Assembly: GCA_017465825.1 (NCBI GenBank)
Contig: JAFTVI010000035.1
Span: 186,001-250,000, forward strand
Direction of reading: 5' to 3'
DNA length: 64,000 bases
From: Clostridia bacterium
GTDB taxonomy: Bacteria > Bacillota > Clostridia > Oscillospirales > Acutalibacteraceae
This document shows positions 1-64,000 of this stretch, piece after piece. The translations under genes and the position numbers were made by a program. Position 1 is the first letter of the stretch. The number at the start of each line of letters is the position of its first letter. A model generated the notes under the pieces. It had not been told where the DNA came from. It was given only the letters and a program-made list of their open reading frames with translations, and did no database searches.

Positions 1-124
1 GGCTCTTCGTTCAAACAACCCCTGCAACGTAGTAAGAGCTACAATCAACGGTCTTTCACAGCTTCGTTCAGCTGAGACTGTTGCTGCAACAAGGGGCAAA
101 TCAGTTAAGGAAATTTATAATTAA
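1..124 (+). CDS. rpsE: 30S ribosomal protein S5, C-terminal part
   Basis: Only the last 40 codons are in the window, entering in frame at base 2 and ending with TAA at 122-124. The residues match the S5 C-terminus, with the motifs [10 protein letters not shown] and RGKSVKEI. S5 is a small-subunit protein that contributes to decoding accuracy. The position directly before rpmD and rplO is the standard spc operon order and supports the call. The start and N-terminal domain lie upstream of the window. Confidence 0.93.
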
Positions 125-137
125 GGAGTGGAACGGT

Positions 138-317
138 ATGGCAGACATTAAAGTTAAGCTTGTCAGAAGCCTTATAGGCAGCAAGAAAGATCAGATTGCT
201 ACCGTTAATGCACTCGGTCTTCGTAAAATCGGCGATGAGGCTGTTCAGCCGAACAATCCTCAGACTCTCGGTAAGATCAAGAAGGTTTCTCATCTTATCG
301 AAGTAACCGAAGCTTAA
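138..317 (+). CDS. rpmD: 50S ribosomal protein L30
   Basis: This 59-residue protein starts at ATG 138, preceded by a good Shine-Dalgarno (AAGGAG at 123-128). An upstream in-frame start at 81 would overlap rpsE and lacks a ribosome site, so it was rejected. The sequence has the L30 signature: a short basic protein opening [13 protein letters not shown] and continuing ALGLRKIG. Length is normal for bacterial L30 (about 58-60). It sits between rpsE and rplO in the spc operon and is a structural component of the large subunit. Confidence 0.97.
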
Positions 318-336
318 GAAAGGATGGGCGAAACTA

Positions 337-780
337 ATGAAATTACATGAGTTAGCACCTTCGGCAGGTTCAAACAGACCTTCCAAGCGTATCGGCCGTG
401 GTCCTGCATCCGGTCAGGGTAAGACAGCCGGTAAGGGTCACAAGGGTCAGAAGGCACGTGCCGGTTCAGGTCCCCGTCCGGGATTTGAAGGCGGTCAGAT
501 GCCCCTTCAGAGAAGAATCCCCAAGAGAGGATTCAACAATATCTTTGCTAAAGAGATCGCTATTGTCAATGTTTCAGCAATTGACGAGAAGTTTGCAGAC
601 GGCGCAGTAGTTGATGTAGCAGCTCTTAAGAGCGTAGGTCTTGTTAAAGACGAACTTGACGGTGTAAAGGTTCTCGGTAACGGTGAAGTTACAAAGAAGC
701 TTACAATTAAAGCTAACGCTTTCTCTGCGGGCGCAAAGGCAAAGATCGAAGCTGCCGGCGGTAAGGCTGAAATTCTTTAA
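337..780 (+). CDS. rplO: 50S ribosomal protein L15
   Basis: The 147-residue product opens with MKLHELAPSAGS and the Gly/Lys/Arg-rich region (RIGRGPASGQGKTAGKG) typical of the L15 N-terminus, followed by GFEGGQMPLQRRIPKRGF. The C-terminal half carries the globular L15 domain. AGGATGGGCG lies before the ATG. L15 binds 23S rRNA late in large-subunit assembly. It is followed 58 bases later by secY, as in most bacteria. Confidence 0.97.
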   Translation: MKLHELAPSAGSNRPSKRIGRGPASGQGKTAGKGHKGQKARAGSGPRPGFEGGQMPLQRRIPKRGFNNIFAKEIAIVNVSAIDEKFADGAVVDVAALKSVGLVKDELDGVKVLGNGEVTKKLTIKANAFSAGAKAKIEAAGGKAEIL

Positions 781-838
781 TTGCACCAAATAATCTGATT
801 CGGCTCAAAAACCGAAAAGATAAGGAGCGTGTAATAAA

Positions 839-2164
839 ATGATTCAGACAATAAGAAACGCCTGGAGAATTCCGGATCTCAGAAAAAAGATTCTTTTTAC
901 GGCATTTATTATTCTGGTCTTCAGATTCGGCTCTGCGATTACAGTACCTTTTGTTAATATAGGCGCTGACGGTATCCTTGGCGACGCAACAGGCTCAGGT
1001 ACATTCTTCGACTATATTAATATGATTTCGGGTAACGCATTTAACTATGCAACTATCTTCGCAATGTCGATTACTCCGTACATCAACTCATCGATTATTA
1101 TTCAGCTTTTAACAGTAGCATTACCTTTCCTTGAAAGACTTTCAAAGGAAGGCGAAGAAGGACGCAAGAAGATTGCTAAAATCACAAGATATACATCTGT
1201 TGGTCTTGGCTTACTTCAGGCTGTTGCATACTATGTATTCCTTCGCAGTCAGAATGCTCTTACTGAAACAACATCGACAGTCGGTGAAGTATTCCAGGCA
1301 ATTGCAATCATTCTCATTTTAACAGCAGGTACAGCAGTTACAATGTGGCTCGGTGAACAGATTAATGATAAGGGTATCGGTAACGGTATTTCAATCATTC
1401 TTTTTGCCGGTATTGTATCAAGAATTCCCTCATACGCTGGTGAGCTTTTCACAAACTTCCAGTTTGGCGGTATCTACTATGCTCTCGTACCTATCGCTGT
1501 TGTATGTCTTCTTCTTCTCGTTGTTTTCATCGTATGGATGGACAATGCAGAACGCAGAATTCCCGTACAATACACAAAGCGTGTTGTTGGTCGTAAAATG
1601 TACGGCGGTCAGAGCTCTCATATTCCGATCAAGGTTAATATGTCAGGTGTTCTCCCCGTTATCTTTGCAAGCTCAATTCTTTCACTTCCCACAACAATTG
1701 AGATGTTTGTTACTCCCAAGGAGGGCTCAGGTTGGGAAACCTTCTTCAGCATCTTCACAAGTGACCATTGGGCATATGCATTAATTTACTTTGTTCTTAT
1801 AATCTTCTTTGCTTATTTCTACTCTTCAATTCAGTATAATCCCATTGAGATGGCAAACAACCTTGCTAAGAACAGCGGTACCATCCCCGGTATCCGTTCC
1901 GGCAGACCCACCTCAGATTATATTGCGAAGGTTATCAGCAAAATCGTTCTCCTCGGCGCTCTGCTTCTCAGCGTAGTTGCTCTCTTCCCCATCATTTTCT
2001 CACAGCTTTCAGCACTTATCTGCAAGCTTGTAGATCAGGGAACAGGCGTATCGATTTCACGCGGCGGTACATCTATCATCATTCTTGTAGGTGTTGCCAT
2101 TGAAACCGTAAGTCAGCTTGAGAGCCAGATGATGATGCGTCACTACAAGGGATTCCTTGATTAA
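839..2164 (+). CDS. secY: Protein translocase subunit SecY
   Basis: This 441-residue polytopic membrane protein forms the channel of the Sec translocon. It opens with TIRNAWRIPDLRKKILFT, has about ten hydrophobic segments, and contains SecY motifs such as the plug-region PYINSSIIIQLL (about residues 80-92), GGQSSHIPIKVNMSGVLPVIFASS in the middle and YNPIEMANNLAKNSGTIPGIR in the C-terminal cytoplasmic loop. Length is typical (430-440). AAGGAGCG precedes the start. The gene is co-transcribed with the ribosomal genes and lies 12 bases before adk. Confidence 0.97.
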   Translation: MIQTIRNAWRIPDLRKKILFTAFIILVFRFGSAITVPFVNIGADGILGDATGSGTFFDYINMISGNAFNYATIFAMSITPYINSSIIIQLLTVALPFLERLSKEGEEGRKKIAKITRYTSVGLGLLQAVAYYVFLRSQNALTETTSTVGEVFQAIAIILILTAGTAVTMWLGEQINDKGIGNGISIILFAGIVSRIPSYAGELFTNFQFGGIYYALVPIAVVCLLLLVVFIVWMDNAERRIPVQYTKRVVGRKMYGGQSSHIPIKVNMSGVLPVIFASSILSLPTTIEMFVTPKEGSGWETFFSIFTSDHWAYALIYFVLIIFFAYFYSSIQYNPIEMANNLAKNSGTIPGIRSGRPTSDYIAKVISKIVLLGALLLSVVALFPIIFSQLSALICKLVDQGTGVSISRGGTSIIILVGVAIETVSQLESQMMMRHYKGFLD

Positions 2165-2176
2165 GGAGGAGCACAG

Positions 2177-2809
2177 ATGAATATAATTTTTCTCGGTGCT
2201 CCCGGCGCAGGCAAGGGAACACAGGCTGAAAAAGTAAGCGAAAAGCTTTCAATCCCAACAATTTCTACGGGCAATATTATCCGTGAAGCTCTTAAGAACG
2301 GCACTGCGATGGGGCTTAAAGCCAAGGAATACATCGAAGCAGGTAAGCTCGTTCCCGATGAGGTAGTTATCGGCATTATCAAGGACAGACTTGCTGCCGA
2401 TGACTGCAAGAACGGATTCATCCTTGACGGATTCCCCCGTACAATTCCTCAGGCTGAGGCACTCGATGCAATGGGTATCGTTATCGACAAGGTTATTGAT
2501 ATCGAAGTCGCTGACGAGGCTATTGCAAACAGAATGTCCGGCAGAAGAGTATGTTCAGCGTGCGGTGCTTCGTATCACCTTGAGTACAAGAAGCCTGCTG
2601 TTGAAGGTGTATGTAACCTTTGCGGCGGCGAGCTTGTTCAGCGTAAGGATGATGCTCCCGAAACCGTACTTGAAAGACTCAAGATTTATCACAGCGAAAC
2701 CGAACCTCTGAAGGATTACTACAGCAGAACAGGTAAGCTGAAGATAGTTGAAGGTCAGGAGGAAGTTGCTGATACAACTGCTCTCACCTTCAAAGCATTG
2801 GAGGATTAA
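2177..2809 (+). CDS. adk: Adenylate kinase
   Basis: This 210-residue enzyme interconverts ATP plus AMP with two ADP in the cytoplasm. The P-loop GAPGAGKGT is at residues 7-15, and the AMP-site motif GFPRT follows at about residue 85. A long LID domain carries two Cys pairs (CSAC and CNLC), so this is the zinc-binding LID type common in Gram-positives. AAGGAGG lies 6-7 bases before the ATG. It sits 12 bases after secY and 2 bases before map, which fits one transcript. Confidence 0.97.
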   Translation: MNIIFLGAPGAGKGTQAEKVSEKLSIPTISTGNIIREALKNGTAMGLKAKEYIEAGKLVPDEVVIGIIKDRLAADDCKNGFILDGFPRTIPQAEALDAMGIVIDKVIDIEVADEAIANRMSGRRVCSACGASYHLEYKKPAVEGVCNLCGGELVQRKDDAPETVLERLKIYHSETEPLKDYYSRTGKLKIVEGQEEVADTTALTFKALED

Positions 2810-2811
2810 GC

Positions 2812-3570
2812 ATGGCAGTAGTGCTCAAGACACGCCGCGAAATTGAACTTATGCGTGAAGCGGGACGTATTTCCGCTATGGCACTCAAACTGGCAGGAGA
2901 AGCTGTCCGTCCCGGAGTTTCAACCTTCGAGATTGACGCAATAGCCCGTAAATATATCGAGAGTCAGGGAGCTGTTCCCAACTTCCTCGGACTTTACGGC
3001 TTTCCTGCAACTGCATGCATTTCCATAAATAATGAAGTGATACACGGCATCCCGTCGAAAGACCGCATCCTCAAAGAAGGCGACATCGTCAGCATTGATC
3101 TGGGTGCGAAAAAGAACGGTTATAACGGCGATAATGCTGCCACATTTGCAGTCGGTAAAATTTCCGACGAAGCACAGCGGCTGATTGACACGACCCGTGA
3201 AGCTCTTTATGTTGGGCTGAAACAGGCTGTCGCAGGCAACAGAATCGGCGATATAGCCAATGCGGTGCAGGTGTATTGCGAGGAGCGGGGCTATGGCGTT
3301 GTCCGTGATTTTGTGGGACACGGCATAGGTAAGCAGCTCCACGAAGACCCTTCGGTTCCGAACTTCGGAACTCCCGGCAGAGGAGCAAGATTACTGCCGG
3401 GCATGACTATAGCTGTTGAACCAATGATAAACCAGGGAACCTGGCAGGTCGAACAGCTGTCTGACGGATGGACTGTCGTTACAAAAGACGGCAAGCTGGC
3501 TGCGCATTTCGAACATACCGTAGCCATTACCAAAGACGGCGAGTGTCTGATTCTGACCCAACCCGAATGA
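2812..3570 (+). CDS. map: Methionine aminopeptidase, type I
   Basis: The 252-residue enzyme removes the initiator methionine from nascent proteins. The dinuclear metal site is visible: the first Asp ligand in SIDLGAKKNGYNGDNA, the His in DFVGHGIGKQLHEDP, Glu in TIAVEPMI and the last Glu in FEHTVAITKDG. There is no N-terminal zinc finger, so it is the short type Ia form. It begins 2 bases after adk and its stop overlaps the first possible start of the next gene (ATGA at 3567-3570), indicating translational coupling. Confidence 0.96.
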   Translation: MAVVLKTRREIELMREAGRISAMALKLAGEAVRPGVSTFEIDAIARKYIESQGAVPNFLGLYGFPATACISINNEVIHGIPSKDRILKEGDIVSIDLGAKKNGYNGDNAATFAVGKISDEAQRLIDTTREALYVGLKQAVAGNRIGDIANAVQVYCEERGYGVVRDFVGHGIGKQLHEDPSVPNFGTPGRGARLLPGMTIAVEPMINQGTWQVEQLSDGWTVVTKDGKLAAHFEHTVAITKDGECLILTQPE

Positions 3571-3578
3571 GGTATCTT

Positions 3579-3839
3579 ATGGAACTGAAAATCGGAAGTG
3601 TGGTTTTATCAACGGCAGGAAGGGACAAAAATAAGCCGATGGCGGTTGTTGAAATCGCAGAAAACGGCGTTTATGTCTGTGACGGCAAGGAACGACCGCT
3701 GGAAAATCCCAAAAGGAAGAATCCGAAGCACCTTGCAGTTACACATTATGTTCTTTCACCTGAAAAAACAGCAACAAATCGTTCTTTAAAAAAGGCTCTT
3801 AAAGAAATTATGAGCCAAACCGAAAGAGAGGCAAAATAG
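3579..3839 (+). CDS. KOW-domain RNA-binding protein (L14e-like)
   Basis: This is a small basic protein of 86 residues if it starts at ATG 3579, or 90 if at ATG 3567, which overlaps the map stop as ATGA; neither start has a strong ribosome site. The N-terminal half, [20 protein letters not shown], followed by a turn-rich strand pattern and a YVCDGK motif, matches the KOW/L14e-like domain of proteins encoded between map and infA in Clostridia. The C-terminal tail is Lys/Glu-rich and probably helical. A ribosome-associated role is inferred from context only. Confidence 0.8.
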
Positions 3840-3840
3840 T

Positions 3841-4059
3841 ATGTCCAAGCAGGATATGATCGAAGTCGAAGGTGTTGTGGTCGAAGCTCTCCCCAATGCA
3901 ACATTCAAGGTTGAGCTTGAAAACGGCCGTCAGATAGTTGCTACTATCTCGGGTAAGCTGAGAATGAATTACATCAGAATTCTTCCCGGTGATAAGGTAA
4001 CTGTTGATATGTCGCCTTACGATCTCACAAGAGGCCGTATTACTTGGCGAGCTAAATAG
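3841..4059 (+). CDS. infA: Translation initiation factor IF-1
   Basis: The product has 72 residues, the standard IF-1 length, with an OB-fold sequence. It opens [20 protein letters not shown], followed by FKVELENG and the C-terminal IRILPGDKV and LTRGRITWR motifs. IF-1 occupies the ribosomal A site during initiation. It begins one base after the KOW gene stop and precedes rpmJ, the usual infA-rpmJ-rpsM-rpsK order. Confidence 0.97.
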
Positions 4060-4083
4060 GTAAAATTTTAAGGAGGTAATACA

Positions 4084-4197
4084 ATGAAAGTCAGACCTTC
4101 TGTAAAGAAAATTTGCGAGAAGTGCAAAATCATCAAACGCAAGGGAAAAGTAATGGTAATCTGTGAAAATCCCAAGCACAAGCAGCGTCAGGGCTAA
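4084..4197 (+). CDS. rpmJ: 50S ribosomal protein L36
   Basis: This 37-codon gene is preceded by a strong AAGGAGG (4069-4075). The product starts [15 protein letters not shown] and ends KHKQRQG. The zinc ligands Cys11, Cys14, Cys27 and His32 are all present, so this is the zinc-containing C+ form of L36. The place between infA and rpsM is canonical. Confidence 0.96.
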
Positions 4198-4233
4198 GTC
4201 CTGATAATACCGTAATGGAGGTGCAACTGACAA

Positions 4234-4605
4234 ATGGCGCGTATATCCGGTGTAGATCTTCCCAGAGAGAAGAGAATTGAAATCGGTCTTACTTATATCT
4301 ATGGTATAGGCCGCAAAACCGCTGGCGACATTATTAAGGCAACAGGTATAAATCCCGATACAAGAGTTAAGGATTTAACCGAAGATGATGTTTCAAAGAT
4401 TCGTGAGTACATCGAACAGAATGAACTCAAGGTTGAGGGTGACCTCAGAAGAGAAACAGCATTTGATATTAAGAGACTTGTTGAAATAGGATGCTATCGT
4501 GGTGTTCGTCACAGAAAGGGACTTCCTGTAAGAGGTCAGCGTTCCAAGACAAATGCCCGTACACGCAAAGGTCCTAAGAAGACAATTGCTAACAAGAAGA
4601 AATAA
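4234..4605 (+). CDS. rpsM: 30S ribosomal protein S13
   Basis: The 123-residue product opens [20 protein letters not shown], contains YGIGRKTA and the helix-turn-helix-like region, and ends in the basic [17 protein letters not shown] tail that contacts tRNA at the P site. Length is normal. A GGAGGTG site precedes the start. It is followed by rpsK after 15 bases. Confidence 0.97.
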
Positions 4606-4620
4606 TCAGGAGGGAAAAGT

Positions 4621-5025
4621 ATGGCTACTAAAGCAACCGCTAAGAAGGGCGTTTCCCGTAAACGCCGTGAGCGTAAGAATATTGAACGCGGTGCAGCTCA
4701 TATTCAGTCTACCTTTAACAACACCATCGTAACTATTACCGATACACAGGGTAATGCAGTTTCATGGGCAAGTGCCGGCGAGATGGGCTTCAGAGGTTCA
4801 AGAAAGTCAACACCCTTCGCAGCTCAGACAGCAGCAGAAACAGCTGCAAAAGCAGCTATCGACCACGGCATGAAGACTGTTGAAGTTTTCGTTAAGGGCC
4901 CCGGTCAGGGTAGAGAAGCAGCAATCAGAGCTCTTCAGACCGCAGGTCTTGAAGTAAGTATGATTAAGGATGTTACTCCTATTCCTCACAATGGCTGCCG
5001 TCCGCCTAAAAGAAGACGTGTATAA
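4621..5025 (+). CDS. rpsK: 30S ribosomal protein S11
   Basis: The 134-residue product has a basic N-terminal extension (residues 1-25) and then the S11 core: [15 protein letters not shown], followed by [21 protein letters not shown] and ending in [17 protein letters not shown]11 forms part of the 30S platform that lines the mRNA exit path. AGGAGGG precedes the ATG. Order rpsM-rpsK-rpsD-rpoA-rplQ is complete here. Confidence 0.97.
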
Positions 5026-5051
5026 CCTAATTAACGGAGGTGTTTTAACAC

Positions 5052-5669
5052 ATGGCAAGATATACCGGTGCGGTATGTAAGTTATGCCGCAGAGAGGGCA
5101 AAAAGCTCTTTTTAAAGGGTGAAAGATGCACAAGCTCAAAGTGCTCAATTGACCGCCGCAGCTATGCTCCCGGTCAGCACGGTCAGGGTCGTAAAAAGCT
5201 CACAGAGTACGGTCTCCAGCTTCGTGCAAAGCAGACTGCAAGAAGATACTACGGTCTTAATGAGAGCCAGTTCCACAAGTATTATACAATGGCAGTTCGT
5301 CAGGCTGGTGTTACCGGTGACAACTTACTTCGTATTTGTGAGAGCAGACTTGATAATATTGTGTATTCTCTCGGTTGGGCAACATCCAGAGCAGAAGCAA
5401 GACAGCTTGTTACACACGGTCATTTCCTTGTAAACGGTAAGAGAGTTGATATCCCCTCATACCTTTGCAAAGCAGGAGATACTGTAGCTATCAAAAAGGC
5501 AAGCCTTGATTCAGATAAGTTCAAAGCTATCCTTGAAAAGACAAGCGTAGTTCCTGCATGGCTTGAGTCCGGTGCAGATTATACTGCTAAGATCATCGCT
5601 CTCCCCACTCGTGAACAGATTGAAGTTCCCGTTGAAGAGCATCTTATCGTTGAGTTCTATTCTCGTTAA
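5052..5669 (+). CDS. rpsD: 30S ribosomal protein S4
   Basis: The 205-residue product contains a zinc-ribbon-like N-terminus ([18 protein letters not shown]) with four Cys, then APGQHGQ and the S4 RNA-binding domain with [10 protein letters not shown] and the [10 protein letters not shown] motif. S4 nucleates 16S rRNA folding. Its place between rpsK and rpoA is as in other Clostridia. CGGAGGTG lies 8 bases before the ATG. I saw no obvious leader structure for S4 autoregulation in the 26-base gap. Confidence 0.97.
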
Positions 5670-5731
5670 TAGCTCCTCGGTAAAAAAGAAACTTTTAACA
5701 GCCTGACTGTAAAAACTAAGGAGGGTTTTGA

Positions 5732-6697
5732 ATGATAGGATTAATTGACGGCTTAATTGATAAGCCCAACATTGATGCTGTTGATTTAAATCAGGACGGC
5801 ACTTACGGCAAGTTTGTTGTAGAACCTCTTGAAAGAGGCTACGGCACAACTCTCGGCAACAGCCTCCGCCGTATTCTTCTGTCATCACTTCCCGGCTACG
5901 CTATAACATCCGTTGGTATCGACGGTGTTCTTCACGAGTTCTCAACTATTGAAGGCGTAAAGGAAGACGTAACTGAGATCGTTCTGAATTTAAAGAATGT
6001 CATTCTTAAAATTCATGGCTCAGGACCCAAGACAATGTATATCGATTGCAGCGGTGAATGTGTAATCACTGCAGCTGACATACAGGCTGACTCCGAGGTT
6101 GAGATTCTTAACCCCGAGTTGGTAATTGCAACACTTAACTCCGATGCTCACGTTCGTATGGAGCTTACAGCGAACTGCGGCAGAGGATATGTTTCGGCAG
6201 AGCGTAATAAGAAGGAGCTTGCACCTCCCATTGGTGTTATAGCTATCGACTCTATCTACACTCCTGTCTTAAAAGTAAACTACAAAGTCGAGAATGCTCG
6301 TGTTGGTGACATAACTGACTACGACAAGCTTTCACTTGAGGTTTGGACCAATGGCTCAATCGCAGCTAAGGATGCGGTTTCCCTTGCAGCCAAGATTCTC
6401 AACGAGCATCTCAATCTCTTTATTGACTTGTCCGCAGAGGCAGGCAGCACAGAGATTATGATTGAAAAGAATGAGGACAAAAAGACTCAGGTATTAGAGA
6501 TGACTGTTGAGGAACTTGACCTTTCAGTTCGTTCATTCAACTGCTTAAAGAGAGCAGGTATCGACAAGGTAGAGGATTTGATTTCAAAATCAGAAGACGA
6601 TATGATGAGAGTTCGTAATCTCGGACGTAAGTCGCTTGATGAGGTTATTGCAAAGCTCCATTCACTCGGTCTTTCCCTTCGCAGGGATGACGAGTAA
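5732..6697 (+). CDS. rpoA: DNA-directed RNA polymerase subunit alpha
   Basis: The 321-residue product has the two-domain alpha architecture. The N-terminal dimerisation domain carries [20 protein letters not shown] at about residues 30-50 and GPKTMY further on. A flexible Glu/Lys linker lies around residue 245, and the C-terminal DNA- and activator-binding domain contains [17 protein letters not shown] and [20 protein letters not shown] precedes the start. The gap of 62 bases after rpsD shows no terminator, so read-through in the operon is expected. Confidence 0.98.
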
Positions 6698-6732
6698 TCC
6701 CATTCATATCAAACGGTAAAGGAGAGAATTTT

Positions 6733-7074
6733 ATGCCCGGAACCAGAAAACTCGGCAGACCTACGGATTCCCGTAAGGCTATGCTCAGAGCAATGGTAAC
6801 TTACCTTTTGGAAAATGGCAAAATCGAGACCACCGTTACAAGAGCTAAAGAAGTTCGTTCTATGACTGAAAAAATGATTACTCTTGCAAAAGAGAACAAT
6901 CTTCATAACTACAGACAGGCTATGTCCTATGTAACAAAGGAAGATGTTGTTAAGAAGTTGTTTGACGAAATTGCTCCCAAGTACAAAGAGGTCAATGGCG
7001 GTTATTGCCGTATAATCAAGACAGGTCCCCGTCGTGGTGACGCAGCTGAGATGTGCATCATCGAGCTTGTCTGA
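6733..7074 (+). CDS. rplQ: 50S ribosomal protein L17
   Basis: The 113-residue product opens [20 protein letters not shown], the hallmark of L17, followed by [10 protein letters not shown] and ending with a [11 protein letters not shown] motif. This is the last gene of the ribosomal operon, and an intrinsic terminator follows 16 bases after the stop. In many Firmicutes the ECF-transporter ATPase genes come next. Here they are replaced by an AT-rich cassette. Confidence 0.97.
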
Positions 7075-7090
7075 TAACAACAATAAATTA

Positions 7091-7117
7091 AGGTGTCCGA
7101 AAGGGCACCTTTTTTTG
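7091..7117 (+). terminator. Rho-independent terminator of the ribosomal operon
   Basis: AGGTGTCC and GGGCACCT form an 8-bp stem (one T-G pair) closed by a GAAA tetraloop and followed by seven T residues. An almost identical copy is found at 9409-9433, on the far side of the next two genes. Confidence 0.93.
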
Positions 7118-7288
7118 TTTTTTTAAGGTAGAATAAGATTTAGTGAAATATATCTTGGATGCATTCACCATAGACTAAAATGGACATGTTTGTGATAAAA
7201 CAAATATTTATAAGTGTTTTATTTTATGTCAATAAATAAATATATATATTAAATGTTGTAAAGATGAAAATATAATATATTTAATATA

Positions 7289-7317
7289 TTGACATTATAT
7301 ATAATGTGTGATAATAT
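7289..7317 (+). promoter_or_regulatory. Promoter of the AT-rich secreted-protein cassette
   Basis: TTGACA (7289-7294) and TAATAT (7312-7317) are separated by 17 bases in a very AT-rich stretch (7118-7420) that otherwise shows no gene. It lies about 100 bases upstream of the chosen start of the next gene. The same -35/-10 pair recurs at 9560-9588. Confidence 0.7.
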
Positions 7318-7420
7318 AAAATAAAAGGAATAATCAATTTTATGTTAGTAGGTGAATCCAATGTTTTATTTTAACTTATAAAAAGTGAATATAAAAAATA
7401 TAAAAAAGGATGTGCTATGT

Positions 7421-8635
7421 ATGAAAGCTACAATTAAAAGTTTAAAAATAGTATTGTTGATTGTTATAGTAATATCTAACATAGCCTTATGCACATATGC
7501 AGAAGATATTCAATTAACTTCAAGAACAAAAAGTGATACAATTATATCTTCTGATTCATGTAATTACTATATAATCAATTATTCGTCATTAAAATATATG
7601 ACTAGTGGTACGCTCAAATCAGGAAATAATATTTATCAAAAAAAATTCAACATCTTGTCGGGAAAGTATCATATAAAAAAAGTTAGAACTGTATCCGGAG
7701 TGGATTATTACAGTTTTGTTCCTGTTGATGACACTTCTCTTAGACTAGATGTGTATAATGCTTCAGATAGTGAAGGTGCAAATATTCAGTTATTTTCTTA
7801 TAATTCTGCTTATCCACAGGCACAAGAATTTAGACTTATTGCGAATTCGGATGGAACGTATTATATTATGCCTCGACTAAGTACAACCCGAGTTTTGGCT
7901 AGTGTTTCTGATGGTGAAAATGCCAATATTGAACTAGCAACGAAAAGTGGCTCGAGTTTGCAGAAGTGGATTATTAAGAGAGATAAACTGGTAACAACTT
8001 ATTCAAATAGTTTGAACGACTCAACATATTCTCCTTCAAGAGCTGGACGTTATGCTATACGACAAGGTGCAAATCCTAATTTTACAGATTATCCTGATAC
8101 AGGTTCAAATTGTTGTAATTTTGCATCTCAATGTATATATGCGGGAGGAGTGGAATTTAAACCCAACTCACCAGTTAAGTTGATTACATCAAGAGATGAT
8201 ACAGATAACTGGTTTACTGAAAAAGTGCTTGCTTCTGAATTTTGGACATCGTTATCGTGGTCAAAATCTACAGAATTTTATCAGCATATGTCGGAAAACT
8301 TTGAAGCTTACCGAATAATACGATACCAGTCTGCATGGGATGCTGCAGTGGATTTTGATTATGTTTGTTCCAATGTTTCGATGGGGGATGTATGGCAGTA
8401 TGGAAATATGGAATATTTAGAGCATTCAATGGTTATATATAATAGAACCGAATGTGATGGATTGCATAAAGGTAGTGAATCGAATGAATGTCCGAGATAT
8501 GGACTAACAGATTTGATTTATGCACAGAATAATACTGCCACAGCCAATAATTATATTAATGGGCATGTTTATTATGCACTTTTGGAATATTTTGATAGAA
8601 ATGTTGTATTTTATGATATGACTAGTATGCTTTGA
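7421..8635 (+). CDS. Secreted protein: ricin-type lectin domain plus amidase-like domain
   Basis: I start this 404-residue protein at ATG 7421, which has AAAGGA ten bases upstream. A GTG at 7385 in the same frame has no ribosome site. A signal peptide (residues 1-26, ending TYA) is followed by a beta-trefoil-like region (about 35-195) with repeats resembling ricin-B lectin modules (NSDGTYYIMPRL, ASVSDGENANI, LQKWIIKR). The C-terminal half resembles the Amidase_6 family: YSPSRAGRYAI, then a GSNCCNFASQC motif with candidate catalytic Cys231/Cys232 and His335 in EHSMVIYN. A cell-wall or peptide substrate is inferred. The gene is markedly AT-richer than the ribosomal genes, suggesting transfer. 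It is coupled to the next gene, 13 bases downstream. Confidence 0.68.
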   Translation: MKATIKSLKIVLLIVIVISNIALCTYAEDIQLTSRTKSDTIISSDSCNYYIINYSSLKYMTSGTLKSGNNIYQKKFNILSGKYHIKKVRTVSGVDYYSFVPVDDTSLRLDVYNASDSEGANIQLFSYNSAYPQAQEFRLIANSDGTYYIMPRLSTTRVLASVSDGENANIELATKSGSSLQKWIIKRDKLVTTYSNSLNDSTYSPSRAGRYAIRQGANPNFTDYPDTGSNCCNFASQCIYAGGVEFKPNSPVKLITSRDDTDNWFTEKVLASEFWTSLSWSKSTEFYQHMSENFEAYRIIRYQSAWDAAVDFDYVCSNVSMGDVWQYGNMEYLEHSMVIYNRTECDGLHKGSESNECPRYGLTDLIYAQNNTATANNYINGHVYYALLEYFDRNVVFYDMTSML

Positions 8636-8648
8636 AAGGAGTTTTATT

Positions 8649-9374
8649 ATGAAGCGAAGAGTTATAATAATGTCTTCAATCATTATTTCAGTAGCGGTAC
8701 TTTTGACAATTGTCATTACTGCATCCGGTGTTGAAGAAATGAAAACTGAAACAAATAGCACATACTTAGCAGGTTCGACTGATGATTTCGATGCAAATAA
8801 TGAAGATTGCGTGGATGTTGATCCTGATGATTGGCTAAATGAGTATTACTTAGGCATAAAAATGCAGTATCAGAAAAGCGAAAACGAATTAACTAATAGT
8901 CTTATTGATGAATTGTATGCAACCATAGATGAGTTTTATGAAAAAATTAAGCATGGTGTAACAATCGACGAGTATGATTATTATGATTCGACAATATATT
9001 CTATCAAGCGGCAAATTGATATGATATACAACACAAATGAAAATGACGAAGATAATGTTAATGCAAATTCAATAAAATTGTACAATGGTTCAAATACAGT
9101 AAATGATTGTCTGGAAATTAAAGAAAAACTTGATTCAATGTATGACGAGTTAAATCAATATATTGTAATTCACGAAACATCAAATAAAAGTTTATCCGGA
9201 GTTTCTGACAGAGCAAAAGTTAAACTTGAAAAGGCAAATTCTCTTAAAGATAAGTTAGACGATTTTTATGATAAGATAGAGAAAAATAGTATAACAGTAG
9301 ACGATGCAGAAGATTTGTTAAATGATTGCGAGCAAGAATTTTATGATGTTTTACATTTTGATGGAATCGGATAG
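8649..9374 (+). CDS. Hypothetical exported acidic helical protein
   Basis: I do not recognise this 241-residue protein. It begins MKRRVIIMSSIIISVAVLLT, a basic end plus one hydrophobic segment that could be an uncleaved signal anchor. The rest is rich in Asp, Glu, Asn, Tyr and Lys with heptad-like leucine and isoleucine spacing, suggesting extracellular helical hairpins. AAGGAG lies 8 bases before the ATG. The 13-base gap to the lectin-amidase gene and the shared terminator at 9409 make a two-gene transcript likely. Base composition is equally AT-rich. It may be a partner or membrane tether of the amidase, but nothing in the sequence proves that. Confidence 0.6.
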   Translation: MKRRVIIMSSIIISVAVLLTIVITASGVEEMKTETNSTYLAGSTDDFDANNEDCVDVDPDDWLNEYYLGIKMQYQKSENELTNSLIDELYATIDEFYEKIKHGVTIDEYDYYDSTIYSIKRQIDMIYNTNENDEDNVNANSIKLYNGSNTVNDCLEIKEKLDSMYDELNQYIVIHETSNKSLSGVSDRAKVKLEKANSLKDKLDDFYDKIEKNSITVDDAEDLLNDCEQEFYDVLHFDGIG

Positions 9375-9408
9375 TTATTTTGTATTTTAGTTATTAAAAC
9401 AGAAAAAG

Positions 9409-9433
9409 AGGTGTCCGAAAGGGCACCTTTTTT
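9409..9433 (+). terminator. Terminator of the AT-rich cassette, copy of the rplQ terminator
   Basis: The hairpin AGGTGTCC-GAAA-GGGCACCT plus six T is base-for-base the same as the ribosomal operon terminator at 7091. The stretch 9434-9559 contains nothing else that I could identify. Confidence 0.92.
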
Positions 9434-9559
9434 GTTGATTGCGGAATTATTCAGGGATTATTTTTCTGTAATGTTGAAAATGTTTGATATTGCTGAAATT
9501 TTTATCGTGATGGATGTAACGAAAAAGAATATAGAGCAATAATAATAAAGGATGGCATC

Positions 9560-9588
9560 TTGACAAAATGTAAAAAATATGATAATAT
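9560..9588 (+). promoter_or_regulatory. Promoter of the DUF4143 ATPase gene
   Basis: TTGACA (9560-9565) and TAATAT (9583-9588) are spaced by 17 bases, about 43 bases upstream of the TTG start at 9631. Confidence 0.7.
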
Positions 9589-9630
9589 AAATTATAGTTT
9601 AGATTATCATAAAATTGGGGTGCGAAAAAA

Positions 9631-10857
9631 TTGGACTATATTACGCGCGAACTTGAAAGAAAGTTTATAAAAATGAATGGCTTTTTTAAGGCTATCCTTG
9701 TAACGGGAGCAAGACAAGTCGGCAAAACCACAATGCTGAAACATTTAGCAGCAGGTACTGACAGAACTTATGTCACACTTGATAATGCTGTTGCGAGAGA
9801 TTTGGCAAAACGGGATCCCGTATTGTTTTTTCAAACCTATAAACCGCCGATTTTGATAGATGAGGTTCAGAAAGCACCTGAACTTTTTGAGCAAATAAAA
9901 ATTATGTGCGATGAAAGCGAAGAAAAGGGTTTATTTTGGCTTACCGGTTCACAACAGTACAAAATGATGAAAAAAATTAAGGATACTCTTGCCGGAAGAT
10001 TGTGCATATTGGAATTATATAGCCTTTCTCAAAGAGAAAAAAATAAAATAATTTTTGATACGGAACTTGATTTTTCACTTGAAACCTTGCAAAATCGTCA
10101 AAGACAAGTTCCAAAAAATGATGTTATTTCAGTTTTTAATCATATTTGGGAGGGTGGTATGCCGCAAGTATGGGGTGTTGATGATGAATTACGCTCCGAG
10201 TATTTTAACTCTTACGTTGAAACCTATCTTATGAGGGATGTAGCCGAGGAAGGCGGAATCACAGATATGGTTCGGTTCAGGAAATTTCTCAATGCTTGTG
10301 CTGCCCTTGTGTCTGAACAGGTAAATTTCGCCAATTTGGCAGAAGCGGCGGATATATCACAGCCAACGGCAAAAAATTGGTTAAAGATTTTGCAGGGGTT
10401 AGGCATAATATATCTGCTTGAGCCTTATTCAAATAATGCTTTGCAACGCTTGACTAAAACACCTAAATTATATTTTTGCGATACAGGGCTGTGTGCATAT
10501 CTTTCTATGTGGCTTACTCCGGCAACTCTTATGCACGGAGCAGCAAGCGGTCATTTTTACGAGAACTATGTTGTAATGGAGCTTGTTAAAAATTATTCTT
10601 ATGGAAAAGTGAAATCCAATATAACCTATTACCGTGATTCAAATGCAAAGGAAATAGATGTGTTTGTTGAAGAAAACAGTATTATTCATCCTCTTGAAAT
10701 AAAGAAATCTTCCAATCCAAATAACAGAGAGATAAAAAAGTATTCTGTTATTGACAAGGCAAGTTTAAACAGGGGTAACGGCGGTATTATTTGTATGTGT
10801 GAAGAACCCGTACCGATAGATAATGATAACTGCTTAATACCAAGTAATTTAATTTAA
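9631..10857 (+). CDS. AAA-family ATPase with DUF4143 domain
   Basis: The 408-residue protein starts at TTG 9631 with GGGGTG upstream; the first residues DYITRELERKF match the usual N-terminus of this family, which favours TTG over ATG 9673. The Walker A motif is GARQVGKTT (about residues 26-34), the Walker B region is PPILIDEVQ (about 73-81) and a sensor-like LTGSQQ follows, all as in the AAA_14 domain. The C-terminal half (YVETYLMRDV, ANLAEAADISQPTAKNWLKIL, then LEIKKSSNP) matches DUF4143, which has a winged-helix part and a PD-(D/E)XK-like end. Such proteins are common in Clostridia, often near mobile regions, and their function is not established. Confidence 0.85.
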   Translation: MDYITRELERKFIKMNGFFKAILVTGARQVGKTTMLKHLAAGTDRTYVTLDNAVARDLAKRDPVLFFQTYKPPILIDEVQKAPELFEQIKIMCDESEEKGLFWLTGSQQYKMMKKIKDTLAGRLCILELYSLSQREKNKIIFDTELDFSLETLQNRQRQVPKNDVISVFNHIWEGGMPQVWGVDDELRSEYFNSYVETYLMRDVAEEGGITDMVRFRKFLNACAALVSEQVNFANLAEAADISQPTAKNWLKILQGLGIIYLLEPYSNNALQRLTKTPKLYFCDTGLCAYLSMWLTPATLMHGAASGHFYENYVVMELVKNYSYGKVKSNITYYRDSNAKEIDVFVEENSIIHPLEIKKSSNPNNREIKKYSVIDKASLNRGNGGIICMCEEPVPIDNDNCLIPSNLI

Positions 10858-10867
10858 TGCGTTTTTT

Positions 10868-10901
10868 AATCGCTGTCCATACGGATGGCGATTCTCTTTT
10901 T
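10868..10901 (+). terminator. Probable terminator of the ATPase gene
   Basis: AATCG pairs with CGATT and CCAT with ATGG around an ACGG loop, with a four-base bulge (CTGT), followed by a T-rich run (TCTCTTTTTC). It begins 11 bases after the ATPase stop. The bulge lowers confidence. Confidence 0.5.
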
Positions 10902-10910
10902 CAATTTATG

Positions 10911-10969
10911 TCTGGCGACAGAAGGAGCGATGTATTTTTCGATGCGTGGCTTCGGCTGCGCATTTTTTT
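10911..10969 (+). repeat. 59-bp direct repeat, copy 1, ending in a UUCG terminator hairpin
   Basis: This stretch is repeated at 11143-11201 with two substitutions. Its 3' half folds as TGCGTGGC-TTCG-GCTGCGCA followed by seven T. The A-to-G difference in the stem keeps pairing as G-U, so the hairpin is preserved in both copies. It may be the remnant 3' end of a second copy of the RNA element that follows. Confidence 0.8.
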
Positions 10970-10996
10970 GTGTCGAAAAAAATATGCGCGTATATG

Positions 10997-11025
10997 TTGC
11001 AACATAATAATAAATGTGGTATACT
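10997..11025 (+). promoter_or_regulatory. Promoter of the candidate noncoding RNA
   Basis: TTGCAA (10997-11002) and TATACT (11020-11025) are separated by 17 bases. The predicted transcription start, six to seven bases after the -10, falls on G11032, the first base of the closing helix of the structured element. Confidence 0.65.
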
Positions 11026-11031
11026 AACTGT

Positions 11032-11203
11032 GCCAGATAAAATCTTAATTTATTTTTTACACCATAGTATTTGTATTTTTATTTCGGTAAAAATACAGAT
11101 GCTCTTATTTGCATATACTGTGGTGTTATGTTAAAGATTTTGTCTGGCGACAGAAGGAGCAATGTATTTTTCGATGCGTAGCTTCGGCTGCGCATTTTTT
11201 GTT
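11032..11203 (+). ncRNA. Candidate structured noncoding RNA or leader, about 170 nt
   Basis: Three nested helices can be drawn by eye. The closing helix pairs 11032-11046 with 11134-11148 (15 bp, one U-G). A second helix pairs 11059-11070 with 11115-11126 (12 bp, one wobble). The inner hairpin pairs 11072-11082 with 11087-11097 around UUCG. A single-stranded stretch (about 11149-11173) follows, then a terminator hairpin (11174-11195, UUCG loop) with six T. Promoter, closing helix and terminator are in register. A 90-residue gene starts 18 bases after the T run, so the element could be a free RNA or a cis-acting attenuator. I cannot match it to a known RNA family; 6S RNA and a T-box were considered and do not fit. 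Confidence 0.6.
11143..11201 (+). repeat. 59-bp direct repeat, copy 2 (3' end of the candidate RNA)
   Basis: Identical to 10911-10969 except for two substitutions and one T fewer in the terminal run. It includes the 3' strand of the closing helix and the terminator of the candidate RNA. Confidence 0.8.
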
Positions 11204-11221
11204 TTTGGAGGAAGAAATAAA

Positions 11222-11494
11222 ATGAATGAAATATCAGAGAAATATATTCTGGACGCGTTGGAAGAATATGAATTAAACCTTATTCACAGTAAATATGAAT
11301 TCAATGATAGAAATACATATGCTGCAGATTTTCTTTTAAGTGAAATGAAGTACAGAGAAACGCTGGATGAAAAACAAACCGAAGAATTCAAGGAATATAG
11401 GCATTATGTTTTAAGATATATCTCGGCAGTGAAAAAGGAATATTTCGCTGCAGGAGTTTTGCACGGAATCAATATTGAGAATCACCCACGTTAA
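11222..11494 (+). CDS. Small hypothetical helical protein
   Basis: This 90-residue product starts at ATG 11222 with GGAGGAAG seven bases upstream. An earlier in-frame start at 11162 lies inside the terminator hairpin of the preceding RNA element and was rejected. The sequence is charged and helical, with a C-terminal stretch YFAAGVLHGINI that resembles the FxxGxxLG end of small Clostridial proteins of the DUF6809 type, but the match is weak. No signal peptide or membrane segment is visible. Its position right after a terminator suggests expression depends on read-through or on attenuation by the RNA element. Confidence 0.6.
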   Translation: MNEISEKYILDALEEYELNLIHSKYEFNDRNTYAADFLLSEMKYRETLDEKQTEEFKEYRHYVLRYISAVKKEYFAAGVLHGINIENHPR

Positions 11495-11544
11495 ATCTGT
11501 TAAATTTAATCGGCATATCCCCGCATTTTTTTGCGTTGGAAATC

Positions 11545-11571
11545 AAAAAAACAACCGCCGTAGCGATTGTT
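11545..11571 (-). terminator. Terminator of the chagasin-like gene
   Basis: On the minus strand AACAATCGC pairs with GCGGTTGTT (one U-G pair) around a TACG loop, followed by six T. It overlaps the stop codon of the minus-strand gene at 11571. The interval 11495-11544 holds nothing else I recognise. Confidence 0.75.
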
Positions 11572-11975
11572 TACTGTATGCTTCTTAATGAAATTGTGCC
11601 GTCCTCGGCTATGTCGTATGTATAAACGTATTCTGTTGCTACGGTTTTAGAAAAACCTTCAATTTTAGTATACTGGAAAGTTATATTCACCGTGCCGCTT
11701 CGTATCGCTCTGAATGTGAATGTCTTTGTGCCGCCGCCTTTACCTGTAATAGCAGAGCCTGAGTCGGCGTTGTAATCGGTTGAAACAAGCGTCAGGTAGC
11801 CGAGCTCATCCATTGAGTATTCCCACTTGTAGCCCGATGAGGGATTGGTGTACAGCTCAACTGATACTTCATTTGCGGATAAATCAATGTTTAACAGCTG
11901 GATAAGTGCGATAAAAATGGATATTATTCTAACAAAAGTGTTAAAAATCGTAACCGTAAATACCCCTCCCAGCAT
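11571..11975 (-). CDS. Chagasin-like cysteine protease inhibitor (I42 family), exported
   Basis: The 134-residue product has a hydrophobic N-terminal segment (about residues 14-28) that looks like a signal peptide or anchor, then a chagasin-type beta domain. The three inhibitory loops can be placed at NPSSGYKW (family NPTTGY), GKGGGTKTF (family GxGG) and the region YTKIEGF (family RPW, degenerate here). I42 proteins block papain-like cysteine proteases. The start is uncertain: the only in-frame ATG (11975) lies upstream of the sole Shine-Dalgarno-like run, GGGAGGGG, which falls inside codons 3-5, with no ATG, GTG or TTG soon after it. A perfect consensus promoter lies just upstream. Confidence 0.68.
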   Translation of the reverse strand: MLGGVFTVTIFNTFVRIISIFIALIQLLNIDLSANEVSVELYTNPSSGYKWEYSMDELGYLTLVSTDYNADSGSAITGKGGGTKTFTFRAIRSGTVNITFQYTKIEGFSKTVATEYVYTYDIAEDGTISLRSIQ

Positions 11976-11988
11976 ATGATTTTATTTA

Positions 11989-12017
11989 ATTATAACAGAA
12001 TGTTTTTTGTTTGTCAA
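11989..12017 (-). promoter_or_regulatory. Consensus promoter for the chagasin-like gene
   Basis: On the minus strand TTGACA (12012-12017) and TATAAT (11989-11994) are spaced by exactly 17 bases. The predicted transcription start is about 10 bases before the only available ATG, so the leader would be very short. Confidence 0.85.
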
Positions 12018-12111
12018 TTTTTACGACAAGGTTTATTCAAAATTTATTAAATAATTTATTCTTAAAAAGCAACAAAATTCAAAAAATTTGTGGAAATTTC
12101 TTTCTGTTACT

Positions 12112-12140
12112 TTACTTTTGTATAACATTTAGGTTATAAT
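12112..12140 (+). promoter_or_regulatory. Promoter of the dockerin-phosphoesterase gene
   Basis: TTACTT (12112-12117) and TATAAT (12135-12140) are separated by 17 bases, ending 31 bases before the ATG at 12172. It is divergent from the promoter at 11989-12017. Confidence 0.6.
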
Positions 12141-12171
12141 GTATAATGATTATTCATTTGGAGGAATAAAA

Positions 12172-15100
12172 ATGAAGAGAATGAAAAGGTATCTGGCGGT
12201 AATTATGAGTGCAGTGATGGTTTGCCTGTCGTGCATTCCCGCTTTTGCTCACGCACAGTCTGTGGGCGATGTTACATTTGCAACGATGGCAGGAATATCA
12301 TATGTTGCGCCGTCCAACAGAGGCGGATATTGTGATGCATTTCTGCTCGACGCCAAATCAAACAATTATCAGTACGAGCAGCTTGACGGCTTGCTTGAAT
12401 CTTCTTTTGCGGCATTGAAGAATAAGGTTGAAAATGAAAACCTTAAATATCTTCTTATCAACGGCGATATTACATATAACGGTGAGTATTCAAACCACGC
12501 CGCATTTGCTGAAATGCTTGAACAGCTTGAAGCGGAAACGGGCGTACAGGTTATTACGCTTATCGGCGGTAAGGATGTGAACAACGCTTCTTCATCCTCG
12601 TTTGCAAGCGGTGAAAAGAAATATGTTGTGCCTGCATCCGCAAGACAGATAAAAACAATTTACGAAAACCTCGGTTACGATATTGCGGCTAACGTTTATT
12701 CCTCCTACAGCCAGACATCCGCTAATCTGTCCTATTCGGTAGAGCTTGACGGCAATTACCGTCTTATCGTTATAGATGCTACATATTTTTCTTATCAGAA
12801 CGGCGTTAATACCGTTACGGGTATGGTTTCTGACGAGCTTCTTGAATGGATAAAGACCGAATGTACCATCGCAAGATATGCAGGTCAGGAAGTTATCGGT
12901 ATGTGCTATTGGGATATTACCGGCAAATCACTCGGCGATAACAGCGGCGTGCTTTCCAATGCTGATGATGTTGCACAGGCTCTTGCAGATGCAGGAATGC
13001 ACTATATTTATACTGCAGGAAGCGGAAAAAATGACATTTCAGCTGTTATTACCGACGACGGTAAGGTTATTTACGATATTATGACCGCCGGACTTGTAAG
13101 CTATCCCAACACTTTCAGAGTATCGAGCTTTTCGGGCGGTATCGGCACGTTCAATGTGGTTGATGCGGATGAAGTTGAGCCCATTGTTTCAAGAACGGGT
13201 GAAATTTATACTCAGCCTTACAGAGAAACAGCTTCTCTTAAAATTCAGTATGCTGATTACGACCTTGCAAGGTATTTTACAAATATTATTACAAATTATC
13301 TTAATTCAACGCTGATTCCCGGTGTACAGTCATCAGGCTCACTTGAAACCTTCGTGAATGCATATTACGGCATTTCCCTGAAAGACACCATAAATGAGGC
13401 AATCGGCGGCGGACTTAATCTTTTTGATGTGGTTGTTATTTTTGATGCAACCAACATTATGAATCTGCTTGAGGATATGTTTGAACAGGCACAGACAGGC
13501 ATTTTGAGTGATGCGGATGCTCTTGCAGATATAATTTACAAGCGTCTTTACTCTCTTTTCAATACTAATATTTCCTCCGTTGCCTGTACACAGTTCCTTG
13601 ATACATACGGCTTCGGCAACAAGAGCACGGGCGGCTCACTTAACAATTTTATCCTTTCACTGATTGTGTATTCCACATACGGCAATGAGGATTCCTCGGA
13701 CGATGCTTTTGTAAATGATGTTATTTACAATCTTCAGCAGGGCGACCTTGTTACGTTCCTTGCAAATCTTATCGGTGATGTAGTCATTGAGGATTTCCTT
13801 TTCGGTGATATTCTTTCCACTATTCAGTTCAAGCCGCAGTATCTTATGTTCTTTGACGATACGGAAAATTCCTTCGGCTCATATCTGCAGACAATTTTCA
13901 AGATGTACATTTCACTTCACGGTGAAAGTGATTCAATTACAGGTTTGCTCAACAGTATTCTCAAGGACGGAATACTTAAAAATTATGTTTCAGGCTCATC
14001 AGTCGGTGAATTGGTTGACGGTCTGGTTGAGTATTATTATTCGGATGACGACGCCGAAAGTACAGGTGAACAGCTTGCGGCAATCGTTTCTTCCTATGCA
14101 AGTGATGAAGACCCTCAGGTCAAAGGCGATTTTGATGTAACCTATGACGGTGATAAGGTGTATTTCGCAGTTGCATCCAAAAGTAATTACCGTCTGCCCT
14201 CTATGATGACAATTACCCCCGGCGGTGACACGTCAAGCGAAGCATATGTTACCTGGTACACAAATGCCACCGTAACAGGCTCTGACATTGAAATTTATTC
14301 CGATAAAAACAGCACGTTCTTCGGCCAGCACTTTATCGGTGTTGAAGATGTTGCTGTAGATGTTGCAACCGAAGAAATTGAGCGCACTTACTATATGCTT
14401 GATTTAGGCTTTGTATCTGTCGGTGCAAATACGGTAAAGCTCCTTAAGCATACTATGAAAATAACTGGGCTTGAGGCAGGCTGCACATATTTCTTCCGTG
14501 TGGGCGACAGCGATAAGGGTTGGTGGAGTGAAACTGCAAGCATCACCACCGACGAAGCAATAGACAGAGTATCATTTATTCATATTTCCGATACTCTCGG
14601 TGATACCAAGGCGGATTTTGATGTTGCAAACAAGGTTATTGCGGCAGCTATGTCATCACAGCTTTACTCGGATGCTGATTTTATTCTTCATACGGGTAAC
14701 TATGTGAACGATACTTCCGACCTTAACAAATGGCAGCTTTTCCTTGACGGCTCGGCAAGTAAGCTCTTATCCACTTATATCGTGCCCGTAGCAGGAAGTA
14801 CGGATACTGTCGATACCATTAAAAACAACTTTGCAGTAAGCTCTCTGCTTAATGATTCTGAGCAGTCAGGCGTGTATTATTCATTTGATTACGGTAATGC
14901 ACATATTGTTGTGCTTGATTCAAACGATGTTACAAGTGACGGCGAATTAAGCAAAGAACAGCTCGAATGGCTTAAAAACGATATGCTCAATTGCACATCG
15001 GAATGGAAGATATTTGCCCTCTACAGCCCTGTTTACACCAACGGTGAATCATCACAGAACGACAATTATTCTGCATATATGACACAGATAGCCTCACTTG

Positions 15101-15678
15101 CAGATACTTATAATGTTGACCTTGTACTTTCGGGTAATGACGGTGTTTATTGCAGGACCGACGGTATGTACGGCGGCAAGGTAACTGATTCACCCAAGGT
15201 CAGCCTTGCTCACTCCGAAACAGGTGTTTACTATAAAACAATCACCAATGCCGCAGGTACCGTTTATTCAGCATTGGGATCATCCGGTGTGAATTCAGAG
15301 CTTGACAGCGATATTTATAATGTTTCAGATAAGTTTGAGCAGTCAGGTAAAAATGTCAATTCCGACTTGCCTATGTTTACGGGCGTTGAGATAATTGAAG
15401 ACACGCTTTACCTTACCACATACACACTTAACGCAAGCACAAATACTCTTACTAAGGTTGACAGCGTTGCAGTCAAAAAAGGCTCAACAGAGCTTAAGGG
15501 CGATGTCAATTTTGATAAAGAAGTTACCGCCGCAGATGCAAGACTTGCATTAAGGTCATCAGCACAGCTTGAGCTTCTTACAGCGGAACAGTTGTCTGCC
15601 GCAGATGTGGACGGCAACGGAGAGGTTACTGCCGCAGATGCAAGAACCATACTTCGTATATCGGCAGGACTTGAATAA
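12172..15678 (+). CDS. Large secreted dockerin protein with two degenerate metallophosphoesterase-like domains
   Basis: This protein has 1168 residues from ATG 12172 (GGAGG six bases upstream; ATG 12139 overlaps the -10 box and is rejected). A signal peptide (1 to about 26) precedes an N-terminal domain (to about 300) laid out like a metallophosphoesterase: LLINGDITYNG near residue 99 fits the GD motif, but GNHD is replaced by GGKD (about 131-134). Residues 300-670 are unrecognised. From about 678 there is a purple-acid-phosphatase-type beta domain and a second phosphoesterase-like domain (803-1090): HISD is kept, but the GD motif is GN (Asn843), GNHD is GSTD (875-878), and the GHxH region is GND (Asn989). 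The C-terminus (1110-1168) is a dockerin with two calcium loops, DVNFDKEVTAAD and DVDGNGEVTAAD. Likely non-catalytic surface or binding protein. Confidence 0.8.
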   Translation: MKRMKRYLAVIMSAVMVCLSCIPAFAHAQSVGDVTFATMAGISYVAPSNRGGYCDAFLLDAKSNNYQYEQLDGLLESSFAALKNKVENENLKYLLINGDITYNGEYSNHAAFAEMLEQLEAETGVQVITLIGGKDVNNASSSSFASGEKKYVVPASARQIKTIYENLGYDIAANVYSSYSQTSANLSYSVELDGNYRLIVIDATYFSYQNGVNTVTGMVSDELLEWIKTECTIARYAGQEVIGMCYWDITGKSLGDNSGVLSNADDVAQALADAGMHYIYTAGSGKNDISAVITDDGKVIYDIMTAGLVSYPNTFRVSSFSGGIGTFNVVDADEVEPIVSRTGEIYTQPYRETASLKIQYADYDLARYFTNIITNYLNSTLIPGVQSSGSLETFVNAYYGISLKDTINEAIGGGLNLFDVVVIFDATNIMNLLEDMFEQAQTGILSDADALADIIYKRLYSLFNTNISSVACTQFLDTYGFGNKSTGGSLNNFILSLIVYSTYGNEDSSDDAFVNDVIYNLQQGDLVTFLANLIGDVVIEDFLFGDILSTIQFKPQYLMFFDDTENSFGSYLQTIFKMYISLHGESDSITGLLNSILKDGILKNYVSGSSVGELVDGLVEYYYSDDDAESTGEQLAAIVSSYASDEDPQVKGDFDVTYDGDKVYFAVASKSNYRLPSMMTITPGGDTSSEAYVTWYTNATVTGSDIEIYSDKNSTFFGQHFIGVEDVAVDVATEEIERTYYMLDLGFVSVGANTVKLLKHTMKITGLEAGCTYFFRVGDSDKGWWSETASITTDEAIDRVSFIHISDTLGDTKADFDVANKVIAAAMSSQLYSDADFILHTGNYVNDTSDLNKWQLFLDGSASKLLSTYIVPVAGSTDTVDTIKNNFAVSSLLNDSEQSGVYYSFDYGNAHIVVLDSNDVTSDGELSKEQLEWLKNDMLNCTSEWKIFALYSPVYTNGESSQNDNYSAYMTQIASLADTYNVDLVLSGNDGVYCRTDGMYGGKVTDSPKVSLAHSETGVYYKTITNAAGTVYSALGSSGVNSELDSDIYNVSDKFEQSGKNVNSDLPMFTGVEIIEDTLYLTTYTLNASTNTLTKVDSVAVKKGSTELKGDVNFDKEVTAADARLALRSSAQLELLTAEQLSAADVDGNGEVTAADARTILRISAGLE

Positions 15679-15684
15679 TTTTCC

Positions 15685-15713
15685 TTGACAAGGTATGGCA
15701 TAAAGAATATAAT
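15685..15713 (+). promoter_or_regulatory. Consensus promoter of the ceramidase-like gene
   Basis: TTGACA (15685-15690) and TATAAT (15708-15713) with a 17-base spacer start 6 bases after the stop of the dockerin gene, so the downstream gene has its own promoter. Confidence 0.85.
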
Positions 15714-15745
15714 ATATCTGTAAAATCTGACAGAAGGTGAACAAT

Positions 15746-17347
15746 ATGAAAAAAACTTTCAAAAAATTAATTGCTGTTGTTCTTTGCCTTACTCTTATCG
15801 GTTGTGTATCTGCTCCCGTAGCATTTGCCGCTTTCGACCCCGAAGTATCAGTAAGTGAAGAAGTTAATCCCATTGTAAAAAAGCTCTATGATGTTGTTGA
15901 TGTTATTATTGACAAGGTTGTAGGCGCAATCAACAGCTTCATTCCCGACCCTGCAAGCTGGGTATCTGCAAAGGATTACACAGGCGAGGTTGCTATGGAA
16001 GGTATGGACACTTTCCTTGATGAAGCGGCAGACGGTGCATACTGGTCCTTAGGTTTTGCAAATGCATCTATCCTTACAGGTAACGAGATGGACGGCAAGC
16101 ACTTTGTCGGCGGTTCTCTTTCATTTTCAGATAAGACTGTTTCTTCCGTTATGGATGACCTCAAGGTAAGAACTGTTGCTCTGAGCGATAACAGCGGCAG
16201 AGGCACTGTTGTATTTGCAGTTATCGACGCATACGGTCTTGCAAATCCTCAGGTCAACATAATCCGTGAACAGCTTGCAGACTACTGCGAAGCAAACAAT
16301 ATCGTAAGCCTTAATATTGCAGTTATGCATCAGCACAGCGCAGTTGATACTCTCGGTATGAACGGCAGTATCATCAAGGCTCTCGGCAATTTCTTCACAG
16401 AAGATGATGTCAACGGTCTTAACGATGAATATATGGAAAATCTCCGCGCAGCTGTTGCATCAACAGTTAAAGCCGCTGTTGAGGATATGACAGCAGGTAC
16501 TCTCTACTACGGTACAGCAGATTTTTCAGAGTATGTAACAGATAAGCGTGATCCTCAGGTTCTTGCAACTGAATTTGACCGTTTCCGCTTTGTTCCTGCT
16601 GACGGCTCAGAGGAAACCTGGTTTACAACAAGTGCTATTCACTGCGTAGGTAACGGTGCAGGCGGTACAGATATCACAGGTGACTACCCCTACTATATGG
16701 AGCAGTACATCAAGGAAACATACGATGCAAACTTCATTATGGTTCTCGGTGCAGAGCAGGGCACATCACAGGATAAGGCTTCTCTGGAGCTTGCTGACGA
16801 GCTTACAACTCCCGAAAGACTTACAGCATACGCAAAGGCTCTTACAGAGAGATTTGCTTCAATTGAAAATGAAGTTGAGGTTGAGCCTGTTCTCAATATC
16901 AAGCATACAGCCGCAACATACGAAATCACAAATGAGATTCTCGTATTTGCCGCAAAAGCAGGACTTCTTACAAACGGCGTTGTTGTAGCAGACGACCATT
17001 ACGAAGTTGTTTCGGAAATCGGTTATATGGAAATCGGCACAGATATCGCAGTTATCCTCTGCCCCGGTGAAATTGCCGCAGAGCTTGTTTACGGCGGTTG
17101 CCTTGGCGCAGATAAGTCGTGGACAGGTGAGGACTGGACTTACGGCTATATCGGCGATATGACAGATAAGGATACTGTTATCGTATTCGGTATTATCAAT
17201 GACCAGATCGGTTACATCATTCCCGATAACGATTATATGGCACTCCTTGAGCCTTCAAACAGAAGCCTTGAGCTTGTTTCAACAGGTAATGTTACAGCAT
17301 CCTCAATGGTTGAAGACTTTGCAGAGCTTATCGCAAGCGTAAAATAA
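15746..17347 (+). CDS. Secreted neutral ceramidase-like hydrolase
   Basis: The 533-residue protein starts at ATG 15746 (AGAAGGTG upstream; GTG 15737 lies inside that ribosome site). The N-terminus is a signal sequence with both a lipobox-like LIGC at about residue 20 and a signal-peptidase I site after AFA, so it may be a lipoprotein or be released. The body resembles the neutral/alkaline non-lysosomal ceramidase N-terminal domain: an HxHS motif (His195, His197 in MHQHSAVDT) and a second His in TSAIHCVGNGAGG (His299) fit the zinc site. The family cleaves N-acyl amide bonds of ceramides. A C-terminal immunoglobulin-like domain of known ceramidases is not evident, so the substrate is uncertain. 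Confidence 0.6.
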   Translation: MKKTFKKLIAVVLCLTLIGCVSAPVAFAAFDPEVSVSEEVNPIVKKLYDVVDVIIDKVVGAINSFIPDPASWVSAKDYTGEVAMEGMDTFLDEAADGAYWSLGFANASILTGNEMDGKHFVGGSLSFSDKTVSSVMDDLKVRTVALSDNSGRGTVVFAVIDAYGLANPQVNIIREQLADYCEANNIVSLNIAVMHQHSAVDTLGMNGSIIKALGNFFTEDDVNGLNDEYMENLRAAVASTVKAAVEDMTAGTLYYGTADFSEYVTDKRDPQVLATEFDRFRFVPADGSEETWFTTSAIHCVGNGAGGTDITGDYPYYMEQYIKETYDANFIMVLGAEQGTSQDKASLELADELTTPERLTAYAKALTERFASIENEVEVEPVLNIKHTAATYEITNEILVFAAKAGLLTNGVVVADDHYEVVSEIGYMEIGTDIAVILCPGEIAAELVYGGCLGADKSWTGEDWTYGYIGDMTDKDTVIVFGIINDQIGYIIPDNDYMALLEPSNRSLELVSTGNVTASSMVEDFAELIASVK

Positions 17348-17363
17348 GATAAAATTAATCAAA

Positions 17364-17397
17364 GGTCCGATGTCATATGATGTCGGACCGTTTTTTT
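17364..17397 (+). terminator. Terminator after the ceramidase-like gene
   Basis: GGTCCGA pairs with TCGGACC, with an internal TCATATGA palindrome in the loop, followed by a run of T after one G. It begins 16 bases after the stop. Confidence 0.85.
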
Positions 17398-17411
17398 GCT
17401 GAAAGGTAAGG

Positions 17412-17631
17412 TAAACAATAATTTATCGGCGGAAGCCGATAAATTATTGTAGCGATATAAATCCGTAAACGGATTTGCGATATACCTGACGGTGCGATAT
17501 ATACAGTAGTATGCGATATGTGCCTGTCGGCACACGGATTTATATCATATAGCATTTGAGCAAAGCGACAAATATATCGCGTTGTAAATATATCGCGTTG
17601 CGTTAGCAACATCTCGCTAAATTATTGTTTA
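17412..17631. repeat. TAAACAATAATTTA palindromic element, copy A
   Basis: A 14-bp terminal inverted repeat (TAAACAATAATTTA at 17412-17425 and its complement at 17618-17631) bounds 220 bases. The first 39 bases (17412-17450) already form a complete short hairpin of the same type with a GGCGGAAGCC tip. The filler contains several GCGATAT words and no reading frame of note. This explains most of the gene-free stretch 17348-17710. Confidence 0.8.
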
Positions 17632-17710
17632 AACTCAATTGAAATTTTTTTATATTTTTTAAAACTATTCTGTGATTTAATAAGAATATATAAGTGAAGA
17701 GGTGAAAAAG

Positions 17711-18250
17711 GTGGATGCAGTGCAGGAAAAACGGCTTATAAAAAATACTCTTAAAGGTGATATGCAAAGTGCGGACAAGTTAATTAAGCATTATTACAAA
17801 GAGATTTATGCTTATGTGTACCGACAGACATCATCAAAGGAAACATCTATGGATATTACACAGGAGATTTTTATTTCCGTGCTGAACACTCTTCACACCT
17901 TTGACAGTAAAAAAGCCTCTTTCAGAACATGGCTTTACGCTGTGGCCTCAAACAAGATATATGACTATTACCGAAGCAAAAGGATCGTATTTGAGCCGTT
18001 TGATATATCTGAAATTGAAATAGCGGATGAATCTGATTTTACTCAGGTTGTTGAAACACATGAAACAGCAAAAGATGCAATGCGGATTCTGGTAATGCAG
18101 GATAAGCAGATACAACAAATCGTAGGTCTTAAAATTTTTTCGTCACTGACTTTCCGCGAAATAGGGCAGATACTGCAACTGAATGAAAACACGGTCAGGA
18201 CAAAATATTATGCTGTTTTAAGCAAATTGCGAAAGGAGCTGGAAAAATGA
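17711..18250 (+). CDS. ECF-type RNA polymerase sigma factor
   Basis: The product is about 179 residues from GTG 17711, which has GAGGTG six bases upstream (GTG 17702 overlaps that site). Region 2 is seen in DITQEIFISVLNTLHTF and FRTWLYAVASNKIYDYYRSK, and region 4 in LTFREIGQILQLNENTVRTKYYAVLSKLRK. This is the small group 4 sigma layout with no region 3. The stop overlaps the next gene (ATGA), so the sigma factor, a membrane protein and an ABC transporter are translationally coupled. By analogy the adjacent membrane protein may act as its anti-sigma factor, but that is inference. I found no clear promoter in the short gap behind repeat copy A. Confidence 0.88.
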   Translation: MDAVQEKRLIKNTLKGDMQSADKLIKHYYKEIYAYVYRQTSSKETSMDITQEIFISVLNTLHTFDSKKASFRTWLYAVASNKIYDYYRSKRIVFEPFDISEIEIADESDFTQVVETHETAKDAMRILVMQDKQIQQIVGLKIFSSLTFREIGQILQLNENTVRTKYYAVLSKLRKELEK

Positions 18251-18987
18251 ACATTGAATATCCGAGTGATTTTGAAATTAATGAAAGTATTGGTTATATC
18301 TGCGAAAAAGGAAAAATTAAAAAGCACGGATTTTTTGTCTTCCTGCGTGATATGACAAAGGGATTGGGCTTTGCAAACGTTTTTTACGGCATAATGGATG
18401 CAATGCTGCTCACCGGCTTTGCTTTTGCTTTGCTTTGTATGTTGTCATCTGCCATTTTAGAGCCGAATAAACAGAATTCAGCTGTGATTGCATCATTTGC
18501 TCTGGCTCCCGGTGTGTTTATAACAATGTTTCTGCTCTCGTATATCAAAGAAAAAATGTCAATGACCTATTCCGTTAAAATGACCTGTAAATATACGGTA
18601 AATCATCTTCTTGCTTACAGAATGTTTGTGTTTTCTCTGTTGGGAGCCGTTGCTGATGCAGCTTATGTTCTGCTTATCTGTATAAAAACAGATTTGAACT
18701 ATATCACCTTGCTGTGCGTTTCACTTTCTTCACTGTTTTTGTTTTCGTTGGTGCTTATTTTTGCAGTTCTCAGGTTCAACAGTATCTTTGCCCCGGTAGG
18801 ACTTCTGATTATATGGATTATTTCAAACGGCACGCTCTGGCTTTTTGTGGGTGATTTTTACGGGCGGTTTTTACAGCAGATTCCCATATGGATCTACATT
18901 GTTTTTGCAATTATGGCGGCGGCGGTGTATATAAACCGTCTGGCGGCTTTTTCCGATAAAAGGAGGACTATATATGTTAACGGTTGA
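18247..18987 (+). CDS. Membrane protein in ECF sigma/ABC operon, possible anti-sigma factor
   Basis: This 246-residue protein has a 40-residue cytoplasmic N-terminus and about six hydrophobic segments in pairs, ending in a short basic tail. No family is recognised. It overlaps the sigma gene by four bases (ATGA) and the ABC ATPase gene by 14 bases, the tightest coupling in the operon. That place is typical for anti-sigma proteins, though the classical zinc-binding HxxxCxxC motif is not seen. It could equally be a transporter accessory subunit. Confidence 0.62.
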   Translation: MNIEYPSDFEINESIGYICEKGKIKKHGFFVFLRDMTKGLGFANVFYGIMDAMLLTGFAFALLCMLSSAILEPNKQNSAVIASFALAPGVFITMFLLSYIKEKMSMTYSVKMTCKYTVNHLLAYRMFVFSLLGAVADAAYVLLICIKTDLNYITLLCVSLSSLFLFSLVLIFAVLRFNSIFAPVGLLIIWIISNGTLWLFVGDFYGRFLQQIPIWIYIVFAIMAAAVYINRLAAFSDKRRTIYVNG

Positions 18988-19840
18988 AAATGTAACAAAG
19001 AAATTCGGTAATTTTACGGTGCTTGACGATGTTTCGCTGGAGTTTGAAAACGGCGTTTACGGTCTTATTGCACCCAACGGAGCAGGCAAAACAACATTGA
19101 TGAAAATGCTTGCCACGCTCTCTTTTCCCACTTCGGGAAAGATATGCTACTGCGGTGACGATATTTTAAAGCTTGATGAAAAATACCGTGATGTTATAGG
19201 CTATCTGCCCCAGCAATTCGGCTATTACAGGGATAAAACACCGAAGCAGTATCTTAAATATCTTGCCGCGCTCAAAGGACTTGATAAAAAGGAAAGCGAC
19301 AAGAGAATAGACGAGCTGCTTGAAACTGTTTCGCTGACAGATGCGGCAAATAAAAAAATGCGTAAGTTCTCGGGCGGTATGCTGCAGCGTGTGGGAATTG
19401 CACAGGCACTTCTCAACGACCCGAAAATACTTATGCTTGACGAGCCTACAGCAGGACTTGACCCCAAAGAGAGAGTCCGTTTCAGGAACATAATTGCATC
19501 CCTTTCAAGGGACAGAATTGTTCTGCTGTCCACACATATTGTGTCCGATGTGGAGAGCATAGCAAACAAAATCATTATGATTAAAGACCACAAAATTCTT
19601 TATAACGATACGGTCAAGAATATTTGTGATCTACTTGACGGCAAGGTATTTGAAATGACCTTAAACGAGAGCGATATCACGGAATTTGAAAAAAATTATC
19701 ATATACTTTCCCAAAAAATTGAGCATAACACCGTAACCGTCAGGTTTATAAGCGATAACGGAGAGGACGAGGGAGCACAAAAAGTTTATCCCGGTCTTGA
19801 GGATGTGTTCCTCCGGATTTACGGAGATGATGTAATATGA
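18974..19840 (+). CDS. ABC transporter ATP-binding protein (BcrA/NatA type)
   Basis: The 288-residue nucleotide-binding protein has Walker A APNGAGKT at residues 33-40 (first Gly replaced by Ala), the Q-loop in YLPQQFG, signature FSGGMLQR near residue 132, Walker B ILMLDEPTAGLDP near 154 and the H-loop in LLSTHI. The C-terminal 70 residues form an extra domain seen in drug and bacteriocin exporters of this type. It overlaps the membrane protein upstream and the permease downstream (ATGA at 19837), so it should energise the four permeases that follow. Confidence 0.9.
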   Translation: MLTVENVTKKFGNFTVLDDVSLEFENGVYGLIAPNGAGKTTLMKMLATLSFPTSGKICYCGDDILKLDEKYRDVIGYLPQQFGYYRDKTPKQYLKYLAALKGLDKKESDKRIDELLETVSLTDAANKKMRKFSGGMLQRVGIAQALLNDPKILMLDEPTAGLDPKERVRFRNIIASLSRDRIVLLSTHIVSDVESIANKIIMIKDHKILYNDTVKNICDLLDGKVFEMTLNESDITEFEKNYHILSQKIEHNTVTVRFISDNGEDEGAQKVYPGLEDVFLRIYGDDVI

Positions 19841-21069
19841 ACATCCTTAAATTCGAGCTGAAAAAGCTGTTTCTGTCAAAAATGCTTTTGTTTTTGCTCA
19901 TATTCTGCTTTGTGCTGAATTTCCTTGTTGTATACAGCCAATCTTATTACGCTGAAAATTTGGAAGCAATAAGCGATATTGTATCAAAAGCAGGAGTGGA
20001 GATTAATGAGAATTCTTTAACGAAGCTTCAAAAATTATATGATGAAGAGCTTGAAAAGTTAAGGGCATTTGCACCTCTTGCGGCACAGGATATGGAAGAG
20101 TCCGGCGGTATAGACAGAGAACACTATGTAGCCGGTGTGCGGGACTATGAGTATAAGCTCAGCATTATGGAGTTGCTTATTAATGACGGCACAGAGGCTC
20201 TGCAAAATGACAGAATGGTAACGGCAGGTACTCTTTTGCTCGAAAAATATGCATCAACAGATAATAAATTGTTAAAGCTTATGTACGGCGTTGAAGCGGT
20301 TCTAGTTTTTGATAATGATTTTTCAGCGGAGTATTTTGCTCCCTCATCTGCTGTTGATATGCATTCTAAGATGTTAGGCAATGTGATTTGTGTGCTGATT
20401 ATTGAAATGATGTTTTTTGCCATGTTTATCACAGTACGCAGTTGTACTTTTGAAATGGCAGAGGGTACGCATTTTCTTGTTTATTCTGCAAAACGGGGAA
20501 GAAAAATTCAGATAGACAAAATGACAGCCTCTCTTGTAACAACAGCGGCTGTATATGGGTTGCTGTGCATTTTTACAATAAGTGTTTTTTTTATAATGAA
20601 CGATTTGAAGGAGTTTTTGTTTGTTCCCGTAAGCTCAACTATGTACGGCTCAGTGTTTACCACTCTTGATTTGAATTATTCTGAACTTATCTGTATATGT
20701 CTGCTCACGGGGCTTGCGTTATCGCTTATTGCATCTGCGTTGACATACTGCGTATGCGGATTTATAAAAAATCCTTTCGGTGCAATCGGCGGATTTATAC
20801 TTTTGCAGGCGGTGTGTCTGCTTGCAACAAACGGAATGTACAGCGAGGATATAAGCCTTTTTGATAAATTGCTGACCGCATCACCCATAGGACTGATTAT
20901 GAATTTCAGCATAGAGAATAAAGTACCGCAGATAGTTACTTCATCACTGTTTTGCGTAACGCCGAACTCAATTCCGCTGTTTGAAATATTTACCGTGATT
21001 GTGTGGATATTGATATGCTTATTGTGCGGAAAACTGTCGGAAAGGGTATTTGCAAGAAAGGAGTTGTAG
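19837..21069 (+). CDS. ABC transporter permease
   Basis: This 410-residue permease begins inside the stop of the ATPase gene. One hydrophobic segment at residues 13-33 is followed by a large extracytoplasmic region (about 35-175) and five or so hydrophobic segments in the second half, the ABC-2 type layout. A YSAKRGRKIQIDKM motif sits after the first core helix and parallels the YSSKxGRK motif of the next three genes, though overall similarity is low. The substrate is unknown. Confidence 0.8.
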   Translation: MNILKFELKKLFLSKMLLFLLIFCFVLNFLVVYSQSYYAENLEAISDIVSKAGVEINENSLTKLQKLYDEELEKLRAFAPLAAQDMEESGGIDREHYVAGVRDYEYKLSIMELLINDGTEALQNDRMVTAGTLLLEKYASTDNKLLKLMYGVEAVLVFDNDFSAEYFAPSSAVDMHSKMLGNVICVLIIEMMFFAMFITVRSCTFEMAEGTHFLVYSAKRGRKIQIDKMTASLVTTAAVYGLLCIFTISVFFIMNDLKEFLFVPVSSTMYGSVFTTLDLNYSELICICLLTGLALSLIASALTYCVCGFIKNPFGAIGGFILLQAVCLLATNGMYSEDISLFDKLLTASPIGLIMNFSIENKVPQIVTSSLFCVTPNSIPLFEIFTVIVWILICLLCGKLSERVFARKEL

Positions 21070-21076
21070 GCAGAAT

Positions 21077-22261
21077 ATGGAAATATTATTGCAGGAAATA
21101 AGAAAAATAATCAGACCGTCTGTGATTTTTATATTTTTGATTTTGTATTTCTCATCTGCTGTCTTTTTTGGATTTTTTGCGCATATACCTGCCAAAAACG
21201 CTCAGTTCAACGGTTCAGACAGTTGGTCGGCGCATGAACTTGAAACACGCAATATCAGCGTTATTATGTCCGACATAATGTTGGAGAAATACGGCTTGAC
21301 TTTAGCGGGCGATGAATTAAATGATTTTATTGAATACGCAAAAGAGTATGAAATAAATCTTGATAAGGCAATAGCCCGGAATGAATACTGCAAAATGCTC
21401 GGCATAACAAGTGACGAAGAGATAAACGAAAACTGGGAAACGCTGAAAAATAACGGTAACAGCGAAATTGCCGCCTTTTTTGAAAACACAAGCGGAAGAT
21501 ATTTTGAATATGAAGGGAATTATTATTTACCTGCTCTTGTGGCTTATTTGCAGATGACTGTTGATGAGATCAACGCAGGTACAGACAGATTCGGGGAAGA
21601 TTTTGTATTTTATGTATATAACGGCGAAGTCATATATACATTGGGCGAAGAATTGGTTACATATTATATCATATCCATGGTTTGTACAATGATTGCGATT
21701 TTACCTTACGGTGTCAGAGAAAAAAGGAGCAATATCGCAGCTCTTCAGTATTCTTCAAAAATCGGAAGAAAACTTTATTTTTACAAAACTGCGGCGGTGC
21801 TTCTGTCTTCGGCATTTTTAATGGTTATCGGTATTGCAGTTGCATTGACTTTTTATCAATGTCTGGGTATAGAAAGATATGATGATACGGTAATGGATTC
21901 ATATTTTCTTATGCAACATGAATCAGCCTACGCACCGGACTGTGTATATTCGGGGATAACCATAAAAAATCTGAGGGTCGTTTTCAGTTTGACGGTTTTT
22001 GTTTTCGGAATCATTCTTTGCGGTTTAGTTTATATTATAAGCGAAAAATTGCGAAATCCGATAACTGCATCAGCGGTTTGTCTGCCCATTTTCGGTGTGA
22101 TGTATTTTTGCAGTATAAGATACCTTTCAGATTGTGTTTATCCCGTAAATAATGTTCTGCTGTTTAAGGGTGAGGGACTTGTTGCTCTGACTGTGATGGT
22201 GGCTTTGTATGCAATAGTGTTGTTGGTTGACAGTTTGAGACAAAAGAAAAAGTCATTTTAG
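21077..22261 (+). CDS. ABC transporter permease, tandem paralogue 1
   Basis: The 395-residue product starts at ATG 21077, eight bases after the previous stop; an earlier frame opening at 21050 would overlap and has no site. It has one N-terminal membrane segment, a long acidic extracytoplasmic domain with NEYCKMLGITSDEEI, and five or six C-terminal segments with LPYGVREKRSN and QYSSKIGRKLYFYKT. The same landmarks recur in the next two genes. Permeases with large outer domains often serve in lipid-target antibiotic sensing or export, but no substrate can be assigned. Confidence 0.78.
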   Translation: MEILLQEIRKIIRPSVIFIFLILYFSSAVFFGFFAHIPAKNAQFNGSDSWSAHELETRNISVIMSDIMLEKYGLTLAGDELNDFIEYAKEYEINLDKAIARNEYCKMLGITSDEEINENWETLKNNGNSEIAAFFENTSGRYFEYEGNYYLPALVAYLQMTVDEINAGTDRFGEDFVFYVYNGEVIYTLGEELVTYYIISMVCTMIAILPYGVREKRSNIAALQYSSKIGRKLYFYKTAAVLLSSAFLMVIGIAVALTFYQCLGIERYDDTVMDSYFLMQHESAYAPDCVYSGITIKNLRVVFSLTVFVFGIILCGLVYIISEKLRNPITASAVCLPIFGVMYFCSIRYLSDCVYPVNNVLLFKGEGLVALTVMVALYAIVLLVDSLRQKKKSF

Positions 22262-22271
22262 GAGTAGTATT

Positions 22272-23489
22272 ATGAAAGTATTTTTTTATGAGCTGAAAAA
22301 GATAATGCGTCCGTCAGTCCTGATTATTATGTTTGCATTGTATCTTGCGGTAAGTGTTACGGGTGTATTTTTAAATGCACAAGCAATGAAAAACGGTTTT
22401 AATCCCGAAAGTGCAGATGACTGTGCGGATTTTGCTCAGTTTGCCGAGGTTGTTATTGCTGATTATATGCTTGAGCATTACGGCTATGCTGTTGAGGGGG
22501 ATGAGATTTACGACTTTATTGCATATCAGCAGGCGTATGAAAGCAACCTCAACAAAGCAGTAAGCGAGAATGAATACTGTAAAAAATTCGGCGTAACAAC
22601 TGCCGAGGAGCTTAGTTATGATCCCGCTATATTGGGTGAGGAGTATTATACATTTGATGAAGACGGTCGGGCACTTGAAAAGATAAAGACCGATAAATAT
22701 TCAGAATTCTTTGAAGATGCATATACTATGGGCTTTACGTACGGCGGTGAGGTTTATTATCCGCCTGTAAGCGGTTTTCTGCTTGAAAAAGCGGATAGCC
22801 TGCAAAAGGGGCTTACAGAAAACGGCGATAATTATACCTACTATGTGTATAATTCGGATGTATGCTATGTATTGGGATACGATATGTATCTGTTGCTTGT
22901 GACAGCTGTTGTTTGCACAATGATAACGGTTATCCCCTACGGTATAACTGAAAAACGCAGTAATGTTAAAAAAATGCAGTATTCATCAAAAACAGGCAGA
23001 AACATATACTTTCATAAGACAGTGGCGGTAGCTGCGGCATCATTTGTGATTCTTGCTTTGTTTATGGGCATAGCAATGCTTTATTATAATTATCTCGGTG
23101 CGGGAAAATATGATTCAACGGTTCTCAATACGTATTATATTCAGGACAGAGCATATTCCGATTCGGCTGTTTATTATAACGGCATATCGGTAAGTGAGCT
23201 TCTAAAGGTATTTATGGGGTTGACATCGGTTGTGGGAGTTTGCCTGTGCCTGTTTGTAAATATGATATGTTCAAAATTCCGCAATCCCATTACTGCACTC
23301 GTAAGCTGTCTGCCGTTGTTTGCTGTTGCCTTGGTATTGGCAAAAAGATATATTTCACAGCCTGTTTATCCGCTTGATTCAAAGCTCCTTTTCGCAAATG
23401 AAGGATTTTGTGTGACTGTTGTTATTGCGGCAGTATGTGTTGTTTCCGTGTTCTTTGACTATTTCAGACAGAGGAAAAAGTCTGTTTAG
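22272..23489 (+). CDS. ABC transporter permease, tandem paralogue 2
   Basis: This 405-residue permease starts with TTTAGGAG about seven bases upstream. It shares the layout of its neighbours: first helix, outer domain with NEYCKKFGVTTAEEL, then IPYGITEKRSNVKKMQYSSK and the GRNIYFHKT motif, ending in RQRKKSV as paralogue 1 ends in RQKKKSF. The outer domain is longer than in paralogue 1 by an insertion around DEDGRALEKIKTDKYSEFF, which is also present in paralogue 3. Confidence 0.78.
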   Translation: MKVFFYELKKIMRPSVLIIMFALYLAVSVTGVFLNAQAMKNGFNPESADDCADFAQFAEVVIADYMLEHYGYAVEGDEIYDFIAYQQAYESNLNKAVSENEYCKKFGVTTAEELSYDPAILGEEYYTFDEDGRALEKIKTDKYSEFFEDAYTMGFTYGGEVYYPPVSGFLLEKADSLQKGLTENGDNYTYYVYNSDVCYVLGYDMYLLLVTAVVCTMITVIPYGITEKRSNVKKMQYSSKTGRNIYFHKTVAVAAASFVILALFMGIAMLYYNYLGAGKYDSTVLNTYYIQDRAYSDSAVYYNGISVSELLKVFMGLTSVVGVCLCLFVNMICSKFRNPITALVSCLPLFAVALVLAKRYISQPVYPLDSKLLFANEGFCVTVVIAAVCVVSVFFDYFRQRKKSV

Positions 23490-23503
23490 AGGAAGTGAAA
23501 AAT

Positions 23504-24745
23504 ATGAAAATACTTTTTTACGAAATAAAAAAGATTTTTAAACCGTCGGTGCTTGCCGTTGTGTTGATTCTGTATGTTCTTGCAGGTACTTTAATAGGGC
23601 CTTTAAGCACTATTGAATATGCGTATAACAGTTATAACGGTGAATACGGTTTTGATCCTTCGTTGCGTGGCGGAGGCGGAAAACACTCCGAAACGGTTGT
23701 TAAAGATATGCTTATGGAGCGTTACGGTATAGCCTTGGAGGGTGAGGAGCTTTTTGACTTTATTGATTTTTTTACTCAATATTCGGAAAATCTTAATAAA
23801 GCCATAATCAATAATGAATACTGTAAAAAGTTCGGTATAACCTGTGCGGATGACCTGATGATGTCGGCATACGATATTTTGGGCGAAGAATATTACACGA
23901 TGGATGAAAACGGTCGTATTGTACAGCTGAAAGAAGACGAATATTCCCGATTTTTTGATTATGACCATATAATGTATTACGAATTTGAATACGAGGGAAA
24001 GAAATACATACCGGAAATACAAAGTTGGCTTCAGTCAAGTATGTATCATATTCAGGCGGGATTTGAACGTTCCGGCAAGGATTATGTTTATTATATTTTT
24101 GATACGGGAATAGTCAGTACATTGGGTATAAGCTTGCCAATTCTGTTTTGTGCATCAATGGCGTGTGCTATGATTGCCGTTATACCTTACGGTGTAAGGG
24201 AAATAAGAAGCGGTATTACGGATATTCAGCACTCCTCAAAAACAGGCAGAAAAATTTATCTTTATAAAATCGGGGCTGTGCTTATTTCTTCCGCAGTTTT
24301 TATGGCAGCAGGCATTGCCGTTGCTTTAGCTTACTATGAATGTATCGGTGTGGACAGATTTGATAACACAATGCTTGATTCGTATTACGGTGAATTTGAC
24401 GGTCTTTTTGCAGATAAGCTCAATAAAGTCTATTCGCAGATAACGGTAGCCGAGCTGATAAAATTCTTTTCCGTTGCGGTTTTTGTTTTGGGCATTGTTA
24501 TGTGTATTGCAGTTTACATTGTGAGCGAAAAATTTAATAATCCCATAACTGCCGCCGCGGCTTGCATACCTGTTTTCGGTGTTATGATTCTCTGCGGTTA
24601 CAGATATCTTTCTGGTTGTGTTTATCCCTGCAATCACTCGTTGTTGTTTAAAGGCGAGGGCTTGGTTGTAACGGCATTGTTTGTGCTTGCTTGTATCGCA
24701 GTTGTTATTATTGATTATCGGAAAGTGATAAATATGTCTTTTTGA
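23504..24745 (+). CDS. ABC transporter permease, tandem paralogue 3
   Basis: The 413-residue product starts at ATG 23504 with GAGGAAG eight bases upstream (GTG 23495 lies in that site). It carries NEYCKKFGITCADDL in the outer domain and IPYGVREIRSG plus QHSSKTGRKIYLYKI in the membrane half. It is the last gene of the sigma/ABC operon. With paralogues 1 and 2 it represents two rounds of duplication. Paralogues 2 and 3 share the DEDGR/DENGR insertion, so they appear closest in that part. Confidence 0.78.
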   Translation: MKILFYEIKKIFKPSVLAVVLILYVLAGTLIGPLSTIEYAYNSYNGEYGFDPSLRGGGGKHSETVVKDMLMERYGIALEGEELFDFIDFFTQYSENLNKAIINNEYCKKFGITCADDLMMSAYDILGEEYYTMDENGRIVQLKEDEYSRFFDYDHIMYYEFEYEGKKYIPEIQSWLQSSMYHIQAGFERSGKDYVYYIFDTGIVSTLGISLPILFCASMACAMIAVIPYGVREIRSGITDIQHSSKTGRKIYLYKIGAVLISSAVFMAAGIAVALAYYECIGVDRFDNTMLDSYYGEFDGLFADKLNKVYSQITVAELIKFFSVAVFVLGIVMCIAVYIVSEKFNNPITAAAACIPVFGVMILCGYRYLSGCVYPCNHSLLFKGEGLVVTALFVLACIAVVIIDYRKVINMSF

Positions 24746-24780
24746 GATGTTAACATTCAAAGAACAATTGGAAAAGAATG

Positions 24781-24809
24781 TTGAATATACACAAAATTTG
24801 TGTTATACT
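24781..24809 (+). promoter_or_regulatory. Promoter with an internal dyad, upstream of the nucleotidyltransferase
   Basis: TTGAAT (24781-24786) and TATACT (24804-24809) are 17 bases apart. The spacer holds ACACAAAATTTGTGT (24789-24803), a 15-base dyad that could be a repressor site. The transcript would carry a leader of about 300 bases including the palindromic element at 24874-25040 before reaching the gene at 25122. Confidence 0.6.
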
Positions 24810-24873
24810 CTTGTAAACAGACTCTTCACGGAAAGTTTTGATAATAATTTAGCAGAATGTTGATTTGATAAAT

Positions 24874-25040
24874 GTAGGGAGCGACGCCCTCGTCGCTCCA
24901 AATCATCAAAATCTGCGATTTTGATGATTTTATTGAACACACACATTAAAAACAAACATTTTTGAATTTGTGATAAATCTTTGAATTGATGAAAATGGTA
25001 TATTTTCATCAATCGGAGCGACGAGGGCGTCGCTCCCTAC
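24874..25040. repeat. Palindromic composite element (BIME/MITE-like)
   Basis: The outer arms, 24874-24899 and 25015-25040, are a perfect 26-bp inverted repeat. Each arm is itself a hairpin (GGAGCGACG-CCCT-CGTCGCTCC). Inside are two further hairpins: 24901-24929 (13-bp stem, AATCATCAAAATC) and 24988-25010 (GATGAAAAT/ATTTTCATC). No reading frame of note. This accounts for most of the gap 24746-25121. Confidence 0.85.
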
Positions 25041-25121
25041 GATTTACACCATTCAATTTCTGCTGCACTGAATTATTATTTCCGTGCTGAACTAAAATTA
25101 ATCAAAAAGAGGGTAACACAT

Positions 25122-25997
25122 ATGTCTAAAGATGCAACACTTGTGGTTATGGCGGCAGGTATGGGCAGCCGTTTCGGCGGTCTTAAGCAGATGGAACCTA
25201 TTTCCGAGGACGGCAGAGTTCTGCTTGATTTTTCCGCTTATGACGCAGTAAAAGCAGGCTTTACAAAGATAGTTTTTGTTATAAAAAAGGCTATTGCAGA
25301 TGATTTTATTTCAATCGTAGGCAAAAGAATTGAAAAAATGGTTAAGGTTGAGTATGTTTATCAGGAGCTTGACAAGCTTCCCGAAGGCTTTACCTGTCCT
25401 GAAGGCCGTGAGAAGCCCTGGGGTACATCTCACGCGATCCTTTGTTGCCGTGATGCTGTAAATGAGCCTTTTGCAGTCGTCAATGCTGATGACTACTACG
25501 GCAGAGGTGCATTTGAAAAAATTTACAACGAGCTTGTAAAGGATACAGACGATTACTGTATGGCAGGCTACCGCCTTAAGAACACTCTTACAGAGAACGG
25601 ATATGTTTCAAGAGGTGTTTGCGAGGTAGAAAACGGTTGCCTTACAGGTGTTGTTGAGAGAACCAAGATAATGGACTGCAAGTTTACCGAGGATGACGGC
25701 GAAAGCTGGACTGAGCTTGACCCCGATACACTTGTTTCGATGAATCTCTGGGGATTCAAGCCTGATATTTTCGGCTATCTTGAAGAGGGCTTTATAAATT
25801 TCCTTAAAGAGAAAATCAATGTTCCCAAATCAGAATACTATCTTCCGCAGACTGTGTCAGAGCTTATTGAAAGCGGTAAAAAATCAGTCAAGGTTATTCC
25901 TGCCGAGGATAAGTGGTACGGTGTTACATATAAAGAGGACAAAGCAGACGTTGTAAAAGCAATCGGTGAGTTTATTGCAGCAGGTATGTATGACTGA
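25122..25997 (+). CDS. Sugar-1-phosphate nucleotidyltransferase
   Basis: The 291-residue protein has the nucleotidyltransferase signature VMAAGMGSRFGGLKQM at residues 8-23, with the phosphate-binding Gly loop and Lys22, and the metal/sugar-binding Asp in FAVVNADDYYGR. This NTP_transferase fold activates a sugar 1-phosphate with UTP or dTTP. Length fits GalU- or RmlA-like enzymes, but key residues for substrate choice cannot be judged here. It starts with GAGGG upstream and ends just before a terminator. The mgl galactose genes nearby would fit a role in UDP-sugar metabolism. Confidence 0.82.
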   Translation: MSKDATLVVMAAGMGSRFGGLKQMEPISEDGRVLLDFSAYDAVKAGFTKIVFVIKKAIADDFISIVGKRIEKMVKVEYVYQELDKLPEGFTCPEGREKPWGTSHAILCCRDAVNEPFAVVNADDYYGRGAFEKIYNELVKDTDDYCMAGYRLKNTLTENGYVSRGVCEVENGCLTGVVERTKIMDCKFTEDDGESWTELDPDTLVSMNLWGFKPDIFGYLEEGFINFLKEKINVPKSEYYLPQTVSELIESGKKSVKVIPAEDKWYGVTYKEDKADVVKAIGEFIAAGMYD

Positions 25998-26001
25998 TTG
26001 C

Positions 26002-26030
26002 TTGACAAATATTGCTTAAAATTGTATTAT
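26002..26030 (+). promoter_or_regulatory. Promoter of the MATE exporter gene
   Basis: TTGACA (26002-26007) and TATTAT (26025-26030), 17-base spacer. The predicted start (about 26037) lies inside the left arm of the terminator that follows. Confidence 0.75.
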
Positions 26031-26062
26031 ATATCGGGTTGAAAAATACCCGATATTTTTTT
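26031..26062 (+). terminator. Terminator of the nucleotidyltransferase gene
   Basis: ATATCGGGT (26031-26039) pairs with ACCCGATAT (26048-26056), followed by T. Transcripts from upstream contain the whole hairpin, while those from the promoter at 26002 would lack most of its left arm. Confidence 0.85.
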
Positions 26063-26077
26063 GTAAAGGATATAAAA

Positions 26078-27448
26078 ATGAGCGAAAACACAGTAAACAT
26101 AAAAGAAAATAAAATGGGCACAATGCCCATAGGTAAATTGCTTGCATCAATGGCTGTTCCTATGATGATTTCAATGATAGTGCAGGCATTTTATAATGTT
26201 GTTGACAGCGTATTTGTTGCAAAAATCAGTGAGGACGCTCTTAATGCGGTTTCACTTGCATTTCCGTTGCAGAATCTGATGATAGCTTTCGGCGCGGGTA
26301 CTGCAGTAGGTATGAATGCTCTTTTGTCAAGGGCTCTGGGCGCAAAACAGCAGGATAAGGTTGATACAGCCGCAAATACCGGTGTGTTTTTATCGATTTG
26401 TACATTTGTTGTGTTCTGCCTTATCGGAATTTTTCTTTCCGGGCCTTTTTTCAGAATTCAGACAGATAATGAAGTAATAATTAAATACGGCACGGATTAT
26501 ACTACTGTTTGCCTTGGTTGTTCTTTCGGTGTGTTTGCACAGTTCTGTTTTGAAAGATTGCTTCAGTCAACGGGCAGAACAAAGCTTGCAATGATTACAC
26601 AGCTTGTGGGTGCTGTTATCAATATTATTCTTGATCCCATTCTCATTTACGGTCTGTTCGGTTTTCCCAAGCTTGAGGTTGCAGGTGCTGCCATTGCCAC
26701 TGTTGCAGGTCAGATTGTTGCGGCAATTCTCGCAATAATTATAAATATCAAATGTAATCCCGAGGTGCATATCAGCTTAAAAAAGATTCGTTGGCACACA
26801 GAAACCGTAAAGGAGATTTACAGGGTAGGTCTTCCATCAATAGTAATGCAGTCAATAAGCTCTGTTATGACCTTCGGACTTAATAAGATTCTTATTGCAT
26901 TTACAGAAACAGCAACAGCAGTATTCGGCGCATATTTCAAATTGCAAAGCTTTATCTTTATGCCTGTATTCGGTCTTAATAACGGTATGATTCCGATTAT
27001 TGCTTATAACTACGGTGCAAAGAAGGCTGACAGGGTCAAGAAAACCGTTAATCTTGCAATTATTACTGCAATGACAATTATGATATGCGGTATGATTGTG
27101 TTTGAGCTGTTCCCCGAAGTGCTGTTAAAGTTTTTCAGTGCATCGGATGCTATGCTTGAAATAGGTGTTCCTGCTTTGAGAATTATTGCAATAAGCTTTT
27201 CATTGGCAGGCTTCTGTATTATTTCAGGCTCTGTCTGTCAGGCTATCGGAAATCCGATTTTCAGTCTTATCACATCTGTCTGCCGTCAATTGCTCGTTAT
27301 TCTTCCCGTTGCCTGGGCGTTATCAAAAACAGGCAATCTCAATATGGTCTGGCTCGCATTCCCTATCGCAGAGCTGTTCTCCGTTACATTGAATATCTTC
27401 TTTTTGAAGAAAACAATGAAACAGGCAAATGCATATATGAAACAATAA
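26078..27448 (+). CDS. MATE family efflux transporter
   Basis: The 456-residue membrane protein starts at ATG 26078 (AAAGGA upstream); a longer frame opening at 26012 would begin upstream of the transcription start. It has about twelve hydrophobic segments in two halves, MATE-type motifs such as KLLASMAVPMMISMIVQAFYN near the N-terminus, LLSRALGAK, and a second-half repeat GLPSIVMQSISSV and NYGAKKADR. MATE proteins export organic cations or drugs with Na+ or H+. The last codons are ATG AAA CAA TAA, where CAATAA comes from the left end of repeat copy B. Confidence 0.93.
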   Translation: MSENTVNIKENKMGTMPIGKLLASMAVPMMISMIVQAFYNVVDSVFVAKISEDALNAVSLAFPLQNLMIAFGAGTAVGMNALLSRALGAKQQDKVDTAANTGVFLSICTFVVFCLIGIFLSGPFFRIQTDNEVIIKYGTDYTTVCLGCSFGVFAQFCFERLLQSTGRTKLAMITQLVGAVINIILDPILIYGLFGFPKLEVAGAAIATVAGQIVAAILAIIINIKCNPEVHISLKKIRWHTETVKEIYRVGLPSIVMQSISSVMTFGLNKILIAFTETATAVFGAYFKLQSFIFMPVFGLNNGMIPIIAYNYGAKKADRVKKTVNLAIITAMTIMICGMIVFELFPEVLLKFFSASDAMLEIGVPALRIIAISFSLAGFCIISGSVCQAIGNPIFSLITSVCRQLLVILPVAWALSKTGNLNMVWLAFPIAELFSVTLNIFFLKKTMKQANAYMKQ

Positions 27449-27625
27449 TTTATCGGCGGATGCCGATAAAAATGAGTAAGTAGCAATTAGCAATGAGTAA
27501 TGGTGGAAAGGGCGTTGCCCTTTAACCCGTTTTATATAAATTCAAGCCCGTAGGGCTTCCTCAATTGCTCATTCCTCACTGCTCATTGCTCATTACACAA
27601 TAATTTTGCTCCGCTAAATTATTGT
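27442..27625. repeat. TAAACAATAATTTA-type element, copy B
   Basis: ACAATAATTTA (27442-27452) and TAAATTATTGT (27615-27625) bound 184 bases. The core carries TAAGTAGCAATTAGCAATGA, AAAGGGCGTTGCCCTTT and AAGCCCGTAGGGCTT hairpins. It is a close inverted copy of the element at 28817-29003, with most of the core shared. It sits between the MATE coding region and its terminator, and supplies the MATE stop codon. Confidence 0.85.
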
Positions 27626-27627
27626 GT

Positions 27628-27658
27628 ATCAGTCACTTTCGAGTGGCTGATTTTTTTT
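27628..27658 (+). terminator. Terminator downstream of MATE and repeat copy B
   Basis: ATCAGTCACT-TTCG-AGTGGCTGAT (one T-G pair) is followed by eight T. It probably belonged directly to the MATE gene before the repeat entered. Confidence 0.9.
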
Positions 27659-27728
27659 ATTTCAAAATTTTGAATAAAAGCCGCCTTTGAATTTAAAACT
27701 ATAAATGAATTTTAAGGAGGACACCGAT

Positions 27729-28823
27729 ATGAAAAAAATTACGGCATTTTTGCTTTGTATAACAATGCTTGTTTCTTTTGCCGGCTGTGCAAAAACTGTT
27801 GACACTCTGGAAGATAACACGGATGACGATTTTAAAAACTTAAAGGGTGAAATTTCCGTTCTTTATTATTCTTACAGCGACACTTATATTTCAAGTGTGC
27901 GTACGGCGTTGGATGCGGAACTCAATGACAAGGGAGTAAAATTTACCAATTACGATGCAAACAGCAATCAGACAACTCAGAGTGAACAGGTGCAGACTGC
28001 TCTTGCAAAAGGCTCGTCTATGCTTATTGTAAATCTTGTTGAAACAGGCTCAACCGACCTTGCAGAGAATATTGTAAGCCTTGCAAGAGAGAGGAATATC
28101 CCCGTTATATTCTTCAACCGTTCCGTGGAAGAGTCTGTTGTAAAGAGCTATGATAAATGTGTTTTTGTGGGTACGGATTCCGATATGTCGGGACATATGC
28201 AGGGCAAAATGATTGGTAACTACGTTCTTGAGAATTACGATAAGATCGACCTTAACGGTGACGGCAAAATCAGCTATGTCCTTTTTAAAGGACAGGAGGG
28301 TAATACCGAGGCAAATGCAAGAACAAAATATGCGGTAGAGGATTGCAATAAGATTCTCACTGCCGCAGGCAAAAGTGAAATTGAATTTTATGATTCAGTA
28401 AATGCAAATAAATATCTGGTCGATCAGGACGGCAACTGGTCTGCTTCTGCGGCAACCAACTATATGGGAACTATTCTTGCTCAGTACAGCGAAGCAAACG
28501 GCAATATGATTGAATTGGTAATTGCAAATAATGACGAAATGGCATTGGGGGCAATCTCCTCACTTCAACAGGCAGGCTACAACAAACAGGGCGGTAAGTA
28601 TATCCCCGTTTTCGGTATTGATGCAACGGATGCGGCAAAGTCAAAAATCGCGGACGGCTCAATGACGGGTACGATCAAGCAGGATGCTGAGGGTATGGCA
28701 GATGCAATCGTTGAAATTGCGGAAAACTTCGTAAACGGCGCTGACATCTTTGAGGATATCCCCGACAAAAATATCGTGGACGGATGGAAAGTTAATATTC
28801 CGTATGAAGAATACAGACAATAA
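27729..28823 (+). CDS. mglB: Galactose/methyl-galactoside ABC transporter substrate-binding lipoprotein
   Basis: The 364-residue protein starts at ATG 27729 with AAGGAGG upstream. The lipobox is SFAGC (Cys about residue 20). The periplasmic-binding-protein fold follows, with NRSVE and VGTDSDMSG in the sugar cleft and an EF-hand-like calcium loop DLNGDGKIS, as known from enteric MglB. It binds galactose or glucose outside the cell and delivers it to MglA/MglC. The last codons CAA TAA come from repeat copy C, which separates it from mglA. Confidence 0.9.
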   Translation: MKKITAFLLCITMLVSFAGCAKTVDTLEDNTDDDFKNLKGEISVLYYSYSDTYISSVRTALDAELNDKGVKFTNYDANSNQTTQSEQVQTALAKGSSMLIVNLVETGSTDLAENIVSLARERNIPVIFFNRSVEESVVKSYDKCVFVGTDSDMSGHMQGKMIGNYVLENYDKIDLNGDGKISYVLFKGQEGNTEANARTKYAVEDCNKILTAAGKSEIEFYDSVNANKYLVDQDGNWSASAATNYMGTILAQYSEANGNMIELVIANNDEMALGAISSLQQAGYNKQGGKYIPVFGIDATDAAKSKIADGSMTGTIKQDAEGMADAIVEIAENFVNGADIFEDIPDKNIVDGWKVNIPYEEYRQ

Positions 28824-29003
28824 TTTATCGCTGTGCGATAAATTATTGTTTAAATGAGCAATGAGCAGGGAGCAATGAGCAATTGAGGAAGCCCTACGGG
28901 CTTGATTTATATAAAATAGGTTAAAGAGCAACGCCCTTTCCACCATTACTCATTGCTAATTGCTACTTACTCATTTTTATCGGCAAAGCCGATAAATTAT
29001 TGC
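28817..29003. repeat. TAAACAATAATTTA-type element, copy C (inverted relative to copy B)
   Basis: ACAATAATTTA (28817-28827) and TAAATTATTGC (28993-29003) bound 187 bases. Its reverse complement matches copy B over most of the length. The left end contains a complete mini-hairpin (28817-28849) like copies A and E. It supplies the mglB stop codon and ends just before the mglA ribosome site, so it lies inside the operon. Confidence 0.85.
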
Positions 29004-29017
29004 TTAGGGGTGAAATT

Positions 29018-30526
29018 ATGAGTAACAAATCTACTCCGCTTTTATATATGGAAAATATCAGTAAATCTTTTCCCGGTGTCAAGGCATTGGATAACGTTTC
29101 GCTCACTGTCCGAGCAGGCACGGTTCACGCTCTTATGGGTGAAAACGGTGCAGGCAAATCCACGTTGATGAAATGCCTTTTCGGTGTTTACGGCAAGGAT
29201 TCGGGCAGGATTTTTCTGAACGGTGAAGAGGTATCCTTCAAAAATTCTGCAGAGGCGCTTGAAAACGGCGTTGCAATGGTGCATCAGGAGCTGAATCAGG
29301 CGCTCAAGCTTAATGTTATGGATAATATGTGGCTCGGCAGATTTCCTATGGTGAACAAATATCTTCCCTTTACAAGCGAAAAGAAAATGTACGAGCGCAC
29401 GAAACAGATTTTTGAGGATCTGGGTATAAGCGTGAATCCTAAAACGATAATGAACGATATGTCTGTTTCTCAGCGTCAGATGGTGGAAATTGCAAAGGCT
29501 GTGTCCTACGGCTCAAAAATTATAGTGTTTGACGAGCCGACCTCATCACTTAACAACAGGGAAGCGGAACATCTTTTCCGTATTATTGATATGCTCCGTG
29601 AAAGAGGATGCGGAATTATTTATATCTCCCACAAAATGGAGGAGATTTTGCGCATTTCCGATGAAGTTACGGTTATGCGTGACGGTAAATGGATAGCAAC
29701 AAAAAGCGCAAAGGATATCACAGTAGACGAGATTATCCGCCTTATGGTGGGCAGAGAGCTTACAAACCGCTATCCGCCAAAGAATAATGAAATCGGCGAT
29801 GTGCTGCTTCGCGTTGAAAATCTTACTGCCGAATACGCAAAGCTTTATGATGTTTCGTTTGATGCGCGGAAAGGCGAAATTCTCGGCGTTGCAGGACTTG
29901 ACGGCTCGGGCAGAACGGAACTGCTTGAAAACATTTTCGGACTTTCTGCAAGGCGTGACGGGCAGATTTATCTTGACGGCAGACAGGTAAAAAACCGCAA
30001 TCCTGCTGAATCCATAAAGAACGGCTTTGCACTGCTTACAGAGGAACGCAGAGCTACGGGAATATTCGGTATTCTTGATATCAAGGAAAATACGGCGGTT
30101 TCAAGTCTTTCAAGGTACAGCATCGGACCGATTCTGAGCAACAGAAAAATGAAAGAAAGTACTCAATGGGCAATTGATACAATGCGTATAAAAACACCCT
30201 CTCAGCACACGAAAATCCGCACACTTTCGGGCGGAAATCAGCAAAAGGTCATTCTCGGCAGATGGCTTCTTACCGAGCCCACCGTACTGCTGCTCGATGA
30301 GCCTACAAGAGGTATTGACGTGGGTGCAAAATATGAGATTTATCAGCTTATTCTGACCCTTGCCGAAAAGGGAAAAACGGTTATAATGGTTTCTTCCGAA
30401 ATGCCGGAGCTGCTGGGTGTGTGCGACAGAATTATCGTTATGTCCGGCGGCAGACTTGCGGGAGAAGTCAATACCGCGGACACCACACAGGAGGAAATTA
30501 TGACTCTTGCGGCAAAATTTGCATAG
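29018..30526 (+). CDS. mglA: Galactose/methyl-galactoside ABC transporter ATP-binding protein
   Basis: The 502-residue protein consists of two fused ATPase domains. Domain 1 has Walker [10 protein letters not shown], signature [12 protein letters not shown] and Walker [12 protein letters not shown]. Domain 2 has the modified P-loop GLDGSGRTE, signature LSGGNQQK and [14 protein letters not shown]. This asymmetric tandem layout is characteristic of the sugar CUT2 family. ATG 29018 with AGGGGTG upstream is preferred over TTG 29000 inside the repeat. It powers uptake with MglB and MglC. Confidence 0.94.
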
Positions 30527-30542
30527 ATAATGAGGTTTTATT

Positions 30543-31625
30543 ATGAACACAAACGCACAACAGAGCAGAGGTTTAAGCGGACGCTTGCGTGAATTCAAGG
30601 CTCTGCCTCACAGGGATAAGGTTCGCAGAGTCGGGGATACATTCTTCAATAACGCTATGTATATCCTCATTTTTATTGCTATTATTTTTATCACCGTAAG
30701 AGAGCCTGCATTTTTATCTCTTTCTTCAATTGTAAATATTATTTCACTTACCGCCGCTAAGCTTCCCATTGCATTGGGTATTGGCGGATGCATCGTGCTG
30801 TCGGGTACGGATATTTCAGCCGGCAGAGCAGTGGGACTTACAGCCTGCATTGCGGCATCGCTTTTGCAGATTGCTGATTATCCCAATAAGATTTTTCCTT
30901 CTCTCGGCGTGATGCCTTTCTGGCTTGTGCTTCTGATTGTAGTCGGAGTCGGCGCTCTGGTAGGCTTGGTAAACGGTTTTTTCGTAGCAAAATTCAAGCT
31001 GCATCCGTTCATTGTTACTCTATCTACACAGCTTATAATCTTCGGTGCAATTCTTATGTATCTTATGATTGGCTCAAACAACGGACAGGCAATATCGGGA
31101 CTTGACAGCTCATATACGGAGTTTGTAAAGGGCACTTTGTTTTCGATAGGAACGGTTGCAGTGCCTAAATATGTACTTTATTCACTTATAATCACCGTCG
31201 TGATGTGGATAATATGGAACAAAACAAAATTCGGTAAAAATATGTTTGCTGTAGGCTCAAATGAAGAGGCGGCAAATGTTTCGGGCGTTAATGTTTTCCG
31301 TACTATTGTGCTTGTCTTTGTGCTTGCAGGTATGATGTACGGTATAACAGGCTTTATCGAGGGTGCAAGAATCGCCTCCTGCTCTGCAAATACAGGTCTG
31401 AACTATGAAAGTGATGCCATTGCCGCCTGCGTTATCGGTGGAGTGTCCTTTGTGGGCGGTACGGGTAAAATAAGCGGAATCGTTATCGGCGTTCTGCTGC
31501 TGCAGATAATCTTTGCAGGGCTTACTTTCCTTTCCGTTTCGGCAAATATGCTTTATATAATCAAAGGTCTTATTATATTGGTTGCCTGCGCAATAGATAT
31601 GCGTAAATACCTTGCAAGGAGATAA
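30543..31625 (+). CDS. mglC: Galactose/methyl-galactoside ABC transporter permease
   Basis: The 360-residue permease has about ten hydrophobic segments. Family motifs include LPIALGIGGCIVLSGTDISAGRAVGL, GLVNGFFVAKFKLHPFIVTL and the EAA-like region TKFGKNMFAVGSNEEAANVSG, followed by YESDAIAACVIGGVSFVGGTGK. This is the CUT2 (RbsC/MglC) type. The N-terminus is about 30 residues longer than many homologues. It lies 16 bases after mglA and 4 bases before a tiny membrane-protein gene. Confidence 0.92.
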   Translation: MNTNAQQSRGLSGRLREFKALPHRDKVRRVGDTFFNNAMYILIFIAIIFITVREPAFLSLSSIVNIISLTAAKLPIALGIGGCIVLSGTDISAGRAVGLTACIAASLLQIADYPNKIFPSLGVMPFWLVLLIVVGVGALVGLVNGFFVAKFKLHPFIVTLSTQLIIFGAILMYLMIGSNNGQAISGLDSSYTEFVKGTLFSIGTVAVPKYVLYSLIITVVMWIIWNKTKFGKNMFAVGSNEEAANVSGVNVFRTIVLVFVLAGMMYGITGFIEGARIASCSANTGLNYESDAIAACVIGGVSFVGGTGKISGIVIGVLLLQIIFAGLTFLSVSANMLYIIKGLIILVACAIDMRKYLARR

Positions 31626-31629
31626 CAAA

Positions 31630-31755
31630 ATGAACAATAAAAATAACGGCGGTCTTTACTCAAAAGTGAAAATGAGTGTAAAAACAGCCGATATAATAAT
31701 ATTGGTTGGTATTGTTGCACTTGTGCTGTGCGTGGTGTTTGCGGTTAAACAATAA
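31630..31755 (+). CDS. 41-residue single-span membrane protein at the end of the mgl operon
   Basis: The ATG at 31630 is four bases after the mglC stop, with AAGGAGAT (31617-31624) overlapping the mglC end as ribosome site. The product reads MNNKNNGGLYSKVKMSVKT followed by one hydrophobic segment (about residues 20-38) and ends KQ. The last CAA and TAA belong to repeat copy D. The basic N-terminus suggests it faces the cytoplasm. It could be an accessory subunit of the Mgl importer; the function is unknown. Confidence 0.6.
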   Translation: MNNKNNGGLYSKVKMSVKTADIIILVGIVALVLCVVFAVKQ

Positions 31756-31881
31756 TTTACCTAATTAACAATGTTCAATGTATAATGTACAATGGAGGAA
31801 AGGGCTCCGCCCTTTAACCCGATTTATATATTATCCGTTAATTGTACATTGTAAATTGTACATTGTACATTAAATTATTGT
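31749..31881. repeat. TAAACAATAATTTA-type element, copy D
   Basis: ACAATAATTTA (31749-31759) and TAAATTATTGT (31871-31881) bound 133 bases. The core has AAAGGGCTCCGCCCTTT like copies B and C but different flanks built from GTACAAT/ATTGTAC words. Its left end supplies the stop of the 41-residue gene and its right end abuts the stop of the minus-strand XRE gene. Confidence 0.82.
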
Positions 31882-32094
31882 TTACTTGTTTCTTTCTTTT
31901 TTATCCGTAAGACCAAGCAGATAATCCGTTGATACGCCGTAGAAGTCTGCGAGCTTTATCAGAATATCTGTGGGCACGTCTCTTTGCCCTAATTCATAGT
32001 TGCTGTATACCTGCTGAGAGCCGTTAAGGTATGCGGCAATAAATTTTTGGGTAATGTCATTATCTTCTCTTAAATCTCTTATATGCCTGTACAT
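31882..32094 (-). CDS. XRE-family transcriptional regulator
   Basis: The product has 70 residues from ATG 32094 (a GTG three codons earlier, at 32103, is possible). It is essentially a single helix-turn-helix: IRDLREDNDITQKFIAAYLNGSQQVYSNYE, then the typical LIKLADFYGVSTDYLLGLTD. It has no effector domain, as in small Cro/CI-like repressors. Two near-identical dyads lie just upstream in the divergent intergenic region, so autoregulation and control of the zinc-ribbon gene are likely. Confidence 0.88.
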   Translation of the reverse strand: MYRHIRDLREDNDITQKFIAAYLNGSQQVYSNYELGQRDVPTDILIKLADFYGVSTDYLLGLTDKKERNK

Positions 32095-32120
32095 AAATAT
32101 CACCGGAAAAAAGTATACTT

Positions 32121-32166
32121 TACTGCAAAATGCAGTATTGACATTTACCGCAAATTGCAGTAAGAT
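32121..32166 (+). promoter_or_regulatory. Divergent control region with two operator dyads
   Basis: Dyad 1 is TACTGCAAAATGCAGTA (32121-32137, perfect) and dyad 2 is TACCGCAAATTGCAGTA (32146-32162). The rightward promoter has TTGACA at 32138-32143 and TAAGAT at 32161-32166 with dyad 2 filling the spacer. The leftward -10 is TATACT (32112-32117 on the minus strand) with dyad 1 in its spacer. The two dyad centres are 25 bases apart. Confidence 0.75.
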
Positions 32167-32199
32167 ATCAGTTGTAATAAAAATTACGGAGGTATATTT

Positions 32200-32838
32200 A
32201 TGTTATGTCCAAATTGTAAAAAAGAAATTCCCGACGGCACACAGTTTTGCTCCGAATGCGGCGCAAGCGTAAATGCGTCTGTAAAAAAGCAGAAAAATCC
32301 TGTTACTAAGAAATGGTGGTTCTGGGTAATCATCGTTGTTGTTGTTATCGCTTTATTCAGCGCTGTCAGCGGCGGCGGTGATGATGCAGATGTTTCATCC
32401 GACTCCGGTGATTCCGTTGTTGAACAGAATGACGGTGAAACAACAACCGAAGCAGACGACGGTAAATATTATGTAGGTGATAAGATTACTGATAATGGTG
32501 TCGAAATTACATATGTTTCAGCCGAAAAATGGACAGGTTACAGCCAGTACAGTGCTCCTGCTGACGGTAATATGATTGTCAGAATTGCTCTTGAGGTTGT
32601 TAATAACGGAACAAGCGATTTCGGTATTACAATGTATGATTTTAATTGTTATGCAGATAATCAGGCTATGTCGGAATACTGGAATGCTGATGATTGGATT
32701 TCAGCAACAGTTTCATCAGGCAGAAGTGCATCGGGATATGTTTATTTTGAAGTTCCCGCAAATGCCGAATCTATTGAAATTGAGTATGAAACAAACTACT
32801 GGACTGATGAAAAGGCAGTATTTGTAGTAGAACTGTAA
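32200..32838 (+). CDS. Zinc-ribbon membrane protein with DUF4352-like outer domain
   Basis: This 212-residue protein begins with a zinc ribbon (MLCPNCKKEIPDGTQFCSECG, two CxxC knuckles), then a membrane segment (about residues 43-63), an acidic Ser/Thr-rich linker and a C-terminal beta domain (about 95-212) with MIVRIALEVVNNGTSDF, resembling DUF4352 immunoglobulin-like proteins. The zinc ribbon should be cytoplasmic and the beta domain outside. GGAGG precedes the start. Expression is likely controlled by the divergent XRE regulator. Confidence 0.78.
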   Translation: MLCPNCKKEIPDGTQFCSECGASVNASVKKQKNPVTKKWWFWVIIVVVVIALFSAVSGGGDDADVSSDSGDSVVEQNDGETTTEADDGKYYVGDKITDNGVEITYVSAEKWTGYSQYSAPADGNMIVRIALEVVNNGTSDFGITMYDFNCYADNQAMSEYWNADDWISATVSSGRSASGYVYFEVPANAESIEIEYETNYWTDEKAVFVVEL

Positions 32839-32848
32839 AACAAGTTTT

Positions 32849-32867
32849 CCGCACTTTTTAAGTGCGG
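32849..32867 (+). terminator. Hairpin after the zinc-ribbon gene
   Basis: CCGCACTT-TTA-AGTGCGG forms a 7-bp stem with a tight loop; the following T content is weak (ATTATTGTATTAT), so termination may be partial. Confidence 0.5.
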
Positions 32868-32890
32868 ATTATTGTATTATTTTAAAAAAC

Positions 32891-32919
32891 TTGACAAAAC
32901 GGGAAAAACTGCATATAAT
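32891..32919 (+). promoter_or_regulatory. Consensus promoter of the gatCAB operon
   Basis: TTGACA (32891-32896) and TATAAT (32914-32919), spacer 17. The leader of about 120 bases before gatC contains short GCGTG/CACGC and CGCT/AGCG inverted repeats but no riboswitch that I can name. Confidence 0.88.
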
Positions 32920-33045
32920 ACTGTTACGTAGTTAATATTAATATTGAGCGTGCAAACGCTTCGTGTAAACGCTTATAGAATTCACGCTTTCGTCCCCGAC
33001 AAAGGATGGGAGCGTTTTAGTTTTGACAGCAGAGGGCAGGTTAAT

Positions 33046-33330
33046 ATGAGTATTGAGATAGATGTTAATAATGTTGCAAATCTTGCAAAGCTCAGCCTTA
33101 CAGATGAGGAAAAGGCTGTTATGAAGTCGGAGCTTGGTGCAATTATCGGTTTTGCGGATAAACTGGCGGAAATTGACACGAGCGGTGTTGATATCACCGC
33201 CCATATAGTGCCCATAACCAATGTTTTAAGAGCTGATGAAGTTACAAATCAGCCTGACCGTGACGGACTTCTTGCAAACGCTCCTACCAAGGCAGACGGC
33301 TATATGACCGTTCCCAGAACTTTTGAATAA
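33046..33330 (+). CDS. gatC: Asp-tRNA(Asn)/Glu-tRNA(Gln) amidotransferase subunit C
   Basis: The 94-residue subunit starts at ATG 33046; the frame opens at 32944 but the longer N-terminus is not GatC-like. The family features VNNVANLAKLSLTDEEK and a C-terminal LRADEV near NAPTKADGYMTVPRTFE are clear. GatC wraps the GatA-GatB interface. It is followed 12 bases later by gatA. Confidence 0.95.
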   Translation: MSIEIDVNNVANLAKLSLTDEEKAVMKSELGAIIGFADKLAEIDTSGVDITAHIVPITNVLRADEVTNQPDRDGLLANAPTKADGYMTVPRTFE

Positions 33331-33342
33331 GGAGGATTACTT

Positions 33343-34770
33343 ATGAATATTACAGAATTAAGCCTTGCAGAGCTTTCCGAAAAACTGCACGGCAAAGAGC
33401 TTTCCTCCGTTGAAGCAACAAAAGCATATTTTGAAAAAATCAATGCTGTTGACGGTGAAATCGGCGCGTATATCAGGCTTACAGAGTCTGTTGCATTACA
33501 GCAGGCTGAAAATGCGGATAAAATCCTTGCCGAGGGCAAAGGTACTGCACTTACGGGTGTTCCTTACGGAATAAAAGACAACATCTGCACCAAGGGAAGT
33601 ATCACCTCCTGTGCATCAAAAATGCTTGAGAACTTTAATCCGCCTTACGATGCGTTCGTTACAACTAAAATGAACGCTGAAAATGCGGTTATGCTCGGCA
33701 AAATGAATATGGATGAGTTTGCTATGGGCTCAACAACTGAAAATTCAGCTTTTAAGGTTACAAAAAATCCATATGATATTACAAGAGTTCCCGGCGGCTC
33801 GTCCGGCGGTTCAGCTGCCGCTGTTGCCGCAAAAGAAGCTGTATTTACATTAGGCTCGGATACGGGTGGCTCTATCCGTCAGCCTGCCGCATTCTGCGGT
33901 GTTGTAGGTCTTAAACCCACCTACGGTACCGTTTCAAGAAACGGCCTTGTTGCATTTGCATCCTCTCTTGACCAGATAGGACCTGTTGCGAGAAACGTTG
34001 AGGATGCCGCTGTTGTTTTAAATTCAATTGCAGGTCACGACTCTCTCGATTCAACATCTGTCAACAGAATTTATGGCGATTTTACCGCTGAAATGAAAAA
34101 CGGCGTCAAGGGTATGAAGGCGGCTCTTCCCAAGGAGTATTTCGGTGAGGGCATAAATCCCGAAGTCAGGGCGGCTGTTATCAACGCGGCAAATGAATTT
34201 GAGAAAATGGGTGTTGAAATTCAGGAGGTTTCAATTCCTGCTATGGAGTATGCACTTCCTGCATATTACGTAATTTCATCCTGTGAGGCATCCTCAAACC
34301 TTGCAAGATTTGACGGTGTGCGCTACGGTTACAGAGCTGAAAACTATGCAGATATGGATGAACTGTATAAAAAAACAAGAAGTGAAGGCTTCGGTAAAGA
34401 GGTCAAGCGCAGAATTATGCTCGGCTCGTTCGCTCTTTCTGCCGGATATTACGATGCTTACTACAAGAAGGCTCTGCAGGTAAGAACTCTTATCATCAAC
34501 GGCTTTAACAGTATTTTTGAAAATAACGATTTTATTATTTCACCCGTTGCGCCGACTGTTGCATATAAAATCGGTGAAAAAACCGCATCACCTGTTGAAA
34601 TGTATCTGGGTGATATTTACACAGTTCCCGTTAATATTGCAGGTCTGCCCGCAATTTCTATGCCCTGCGGTGCGGATAAAGACGGTATGCCCATAGGTAT
34701 GCAGCTTATCGGTAAGGCATTTTCAGAGAGCACGCTTATAAGAGCCGGTTGGGCATTTGAAAACAGGTAG
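33343..34770 (+). CDS. gatA: Asp-tRNA(Asn)/Glu-tRNA(Gln) amidotransferase subunit A
   Basis: The 475-residue amidase-signature protein hydrolyses glutamine to supply ammonia. The catalytic Lys sits in VPYGIKDNI (about residue 77), and the Gly/Ser-rich signature GGSSGGSAAAVAA and GSDTGGSIRQPAAFCG contains the cis-Ser and nucleophilic Ser. Length is normal. AAGGAGG precedes the ATG. It overlaps or nearly touches gatB downstream. Confidence 0.97.
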   Translation: MNITELSLAELSEKLHGKELSSVEATKAYFEKINAVDGEIGAYIRLTESVALQQAENADKILAEGKGTALTGVPYGIKDNICTKGSITSCASKMLENFNPPYDAFVTTKMNAENAVMLGKMNMDEFAMGSTTENSAFKVTKNPYDITRVPGGSSGGSAAAVAAKEAVFTLGSDTGGSIRQPAAFCGVVGLKPTYGTVSRNGLVAFASSLDQIGPVARNVEDAAVVLNSIAGHDSLDSTSVNRIYGDFTAEMKNGVKGMKAALPKEYFGEGINPEVRAAVINAANEFEKMGVEIQEVSIPAMEYALPAYYVISSCEASSNLARFDGVRYGYRAENYADMDELYKKTRSEGFGKEVKRRIMLGSFALSAGYYDAYYKKALQVRTLIINGFNSIFENNDFIISPVAPTVAYKIGEKTASPVEMYLGDIYTVPVNIAGLPAISMPCGADKDGMPIGMQLIGKAFSESTLIRAGWAFENR

Positions 34771-34783
34771 GGGAGAGATTTCA

Positions 34784-36220
34784 GTGAATATGATAAATAA
34801 TTATGAAATGGTCATAGGACTTGAAGTCCATTGTGAGCTTGGCACTAAAACAAAGATTTTCTGCGGCTGTCCCACCACCTTCGGCGCTCAGCCGAATACA
34901 CAGTGCTGTCCCGTTTGTATGGGTATGCCGGGTACCCTCCCCGTGCTTAACGAACAGGTCGTTGAGTACGCAATAAAAGCGGGTATGGCTACAAACTGCA
35001 CGATTGCAAGATGTTCAAAGCAGGACAGAAAAAATTATTTCTATCCCGACCTGCCCAAGGCTTATCAGATTTCACAGTATGATTTGCCTCTTTGTGAAAA
35101 CGGCTGGCTTGAGATTGAAAGCGAAAACGGCACGAAGAAGATAGGTATTACAAGAATCCACATTGAAGAGGATGCCGGTAAGCTTATCCACAACGACAGA
35201 TACGGAACAATGGTTGACTGTAACCGTTGCGGCGTACCTCTTATTGAGATAGTTTCCGAGCCTGATATAAGAAGTGCGGAAGAGGCTGTTGCCTACTTCA
35301 AAAAACTCAGGTCAATTATCCTTTACACAGGCATTTCCGATTGCAAAATGCAGGAGGGCTCTATGCGCTGTGATATCAATCTTTCCGTAAGGAAAAAGGG
35401 GACTAAGGAGTTCGGTACAAGAACGGAAATGAAAAATCTCAACTCCTTTACGTTTATTCAGAAGGCAATTGAGTATGAATATGCAAGACAGGTATATGAG
35501 ATTGAAAACGGCGGCGTTATCGTGCAGGAAACAATGCGTTTTGATCAGGCGAGCGGCAAAACATTTTCAATGCGCAAAAAAGAGGACGCCAACGATTACC
35601 GCTATTTCCCCGACCCCGACCTTGCACCAATCGTAATGAGTGAGGATAAGCTGAATAAGCTTAAGGATTCTATCCCCACTCTTCCCGATGAAAGAAAGAA
35701 AGCGTATATTGAAAATTACGGCATTACATCATACGATGCAGAGCTTATTACAAGTGAAATGAGTGTTGCTGATTACTTCGAATCGGCGGCGAAAAACACA
35801 AAATATCCCAAACTGCTTGCAAATATCGTCATTTCCGAAATCATCAAGCTTGCCGACGGGGAAAACGGAGCTATAGCCATTGAGCCTTTGCATCTTGCGC
35901 AGATTGCGGATATGCAGGGCAGCGGTGAAATCAACAGCTCCGTTGCAAAGAAGGTTATAAAGGCACTCTGGGATAATGATGAAGACGCTTGTGAATACGT
36001 TAAAAAGAATAACCTCGGGCAGATAAATGACGAAAATGTGCTCAATTCACTTATAAATGAGGCGATTGAAAGAAATCCCAAATCTGTTCAGGATTACAAA
36101 AAAGGCAAGGTTGCGGCTGCAAAAGCAATTATGGGACAGGTTATGGGTGCAACCAAGGGCAGAGGCAATCCCTTGCTTATTGAAAGGCTTCTTAATGAAG
36201 CGCTTGAGGCTTTGAAATGA
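34784..36220 (+). CDS. gatB: Asp-tRNA(Asn)/Glu-tRNA(Gln) amidotransferase subunit B
   Basis: I place the start at GTG 34784, six bases after GGGGAGAG; ATG 34790 is the alternative. The 478-residue product begins near NNYEMVIGLEVHCELGT and has the tRNA-dependent kinase/transamidase motifs, including the zinc-binding Cys set FCGCPT and CCPVCMGMPG. The C-terminal YqeY-like tail domain is present. GatB activates the mischarged tRNA. The presence of gatCAB suggests this organism makes Gln-tRNA, Asn-tRNA or both indirectly. Confidence 0.96.
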   Translation: MNMINNYEMVIGLEVHCELGTKTKIFCGCPTTFGAQPNTQCCPVCMGMPGTLPVLNEQVVEYAIKAGMATNCTIARCSKQDRKNYFYPDLPKAYQISQYDLPLCENGWLEIESENGTKKIGITRIHIEEDAGKLIHNDRYGTMVDCNRCGVPLIEIVSEPDIRSAEEAVAYFKKLRSIILYTGISDCKMQEGSMRCDINLSVRKKGTKEFGTRTEMKNLNSFTFIQKAIEYEYARQVYEIENGGVIVQETMRFDQASGKTFSMRKKEDANDYRYFPDPDLAPIVMSEDKLNKLKDSIPTLPDERKKAYIENYGITSYDAELITSEMSVADYFESAAKNTKYPKLLANIVISEIIKLADGENGAIAIEPLHLAQIADMQGSGEINSSVAKKVIKALWDNDEDACEYVKKNNLGQINDENVLNSLINEAIERNPKSVQDYKKGKVAAAKAIMGQVMGATKGRGNPLLIERLLNEALEALK

Positions 36221-37710
36221 AACGAATACTGTTTATTTTTATGATTGTAATATGGTGTGTGCTGATGCTGTCTGCAACGGCATACGCTGAAGCAACCTCA
36301 CCGTATACGGTGGAAAAGGTTGATGTATCTGCTGATTTGCGAAGTGACGGCAGTGCGCTTATTACCGAGGAGTGGACGTTGACCGTTGCCGAGGACTGTA
36401 AAGAGTGTTTTGTAAGAGAGATTGTTATAATCGATGACAATTTTGAAAGAATTACGGCAGTTTCCGACATATCAGTATCTCTTGACGGCAATACCTGTAG
36501 TGAGGAAACGGGTGACAGTCTTGAAACAGGCACGTATTTTTACGAAAAGACGGACACATCATATTCCGTTATGTGGTATATTCCCGAAGCAGGCACTCAC
36601 ACCTTTGCAATAAGATATATTCAATCCGATGCAGTAAAAATTTATAAAGACAGGGCGTATTTTTATTACAGAGCAGTCAACGATGCCGACAGTATGCTCT
36701 GCCGCAATATGACTGTTACTGTTAACGCACCGGAGAAGTGTTATTCCGAGGATTTTGAAATTGTTGAATCGGGCACTCTTGCAGGCAGTAAGGCTGACGG
36801 AAGTATTACCTTTACGGCGGCAAATACGGCAGGACTTGTTAAAATAGGCATAACCGTGCCTGCAGATATGTTTAACTCAAGCGGACTTACCGTTATTGTT
36901 GACGACAACCGCGCGGAAACTGCTGTTACCGTTATTCTGGTGATTGTTCTTGTTGCCGCATCTGCATATCTGATTTATTTTTCATTCAATTATAAAAAAA
37001 TCACATTGAACAGAAGGCTTAAAAAGTGCAGAAACAAGCCCCTTGCCGAAAAAATCGAAAAAGTACAGCGCAAAGTATTTCAATCCGTAAGTCCTGCAAC
37101 ACTTCTTGATGCCGTGCTTGACGGAGTAATCAACAAGTCAGACTATTTTACCGTAACACTTCTTGATCTGGTTAAACGCGGATACATAAAGGCGGATGCT
37201 TCGGGCTTTACCTCAAGCGAAAAATCAGAGTTGGATATCTGCGGACGCAAGCTTGATGAAAACGAAAAAAGAGTGATACGCATTTTTTCTTCGGGCAGAT
37301 GGGCAGAGCTTGTAAAATCTCCCAAGCTTTTCTATGCGGAAATTGAGGATTTCAATAAGAATATAAAGCGCATATCTCCCTTTGCCGAATTTACTGCCAA
37401 GGGTAAAAGACTTATAAGCTATTGCTTTGAATTAAGGCTCAGCGCAAAAAGGTTTGAATTTATCACTCCCGAGGAAATATCGGATGTTTTCTTCAAATCG
37501 GGCACTTACACGGTTTGCGACCTTGTGATTTCGCTCATAAACGAGTATGATTACGCTTTTGAAGCGAATTTTGAAAAGCCGTCAACAGAAAACTTCAGGT
37601 ATAATATGTTTATGTTCAGGGATGTGTATTCCGAGGGTGAAAAAATTATGCTTGAAGCTGAACAGGCTAAAAAACAGGCAAAACAAAAAAAGAAAATCGG
37701 TGAAGATTAA
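36217..37710 (+). CDS. DUF2207-like predicted membrane protein
   Basis: The 497-residue protein overlaps gatB by four bases (ATGA). It has a signal peptide (1 to about 24, ending AYA), an extracytoplasmic beta domain (25-225) with VEKVDVSADLRSDGSALITEEW and the FAIRYIQSDAV strand typical of DUF2207, one membrane segment near residue 235-252 (AVTVILVIVLVAASAYLIYF), and a cytoplasmic region with LDLVKRGYIK, a winged-helix-like motif of the same family. Function unknown. Confidence 0.8.
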   Translation: MKRILFIFMIVIWCVLMLSATAYAEATSPYTVEKVDVSADLRSDGSALITEEWTLTVAEDCKECFVREIVIIDDNFERITAVSDISVSLDGNTCSEETGDSLETGTYFYEKTDTSYSVMWYIPEAGTHTFAIRYIQSDAVKIYKDRAYFYYRAVNDADSMLCRNMTVTVNAPEKCYSEDFEIVESGTLAGSKADGSITFTAANTAGLVKIGITVPADMFNSSGLTVIVDDNRAETAVTVILVIVLVAASAYLIYFSFNYKKITLNRRLKKCRNKPLAEKIEKVQRKVFQSVSPATLLDAVLDGVINKSDYFTVTLLDLVKRGYIKADASGFTSSEKSELDICGRKLDENEKRVIRIFSSGRWAELVKSPKLFYAEIEDFNKNIKRISPFAEFTAKGKRLISYCFELRLSAKRFEFITPEEISDVFFKSGTYTVCDLVISLINEYDYAFEANFEKPSTENFRYNMFMFRDVYSEGEKIMLEAEQAKKQAKQKKKIGED

Positions 37711-38877
37711 ATGATTACTGTTTTAAGTAGAATATTTTTAAAAAATGCAGACAGTATGAGCGAGAGCAAGCGAAGGAGTGCATACGGCACACTTTGCTGC
37801 TGTGTGGGTATTTTTCTTAACGTAATTCTGTTTGGTATAAAATGCTTTGCAGGCATTATCAGCGGTTCTGTTGCAATTGCCGCCGATGCCTTCAACAACC
37901 TGTCGGATGCCGGCTCTTCTGCCATAACTCTTGCAGGTATTCAGCTTGCAAACAGAAAGCCCGACCCCGACCATCCTTTCGGCCACGGCAGAATCGAATA
38001 TCTTTCCGCTCTTGCTGTGTCGGTAGTTATTGTTGTGGTTGGCTTTGAGCTGTTGACTTCATCAGTTGATAAAATCAGAAATCCCGAATCCGTTGATGCA
38101 AGTATTGTTACGATTGTAATTCTTGCCGTGTCAGTGCTTGTAAAGGGATATATGTTCTTTTATAACAGACGCATAGGACAGAAAATCAATTCCGCAGGTA
38201 TGAAAGCTACTGCCGCTGACTGTATAGGTGACAGCATTGCAACGGTTGTGGTGCTTATTTCAACGGTGATTTCATATTTTACCGATGTGCAGATAGACGG
38301 CTGGTGCGGCATTGTCGTATCTCTGTTCATTATGTATGCAGGCTTCAGCTCTGCAAAGGAAATTGTAAACTCTCTGCTGGGCTCAGCTCCCGAGCAGGAG
38401 CTTGTGGAGAAGATTTCTTCGTTGGTGCTGTCTTACAGTGAGGTTGTGGGTATTCACGATCTGATTGTTCACGATTACGGTCCTGCAAGGCTTGTTGTAT
38501 CACTTCACGCCGAGGTTGACGGCAGTCAGGATATATTTATGCTTCACGATGCGATAGATAATATCGAACAGCATCTCGCCCGTGAGCTTAACTGTCTTGC
38601 CGTTATACATATGGACCCGATTGAAACTGATAATGAGCTTGTTACCGAAATGAAAAACAGGGTCGTTCTTGCAGTTACGGAAATTGATAAAAATATTACG
38701 ATTCACGATTTCAGAATGGTGCCGGGCAATACTCATACAAATCTGATTTTTGACGCCGTCGTGCCTTTTTCCTTAAAACTTAATGAGAATGAAATAAAAA
38801 AGGAAATTTGCAGTGTTGTATCACAAAAGTGCGAAAACTGTAATTGCGTGGTAACTATTGACAGACCTTTTGTGTAA
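37711..38877 (+). CDS. Cation diffusion facilitator family transporter
   Basis: The 388-residue protein starts directly after the previous stop. Six hydrophobic segments are followed by a C-terminal cytoplasmic domain with VVGIHDLIVHDYGPARLVVSLH. The metal site can be read as NNLSD in the second helix region (ADAFNNLSDAG) and DCIGD in the fifth, i.e. an N-D/D-D combination rather than the H-D/H-D set of zinc exporters, plus HPFGHGRIEYL. This hints at manganese or iron rather than zinc, but the metal is not certain. A C-terminal extension ends with CENCNCVV. Confidence 0.88.
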   Translation: MITVLSRIFLKNADSMSESKRRSAYGTLCCCVGIFLNVILFGIKCFAGIISGSVAIAADAFNNLSDAGSSAITLAGIQLANRKPDPDHPFGHGRIEYLSALAVSVVIVVVGFELLTSSVDKIRNPESVDASIVTIVILAVSVLVKGYMFFYNRRIGQKINSAGMKATAADCIGDSIATVVVLISTVISYFTDVQIDGWCGIVVSLFIMYAGFSSAKEIVNSLLGSAPEQELVEKISSLVLSYSEVVGIHDLIVHDYGPARLVVSLHAEVDGSQDIFMLHDAIDNIEQHLARELNCLAVIHMDPIETDNELVTEMKNRVVLAVTEIDKNITIHDFRMVPGNTHTNLIFDAVVPFSLKLNENEIKKEICSVVSQKCENCNCVVTIDRPFV

Positions 38878-38885
38878 TTTTAATG

Positions 38886-38914
38886 TTGACTTTTTTTTGT
38901 TTATGCTGTAATTT
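38886..38914 (+). promoter_or_regulatory. Promoter of the cohesin-like gene
   Basis: TTGACT (38886-38891) and TAATTT (38909-38914), spacer 17, in the 55-base gap after the transporter gene. Confidence 0.5.
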
Positions 38915-38932
38915 ATATAAGGAGGGATTTTG

Positions 38933-39619
38933 ATGAAAAGATTGATTTCGGCATTCCTTGCCGCAGTTTTAACGGCTCTTATGTGCGTAACGGCTTTTGC
39001 CGCTGATGTCAAGCTCGTTTTTGAATCGTCTTATAATGCTGACACAAACAGCGTAATTGTCGAGGTTTATGTGGAAAATCCGGGAGATATGGTTTCTGCG
39101 GATTTAAGACTCGGTTTTGACCACAGCGTTTTCGAATACGTCGCTTCCGGAGATAACAGCACAATCAGTGATATGATGGTAATTTCCGGTCTTTCTGTTG
39201 CAAATACAGGTCTTGCCTGTGTTTCGGCAATTTTTACGGAAAAATGTGAAGACAGTTACCTTACAGACGGCAGACTCCGTCTTACCACTTTTACATTCAC
39301 ACCTCTGACGGAGGATTTTGATATAAACGATTTTTGTCTCTGGGCGTATTCTTACGATATTGGTGATACGGACATATCAAAATCAATAGCGGCAGTCGGT
39401 AATGCCGCGCTGAAAAACGGTAAAACAGAGGCGATTTCCGTTGCAGGTTCGGATAACGGCAGTGCATCTGCTTCGGATAAATTAAACGGCAAATGGTACG
39501 TTTATGTTATTGCCGTTGTTGCAGGTGTTGCAATAGTTGCAGGTGTCGCTGTTTTTGCAATCAAAAGCGGTGAAAAGGACGAAAAAGCTGAAAAAACAGC
39601 TGACGAAAATAAGGATTGA
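38933..39619 (+). CDS. Cohesin-like domain protein with C-terminal membrane anchor
   Basis: The 228-residue protein starts at ATG 38933 with AAGGAGGG upstream. A signal peptide (1 to about 22, ending AFA) is followed by a single beta domain (about 24-165) that resembles cohesins: VIVEVYVENPGDMVSADLRL, YDxxVxE-like DHSVFEYV, and GRLRLTTFTF. A short Ser/Gly linker leads to one membrane span (about 187-205, VYVIAVVAGVAIVAGVAVFA) and a charged cytoplasmic tail. This layout would display one cohesin at the cell surface. Dockerin proteins are encoded 1-4 kb downstream. The cohesin assignment rests on pattern only. Confidence 0.6.
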   Translation: MKRLISAFLAAVLTALMCVTAFAADVKLVFESSYNADTNSVIVEVYVENPGDMVSADLRLGFDHSVFEYVASGDNSTISDMMVISGLSVANTGLACVSAIFTEKCEDSYLTDGRLRLTTFTFTPLTEDFDINDFCLWAYSYDIGDTDISKSIAAVGNAALKNGKTEAISVAGSDNGSASASDKLNGKWYVYVIAVVAGVAIVAGVAVFAIKSGEKDEKAEKTADENKD

Positions 39620-39627
39620 TTCAATAT

Positions 39628-39659
39628 GCGGGGTGCATAGGACGATGCATCCTGCTTTT
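39628..39659 (+). terminator. Terminator after the cohesin-like gene
   Basis: GCGGGGTGCAT (39628-39638) pairs with ATGCATCCTGC (39645-39655) with two G-T pairs, followed by TTTT. It separates this gene from the next surface-protein operon. Confidence 0.75.
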
Positions 39660-39805
39660 GCCGTATTTAATGGTAAATATTTTTTCAAACAAATTGGAAA
39701 ATAGTAAAGCAAAATTCTTTAAGAGAATTAAAAAAGAAATTTTATGTAGTATAATACAATTTGATATATTATAACTTATACTAAATTTTCGGAAGAGTGT
39801 GAAAA

Positions 39806-40537
39806 ATGAAAAGGGCATCAGCATTAATTGCAGTAATACTTTGTTGCCTGATGATGTCGGTAACGTCATTTGCCGAGGAGATTTACATTATTGAGGACGG
39901 AGAGGATGAGTTCATTCCTGCGGAAACTACTACTGTTGAGCAGGTTGAAACAACTACATCAGCCTCGGACGGCGGTCTTAATATTGATACGGATTCCATC
40001 GGTGATTATCTCGGCTCTATTGCAGATAAGCTGGGCGGAGGTATGGACTCCATACTCAGCGGCTTTGAGGATTTTGACTTCGATTTCGGTAACAATACCG
40101 AAACCACAACCTCATCGGGTCTTTCGGGTATTCAGGCAGGTAACTATCCTACTGCAAACAAATCAGATTCAATGACTACATATCCGAACAGCGAGAATAA
40201 TCAGCAGTCGGTGCAGACAGAGGAAACCACCGCAGCTGTTGAAGAGGAAGAATTGCCGTCAGTGCTTGTTGTCGGCGGCAGTACGGATGATGATTCCCGG
40301 GCGCTGTCAGGCAGTACGCTTACTTTGTTTGTGTTTATTGCCGCTATAATAATTCTTGTTCTTGTGGTAATTATCGTGCTTATTATTTTAAGCAGAAGAA
40401 CGGAATTCAATTCCTCAGTAAAGCAGAAATCAACTCTGCCTTCTGTTGAAAGACCGAGTGCATTGGCTCAGTTTATAGAGGATGATATTCCCTCTGACGG
40501 CAAGGATTACAGCGATATTGCCTATTGGAATAAATAA
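39806..40537 (+). CDS. Surface protein: Thr-rich linker and single membrane anchor
   Basis: The 243-residue product has a signal peptide (1 to about 23), an acidic low-complexity outer region with ETTTVEQVETTTS and NNTETTTSS linkers and a short DSIGDYLGSIADKLGGGMDS helix, one strong membrane segment (about 170-192), and a 50-residue cytoplasmic tail. No catalytic domain is visible. The linkers resemble those of cellulosomal proteins. It starts an apparent three-gene operon with the next two genes (gaps of 42 and 26 bases). Confidence 0.65.
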   Translation: MKRASALIAVILCCLMMSVTSFAEEIYIIEDGEDEFIPAETTTVEQVETTTSASDGGLNIDTDSIGDYLGSIADKLGGGMDSILSGFEDFDFDFGNNTETTTSSGLSGIQAGNYPTANKSDSMTTYPNSENNQQSVQTEETTAAVEEEELPSVLVVGGSTDDDSRALSGSTLTLFVFIAAIIILVLVVIIVLIILSRRTEFNSSVKQKSTLPSVERPSALAQFIEDDIPSDGKDYSDIAYWNK

Positions 40538-40579
40538 CAATCAGTGCCTTTTGCACAATTAAAAGGAATATTCACAGTT

Positions 40580-41290
40580 ATGAAAAATTTTAAATATGTT
40601 GCGGTGCTTTGCTGCTCAATACTCTGCTCGGCATTGCTTCTTGCAGGTGTTTACTGTACAAGCATAGTGGATGTCGTGGCGTATACTGCCGCTGAAACCT
40701 TTACAAATGCGGATATATCAACCGAATATCAGAATGATACTCTTGATACCATTGATGAAGTTTTTGCTGAATTGGAAATTGACAGCGTGCTTGTTATTAC
40801 AGACCTTATCCGTTATCTTAATCAGAGCGACAGCAATACCTTTGCAAAATGGGTTTATGAAAACTACGGTGATGAGGTTGAACTTCCCGAATCGGTCAAG
40901 GAAATGTCTGCCGGTGAAATTATTATGTACGTTTCGACAAAGCTTTTCGCAGGCGATGCAACGAAAGAAACGACAACTGCCGGATACACTTCAATCGTAA
41001 CAGAAAAACAAACGGAAGCCACAACGAACCACAGCACAACAACCGTACAGCCGGTAACAACAACAAAATTGAACGGCGGTGCACCAACGTCATACAAAAC
41101 AGGTGATGTTGACTTTAACGGTGATATTACCGCCGCAGATGCAAGAATCGTGCTCAGAGCATCAGCTGAGATTGTGGTTTTGTCTGCAATTGAGTTTTCC
41201 GTTGCAGATGTTAACGACGACGGAAAGATTACCGCAAAGGACGCAAGAAGTATTTTAAGATACAGCGCAGGCTTACAAAAAGGGCTTTAA
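40580..41290 (+). CDS. Dockerin-containing exported protein
   Basis: The product has 236 residues from ATG 40580. The site AAAGGA is 13 bases upstream, a long spacing; an earlier in-frame GTG at 40544 has no better site. An N-terminal hydrophobic segment (about 7-32) acts as signal or anchor, residues 33-130 form an unrecognised helical domain, and residues 135-175 are a Thr-rich linker (TEATTNHSTTTVQPVTTT). The last 58 residues are a dockerin with two calcium loops, DVDFNGDITAAD and DVNDDGKITAKD, each followed by an AR-x-x-L helix. No enzyme domain is attached. Confidence 0.78.
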   Translation: MKNFKYVAVLCCSILCSALLLAGVYCTSIVDVVAYTAAETFTNADISTEYQNDTLDTIDEVFAELEIDSVLVITDLIRYLNQSDSNTFAKWVYENYGDEVELPESVKEMSAGEIIMYVSTKLFAGDATKETTTAGYTSIVTEKQTEATTNHSTTTVQPVTTTKLNGGAPTSYKTGDVDFNGDITAADARIVLRASAEIVVLSAIEFSVADVNDDGKITAKDARSILRYSAGLQKGL

Positions 41291-41316
41291 TTTGATATAA
41301 AACAAGGGGAATGATT

Positions 41317-42435
41317 ATGAAAAGGAATCTCCGCAAAATTTTAATAGCTGTAATCACGGTGATTTGTGCGCTGAGCGTACAGGTTTCTGTAAGTGCATTA
41401 CCTGACATTGACTTGGGTGATATGAATGTTGAAGATATTTTGGATCTTCTCGGTCAGCTTACTGCTACCAATCCGGATAACACCACAACAACCACCACAG
41501 AGGCTGAAACCACAACTCAGTCCCGCGGTGAGGATGTAAGCAATCCTGTCAATACCTCAGGTTCAGGCTCTGTCACCACAACTCAGACAGAAACCACAAC
41601 CGGCAAGGATTATGAAAACAATACATATTATCCTACATACAATAACAACGGCAACAGTAATAACAATCAGCTTACCACGACTGAGCCTTCGGGTGATGAA
41701 TCAACAACCCTTTCCTTTGAGGCTTCGCTTTCCGATATTTTTGAGGATGACTCGGCGGCAGTTATTCTGCAGCCTTCCAATGAAACATTTACCATCGGCA
41801 ATCTTGTTGTAAATGACGGCAATGACTCCGACGGTGAGTTTACCTGGCAGATGGGCGCTCTTATTGCGGCAGCCGTGCTGTTTGTTGTTCTGCTTGCACT
41901 TATCGTTGCGCTTATTATGCAGAATTCCAAAAAGAAAAAGAAACACAGATATCACGATTCATATCCTAAGGGTGACAGCTCGTATGCCCCTGTGCCTGTT
42001 GAAATTATGACACCTGAAAGAATTGCGGAGCTTTTAGGCAGTACATCGGGCAGAAATATTTCCAATAACAGCTACGAAACTATGTCAAGTGACGAAACTG
42101 CGGCGGCTATCAAGGCAGCGGTTCTTATGGGACAACTTTCACCGTCTTATTCCGATCCTATTCTCAGAAAGTATACAGACGAGCCCGTTATGATTTCTCC
42201 CAACAGCTCACCGCTTGAAGATATTGATTCTGCATCTGTTGCCGATATTCTCAAGGCTACAGATTATATAATGGACGATATTGAAAACGAAGAAATGTCT
42301 GTTGAGGGTGATTCTCAGGAAACCGATTCTCAGCAGAATGAAAACGCAGTAAATAACAGAATTTGTCCCGATTGCGGAAATGATATTCCTGTGGATGATG
42401 TATTCTGTCATAATTGCGGAACTTATATAGGATAA
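41317..42435 (+). CDS. Membrane protein: Thr-rich outer region, one span, cytoplasmic zinc ribbon
   Basis: The 372-residue product starts at ATG 41317 with AAGGGGA six bases upstream. It has a signal peptide (1 to about 28), an outer region rich in Thr and Asn (NTTTTTTEAETTTQ and similar) with a DLGDMNVEDILDLLGQL helix like its neighbour at 39806, one membrane span (about 185-207), a basic stop-transfer KKKKKHR, and a long cytoplasmic tail ending in a zinc ribbon (CPDCGNDIPVDDVFCHNCG). The tail suggests contact with a cytoplasmic partner, so this could be a transmembrane receptor or assembly factor. Family unknown. Confidence 0.65.
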   Translation: MKRNLRKILIAVITVICALSVQVSVSALPDIDLGDMNVEDILDLLGQLTATNPDNTTTTTTEAETTTQSRGEDVSNPVNTSGSGSVTTTQTETTTGKDYENNTYYPTYNNNGNSNNNQLTTTEPSGDESTTLSFEASLSDIFEDDSAAVILQPSNETFTIGNLVVNDGNDSDGEFTWQMGALIAAAVLFVVLLALIVALIMQNSKKKKKHRYHDSYPKGDSSYAPVPVEIMTPERIAELLGSTSGRNISNNSYETMSSDETAAAIKAAVLMGQLSPSYSDPILRKYTDEPVMISPNSSPLEDIDSASVADILKATDYIMDDIENEEMSVEGDSQETDSQQNENAVNNRICPDCGNDIPVDDVFCHNCGTYIG

Positions 42436-42448
42436 AAAATACAGGCTG

Positions 42449-42479
42449 AATCGGAACTGCAATATCTGCAGTTCCGATT
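42449..42479. repeat. Perfect 13-bp inverted repeat hairpin
   Basis: AATCGGAACTGCA (42449-42461) pairs perfectly with 42467-42479 around ATATC. No T run follows on either strand, so it is not a standard terminator. It may protect the 3' end of the upstream mRNA or be an operator. Confidence 0.75.
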
Positions 42480-42529
42480 GTGGCTTAATGTACACGCAAC
42501 AGGGTGATAATCCCTGAGGAGGTTTTATT

Positions 42530-43321
42530 ATGAATAAGGCAAAAGCCATATTTGCGGCGGTTATAGTTATTGCGGTTGCGGGATCTTCGGCAATACTCTG
42601 GCAGCTTAATGATAAAGGTGTTATCGGCTCGCAGGAGAATGAGGACGAAAACACCCTTTCTACGGTAGCTACAACAAACAGCAATCAGGATTACAATAAA
42701 TCCGAAAATGACAACAACGACACCCCCGAAAATGATGATGTTGCAGATGAAAACAACGACGCTCCTGCAGTATCTGACGTTTCAACAACTGATATAAACG
42801 AGTTTCTTACCGTATTTTCAAAGGTATATTTTTCTGAGAACAAGGCATATTCATCAGGAAGTCCGGATACATATGAGCTCATCCGTTTTGCTTATTCAAA
42901 CGCTATGATGCAGGGCGGCTCACTCGTTACAACGGAGTATGAGGATGATGATATAGGCTATTACAATAAAATCAGCGCAACGGCTGTTAACGATACGCTT
43001 GATAAATATTTCGGTAAAACAGTTGCCAACGAGAGCGTTTATACCGAAAAAACCTATTCATTCTTTAAGTATTCGGACGGTTATTTTTACACTCCCGCCG
43101 CCGACGGCATAAGCTATACCAATGTAAGTATTGCGGATTCCGTATCACAGAGCGGCAATCTGGTGTCGGTTGAGTTCAGCATCTATTCATCAGGTGTGAC
43201 AACCGATATGACAAGTCAGCAGGCAAGACGGGCAAGTAATGACAGATATGCATCAGGCAAAGCGGAAATCTATGTGAATGATGGCAGTTTTACTCTCAAA
43301 TACTATGAAGTTACACCATAA
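42530..43321 (+). CDS. Signal-anchored extracellular hypothetical protein
   Basis: The 263-residue product has an N-terminal hydrophobic segment (4-24), an acidic low-complexity linker rich in Asn, Asp and Glu (about 35-85), and a C-terminal globular domain (90-263) with aromatic-rich strands such as YTEKTYSFFKYSDGYFY. I do not recognise the domain. AGGAGG precedes the start. Its composition and neighbours mark it as part of the surface-protein cluster. Confidence 0.6.
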   Translation: MNKAKAIFAAVIVIAVAGSSAILWQLNDKGVIGSQENEDENTLSTVATTNSNQDYNKSENDNNDTPENDDVADENNDAPAVSDVSTTDINEFLTVFSKVYFSENKAYSSGSPDTYELIRFAYSNAMMQGGSLVTTEYEDDDIGYYNKISATAVNDTLDKYFGKTVANESVYTEKTYSFFKYSDGYFYTPAADGISYTNVSIADSVSQSGNLVSVEFSIYSSGVTTDMTSQQARRASNDRYASGKAEIYVNDGSFTLKYYEVTP

Positions 43322-43375
43322 AAAAGCAATATATAGACTGTATGCAATTTTGGCTATTATAACGAATAAAAAATA

Positions 43376-43404
43376 TTGAATAACAGCGGCTTATATGGTA
43401 TTAT
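43376..43404 (+). promoter_or_regulatory. Promoter of the small dockerin gene
   Basis: TTGAAT (43376-43381) and TATTAT (43399-43404) with a 17-base spacer, 66 bases before the ATG. Confidence 0.6.
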
Positions 43405-43469
43405 TAATGTGTTCTGTATTTGATTATTTACAAAACGGAATTATAAATTTTGTAAGGAGGAAAAGAAAA

Positions 43470-43886
43470 ATGAGTAAGAATTTTAAATCAGTTATCTGTT
43501 GTGTACTTACACTTCTTATGGTTGCAGGTACTATCGTTTTTGTATTTGCAGGCAGTAACGGCACAGGCGTTGTTGAATCAGAAACAGCTTCTGAAGTTGA
43601 GTCCGAAATCGTTTCTGATGTTGCAGGTGAAGACACATCCGAAGCAGAAAGTGAAGTTGCAGACGATGTGGCATTACTCGGTGACGTAAACAGAGATGGC
43701 AATGTCACAGCTGCCGATGCACGTCTTGCACTCCGTTTTGCAGCAGAGCTCCAGATTCCCACAGCTGCAGAGTTTGCTCTTGCAAATGTCAACGGTGACG
43801 AAAGAATGACTGCTGCTGATGCAAGAGATATTCTCAGAGTTTCTGCTGAGCTTGATCCTATGTTCACAACAACAGTTGTACTTTAA
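43470..43886 (+). CDS. Small secreted dockerin protein
   Basis: The 138-residue product starts at ATG 43470 with AAGGAGG upstream. A signal peptide (1 to about 28) is followed by a Glu/Ser/Val linker (SETASEVESEIVSDVAGED) and a dockerin of about 60 residues with loops DVNRDGNVTAAD and NVNGDERMTAAD. The second loop starts with Asn rather than Asp. It carries nothing but the dockerin, so it may act as a plug, adaptor or spacer for the cohesin-like protein at 38933. A terminator follows. Confidence 0.75.
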   Translation: MSKNFKSVICCVLTLLMVAGTIVFVFAGSNGTGVVESETASEVESEIVSDVAGEDTSEAESEVADDVALLGDVNRDGNVTAADARLALRFAAELQIPTAAEFALANVNGDERMTAADARDILRVSAELDPMFTTTVVL

Positions 43887-43909
43887 TCAGAAAAATCAGT
43901 CAACGGCAA

Positions 43910-43938
43910 ACAGGGCAGAGTAATCTGCTCTGTTTTTC
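43910..43938. terminator. Terminator shared by convergent genes
   Basis: ACAGGGCAGA-GTAA-TCTGCTCTGT (one G-T pair) is followed by TTTTT on the plus strand. The minus-strand oxidoreductase stop lies at 43937. Confidence 0.8.
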
Positions 43939-45247
43939 ATATATTATTGTACTTTTTGAGCCACTCGTCTATATGCTCTTTATTGTATTCCTCGGGTATT
44001 TCGGCGAGGATTTTTTTTATTGTGTTGTATTTTGACAAGGTGATTGCGGCGTTTGTTATAACAGGGAGCTTTGGCAATGCTTTAATAACCTTTTGTATAA
44101 TGTATCCAATGTTGAATTCCGCTTCTGCACCCAATGATATATCCTTCTGGCTGAGTAATTCCTTTTCAAGTGCGTAATCTATATCCTCGGCGGTTATCTG
44201 TGTGCATATCTCACGCAGTTTGTCTGCAATCACAAGGTTGTTGCCTATCTTGGTAAAGTAGTTATACTGATATTTCCATAGAGTTTCGCAGGTGAAATTG
44301 CCCGTTGTGTCGGCAATTACAGCATCTGCAAGCATTTTTCCTGCTCTTATGCTGTTTGCGATTCCCGAACCCATAATAGGAATAGTCATTGATGCACTGT
44401 CACCTACGGCGGCATAGCCGTCTGCAACTATCAGCGGCAAGGTTCTGCCCAGCGGAATTTGTTCAACACTTCCGCCGCGAATGATTCTATCGCCGATTGC
44501 GTGATATTCCTCTTTTAAGTCTTTTATTGCCGCCTGAATATCATCTTCATTGAGTTCTTTACCGAAATGACCTATCAGCACGTCAAAATAATCATTTTTT
44601 GCTATCACCCAGGAAATTCCGGGCTTTTTTCTGTGAAAAAGATGTACGGTGTAGGGATTTGCTGGATTTTCGGGTGAAATTCTCTCAAAATATGCTCTGT
44701 AAACGGTGAATACACTGTTGTCAGGCATATCGTTCGGAATTGAAAACTTCTGAGGAAGCATACTTCTCACATCAGAATTGATACCTGCGGAATCTATTAC
44801 AAGGTCTGCGAAAACCGCCTTTTTCTTATTGCCTTTTGCGGTAACAACGCCGAGTATTCTGTCTTTGTCTGCGATAACACCCGTGATTTGCGTGTTGAAG
44901 CAAAATTTAACCCCTTTGCTTTCAGCGTAATTTATAAGGTAGTTTATAAGATACCTTCTGTCCATAGAGCAGTTTGTGCCGTCATTAGTGTCGGGTGCTG
45001 TAATCATTACGGTTTTTGCAGGATTTGTAAAAGCAAGAGAAAATGACCGCGAGTAATTTTCTTCAGGGGGTAAGGGAATGTCAGCATCGGCAAAACAGGT
45101 TATGCGGAAGGTGTCGTGCCAATCAAAACCGACATCTTTGCGGCATTTCTTTTCAAACACGGTTACATCGTATCCCTTTTCTGCAAGTTTTGCGGCGGCA
45201 ACAACTCCGCCGTGACCTGCTCCTGCCACAACAATTTTTCTGTTCAA
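43937..45247 (-). CDS. FAD-dependent oxidoreductase, geranylgeranyl-reductase-like
   Basis: The protein has about 436 residues. A TTG at 45247 with GAGGTG six bases upstream looks the best start; a GTG at 45256 lies inside that site. The FAD-binding motif VVAGAGHGGVVAAAKLAEKG opens the protein, followed by the second FAD motif DGYAAVGDSASMTIPIMGSGIANSI near residue 290. The layout matches the geranylgeranyl reductase/halogenase-like flavoprotein group. A role in lipid or quinone reduction is possible but not shown. It is divergent from the GPH symporter gene. Confidence 0.75.
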   Translation of the reverse strand: MNRKIVVAGAGHGGVVAAAKLAEKGYDVTVFEKKCRKDVGFDWHDTFRITCFADADIPLPPEENYSRSFSLAFTNPAKTVMITAPDTNDGTNCSMDRRYLINYLINYAESKGVKFCFNTQITGVIADKDRILGVVTAKGNKKKAVFADLVIDSAGINSDVRSMLPQKFSIPNDMPDNSVFTVYRAYFERISPENPANPYTVHLFHRKKPGISWVIAKNDYFDVLIGHFGKELNEDDIQAAIKDLKEEYHAIGDRIIRGGSVEQIPLGRTLPLIVADGYAAVGDSASMTIPIMGSGIANSIRAGKMLADAVIADTTGNFTCETLWKYQYNYFTKIGNNLVIADKLREICTQITAEDIDYALEKELLSQKDISLGAEAEFNIGYIIQKVIKALPKLPVITNAAITLSKYNTIKKILAEIPEEYNKEHIDEWLKKYNNI

Positions 45248-45312
45248 GAAAAACACCTCATCAATCTAACTATAAATTTAACAAAAAATCGTGTTTGTAT
45301 GCATAATTATTG

Positions 45313-45341
45313 TTGCAATTTGAGAAAAGGTATGTTATAAT
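45313..45341 (+). promoter_or_regulatory. Promoter of the GPH symporter gene
   Basis: TTGCAA (45313-45318) and TATAAT (45336-45341), spacer 17, 37 bases before the TTG start. Confidence 0.7.
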
Positions 45342-45378
45342 GTGGATATTGTGAACACTATGGAGAGGAGTTGTTATT

Positions 45379-46953
45379 TTGGCTGATAATAACACACAGA
45401 CACAGTTTGAAGGTCTTAATACCGACTATGTCTATGAAAACCGAAGATATGTCGGCAGAAAAGAAACTGTCGGTTTCGTTCTTTGGGATGCAGCGCAAAG
45501 CTTTAACATCGATAAATATACCGACAGATTTATAACAAATATTGTTCAGGTTGATTTGTCTTTGCAGATGATTGAACAGGCAATCAACGGTGTCTGGGAT
45601 ATTGTAAACGATATTTTTATGGGTGCTATTGTTGACAGAACCCGTACGCGTTGGGGTAAGTTCAAGCCCTATCTGCTTCTGCTTGCGATTCCCGGTCTTA
45701 TAGGAACCTGTCTTTATTGGTTAATGCCTCTTATATTTGAGGGCAGAACTTCAATGGACCTGACAAAGTTCATTTTCTACTTCCTGCTTGCTTTTATCCG
45801 TGAGGGTATCGGCACTTTCCAGACTATCTCACGAAACGGTATGATGGCAACCATAACGCCGCATCCTGTTGACCGAACCCGACTGATTACGCTGGCAAAC
45901 TTCGCTTCGGGTACCTTCGGCGAAAAATTGCCCGAACAGATTACAACAGTTATACTTGACCTTATTGATAACAGCGTATTCAAAACAAAAAAGAGTACTT
46001 TATATCTTACTACATTCGTCGGTATGGGTGTTTTCACAACCTTTATTTCCAGCGGTATGTCGATGTGGTACTTTATGAACTCAAGAGAACGAGTTATGCA
46101 GTCTGTTGAGAAACCGGATATTATGCAGGGTGTAAAATCCATCATTAACAATAAACCCATTCTTCTGCTTACTCTTTCCGATTTCCTTGGCGGATTCAGC
46201 ATCGGCGGCAGTAAGAGTGACTATTACATAGACGTTCTCCATCTGGCATCAATGACAATGATTACGGGTATCGCGGCAGCTCCCGTAAGCCCCATTTCCT
46301 ATGCTTATGTTCCTTTCCTGAGAAGACATTTCTCCAGCAGATTCCTTTATATTTCAAGTAACTATATTTCAACATTCCTTAATATTGCAGTATTTGGTGT
46401 TGGCATAATTGGTATGAATTGGAAAACCAAAAAAGGCGGCATTTACCAGAGTACGATAGGTATGCTTATAGTTATGTCTATTTACGAGCTCATCTGGACA
46501 CTGTTCTACGGTACAAAATCCGTTATCGGTACAGAAATGTACAACGAATCAATGGACTACTGTGAATGGAAGAACGGCTACCGTACAGAGGCTATGACAT
46601 CTGTTGCAAAGGGTATTGCATCAAAGGTATCTTCAAAGGTATCTTCTCTTGTAAGAACCTGGCTTAAAAATCTTATCAAGTACGACCAGACAGCCTATAT
46701 TTCAGGTAAAGAGCAGACAGACAGCGTTAAATTCTATCTGTTTGCAATGTTTACAATTATTCCTGCTATTACAGGTTCGTTGGGTATTATTCCTATGCTC
46801 TTCTATGACCTTGACGGTAAGAAGAAAGAGATTATGTATGCAGAGCTTCTTGAAAGACGTGCAGCTCTTCAGAAAGCTGCTGATGAAGGTGATACAACAG
46901 CTCTCGCTTCAGCAAGCAAAGAGCAGCTTGAATCTATTGAAAACAGAAAATAA
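45379..46953 (+). CDS. GPH-family (glycoside-cation) symporter, MFS superfamily
   Basis: The 524-residue protein starts at TTG 45379 with GAGAGGAG eight bases upstream. It has about twelve hydrophobic segments and the GPH landmarks: a membrane Asp-rich loop NDIFMGAIVDRTRTRWGKFKPY between segments 2 and 3, and ESMDYCEWKNGYRTEAM in the central loop. These symporters import glycosides with Na+ or H+. It is longer than the second GPH protein at 61327 because of insertions and a helical C-terminal tail. Confidence 0.85.
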   Translation: MADNNTQTQFEGLNTDYVYENRRYVGRKETVGFVLWDAAQSFNIDKYTDRFITNIVQVDLSLQMIEQAINGVWDIVNDIFMGAIVDRTRTRWGKFKPYLLLLAIPGLIGTCLYWLMPLIFEGRTSMDLTKFIFYFLLAFIREGIGTFQTISRNGMMATITPHPVDRTRLITLANFASGTFGEKLPEQITTVILDLIDNSVFKTKKSTLYLTTFVGMGVFTTFISSGMSMWYFMNSRERVMQSVEKPDIMQGVKSIINNKPILLLTLSDFLGGFSIGGSKSDYYIDVLHLASMTMITGIAAAPVSPISYAYVPFLRRHFSSRFLYISSNYISTFLNIAVFGVGIIGMNWKTKKGGIYQSTIGMLIVMSIYELIWTLFYGTKSVIGTEMYNESMDYCEWKNGYRTEAMTSVAKGIASKVSSKVSSLVRTWLKNLIKYDQTAYISGKEQTDSVKFYLFAMFTIIPAITGSLGIIPMLFYDLDGKKKEIMYAELLERRAALQKAADEGDTTALASASKEQLESIENRK

Positions 46954-46976
46954 TTAAGTTTAAGGCGGAGCTGAAC

Positions 46977-47249
46977 GCCGACTACTCACAGGGTAGTATT
47001 TCTTTAAAATGTGAGCTTTTGGCACAATAATGCGTTAAAATCACCCGATATGCGACAAGCATTATCGGGTGATTTTGCCTTTTCTTGAACTCAAAAGCTT
47101 CATTTTAAAGTGCTTCGCAGTTTCGTAAGATAAGAAAATTTCTTGTATTGAAGCCACAAAACGCAGCAAGGCTGACGCCTTGCGAGGCTTTTGGCAAAAA
47201 TACAGGGGATTTTTATCGAGAAACAAATACTTCCTTATGAGTAGCCGGC
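46977..47249. repeat. MITE-like element with 25-bp imperfect inverted ends
   Basis: The ends 46977-47001 and 47225-47249 match as inverted repeats with about five differences. Inside are a 13-bp inverted repeat pair (47037-47049 with 47064-47076), CTTTAAAATG paired with CATTTTAAAG, and GCAAGGC-TGAC-GCCTTGC. There is no reading frame of note. The 395-base stretch between genes (46954-47348) consists of this element plus a promoter. Confidence 0.65.
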
Positions 47250-47283
47250 GCAATGTTCCGTCTTTTTTTTGTTGGAAATAATG

Positions 47284-47311
47284 TTGACTTATTAAAAAAA
47301 CGGACTATAAT
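47284..47311 (+). promoter_or_regulatory. Promoter of the Mrp-thioredoxin operon
   Basis: TTGACT (47284-47289) and TATAAT (47306-47311) with a 16-base spacer, 37 bases before the mrp start. Confidence 0.7.
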
Positions 47312-47348
47312 ATATATGATATTTAATAAAATCCGGAGGAATCATATA

Positions 47349-48170
47349 ATGAGTGAATGTACACACGATTGCAGTTCCTGCAGTTCAAACTGCTCAGAAC
47401 GCAAAAATGCAATTGAACACGAAAAGCTTCACGAGCTCAGCTCTGTTAAAAAGGTTATCGGCGTAGTAAGCGGTAAAGGCGGCGTAGGTAAGTCCCTTGT
47501 AACATCTATGATGGCAGTAACGCTTAACAGACGCGGCTTGAAAACGGCTATTCTTGACGCTGATATAACAGGTCCGTCAATTCCCCAGGCATTCGGTATT
47601 CACGAAAGAGCAACAGGCTCGGCTACGGAGCTTTACCCCGCTGTATCCAAAACAGGTATTGACATTATGTCACTCAATCTTCTGCTTGAGAACGAAACAG
47701 ACCCTGTTGTATGGAGAGGCCCCGTTATTGCAGGCGTTGTAAAGCAGTTCTGGACAGACGTTGTGTGGAAGGATGTTGACTATATGTTTGTCGATATGCC
47801 TCCCGGCACGGGAGATGTGCCTCTCACTGTATTCCAGAGCATACCCGTGGACGGCATTATCATTGTAACATCACCGCAGGACCTTGTTTCTATGATCGTT
47901 ACAAAGGCTGTAAATATGGCAAAGCTTATGAATATCCCTGTTTTAGGCATTGTTGAGAATATGTCATATTTTGAATGTACGGACTGCGGCAAAAAACATT
48001 TCATTTTCGGCGAGAGCAATCTTGAAAGAATTGCCGCCGCAAACGAAATCCCTCAAATTGCAAGAATACCCATTGACCCTGATTTTGCAAATCAGGTTGA
48101 CAGAGGTCTTATTGAGCTTTTCGAGGGTGATTGGCTTGAAAAAATGGCTGATGCCGTGGAGAATGCATAA
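47349..48170 (+). CDS. Mrp/NBP35-family Fe-S cluster carrier ATPase
   Basis: The 273-residue protein starts at ATG 47349 with GGAGGAA upstream. A Cys-rich N-terminus (Cys4, 8, 11, 15) precedes the ParA/MinD-type deviant Walker A GKGGVGKS (about 42-49), then DADITGPSIPQAFG and DMPPGTGD. A C-terminal CxxC (ECTDCGKK) can bridge an Fe-S cluster in the dimer. These proteins carry or insert [4Fe-4S] clusters. It is the first gene of a four-gene operon with overlapping ends. Confidence 0.92.
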   Translation: MSECTHDCSSCSSNCSERKNAIEHEKLHELSSVKKVIGVVSGKGGVGKSLVTSMMAVTLNRRGLKTAILDADITGPSIPQAFGIHERATGSATELYPAVSKTGIDIMSLNLLLENETDPVVWRGPVIAGVVKQFWTDVVWKDVDYMFVDMPPGTGDVPLTVFQSIPVDGIIIVTSPQDLVSMIVTKAVNMAKLMNIPVLGIVENMSYFECTDCGKKHFIFGESNLERIAAANEIPQIARIPIDPDFANQVDRGLIELFEGDWLEKMADAVENA

Positions 48171-48634
48171 TGAGCAGGCGTGAAAAAGCAATGGCATTGT
48201 TTGAGCAGGGATATAACTGTTCACAGGCTGTTGCCGGTGCATTTTGTGATAAGACAAATATTGATTTTGATACTATGATGCGCCTTGCATCCGTTTTCGG
48301 CGGCGGAATGGGCAGATTGCGCGAGGTCTGCGGCGCTGTAAGCGGAATGTTTATAATAACAGGTCTGCTTTACGGCTATGACAGTGCCGAGGATATTGAA
48401 GCAAAGAAAAATCTTTATTCACAGGTACAGACCCTTGCAAACAGCTTTAAAATGAAAAACGGCAGTTATGTTTGCAGAGAGCTTCTTTCTCTGCCGAATA
48501 CGGGGGCAGACAGTCCTGTGCCTGAGGCGAGAACAGCACAATATTATAAAAAACGCCCCTGCAAAGAGCTTGTAGGTGATGCGGCTGATATTCTTGATAA
48601 ATTTCTGAAGGAGCAGAATAATGGCAGTAATTAA
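48170..48634 (+). CDS. C_GCAxxG_C_C family redox protein
   Basis: The 154-residue product starts in the stop codon of mrp (TAATG). It has the spaced cysteines of the C_GCAxxG_C_C family: Cys17 (NCSQAV), Cys26, Cys54 in the motif CGAVSG, Cys102 and Cys131. The family is thought to be redox-active or cluster-binding, often near thioredoxin or Mrp genes, as here. No signal peptide; presumably cytoplasmic. Confidence 0.85.
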   Translation: MSRREKAMALFEQGYNCSQAVAGAFCDKTNIDFDTMMRLASVFGGGMGRLREVCGAVSGMFIITGLLYGYDSAEDIEAKKNLYSQVQTLANSFKMKNGSYVCRELLSLPNTGADSPVPEARTAQYYKKRPCKELVGDAADILDKFLKEQNNGSN

Positions 48635-48926
48635 AATTACAAGCAATAATTTTGAAAATGAGGTCCTTAATTCGGACAAAAAAGTTCTTGTTGATTTCTG
48701 GGCATCCTGGTGCGGTCCCTGTATGATGGTTTCACCCATTGTTGATGAAATTGCTCAGGAGAGAACAGATATAAAAGTCTGCAAGGTGAATGTGGATGAG
48801 GAGCCTGAACTTGCTCAGGCTTTCGGCATAGAGAGCATTCCTGCGCTTTTTGTTGTTGAAAACGGCGAAGTCGTAAACCATATGGTGGGAGCGGCTCCCA
48901 AAGCAACTATCTTAGGTTTGTTGTAA
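48621..48926 (+). CDS. Thioredoxin
   Basis: The 101-residue protein overlaps the previous gene by 14 bases. The active site WCGPC has Cys31 and Cys34, the buried Asp is in VDFWASW, and the cis-Pro lies in SIPALFV. It is a little shorter than typical thioredoxins (105-108) because the last helix ends early at LGLL. It would reduce disulfides or the Cys-rich partner encoded upstream. Confidence 0.93.
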   Translation: MAVIKITSNNFENEVLNSDKKVLVDFWASWCGPCMMVSPIVDEIAQERTDIKVCKVNVDEEPELAQAFGIESIPALFVVENGEVVNHMVGAAPKATILGLL

Positions 48927-49927
48927 TGACTTTTGGTGAGATATTTCTCTTTTCGTTCAATGCGGTAATGCCCATTGTTCTGCTTATACTGCTTGGTTAT
49001 TTCTTAAAGCGGATAAAACTGCTCAATGACAGTTTTTTAAGCACTGCAAACAAATTTGTATTCAATTCGGCGTTGCCTTGTCTGTTGTTTTTTAATGTGT
49101 ACAACATCGGCGGTCTTGGTGAAGTCCAATGGAGTACGGTGGCATTTGCCGTAGGTGTGATTCTGTTGCTTTTCGTTGCAGGACTCGTGTACAGCGTATT
49201 TTTTGTAAAGGAAAACAGACAGAAAGGCGTTGTCTGGCAGAGCTTTTTTCGCTCAAACTTTGCAATTATCGGTCTGCCACTTTCACAGGCATTGGGCGGA
49301 GCTGAAGGCATAGCAACGGCGAGTATTCTTTCTGCATTTTCAATACCTTTATTCAACGCATTGGCGGCAATTGCACTGTCTGTTTTTGTAACCGGAGAGG
49401 GTAAAAACAAAATCAGTGTAAAGGATATCATCTTAAGAGTTGTAAAAAATCCGCTTATTATAGGTGTTTTTGCAGGTTTTGCGGTGCTTGGCGTACGAAG
49501 CCTTATTCCTGCAGGTGCATTTTCAATAAAGGCTGATCTGCCCTTTATTTATGATTTTTTTGATATGTTTTCCGACATCGCATCTCCGTTGGCTCTCGTT
49601 GTGCTTGGCGGTCAGTTCCGTTTTGATGCGGTTAAGAAACTGAGAAAGCAAATTGTTCCGGCAGTTGTTGCAAGAATTGTCTTTGCTCCTGCGTTGGGCA
49701 TTGTGCTGGCGATTATAATGTCGGATTATTTAAATTTTACTGCGGCGCATTATGCATCGTTTGTTGCATTGTTCGGTTCACCTGTGGCAGTTTCGAGCGC
49801 AATTATGGCACAGCAGATGGATAACGAAGGTCAGCTTGCCAATCAGATATTGGTCTGGACAAGTATATTCTCCGTTTTTACGGTATTTATAACCGTAACG
49901 GTACTCAAATATATGGCAATAATATAA
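48926..49927 (+). CDS. AEC-family (auxin efflux carrier-like) transporter
   Basis: The 333-residue membrane protein begins within the thioredoxin stop (TAATG). It has about ten hydrophobic segments, the N-terminal LLILLGYFLKRIKLLNDSF and LPCLLFFNVYN motifs of the family, and a central LVVLGGQFRF. AEC carriers export organic acids or similar anions. Why it is coupled to redox genes is not clear from the sequence. A terminator follows. Confidence 0.88.
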   Translation: MTFGEIFLFSFNAVMPIVLLILLGYFLKRIKLLNDSFLSTANKFVFNSALPCLLFFNVYNIGGLGEVQWSTVAFAVGVILLLFVAGLVYSVFFVKENRQKGVVWQSFFRSNFAIIGLPLSQALGGAEGIATASILSAFSIPLFNALAAIALSVFVTGEGKNKISVKDIILRVVKNPLIIGVFAGFAVLGVRSLIPAGAFSIKADLPFIYDFFDMFSDIASPLALVVLGGQFRFDAVKKLRKQIVPAVVARIVFAPALGIVLAIIMSDYLNFTAAHYASFVALFGSPVAVSSAIMAQQMDNEGQLANQILVWTSIFSVFTVFITVTVLKYMAII

Positions 49928-49929
49928 AA

Positions 49930-49960
49930 AAGAGGACTGCACAAACAGCCCTCTTTCTTT
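49930..49960 (+). terminator. Terminator of the Mrp-thioredoxin-AEC operon
   Basis: AAAGAGGACTG pairs with CAGCCCTCTTT (one mismatch) around CACAAA, then a CTTT run. Confidence 0.8.
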
Positions 49961-49971
49961 GTATTGAATGG

Positions 49972-50007
49972 TAAACAATAATTTCTGCTGCGCTAAATTA
50001 TTGTTTA
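49972..50007. repeat. TAAACAATAATTTA-type element, copy E (minimal hairpin)
   Basis: The 36-base form consists of little more than the two ends: TAAACAATAATTT (49972-49984) and AAATTATTGTTTA (49995-50007) around a short GC-rich loop. Its right end, read on the minus strand, supplies the final KQ and stop codon of the PTS IIC gene. Confidence 0.85.
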
Positions 50008-51428
50008 ATTTGTTTTGCCATTTTCTTGCCCCATTCACGCATTTCAAGCACGATATCGCCCTTTGGTTCAAAGTAGCATCCACGCTTTGAAAGGACGCGG
50101 TACTCAACTTCTCTCAGTCCCATTACAACAAGACCGCCAACAAATCCGCTTACAAGAATTATAATGAACAGCGGCAGGCGGCAGGTGAGAAAATCTCCCG
50201 AACGCAAAGGAAGTGTGAAGCTCATAAATATTTCGCCCTGCTCAAAAAGCTCGGCGTAGGTGTAGTCAACTGCGCCGTATGTAAAGTTCCCCGTTGTGTA
50301 TCTGGGCAGGGAACCGTCTGTGTAAGCAGTATTGACAATGCCGAACAGCGCTGTTATAACTCCGCCGAATGCAGAGCCGACCATAAGTCCGGGAATCATT
50401 GTAAAAGGACTTCTCATTGCAAGAGGCATTGAGGGCGCAACTGTCAGCTTGATGTTTTCAAAAAATGCATTGATAGGTCCTGTTGTTGCAAAGTTGAAAT
50501 CGTCTGTATCTGTTTTCCCGCCCTTTTTGAATATCTTACAGCAAAGCATACCGAAAAATGCAGTCCAGCATACGGTTATGAAGCATACGGAGTAAATTGT
50601 AATAAGCTGAGCGTTGCCTGTTGTAAGGTATGCAGTTGTTGCAACGGAGAATGCGGCAAGTGAAACGGGGCCTATAAGGTCAAAGCCTACCATAAGTCCC
50701 ATAACGAGAGCGGCAATGATAACATTGCTTTCAGAGAGAGTGATCAGAATACCTTTGAGTCCTTCGGATATTGCGGCAAATGGCACTTCAATTCCGTATT
50801 TTATAAGAATAAACGTCAGTGCACAGCAGGCTACGGGAATAATAAGCACCAGTACAATAAGGTCTACGCCTTCTGCAACTTCAATGCCCTTGAGCGTGTC
50901 GGGAATGAGCTTGATTTTCTTGCGAAGCTTTGCGAGAAGTGAATCAATACCTCTGCCTATGGGATTTTTTGCCTCAGTCCAGCCTGCATAAAGCAGTTTG
51001 ATCAGTAATGACAGCATTACCGCCATAATAAGATATCCCATATAGCCTATTGACGTTGCCTGTGAATAGTTTATCGGTGTTGCAAAGAAGCAGTTGTACA
51101 TTTCTTCTGCACTTGCGGATGCGCTTGTGAAGTGACAGAAGTACACGGACAGCGCAAGGGACGGTGCAAGGGCAGGCAAGCCTGCAATCAGGTATGAAAG
51201 CACCGTAACAAGAGCAACAAAGAAGAAATCCGTTGCCCAGAACAGGATAAACCACAGAGTAGGCTCATTTTCTGCTCCTGTTGCACCCAGCATATGATAT
51301 GAGCCGAAAATATTCTGAATAACAAAGAAAAAGCCTGCACCCAGAGCTCCGAAAAGCTGAACTATGAACATTATAGCCGTTGCACGGTAGATTTTTTCTT
51401 TTGTGTCGAGATATAACTTTTTAACCAT
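49998..51428 (-). CDS. PTS sugar transporter subunit IIC, fructose-like
   Basis: The 476-residue membrane protein has about ten hydrophobic segments and PTS IIC-type motifs: VGFDLIGPVSLAAF (family FDLGGPVNKAA), LTVAPSMPLAMRSPFTMIPGL and SFTLPLRSGDF. The fructose/mannitol-type IIC domain translocates the sugar, but no IIA or IIB domain is fused or encoded nearby. It overlaps the GH2 gene by 8 bases, so both are co-expressed. The C-terminus ends KQIKQ, the last Gln and stop being inside repeat copy E. Confidence 0.78.
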   Translation of the reverse strand: MVKKLYLDTKEKIYRATAIMFIVQLFGALGAGFFFVIQNIFGSYHMLGATGAENEPTLWFILFWATDFFFVALVTVLSYLIAGLPALAPSLALSVYFCHFTSASASAEEMYNCFFATPINYSQATSIGYMGYLIMAVMLSLLIKLLYAGWTEAKNPIGRGIDSLLAKLRKKIKLIPDTLKGIEVAEGVDLIVLVLIIPVACCALTFILIKYGIEVPFAAISEGLKGILITLSESNVIIAALVMGLMVGFDLIGPVSLAAFSVATTAYLTTGNAQLITIYSVCFITVCWTAFFGMLCCKIFKKGGKTDTDDFNFATTGPINAFFENIKLTVAPSMPLAMRSPFTMIPGLMVGSAFGGVITALFGIVNTAYTDGSLPRYTTGNFTYGAVDYTYAELFEQGEIFMSFTLPLRSGDFLTCRLPLFIIILVSGFVGGLVVMGLREVEYRVLSKRGCYFEPKGDIVLEMREWGKKMAKQIKQ

Positions 51429-53703
51429 TTTTTATTTTCCTTTCACAGCTAAGACCGCTTTTTGTGTATGCATAAAGTGTGAGATTTTCGGTTATGGAAC
51501 CTTTCCGTATGTAAACTATGGCTTTACCGTTGTATGTTGCACGGTATTTTTCTGCATAGCAGGTAAGGTCATCGGGCTTGCCGTTTTCAATGCCGAGAAT
51601 CTGTCCGTCACCAATCAGCTGATAATAAATTATTTCATCCTCACAGGCGAAATTGCCGTTTCTGTCAAGCAGGCTTACTTCAATCTGTACAATACTACTG
51701 CCGTTTTCGTAAGCTTCAAAATTGATAGCTTCTGCCTTTTCGGGAGTGGAAAGTGTATCTTCTGCTCCCTCCGCTTTAGCTGTAAGAGTGCCTTTTTCAA
51801 AGGGAATCTCCCAGGTAATGCGGCATCCGTCAGCGTCAGATAATGTTTTTTCTCCTAAGGATTTGCCGTTCAGGAATAGTTCCGCTTTGCTTGCATTGGT
51901 GTAACAGCTTACCTGAACTGTTTCACCCTCGTCGGCACGGTAGCAGAAATTATCAGTCCAGACATTAGTGTTTTCTTTTGTGCCCCTTGATACTGCAATT
52001 TTTACAAACGGAATGTCTGTCCAGAGCGCTTTTCTGCGGTAGAAAAGAGGTTTTTCGTTGCCGCAAAGGTCAAGCATACCTGCCTGAGATATTCTCAGCG
52101 GCCATCCTCTGCATTCACCTAAGAAGTCAATGCCTGTCCATAGGAATTGTCCGCAAATGTAGTCATTATCCCTGACTGCGTACCAGGCTTTTGGGTCGTG
52201 CCCGTTTTCACTGCCGAAAATCACACGGTCGGGAAACCTCTTGTGATCCTCTTCATAAAAGCTTTCACGGTAGTTGTAGCCTGAAACATCAAGCACATCC
52301 GCAAAACCCGTTCTTGTGGATAATTCGGGGAAGGACAGGGCGGAAAGTACGGGACGTGTGGTATCAATGTTATGCGCAATGTCCACAAGCTCCTTGGCTA
52401 CTGTTGTAAGTCTGCCGGCGTCAGGCTTTTTGTCATCGTATCGGCGCTCCTGAGCAGGCTTGCCCTTGTCATTATTGCCTAAAACTTCATCAAAAAGCGG
52501 TGTAACATACGGGTCGTTGGGGTAGTCAATCTCGTTGCCTATCGACCAGAGAATTACGCAGGGATGATTCCTGTCGCGAAGCACCATTGCCTCCAGATCA
52601 GCCTTGTGCCAGAGAGGAAAATCCTCCGCATAGCCGAAACGCTTGGGCGGATAAATATTATGCCCCTGCCACCACTTGTTTTTGGCGCCCTCCCATTCGT
52701 CAAATGCCTCATCCATAACAAGCAGACCGAGCCTGTCGCAAAGGTCAAGCAAATCTGCTGACGGCGGATTGTGCGCCGTGCGTATAGCGTTACAACCGAC
52801 AGCTTTGAATTTTTTAAGTCTGCGCTCCCATACAGCAGGGGGAACAGCCACACCCAATGCGCCTGCATCGTGATGAACGCATACCCCCTTGAGCTTCATA
52901 TTTATACCGTTGAGGAAAAATCCCCTGTCAGCATCGAACTGAATGGTGCGCACGCCGAAAGGTATGGTTACAGCGTCTGTCATTACGCCGTTACTGAATG
53001 CGTGACATATGAGATCATACAGATAAGGTGAATCGGGTGACCAAAGCCTTGCATTAGGTATTTTTACCTCTGCACAGCCGTTTTTGCCCTCCGCAGAAGC
53101 AATCCAGTTACCCTCTGAATCTTCTATGATAAACTCCGTTTCGTCGCAATCGAGAGTTTTGTATTCAATCTGCATACGGGCGTTTCCCGAGTCAATATTT
53201 TTTGTTGTAATAAAAATTCCGTCTTTTTCAAAACAGCTCATATCGGTGATTTCAAGGGTAACATCCCTGTAAATGCCGCTGCCCGTAAACCAGCGCGAAT
53301 CCGCAACCTGTTCGTGCTCAACACGCACACAGATAACGTTTTCGCCGGCTCTGACAAACTCGCTTATGTCAAAGGTAAAGGTTGAATATCCGTAAGCTCT
53401 GCCGCCAAGATAGTTACTGTTTATCCATACCCTTGAGTGCTTATAGACACCGCCGAATGTTATCCGCACGCGCTTGCCTTTTATATCATCGGGCAGAACG
53501 AAGTGCTTGCGATACCAGGCTGTACCGCCGGGCAGATAGCCTGTGCCGCTCGCATTGGATTTATCAAAAGGATGCTCAACTGACCAGTCGTGAGGAACCG
53601 TTACATCACGCCAGGCGTTATCGTCATAACCCATATAATCTGCATCAGGCACGTCACCGAGGTGAAATTTCCACCCATTGTTTAATGTTGTAATATTACC
53701 CAT
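51421..53703 (-). CDS. Glycoside hydrolase family 2 (beta-galactosidase-like)
   Basis: The 760-residue enzyme starts at ATG 53703 with GAGGT upstream; the frame opens earlier but before the -10 region. A jelly-roll sugar-binding domain (WYRKHFVLPDD, GGVYKHSRVWIN) is followed by an immunoglobulin-like domain and the TIM barrel. The barrel has GCNAIRTAHNPPSADLLDLCD, the acid/base Glu in WSIGNEID and the likely nucleophile Glu in FGSENGHD. C-terminal beta domains (about 590-760) resemble DUF4982. No signal peptide, so cytoplasmic. It heads an operon with the PTS IIC gene. Confidence 0.9.
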   Translation of the reverse strand: MGNITTLNNGWKFHLGDVPDADYMGYDDNAWRDVTVPHDWSVEHPFDKSNASGTGYLPGGTAWYRKHFVLPDDIKGKRVRITFGGVYKHSRVWINSNYLGGRAYGYSTFTFDISEFVRAGENVICVRVEHEQVADSRWFTGSGIYRDVTLEITDMSCFEKDGIFITTKNIDSGNARMQIEYKTLDCDETEFIIEDSEGNWIASAEGKNGCAEVKIPNARLWSPDSPYLYDLICHAFSNGVMTDAVTIPFGVRTIQFDADRGFFLNGINMKLKGVCVHHDAGALGVAVPPAVWERRLKKFKAVGCNAIRTAHNPPSADLLDLCDRLGLLVMDEAFDEWEGAKNKWWQGHNIYPPKRFGYAEDFPLWHKADLEAMVLRDRNHPCVILWSIGNEIDYPNDPYVTPLFDEVLGNNDKGKPAQERRYDDKKPDAGRLTTVAKELVDIAHNIDTTRPVLSALSFPELSTRTGFADVLDVSGYNYRESFYEEDHKRFPDRVIFGSENGHDPKAWYAVRDNDYICGQFLWTGIDFLGECRGWPLRISQAGMLDLCGNEKPLFYRRKALWTDIPFVKIAVSRGTKENTNVWTDNFCYRADEGETVQVSCYTNASKAELFLNGKSLGEKTLSDADGCRITWEIPFEKGTLTAKAEGAEDTLSTPEKAEAINFEAYENGSSIVQIEVSLLDRNGNFACEDEIIYYQLIGDGQILGIENGKPDDLTCYAEKYRATYNGKAIVYIRKGSITENLTLYAYTKSGLSCERKIKNG

Positions 53704-53735
53704 AGTAAACCTCTTCGGATTTATTTTTCTAATTA

Positions 53736-53764
53736 AGTATATACGCAAGGCTATTTTTTGTCAA
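53736..53764 (-). promoter_or_regulatory. Promoter of the GH2-PTS operon
   Basis: On the minus strand TTGACA (53759-53764) and TATACT (53736-53741), spacer 17, 32 bases before the ATG. Confidence 0.85.
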
Positions 53765-53813
53765 TAATTAATGAAAAAAATTAATATATATGATTTAATT
53801 TATCAAAACAGCA

Positions 53814-53845
53814 ATAAAAACGGCAAGGGATTTCTCTTTGCCGTT
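53814..53845 (-). terminator. Terminator of the aminotransferase gene
   Basis: On the minus strand AACGGCAA and TTGCCGTT form an 8-bp stem followed by TTTTT, 6 bases after the stop at 53851. Confidence 0.85.
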
Positions 53846-53850
53846 CAAAT

Positions 53851-55014
53851 TTATTTAAGAATATCGCTTTTTCTGATTTCCTCTATGGCTTCGTTGATTC
53901 TTTCGGGCGGCATTGTAAGCGCAAAACGCACATATCCCTCACCCAACGGACCAAAGCTGCTGCCGGGAGTGCAAAGAACACCGCATTCCTCAAGCAGTTT
54001 TATGCAAAAATCCATACTGTTTGTATATCCGTCGGGCAGAGGCGCCCACACAAACATACTGCCTTTGCTTTCGGGTATCTGCCAGCCGATTGCGCTCAGT
54101 CCTTTACACAAAGTATCTCTTCTTTCCTGATAGAGAAGCTTCTGTTTCTTTACGGAATCCAACGGACCGTTCAGTGCCGCTATTGCCGCTTGCTGTATGG
54201 GTAAAAACATACCGAAATCAATCTGACTGCGCAATTTTCGGAACGCTCCCACCACATCACTTCTTCCTATAAGAAAACTGATTCTCGCTCCCGTAACATT
54301 AAAGCTTTTTGAAAGACTGAAAAATTCTACGCCCACATCCATTGCACCGGGAGTATTGAAAAAGCTGTTACCTTCTGCACCGTCAAAAATAATGTCGCTG
54401 TATGCATTGTCGTGAATAATGAGAATGTCATATTTCTTTGCAAAGGCTACGATTTCTTCGTAAATTTCGGGCGTACCCACACTGCCTACAGGGTTTGCAG
54501 GTAATGATACTATCATATATTTTGCTTTGCGGGCAACATCCTCGGGGATATCCTTTACACAGGGCAGAAATCCGTTTTCCTTTGTCATAGGATAGTAGCA
54601 GATATCGGCTTGAGCCATTTTTGCCCCTGCGATAAATACGGGATAACAGGGCGAAGGTAACAGCACGGTATCACCATTGTTGCAAAGCACCATACCGATA
54701 TGTCCCATACCCTCCTGACTGCCGTTGCAGCTTGCAACCTGTTCGGGAGTGATTGTTATACCGAACCGATGCTGATAATAACCGCATACCGCATCAAGCA
54801 GTTCAGCAGTGTCACCAAGACTGTAGTGCCAGTTCTGTGAATCCATTGCCGCGTCTGCCATAGCTTTTCTTATATGTTCAGGCGTTTCAAAATCAGGTGT
54901 GCCTATACTTAAATTGTATATAGTTCTGCCTTCTGCTTCAATTTTTGATTTCTTTACATTCAATGCGGCGAATATTTCGTCACCGAAGCTGTTCATACGA
55001 TCTGAAAATTCCAT
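53851..55014 (-). CDS. PLP-dependent aminotransferase, class I/II
   Basis: The 387-residue protein starts at ATG 55014 with GGAG upstream. Fold-type I features are clear: NLSIGTPDFETPEHI near the N-terminus, SLPANPVGSVG, the PLP-binding IIHDNAYSDIIF and the Schiff-base Lys in SLSKSFNVTGAR. The C-terminal domain has VRFALTMPPERI. It resembles LL-diaminopimelate or alanine-type aminotransferases, but the exact substrate cannot be fixed. It follows the Rrf2 gene by 68 bases and ends before a terminator. Confidence 0.88.
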   Translation of the reverse strand: MEFSDRMNSFGDEIFAALNVKKSKIEAEGRTIYNLSIGTPDFETPEHIRKAMADAAMDSQNWHYSLGDTAELLDAVCGYYQHRFGITITPEQVASCNGSQEGMGHIGMVLCNNGDTVLLPSPCYPVFIAGAKMAQADICYYPMTKENGFLPCVKDIPEDVARKAKYMIVSLPANPVGSVGTPEIYEEIVAFAKKYDILIIHDNAYSDIIFDGAEGNSFFNTPGAMDVGVEFFSLSKSFNVTGARISFLIGRSDVVGAFRKLRSQIDFGMFLPIQQAAIAALNGPLDSVKKQKLLYQERRDTLCKGLSAIGWQIPESKGSMFVWAPLPDGYTNSMDFCIKLLEECGVLCTPGSSFGPLGEGYVRFALTMPPERINEAIEEIRKSDILK

Positions 55015-55082
55015 TTTGTTACTCCGAAATGATTTTTTGTTATTATAGATTATACAGCATTTCAGGCATAATTGCAATATGT

Positions 55083-55487
55083 TTACTGTTTCATCAAATC
55101 AGCAACGGTGACGCTGTCAAGATAATCATTTACAATATCATTGAGCTTTATCCACATAGGCAGAGTGCGGCAATCGGCGGTATACTGACAAGGCTCTGCT
55201 CCGCACTCCAGACAGGACACAGGTGCAAGATCACCCTCTGTAAGGCGCAGGATTTCACCCACGCTGTAATCTTTCGGTTCTCTTGTAAGCTTATAACCTC
55301 CGCCTTTTCCGTGAACACCGTAAATAAGGTTGTTTTTTGCAAGAGCAGGCAGAATTCTTTCCAGATATTTCAATGAAATTCCTTGCCGTTCGGCAACAGC
55401 TTTCATTGGTATATATCCCTCGTTGTAGTGTTCTGCCAGATCAATCATCACGCGTAACGCGTAACGACCTCTTGTGGAAATCATCAT
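55083..55487 (-). CDS. Rrf2-family regulator (IscR/CymR-like)
   Basis: The 134-residue regulator has the Rrf2 winged helix (STRGRYALRVMIDLA, GISLKYLERILPAL, GVHGKGGGYKL). Four cysteines in the C-terminal region (Cys92, 95, 100, 106) could bind an Fe-S cluster as in IscR. It lies just downstream of iscU on the same strand and probably senses cluster or cysteine status to control iscS-iscU. Rrf2 is the last regulator-type gene, not the first, in this operon order. Confidence 0.92.
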   Translation of the reverse strand: MMISTRGRYALRVMIDLAEHYNEGYIPMKAVAERQGISLKYLERILPALAKNNLIYGVHGKGGGYKLTREPKDYSVGEILRLTEGDLAPVSCLECGAEPCQYTADCRTLPMWIKLNDIVNDYLDSVTVADLMKQ

Positions 55488-55516
55488 AAACCTTCACCGC
55501 CTTATATTTTAGATTC

Positions 55517-55546
55517 ATTATACTATATTTCAACCGTTCAAATCAA
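55517..55546 (-). promoter_or_regulatory. Possible internal promoter for the Rrf2 gene
   Basis: On the minus strand TTGATT (55541-55546) and TATAAT (55517-55522), spacer 18. The -35 lies inside the iscU 3' end. Confidence 0.45.
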
Positions 55547-55994
55547 GCCGATGTTTTATTTGTTCTCCGCAGCAATGACTGCAGCCGTCGCAGTCGGGGA
55601 ATTGCCTGTGGTCGTATTCGATGCCGTTTTTCTCATAATAGTCCTGCAAAGCCTTTTTGATTGCCTCTTCCGCAAGCACGGAACAGTGTATCTTATGAGC
55701 AGGAAGACCGTCAAGCGCCTCAACAACCGCTTTGTTTGTAAGGGTGAGTGCCTCTGAAACGTGCTTTCCTTTAATCAGTTCGGTAGCCATTGAACTTGAT
55801 GCAATGGCAGAGCCACAGCCAAAGGTTTCAAATTTAACATCAACTATGATGTCATTCTCAATTTTTAAATAAATTTTCATTATATCGCCGCATTTGGCGT
55901 TTCCTACCTCGCCTATGCCGTCGGCATTCTCAATCACACCGACATTACGGGGATTCCTGAAATGATCCATTACTTTTTCACTGTATAATGCCAT
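55530..55994 (-). CDS. Iron-sulfur cluster scaffold protein, NifU/IscU type
   Basis: The 154-residue protein has the IscU scaffold residues Cys35 and Asp37 (AKCGD), Cys60 (FGCGSAIASSS) and Cys104 (HCSV). Motifs MDHFRNPRNVG and ALDGLPAHKIHC are standard. The C-terminus (residues 130-154) carries four extra cysteines (CDGCSHCC), an unusual tail. It receives sulfur from the adjacent cysteine desulfurase, 9 bases upstream, and iron to build clusters. Confidence 0.94.
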   Translation of the reverse strand: MALYSEKVMDHFRNPRNVGVIENADGIGEVGNAKCGDIMKIYLKIENDIIVDVKFETFGCGSAIASSSMATELIKGKHVSEALTLTNKAVVEALDGLPAHKIHCSVLAEEAIKKALQDYYEKNGIEYDHRQFPDCDGCSHCCGEQIKHRLDLNG

Positions 55995-56003
55995 AATATA
56001 ACC

Positions 56004-57203
56004 TCACTTGATTAGAAATTCCTTTTTACCGTTGACAAGATCACGCCAGACAGGCGAAATACTGCGCAGGTATTCCACTACCTCTTTTACCGTCTGCACG
56101 GTGTACTCCACTTCTTCCTCGGTATTCTCCTCGGACAAGGAAAGACGCAAAGAGCCGTGTGCAATATCGTGCACCCTGCCGATGGCAAGAAGTACGTGGC
56201 TCGGGTCAAGAGAACCGGAAGTGCAGGCAGAACCGGATGATGCATAAACGCCTTTGTCATCAAGCAGTAACAGCAAGGACTCACCCTCAATGCCTTCAAA
56301 GCAGAAGTTTACGTTGCCGGGGAGTCTTTTTTCTGAATCTCCGTTTAAGACGGAGTGAGGTATTTCGGAAAGTCCGGAAATCAGCCTGTTACGCAATTCT
56401 GCCAATTTCTTTGCATCAGCGTCGATATTATTACAGGCATCTTTCAACGCCGCCGCCATTCCCATTATCGCAGGGATATTTTCCGTGCCTGCCCGTTTTC
56501 CCCGTTCCTGAGCGCCGCCTTCGATTAAATTAGAGATCAAAATGCCTTTTTTCGCATACAGAACCCCGATACCCTTAGGACCGTGAAACTTGTGTGCCGA
56601 CAAGGACAGCATATCAATATTCTGCTCTTTTACATTAATGTGCAGATGTCCTGCCGCCTGCACCGCATCGGTGTGAAAAGGTATACCTTTTGCGCGGCAG
56701 ATTTCACCGATTTCTTTTATCGGTTGAATTGTTCCGATCTCATTGTTTGCATACATCACCGTTACAAGACAGGTATCCTCACGAACGGCATTTTCCACCT
56801 GTTCTGGCAGAATGATACCGTTTTCGCGAACATCCAGAAGAGTAACTTCAAAGCCTTCCCTTTCAAGCTTTTTCAGCGTATGCAAAACAGCGTGGTGTTC
56901 GAATGCGGTGGAAATAATATGCTTTTTGCCCTTTTTTTCACCTGCTCTTGCGGCAGAGATAATCGCCTGATTATCCGCCTCACTGCCGCCTGAGGTGAAT
57001 GTTATCTCATTTGGTGATGCTCCGATACAGTCTGCGATTACCTGTCTTGCATTTGCCAGCGCTTCGGCTGCCGCCTGTCCGACGGAATGAAGACTCGACG
57101 GATTGCCGTAAACACCGTCCATATACGGAAGCATCGCATTAATGGCAGTCTTGCTCATTTTCGTTGTAGCGGCATTATCAAGATATATCATTCTTTTTGT
57201 CAT
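56004..57203 (-). CDS. Cysteine desulfurase
   Basis: The 399-residue PLP enzyme removes sulfur from cysteine for cluster assembly. It opens with MIYLDNAATTKMS, has TSGGSEADNQAI, the PLP Lys in SAHKFHGPKGIG and the mobile catalytic Cys in SSGSACTSGSLDPSH. The NifS/IscS class is evident. It overlaps the ECF S-component gene upstream by four bases (ATGA), so the two are coupled. Confidence 0.95.
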   Translation of the reverse strand: MTKRMIYLDNAATTKMSKTAINAMLPYMDGVYGNPSSLHSVGQAAAEALANARQVIADCIGASPNEITFTSGGSEADNQAIISAARAGEKKGKKHIISTAFEHHAVLHTLKKLEREGFEVTLLDVRENGIILPEQVENAVREDTCLVTVMYANNEIGTIQPIKEIGEICRAKGIPFHTDAVQAAGHLHINVKEQNIDMLSLSAHKFHGPKGIGVLYAKKGILISNLIEGGAQERGKRAGTENIPAIMGMAAALKDACNNIDADAKKLAELRNRLISGLSEIPHSVLNGDSEKRLPGNVNFCFEGIEGESLLLLLDDKGVYASSGSACTSGSLDPSHVLLAIGRVHDIAHGSLRLSLSEENTEEEVEYTVQTVKEVVEYLRSISPVWRDLVNGKKEFLIK

Positions 57204-57733
57204 TTTATTAAACCTTTCTTTGTAGCCAGCTTAACTAACCTGAATTTCCAACAGAGTATCATAGCGACGACAGCACCGACTCCTGCCTGTAAAAACTGAT
57301 AAGGCAGTTTGAGAACAGCATATTCGGGTGTGCTGTAAATAAAAGCTCTGCCCAACGAATAACCGACTACCATAATTACTGCGCCGATTGTTACACCGAT
57401 TCCCGATGAGAGCACGGGATGTTTTTTCAGTACATAGTGTGAAAATACAGAGATAATCACTGCCTGCAAGCCGTGAGTTATGAGCGATACAAACATCGGA
57501 AGCGGATAGAACAACAGATCACCGAGAAATGCACCCACACCGCCAACCATAAAGGCGGAAAGCGGATCAAGAATGATTGCCGCTGTACAGATGATAATAT
57601 CGTTCATATACAGATGACCGCCGGGGACAGGAACGCCAAAAGAGCTGGCGGCAACATTAAGTGCCATAAAAACGGCGGTGATGCACAGCCGGTATGTAGT
57701 ATGCTTTACATTTTGATTTTTATAGGTAGACAT
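57200..57733 (-). CDS. ECF transporter S component (substrate unknown)
   Basis: The 177-residue membrane protein has about six hydrophobic segments and the ECF S-component pattern: ITAVFMALNVAASSFGVPVPGGH near the N-terminus, GGVGAFLGDLLFYPLPMF in the middle. S components bind a vitamin or metal and use the shared EcfA/EcfT module encoded elsewhere. Coupling to cysteine desulfurase suggests a link to sulfur, PLP or iron-sulfur metabolism, such as uptake of a precursor. Confidence 0.8.
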   Translation of the reverse strand: MSTYKNQNVKHTTYRLCITAVFMALNVAASSFGVPVPGGHLYMNDIIICTAAIILDPLSAFMVGGVGAFLGDLLFYPLPMFVSLITHGLQAVIISVFSHYVLKKHPVLSSGIGVTIGAVIMVVGYSLGRAFIYSTPEYAVLKLPYQFLQAGVGAVVAMILCWKFRLVKLATKKGLIK

Positions 57734-57754
57734 TTCAGTAAACTTCCTTTCTTT

Positions 57755-57787
57755 AAAAAGACAGATACCCTGAAAAGGTATCCGTCT
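57755..57787 (-). terminator. Terminator of the metY-cysK transcript
   Basis: On the minus strand AGACGGATACC and GGTATCTGTCT form an 11-bp stem (one G-T) followed by TTTTTAAA. It separates cysK from the ECF/isc operon. Confidence 0.8.
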
Positions 57788-57792
57788 GTGTG

Positions 57793-58287
57793 TTATTCTG
57801 TAAACAGCGGTGTGGACAGATATCTGTCACCTGTATCGGGCAGAAGAACAACGATGTTCTTTCCTGCATTTTCAGGGCGTTTTGCAAGCTCTATGGCGGC
57901 AAATGCAGCCGCTGCGGAAGATATTCCCACAAGAATACCCTCGCGGTTGCCGATCAATCTGCCTGTTGCAAATGCATCCTCGTTGGAAACAGGGATTATT
58001 TCGTCGTAAATCTCCGTGTTCAGTATTTCGGGCACAAAGCCTGCACCGATTCCCGTATTTCCGCTTGTGGGTTCAATAATCACAGAGCCGGGCTTCAGTT
58101 TGCCGCTCGCTTCTGCATCATCAAGCATAGCTTTTGCAATACGGTCTTTGACTGAGCCTGCAGGATTGAAATATTCAAGCTTTGCGTAAATTTTTGCATT
58201 CAGTTTATATTGTTCTTCAATAGGTGTAAGCTCCAGAAGGGGAGTGTTGCCTATGAGTTCATCTGCTGATTTATATATTTTTGCCAT
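57793..58287 (-). pseudogene. cysK: Cysteine synthase with a large in-frame internal deletion
   Basis: The remaining 164 residues start normally: [23 protein letters not shown]-binding Lys47 in NPAGSVKDR, and the substrate loop PTSGNTG (73-79). The sequence then jumps from GNTGIG to [10 protein letters not shown], a late part of CysK, and finishes with ISSAAAAF and [15 protein letters not shown]. About 145 residues are missing relative to the usual 305-310, including the GTGGT PLP-phosphate-binding loop. The frame is preserved and the junction lies in a GGNATCGGTGC-like repeat shared by both ends of the deletion, so it may be an ancient or recent recombination product. Enzyme activity is unlikely. 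Confidence 0.8.
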
Positions 58288-58292
58288 TGCGC

Positions 58293-59579
58293 TTACTCCT
58301 TTACTGCCTCGAAACCGTTTTGCAGGTCAGCAATAATATCGTCAATATGCTCTGTACCTATGGAAAGACGGATTGTGTTGGGTCTGATGCCTTGTTCTGA
58401 CAGCTCCTGCTCACTGAGCTGACTGTGGGTTGTGGTTGCAGGGTGAATAACCAGACTTTTTACATCAGCCACATTTGCCAGCAGAGAAAAGATTTTCAGG
58501 CTGTCGATAAATTTATGAGCTTCCTTTACGCCGCCTTTGATTTCAAAGGTAAATATCGAACCGCCTCCGTTGGGAAAATACTTTTTATACAAGGAGTGCT
58601 GAGGATGCTCGGAGAGCGACGGATGGTTAACCTTTTCTACCTGAGGATGATTGCTGAGGAACTCAACGACCTTCTTTGTGTTTTCTGCGTGACGCTCCAA
58701 GCGCAGTGAGAGTGTTTCAATACCCTGCAAAAGCAAAAATGCGGCAAAGGGAGATATTGATGCACCTGTATCACGAAGAAGAATTGCACGGATATAGGTA
58801 ACAAATGCGGCAGGTCCTACAGCCTTTACAAAGGATACGCCGTGATAACTCGGATTGGGGTCTGCAATTGCGGGATATTTACCCGAAGCTGCCCAATCAA
58901 ATCTGCCTGAATCAACAATCACACCGCCTAATGTGGTACCGTGACCGCCGAGGAATTTTGTTGCGGAGTGTACCACTATATCTGCACCGTGCTCAATAGG
59001 ACGGATAAGATAGGGAGTGCCGAAGGTGTTGTCTACAACAAGAGGTAAGTTGTGCTTGTGTGCAAGCTCTGCCAGTGCGTCGATATCGGGAATGTCGCTG
59101 TTGGGATTGCCGAGAGTTTCAATGTAAATGGCTCTGGTATTGTCCTGAATAGCGGCTTCAACTTCATTAAGGTCGTGAATATTTACAAAGGTTGCGGTAA
59201 TGCCAAAGTTCGGAAGTGTATGTGCCAGCAGATTGTAGCTGCCGCCGTAAATGGTCTTCTGTGCAACGAAGTGACCGCCGTTCTGACCCAATGCCTCAAG
59301 TGTATATGTGATTGCCGCCGCGCCGGATGCCAATGCCAATGCCGCAACTCCGCCTTCAAGTGCGGCTATTCTTTTTTCGAGAACTTCCTGCGTGGAGTTT
59401 GTCAGTCTGCCGTAAATGTTGCCCGCGTCAGCAAGCCCGAAACGGGCGGCTGCGTGTTCACAGTTGTGAAATACATACGATGTTGTTGCATAAATAGGTA
59501 CTGCTCTGGAATCTGTTGCAGGGTCGGGATTTTCCTGACCTACGTGTAATTGTAATGTTTCAAATTTAAGTTCTGACAT
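58293..59579 (-). CDS. metY: O-acetylhomoserine/O-acetylserine sulfhydrylase
   Basis: The 428-residue PLP enzyme of the Cys/Met metabolism family opens [32 protein letters not shown] and has [17 protein letters not shown], the PLP Lys in [16 protein letters not shown], and the C-terminal [14 protein letters not shown]. It makes homocysteine or cysteine from sulfide. AAAGGAAA precedes the start. It is co-transcribed with the deleted cysK, so MetY may carry the remaining sulfide assimilation. The promoter region has an operator-like palindrome. Confidence 0.93.
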
Positions 59580-59714
59580 AGTGGTTATTTCCTTTCGTTG
59601 TTGAATGTTAAATGTTTAATGTTTATTGGTTGTTTTTATACATTTCACATTCGTCCGAAACGGAAATTTGCTCTTACAAGCTTTTCAAAATAATTTTTCA
59701 TAGGATTCGCCTCT

Positions 59715-59745
59715 TCAATCACCCACCTGCTTGGTAGGTGATTGA
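59715..59745. repeat. 13-bp hairpin at the start of the metY leader
   Basis: TCAATCACCCACC and GGTAGGTGATTGA pair with one wobble around TGCTT. It lies immediately downstream of the -10 box, so on DNA it could be a second operator with the same ACCTACC word as the upstream dyad. Confidence 0.65.
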
Positions 59746-59783
59746 AGTATAGCACCTTTTACCTACCTTGTCAATAGGTAAAA
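59746..59783 (-). promoter_or_regulatory. metY promoter with overlapping operator dyad
   Basis: On the minus strand TTGACA (59769-59774) and TATACT (59746-59751) have a 17-base spacer. A perfect 9-bp dyad, TTTTACCTA (59757-59765) and TAGGTAAAA (59775-59783), encloses the -35 box. A repressor bound there would block RNA polymerase. Confidence 0.75.
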
Positions 59784-59860
59784 ACTTTTTTTTATAAATT
59801 TTTTCAAAAAAACGGCAAGAGTATCCTTGACGTGTATTATATGCGAACATATCTGCATAT

Positions 59861-61087
59861 TTAATCAATTGTATATCTGTTTCTGTACTCCGTAGGGGTT
59901 TTGCCTGTGAAATTTTTGAATAATCTGCAGAAGTAATGAAAATCCAATATTCCGCAATGCTGTGCAATAGTCTGTATCTGCAGATTTGTGGTTTTTAACA
60001 GGTGCTTTGCAAAAGCTATTCGTTTACCGTTCACATATTCCGTTACGGTCTGACCTGTTTCTTTTTTGAACAGTCCTGATAAATATCCTGCGCTGACATT
60101 GTTGTGATGTGCTATTGTGCTCAGTGTCAGATCTCCTGTCAGGTCATTTTCGATATAAATTATGGTATTCTGCACAAGTGATGAGTAGTTTTTCATTGAA
60201 TGGTGCTTTACAAGACTGCAATAAGACTGCATCATCTCCATCATAAAATGTTTTACTTCGTTCAGCGAGCGTATTGCTTCAATTCTGCGTGCAAAATCCG
60301 AAGATACGCTGTCAAGATGTACGGGATGTACTTTGCCTTTTTCTGCGGATTTGCGCATCAGGGTGTTCATAATGATGCAATAGTTTTTCATATTGCGAAG
60401 CTGGTCAGCAGTACGGATTTCAAATGAGAGCTCGGAGATTCTTGACATCATAAGCTCCGCTTTTTTGCTGTTTCCCTGTGATACAGCATTCATAAGGTCG
60501 TTTTCAAACCGATAGCGTTGCTCCATAATCTGAATATCCGGCATCGGGTTGTCCGCTGTCGGTTTAGGATGTGCAAAATTGGAGAGAAAGGCAATATCCC
60601 GGTCAAAAGACAGGTCAACGATGTCAAAATTGTCCTCACCGTTCCAGATGTATTCCGCTATAGTGTTAATCATTGCAAAAAGATGATTTTCTTCCCTGAT
60701 TACAGGTATGGAGCCGTAAAATGTTTCCAGCTCACGGTATATCTGCGGCGGCAAGGATAACCGTTCTGTCAGCTCCAATATCTGTTGGCGGTTGATATTT
60801 ATATTCAGATAGGGACCTGCAATAAATACCGTTGTTTTTTCGCAGTACGGCAGTTCAAAAAAAATATACCTGCACCAGAAGGCGTCCGACAGGCGGTATA
60901 CGGTTGCCTGACGTACACCGGTTATATAATCAAAAAATGTTTGTCCGTGTGACTGTTCGGGAAAAACCTGTCGCAGTTCTCTGCTGATAAGCTCATCAAT
61001 CGGCTCATTCGGGTCGATAATATAGCTTTGTACATTACACTTACGGAGCATTTTTTGCAGGAATTGCAATTCATTGTCAAAAAACAT
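59861..61087 (-). CDS. AraC-family transcriptional regulator
   Basis: The 408-residue protein has a unique N-terminal two-thirds and the paired AraC helix-turn-helix at the C-terminus (about 305-408): LSTIAHHNNVSAGYLSGLFKKETGQTV and IQTIAQHCGILDFHYFCRLFKNFTGKTPTEYR. The N-terminal region is not a clear cupin and may sense a sugar. It is divergent from a GPH symporter and GH2 gene, so it most likely activates them in response to a glycoside. The interval 59784-59860 holds nothing I recognise. Confidence 0.9.
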   Translation of the reverse strand: MFFDNELQFLQKMLRKCNVQSYIIDPNEPIDELISRELRQVFPEQSHGQTFFDYITGVRQATVYRLSDAFWCRYIFFELPYCEKTTVFIAGPYLNININRQQILELTERLSLPPQIYRELETFYGSIPVIREENHLFAMINTIAEYIWNGEDNFDIVDLSFDRDIAFLSNFAHPKPTADNPMPDIQIMEQRYRFENDLMNAVSQGNSKKAELMMSRISELSFEIRTADQLRNMKNYCIIMNTLMRKSAEKGKVHPVHLDSVSSDFARRIEAIRSLNEVKHFMMEMMQSYCSLVKHHSMKNYSSLVQNTIIYIENDLTGDLTLSTIAHHNNVSAGYLSGLFKKETGQTVTEYVNGKRIAFAKHLLKTTNLQIQTIAQHCGILDFHYFCRLFKNFTGKTPTEYRNRYTID

Positions 61088-61147
61088 ATCGTTTACACCC
61101 TTGTTTTGTTTGTGATAAAAACCAAAAAAAATACACTCTGTTTATTA

Positions 61148-61175
61148 ATTATATCACAATTGCCTATATTTTCAA
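61148..61175 (-). promoter_or_regulatory. Promoter of the AraC gene
   Basis: On the minus strand TTGAAA (61170-61175) and TATAAT (61148-61153), spacer 16. Confidence 0.55.
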
Positions 61176-61203
61176 GCTTAAAAACGCTGTTCGAATAAAA
61201 ATT

Positions 61204-61258
61204 ATGCAAATTTGCATTAATTTTGTGCTAACGCAGTTATTTGTCTTCCTGTTATAAT
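61204..61258 (+). promoter_or_regulatory. Palindrome and -10 box upstream of the GPH-GH2 genes
   Basis: ATGCAAATTTGCAT (61204-61217) is a perfect 14-base dyad. The -10 TATAAT lies at 61253-61258, but the base at -35 is poor (AACGCA), as expected for an activator-dependent promoter. The dyad is centred about 49 bases upstream of the predicted start, a usual place for an AraC activator site. Confidence 0.5.
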
Positions 61259-61326
61259 ATATTCGTACCTTTACCGGTAACTACATAAGGACTGCGTTAT
61301 GCGGTCCGATGAGAGGAAATGTTGTT

Positions 61327-62799
61327 ATGGATAACAATCGCAAAATCCGTCCCTTTGGCATACGCGATAATATCGCTTATGCAGCGGGTGACCTTGGCTG
61401 TAATATGAGCTTTTCACTCAAGGGCACCGTACAGACTTTCTGGCTGGTTTATATGACTATGGAAACAGGTCTGCTGTCCCTGTTGCTTCTGATCGTGCAG
61501 ATATGGGATGCTGTTAATGACCCGCTGATCGGCAGTCTGATTGACGCTGACAGAAGAAACTACCGTTTGGGTAAATTCCGCACATACATTCTCATCGGTG
61601 CTATCGGTCTTACTGTTGCAGGCGCAATGGTATTCTTGCCTTTCCCCAATTCAAGCGTAGTTGTTAAATGTATACTGTTTATCGCCGGATACGTTATCTG
61701 GGATGCCTGCTATACAATAGCTAATGTTCCCTATGGCTCAATGCTTTCTCTTATCACTAAGGATGCAGGCGAGCGTTCTCAGCTTTCAACCTGGCGTTCT
61801 GTAGGCTCTATGATAGGCAATGTACTGCCTATGGTTATTCTTCCTATGCTTATCTGGCGTAAAGAGGTAGATGCAAACGGCAATCCCGTTATCAATCCCG
61901 AAACAGGTGTCCAGGTAGAAACATTGCTTGGTGACAGAGTATTCTGGGCAGCTCTCATTATGGGTGTTATCGGTCTTATCTGTTTCCTGTTTATGATTAA
62001 AAATGTAACCATCCGCGTGGATGAACAGTCAGTCAAGACAAACGAAAATGCAAAATTCAATATTTTCAAGGCATTCGGTAACTTTATGAAAAACCGTGCC
62101 GCTATCGGTGCAACTCTTGCCGCTATGGCAATGTTCCTCGGTATGAACTCCGCTACAACTGCAAACACAATTATGTTCGCAACCTACTTCGGTCAGGCAT
62201 CTATGTCAGGTATCGTGCAGATGGTTGGTTTCCTGCCTATGTTCATCTTTATGCCATTTATCAAAAAGATTGTTGCCAAGTACGGTAAGAAAGAGGCGGC
62301 TTCCGGCGGTGCCGTAGTATCTGTAGTAGGCGGACTTCTGATGCTCGTATTCCCCCTTATTCCCAACAAGAACATTGCATTGCTTATGTATGTTGTTGCG
62401 CTGTGCATATTCGGACTCGGTATGGGTATTTACACCTGCGTATCCTGGGCACTTATGGCAGACGCAATCGATTACAACGAATGGAAAACAGGTAACCGCG
62501 AAGAAGGCACCGTATACTCACTTCATTCATTCTTCCGTAAGCTTGCACAGGGTGTCGGCCCTTCATTCGTACTGTTGCTAATGGGTTGGCTCGGTTATGT
62601 ATCAGACCTCGGTACAGAAGGTCAGAGCCTTGAAACAGCTTACAATATGTGCTGGCTTGTTGCAGCTTTGTTCCTCTTTAGTGCTGTAGTTATGTTTATT
62701 GCAATCAAGTTTGTATATAATATTGATAAGAAAACTCTTGAAACAATGAATGCAGACCTTGCAGCTCTTCACGGAGAAACGGTTGACGTTGCTGATTAA
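61327..62799 (+). CDS. GPH-family glycoside-cation symporter
   Basis: The 490-residue protein starts at ATG 61327, ten bases after AGAGGA; ATG 61309 overlaps that site. About twelve hydrophobic segments with the GPH landmarks RDNIAYAAGDLGCNMSF, NDPLIGSLIDADRRNYRLGKFRTY and ADAIDYNEWKTGNREEGTVYSLHSFFRK. It should import a glycoside for the GH2 enzyme downstream (98-base gap with a terminator hairpin). It is distinct from the paralogue at 45379. Confidence 0.93.
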   Translation: MDNNRKIRPFGIRDNIAYAAGDLGCNMSFSLKGTVQTFWLVYMTMETGLLSLLLLIVQIWDAVNDPLIGSLIDADRRNYRLGKFRTYILIGAIGLTVAGAMVFLPFPNSSVVVKCILFIAGYVIWDACYTIANVPYGSMLSLITKDAGERSQLSTWRSVGSMIGNVLPMVILPMLIWRKEVDANGNPVINPETGVQVETLLGDRVFWAALIMGVIGLICFLFMIKNVTIRVDEQSVKTNENAKFNIFKAFGNFMKNRAAIGATLAAMAMFLGMNSATTANTIMFATYFGQASMSGIVQMVGFLPMFIFMPFIKKIVAKYGKKEAASGGAVVSVVGGLLMLVFPLIPNKNIALLMYVVALCIFGLGMGIYTCVSWALMADAIDYNEWKTGNREEGTVYSLHSFFRKLAQGVGPSFVLLLMGWLGYVSDLGTEGQSLETAYNMCWLVAALFLFSAVVMFIAIKFVYNIDKKTLETMNADLAALHGETVDVAD

Positions 62800-62830
62800 T
62801 TCAACAAAATTCAGATAACATTTACGCCGT

Positions 62831-62864
62831 ATCACTCTGTCGGTTTTCCGGCAGGGTGATATTT
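62831..62864 (+). terminator. Hairpin between GPH symporter and GH2
   Basis: ATCACTCTGTCGG pairs with CCGGCAGGGTGAT (two wobbles) around TTTT, followed by ATTTT. It may attenuate rather than fully stop transcription into the GH2 gene, which has no visible promoter of its own. Confidence 0.7.
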
Positions 62865-62896
62865 TAAAAAGACAAATTCTAAGGAGGCTTTTTATT

Positions 62897-64000
62897 ATGA
62901 GAACAGTTTTGAATCTCAACAGAAAATGGGCATTCAGCAAGCAGGCTGATGCCATCCCCACCGCCATTGATAACAAATGGAACTTTGTCAATCTTCCTCA
63001 TTCCTGGAATGCCATTGACGGTCAGGACGGTGACAATGATTATTACCGCGGCACAGCATACTATGCAAAGAGCCTGAATAAGACAGATCTGCCCGAGGCA
63101 AAGCAGTATTATCTCGAACTTCAGGGCGCTAATTCTTCAGCAGACGTCTATCTTAACGGCAAGCATCTTGCTCACCACGACGGCGGTTATTCCACCTGGC
63201 GTGTAAACCTTACGGACGCTCTTGAAGCTATGAATCTGCTTGTTGTGGTTGTTGATAACAGCGCAAACGAAACAGTTTATCCTCAGATGGCAGACTTCAC
63301 GTTCTACGGCGGTCTGTACCGTAACGTAAACCTTATATGTGTTGACGAATCTCACTTTGACCTTGATTATTACGGCTGCACGGGAATTATGGTAACACCC
63401 GTAATCAACGGTAAAGATGCTTTGGTTAAGGTTGATGCATTTGTTACCAACGGCAAGCCGGAGCAGACTGTACGTTACACCGTGTATGATGCAGATGAAA
63501 ATGTTATTGCACAGGTCGAAACAGCAGAAACAAATGCTGAACTGACAATTCCCGATGTGCATCTGTGGCACGGACGCCGCGACCCCTATCTGTACTGCTG
63601 TGAAGCAGAATTGACAGAAAACGGACAGGTTATCGACAGTGTGTGCACACGCTTCGGTTGCCGTACTTTTAAAATTGACCCCAATAACGGTTTTATTCTC
63701 AACGGTGAAGAGTATCCTCTTCGCGGTGTATCCCGTCATCAGGACAGATGGGGCGTAGGTAATGCACTTTTACCAGAGCATCACGAAGAAGATATTGACC
63801 TTATCTGTGAGGTGGGTGCAACAACTATCCGTCTTGCTCACTATCAGCACGATCAGTATTTTTATGACCTCTGCGATGAGAAAGGTCTTGTTATCTGGGC
63901 GGAGATTCCCTATATTTCAAAGCATATGCCCACAGGTCGTGAAAATACAATTTCACAGATGAAGGAGCTTATTGTTCAGAATTACAACCACCCTTCCATA
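62897..64000 (+). CDS. Glycoside hydrolase family 2 (beta-galactosidase-like), 5' part
   Basis: 368 codons are in the window, open at the right edge. AAGGAGG precedes the ATG. The N-terminal jelly roll (WNFVNLPHSWNAIDGQDG, YYRGTAYYAK, SADVYLNGKHLAHHDGGYS) and the start of the TIM barrel (YPLRGVSRHQDRWG, GATTIRLAHYQHDQYFYDLCDEKGLVIWAEIP) match GH2 beta-galactosidases. The window ends at NYNHPSI, just before the acid/base Glu motif, so the active site lies beyond the edge. No signal peptide, hence intracellular. It would hydrolyse the glycoside imported by the GPH symporter upstream. Confidence 0.92.
   Translation, partial: MRTVLNLNRKWAFSKQADAIPTAIDNKWNFVNLPHSWNAIDGQDGDNDYYRGTAYYAKSLNKTDLPEAKQYYLELQGANSSADVYLNGKHLAHHDGGYSTWRVNLTDALEAMNLLVVVVDNSANETVYPQMADFTFYGGLYRNVNLICVDESHFDLDYYGCTGIMVTPVINGKDALVKVDAFVTNGKPEQTVRYTVYDADENVIAQVETAETNAELTIPDVHLWHGRRDPYLYCCEAELTENGQVIDSVCTRFGCRTFKIDPNNGFILNGEEYPLRGVSRHQDRWGVGNALLPEHHEEDIDLICEVGATTIRLAHYQHDQYFYDLCDEKGLVIWAEIPYISKHMPTGRENTISQMKELIVQNYNHPSI

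Follow-up and report, generated by a model that had tools for sequence, protein, structure and literature searches.

Does the structured RNA predicted in front of a small gene at this locus act in cis, as an attenuator of that gene, or is it a free-standing transcript? The window, i.e., the whole stretch of DNA analyzed, comprises 64,000 nt from Clostridia bacterium (GCA_017465825.1, contig JAFTVI010000035.1, positions 186,001–250,000 of the forward strand). An earlier note on this DNA had left the choice between a free ncRNA and a cis attenuator; the comparative analysis favors the latter, because a gene with a Shine–Dalgarno sequence follows most copies within 45 nt and because the terminator and antiterminator strands co-evolve. 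We assign a probability of about 0.78 to the reading of the RNA as a cis-acting transcription attenuator of riboswitch-like build, belonging to a family without a match in Rfam 15. The parts of the locus, in window coordinates, are as follows.

10906–10968, + strand: truncated second copy (B, C, and D), without a recognized promoter, P1 5′ arm, or A
10997–11025, + strand: promoter, consisting of TTGCAA (10997–11002), a 17-nt spacer, and the TG-extended −10 element TATACT (11020–11025); basis, spacing in homologues
11032, + strand: predicted +1, the first base of P1; basis, promoter conservation
11032–11046, + strand: 5′ arm of the closing helix P1 (15 bp); basis, fold and within-genome co-variation
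11059–11070, + strand: 5′ arm of P2 (12 bp); basis, fold and co-variation
11072–11081, + strand: A′, the 5′ arm of the apical hairpin P3; basis, fold and co-variation
11088–11106, + strand: A, i.e., the P3 3′ arm (11088–11097) and the adjoining GAUGCUCUU (11098–11106); basis, co-variation
11115–11126, + strand: 3′ arm of P2; basis, fold
11134–11148, + strand: 3′ arm of P1; basis, fold
11154–11172, + strand: B, the putative switch strand AAGGAGCAAUGUAUUUUUC, with A or C as the partner; basis, co-variation
11173–11185, + strand: C, the terminator 5′ arm and loop, with B (antiterminator) or D (terminator) as the partner; basis, co-variation and folds
11187–11201, + strand: D, the terminator 3′ arm and T run; basis, fold and co-variation
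11207–11213, + strand: Shine–Dalgarno sequence GGAGGAA of the downstream gene
11222–11494, + strand: gene for a 90-aa protein without a Pfam match

Minimum-free-energy folding, which the earlier note had named as a check, yields −66.1 kcal/mol for the 172-nt RNA (11032–11203), far below its dinucleotide shuffles (−32.4 kcal/mol, sd 3.7; z −9.05), none of 200 being as good. The elements named there are all recovered: the promoter TTGCAA-17-TATACT is present, with TG before the −10 element; the 15-bp closing helix, the 12-bp helix, the UUCG-capped inner hairpin, and the terminator (hairpin at 11173–11196, then a T run) all belong to the minimum-energy fold; and the 90-residue gene is read from the ATG at 11222 behind GGAGGAA. 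A mechanical list of open reading frames contains a longer, in-frame ORF of 110 aa from 11162, the additional start of which is not conserved among homologues. New relative to the earlier note are the long-range A:B pairing, the B:C antiterminator, and the truncated copy, which lies directly upstream of the full one, is 95% identical to it, has its own terminator hairpin, and is probably a decayed tandem unit. Further upstream, a 408-aa ORF (9631–10857), which by eye resembles an ATPase, is followed by a separate terminator-like hairpin (10868–10893) that may limit read-in from that side.

Taken alone, the promoter of the window is unremarkable, as the region contains seven promoter-like sites versus 6.5 expected. 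The promoter and a start at 11032 become convincing because homologues keep the spacing: of the 98 usable copies, i.e., those in which P1 has a clear motif and the sequence reaches far enough upstream, 83 have the −10 element exactly 12 bases ahead of the point where the closing helix begins. The promoter lies outside the search model; the P1 start was defined by motif and pairing, an automatic definition by pairing only being too noisy. Position frequencies across the copies show TTG at −35 to −33, TG at −15/−14, TATAAT, and G or A at +1. Given the fixed −12 position, transcription is predicted to begin with the first nucleotide of P1, in agreement with the start proposed earlier. An AAUA motif at +10 to +24, around the P1/P2 junction, is seen in 74 of 111 copies; after shuffling it is seen in 28 of 111, the highest of 500 shuffles giving 41.

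Homologues, which the earlier note had suggested seeking by a covariance search in related genomes, are numerous, and their helices co-vary. A DNA search reveals one more full copy (83%) in the same genome, along with two partial ones, and relatives in 10 of 59 other genomes. The covariance model R1, built from 12 sequences and containing the terminator, has 14 matches in the genome of the window, one of them the truncated remnant ending at 10968. R1 also finds the RNA in 52 of the 150 genomes sampled from the family (at E ≤ 1e-3), in 69 of 197 from the order (at E ≤ 1e-5), and in 50 of 196 from the class; these counts, like that for the phylum, include the genome itself and come from partly overlapping samples. 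In the phylum-wide sample, R1 matches one genome of 199, the genome of the window, hence it gives few false matches. An exact core pattern occurs in at least 117 stretches of named genome records; among the 80 titles listed, nearly all are MAGs, many of them from ruminant guts, under the names Oscillospiraceae, Ruminococcaceae, Ruminococcus, Ruminiclostridium, Eubacterium, Clostridia, Clostridiales, and Bacillota. The anatomy was studied on 133 distinct copies, fewer than all R1 matches in the family; 114 new copies from the core-pattern scan bring the set to 247.

Neither in the window nor in 32 loci does any Rfam 15 family match the RNA at the gathering threshold. Below it, the matches around the RNA are chance-like (E from 0.15 to 3.4), and elsewhere in those loci Rfam recognizes four other elements, namely a 5S rRNA, a tRNA, a SAM riboswitch, and an L10 leader; a known RNA family was therefore rejected. 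Among the papers listed in literature searches, none is recognizable as describing this RNA by its title and the start of its abstract, and the main texts of three structured-RNA surveys (PMC11109978, PMC8632094, and PMC8040213) do not contain Ruminococcus, Faecalibacterium, or Oscillospira, an unnamed entry in a supplement being possible. Since the viral contigs have no match to the exact core pattern and the plasmid collection has none to the window copy, spread by phages or plasmids was rejected as well. One sequence labeled Bacteriophage sp., from human feces (L255, MT835845.1:113-4235), carries a full copy (131 bits) before a lipoprotein-like ORF; its phage label is doubtful, since by eye the ORFs around the copy seem to be chromosomal. 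The helix arms and the 63-nt direct repeat could also be read as a transposon or MITE; this was rejected because the copies share the internal structure and the promoter, the repeat being a truncated copy of the RNA.

Copies are also found in tandem. One locus (L066:1867-3227, G181:C60) has four units 265–267 nt apart, each with the −10 element at the usual place, followed by a PIN-domain gene. In a two-unit array (L069:1992-2420, G154:C246), a Shine–Dalgarno sequence comes after the first unit, together with a brief copy of the gene start that soon runs into a stop; hence arrays seem to grow by duplication of the promoter, the leader, and the gene start.

The competing pairings emerge from the alignments. 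RNAalifold, applied to 18 sequences, picked the long-range A:B pairing unasked, instead of the closing helix; here, A combines the P3 3′ arm with the neighboring GCUCU, and B is the strand following the closing helix. In all 18 sequences, the segment from B to the terminator loop forms a B:C hairpin, the weakest at −7.1 kcal/mol. When partners are exchanged between copies, A:B drops in strength from −16.1 to −12.7 kcal/mol (z −14.8, n = 127) and B:C from −12.6 to −10.1 kcal/mol (z −11.4, n = 126); A:B is below −10 kcal/mol in 121 of the 127 copies.

As shared ancestry had to be excluded, we also swapped partners only inside genomes (105 copies, 29 genomes, 5000 permutations). The cognate duplex is stronger than the swapped one for B:C (−12.43 versus −11.15, z −6.4), A:B (−16.00 versus −14.09, z −7.4), and C:D (−15.67 versus −13.02, z −8.8), with 0 of 5000 permutations as good in each case, while the control pairs A:C (z −0.7), B:D (z −0.9), and A:D (z −0.4) show no effect in the same test. 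For the local helices, the within-genome swap gives z −10.5 for P1, −11.5 for P2, and −6.3 for P3 (84 copies, 23 genomes). Pair counts show the same for A:B and C:D: in an alignment of 94 copies fitted to that structure, 97.1% of the cells are paired, and 187 cells are changed on both sides, versus 47 when shuffled. For B:C on the CM alignment, the paired cells, the both-side changes, and the covariation score exceed all 500 shuffles, while the number of pairs with a double change (250/500) and of pair types (306/500) is not above the shuffles. In one genome (G001), the terminator arm and loop have a different sequence, and B is altered to match.

Thus, co-variation demonstrates six predicted pairings, P1, P2, P3, A:B, B:C, and C:D, the last two being mutually exclusive and both under selection, with the B:C counts on the CM alignment agreeing in part. 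The earlier note had set beforehand that homologues lacking compensatory changes would count against the RNA; such changes occur in six helices of six, for B:C partly so in the pair counts.

Energies and folds add to this picture. On average, C:D is stronger than B:C by 3.3 kcal/mol (sd 3.2). The transcript of the window copy up to position 11186 folds with the B:C hairpin, and the full-length one with C:D (nested folding). The B:C hairpin is formed by 111 of 111 truncated transcripts and also by 259 of 333 with B shuffled, hence the former count alone means little; in nested folds of full transcripts, C:D is present in only 51 of 111 copies. A and B are separated by P1 and P2, so the A:B pairing requires a bend or melting. 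The lengths of P1 and P2 are weakly matched (rho 0.30, p 0.045, n = 46 of 110 folds), and length matching as a proof of fold-back was set aside. An apical hairpin other than P3 is seen in L012 (folded) and L004 (by eye). The automatic finder places a terminator in 129 of the 133 copies, L018 and L022 being mis-called among these. In one genome (G031), three copies are broken in the terminator (L010:1-55, L018:1-55, and the end of L073, on contigs C9, C3, and C8) and continue into nearly the same sequence of about 43 nt, near a contig end, as if it were one repeated inserted element.

An ORF of at least 40 codons with a Shine–Dalgarno tetramer starts at most 45 nt after the match in 170 of 247 copies, versus 126 of 1398 random places under the same rule; on the divergent side, the rule is satisfied in 6 of 128 cases, versus 81 of 128 on the downstream side. 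No ORF is found within 130 nt in 32 of 247 copies, and 102 of the 213 distinct downstream ORFs begin 15–26 nt after the match. Comparison of the copies thus shows a predicted promoter at a fixed place and a position before genes, and the arrangement expected of an attenuator, a promoter upstream and a terminator before a gene on the same strand, is found.

The encoded proteins are diverse. Pfam assigns 77 families to 142 of the 213 distinct downstream proteins; among the best 25 of these families, LRR_5 (BspA type) is the most common (29 of the 142 proteins), followed by dockerin (6), double zinc ribbon (5), lectin (3), CHAP (3), S-layer (2), and subtilase (2), and no common pathway or function is seen. 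A simple hydrophobicity rule, not a trained predictor, calls a signal-peptide-like N terminus in 90 of 168 downstream proteins versus 109 of 522 other ORFs at these loci, the two sets having different length limits. PADLOC matches on the 142 proteins are scattered, with at most two members per family, and a defense role was rejected. The 90-aa protein of the window has 19–30% identity to small proteins encoded after other copies; these give weak DUF6809 matches that do not reach the cut-off. Such small proteins recur behind the RNA at six loci of genome G000 (the window, L055, L056, L059, L064, and L065) and at L012 and L071 in other genomes, several of them with the weak DUF6809 match, and may be linked to its function. 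No class of genes points to a ligand, which makes a pathway metabolite seem a less likely trigger than a global signal or a protein partner.

In the mechanism that we propose, RNA polymerase would begin at the first base of P1, and P1, P2, and P3 (A′:A) would fold first. If B is free, it would pair with the emerging C to form the antiterminator, so that C:D is blocked and the gene is transcribed. Alternatively, B would invade A from the GCUCU beside P3, displacing A′, and the resulting A:B pseudoknot would occupy B; with B tied up, C would be free for D, and transcription would stop just before the gene. A′:A, A:B, B:C, and C:D would then form a chain in which neighboring pairings exclude each other, and the P1–P2–P3 domain, with the AAUA-containing P1/P2 junction, would be the likely sensor that biases the choice of B. 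The switching itself, the order of events, the direction (A:B as the off state), and a small-molecule or protein signal are what we infer here.

The main competitor of the cis attenuator is a free-standing small RNA acting in trans, with an incidental gene position and a terminator that just ends the transcript. Among the matches listed, there are seven groups of neighboring copies, two of which include a truncated copy; the full units in five arrays carry their own promoter-like and terminator sequences, and a cis switch with a promoter of its own gains little from a further unit in tandem, which leaves room for a trans role of a short RNA. This reading is nevertheless unlikely, given that 170 of 247 copies are followed closely by a ribosome-binding site and an ORF, that B:C co-evolution has no obvious purpose in a plain small RNA, and that the helices are so variable that inspection by eye reveals no conserved stretch for target binding. 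The multiplicity of the copies, the tandem units, and the remnant at 10906–10968 might instead reflect a mobile or duplicating promoter–terminator cassette, or a chance structure, without regulation. We consider this very improbable: six helices co-vary in a copy-specific manner within genomes, which needs selection on the structure, and neither the plasmid collection, searched with the window copy, nor the viral contigs, searched with the exact core pattern, gave a match.

Two more specific readings have still less in their favor. If the RNA were the antitoxin of a type III-like toxin–antitoxin pair, the downstream gene would encode the toxin; the order of parts (promoter, pseudoknotted RNA that is sometimes in tandem, terminator, and gene) is the same, and one four-unit array precedes a PIN-domain gene, the only such gene among 10 downstream proteins scanned singly. 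However, the downstream genes are mutually unrelated, with LRR, dockerin, and zinc-ribbon proteins the most common; the best 25 of 77 downstream families include no ToxN/CptN/TenpN-type endoribonuclease; the RNA has no Rfam match; and the units of about 165 nt are not short repeats, all of which makes an antitoxin scarcely credible. Nor does a peptide-coding, ribosome-dependent attenuator seem at all probable. A closed ORF of at least eight codons is present in 97 of 111 leaders, 15 of the 111 have a Shine–Dalgarno-like tetramer before one, and in the window the ATG within B is in frame with the gene; but 96 of the 111 lack such an ORF with a Shine–Dalgarno sequence, and an AUG follows the GGAG of B in 22 of 63 copies, with 5 of the 22 open in frame into the gene, which is near chance. 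No short leader ORF is conserved among the 111 leaders, and a leader peptide or an in-frame start inside B was accordingly rejected.

The cis attenuator thus remains the preferred reading, and what is new in it is the co-evolving three-way switch, its spread through the class, and its multi-copy use. A bolder version, which we put forward tentatively and hold to be somewhat less probable than its opposite, is that the RNA represents an orphan riboswitch-like class of gut Clostridia, with as many as 14 matches in a 2-Mb genome, and globally switches secreted and accessory proteins in response to a common signal, a second messenger or a protein, read through a toehold-invasion pseudoknot. With matches in 50 of 196 genomes sampled from a class in which gut bacteria abound, the RNA would open a regulon of largely uncharacterized, often secreted-looking proteins, and whatever ligand or protein it responds to could represent a signal new to these bacteria. 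The proposed layered design, with a pseudoknot that acts through strand invasion as an anti-antiterminator and a predicted start on the first base of a helix, offers a test case for co-transcriptional folding.

Several known systems share parts of this design. Type III toxin–antitoxin RNAs (ToxI and relatives) combine a promoter, a pseudoknotted RNA, a terminator, and a gene in the same order, but differ from the RNA family described here in the unit length and the downstream genes. The c-di-GMP riboswitches occur in several copies per genome, some before genes for surface or secreted proteins, and one class has a pseudoknot; the multi-copy use, the surface and secreted genes, and the pseudoknot are alike, although the RNA in the window and the 32 loci match no Rfam family at the gathering threshold. 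In trp-type attenuators, a chain of overlapping strands is formed, each pairing with the preceding or the following one; such a chain is common to both, while our family lacks a conserved leader peptide and has five strands (A′, A, B, C, and D). The general kind is that of the transcription-terminating riboswitches, in which a 5′ leader has a sensor domain, exchanges an antiterminator for a terminator, and ends with the terminator just before the gene. The RNA would work like them, and shares with them and with orphan candidates the leader, a sensor-like domain, the strand exchange, and the terminator position; it would be a member of the class only with a ligand, and a shared downstream pathway naming the ligand, usual for riboswitches though not obligatory, is not seen among the best 25 of 77 families. 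Unlike riboswitches, this family precedes unrelated genes and has no Rfam match, its promoter is locked to the first base of the structure, and its proposed off state would be a long pseudoknot that unzips the apical hairpin.
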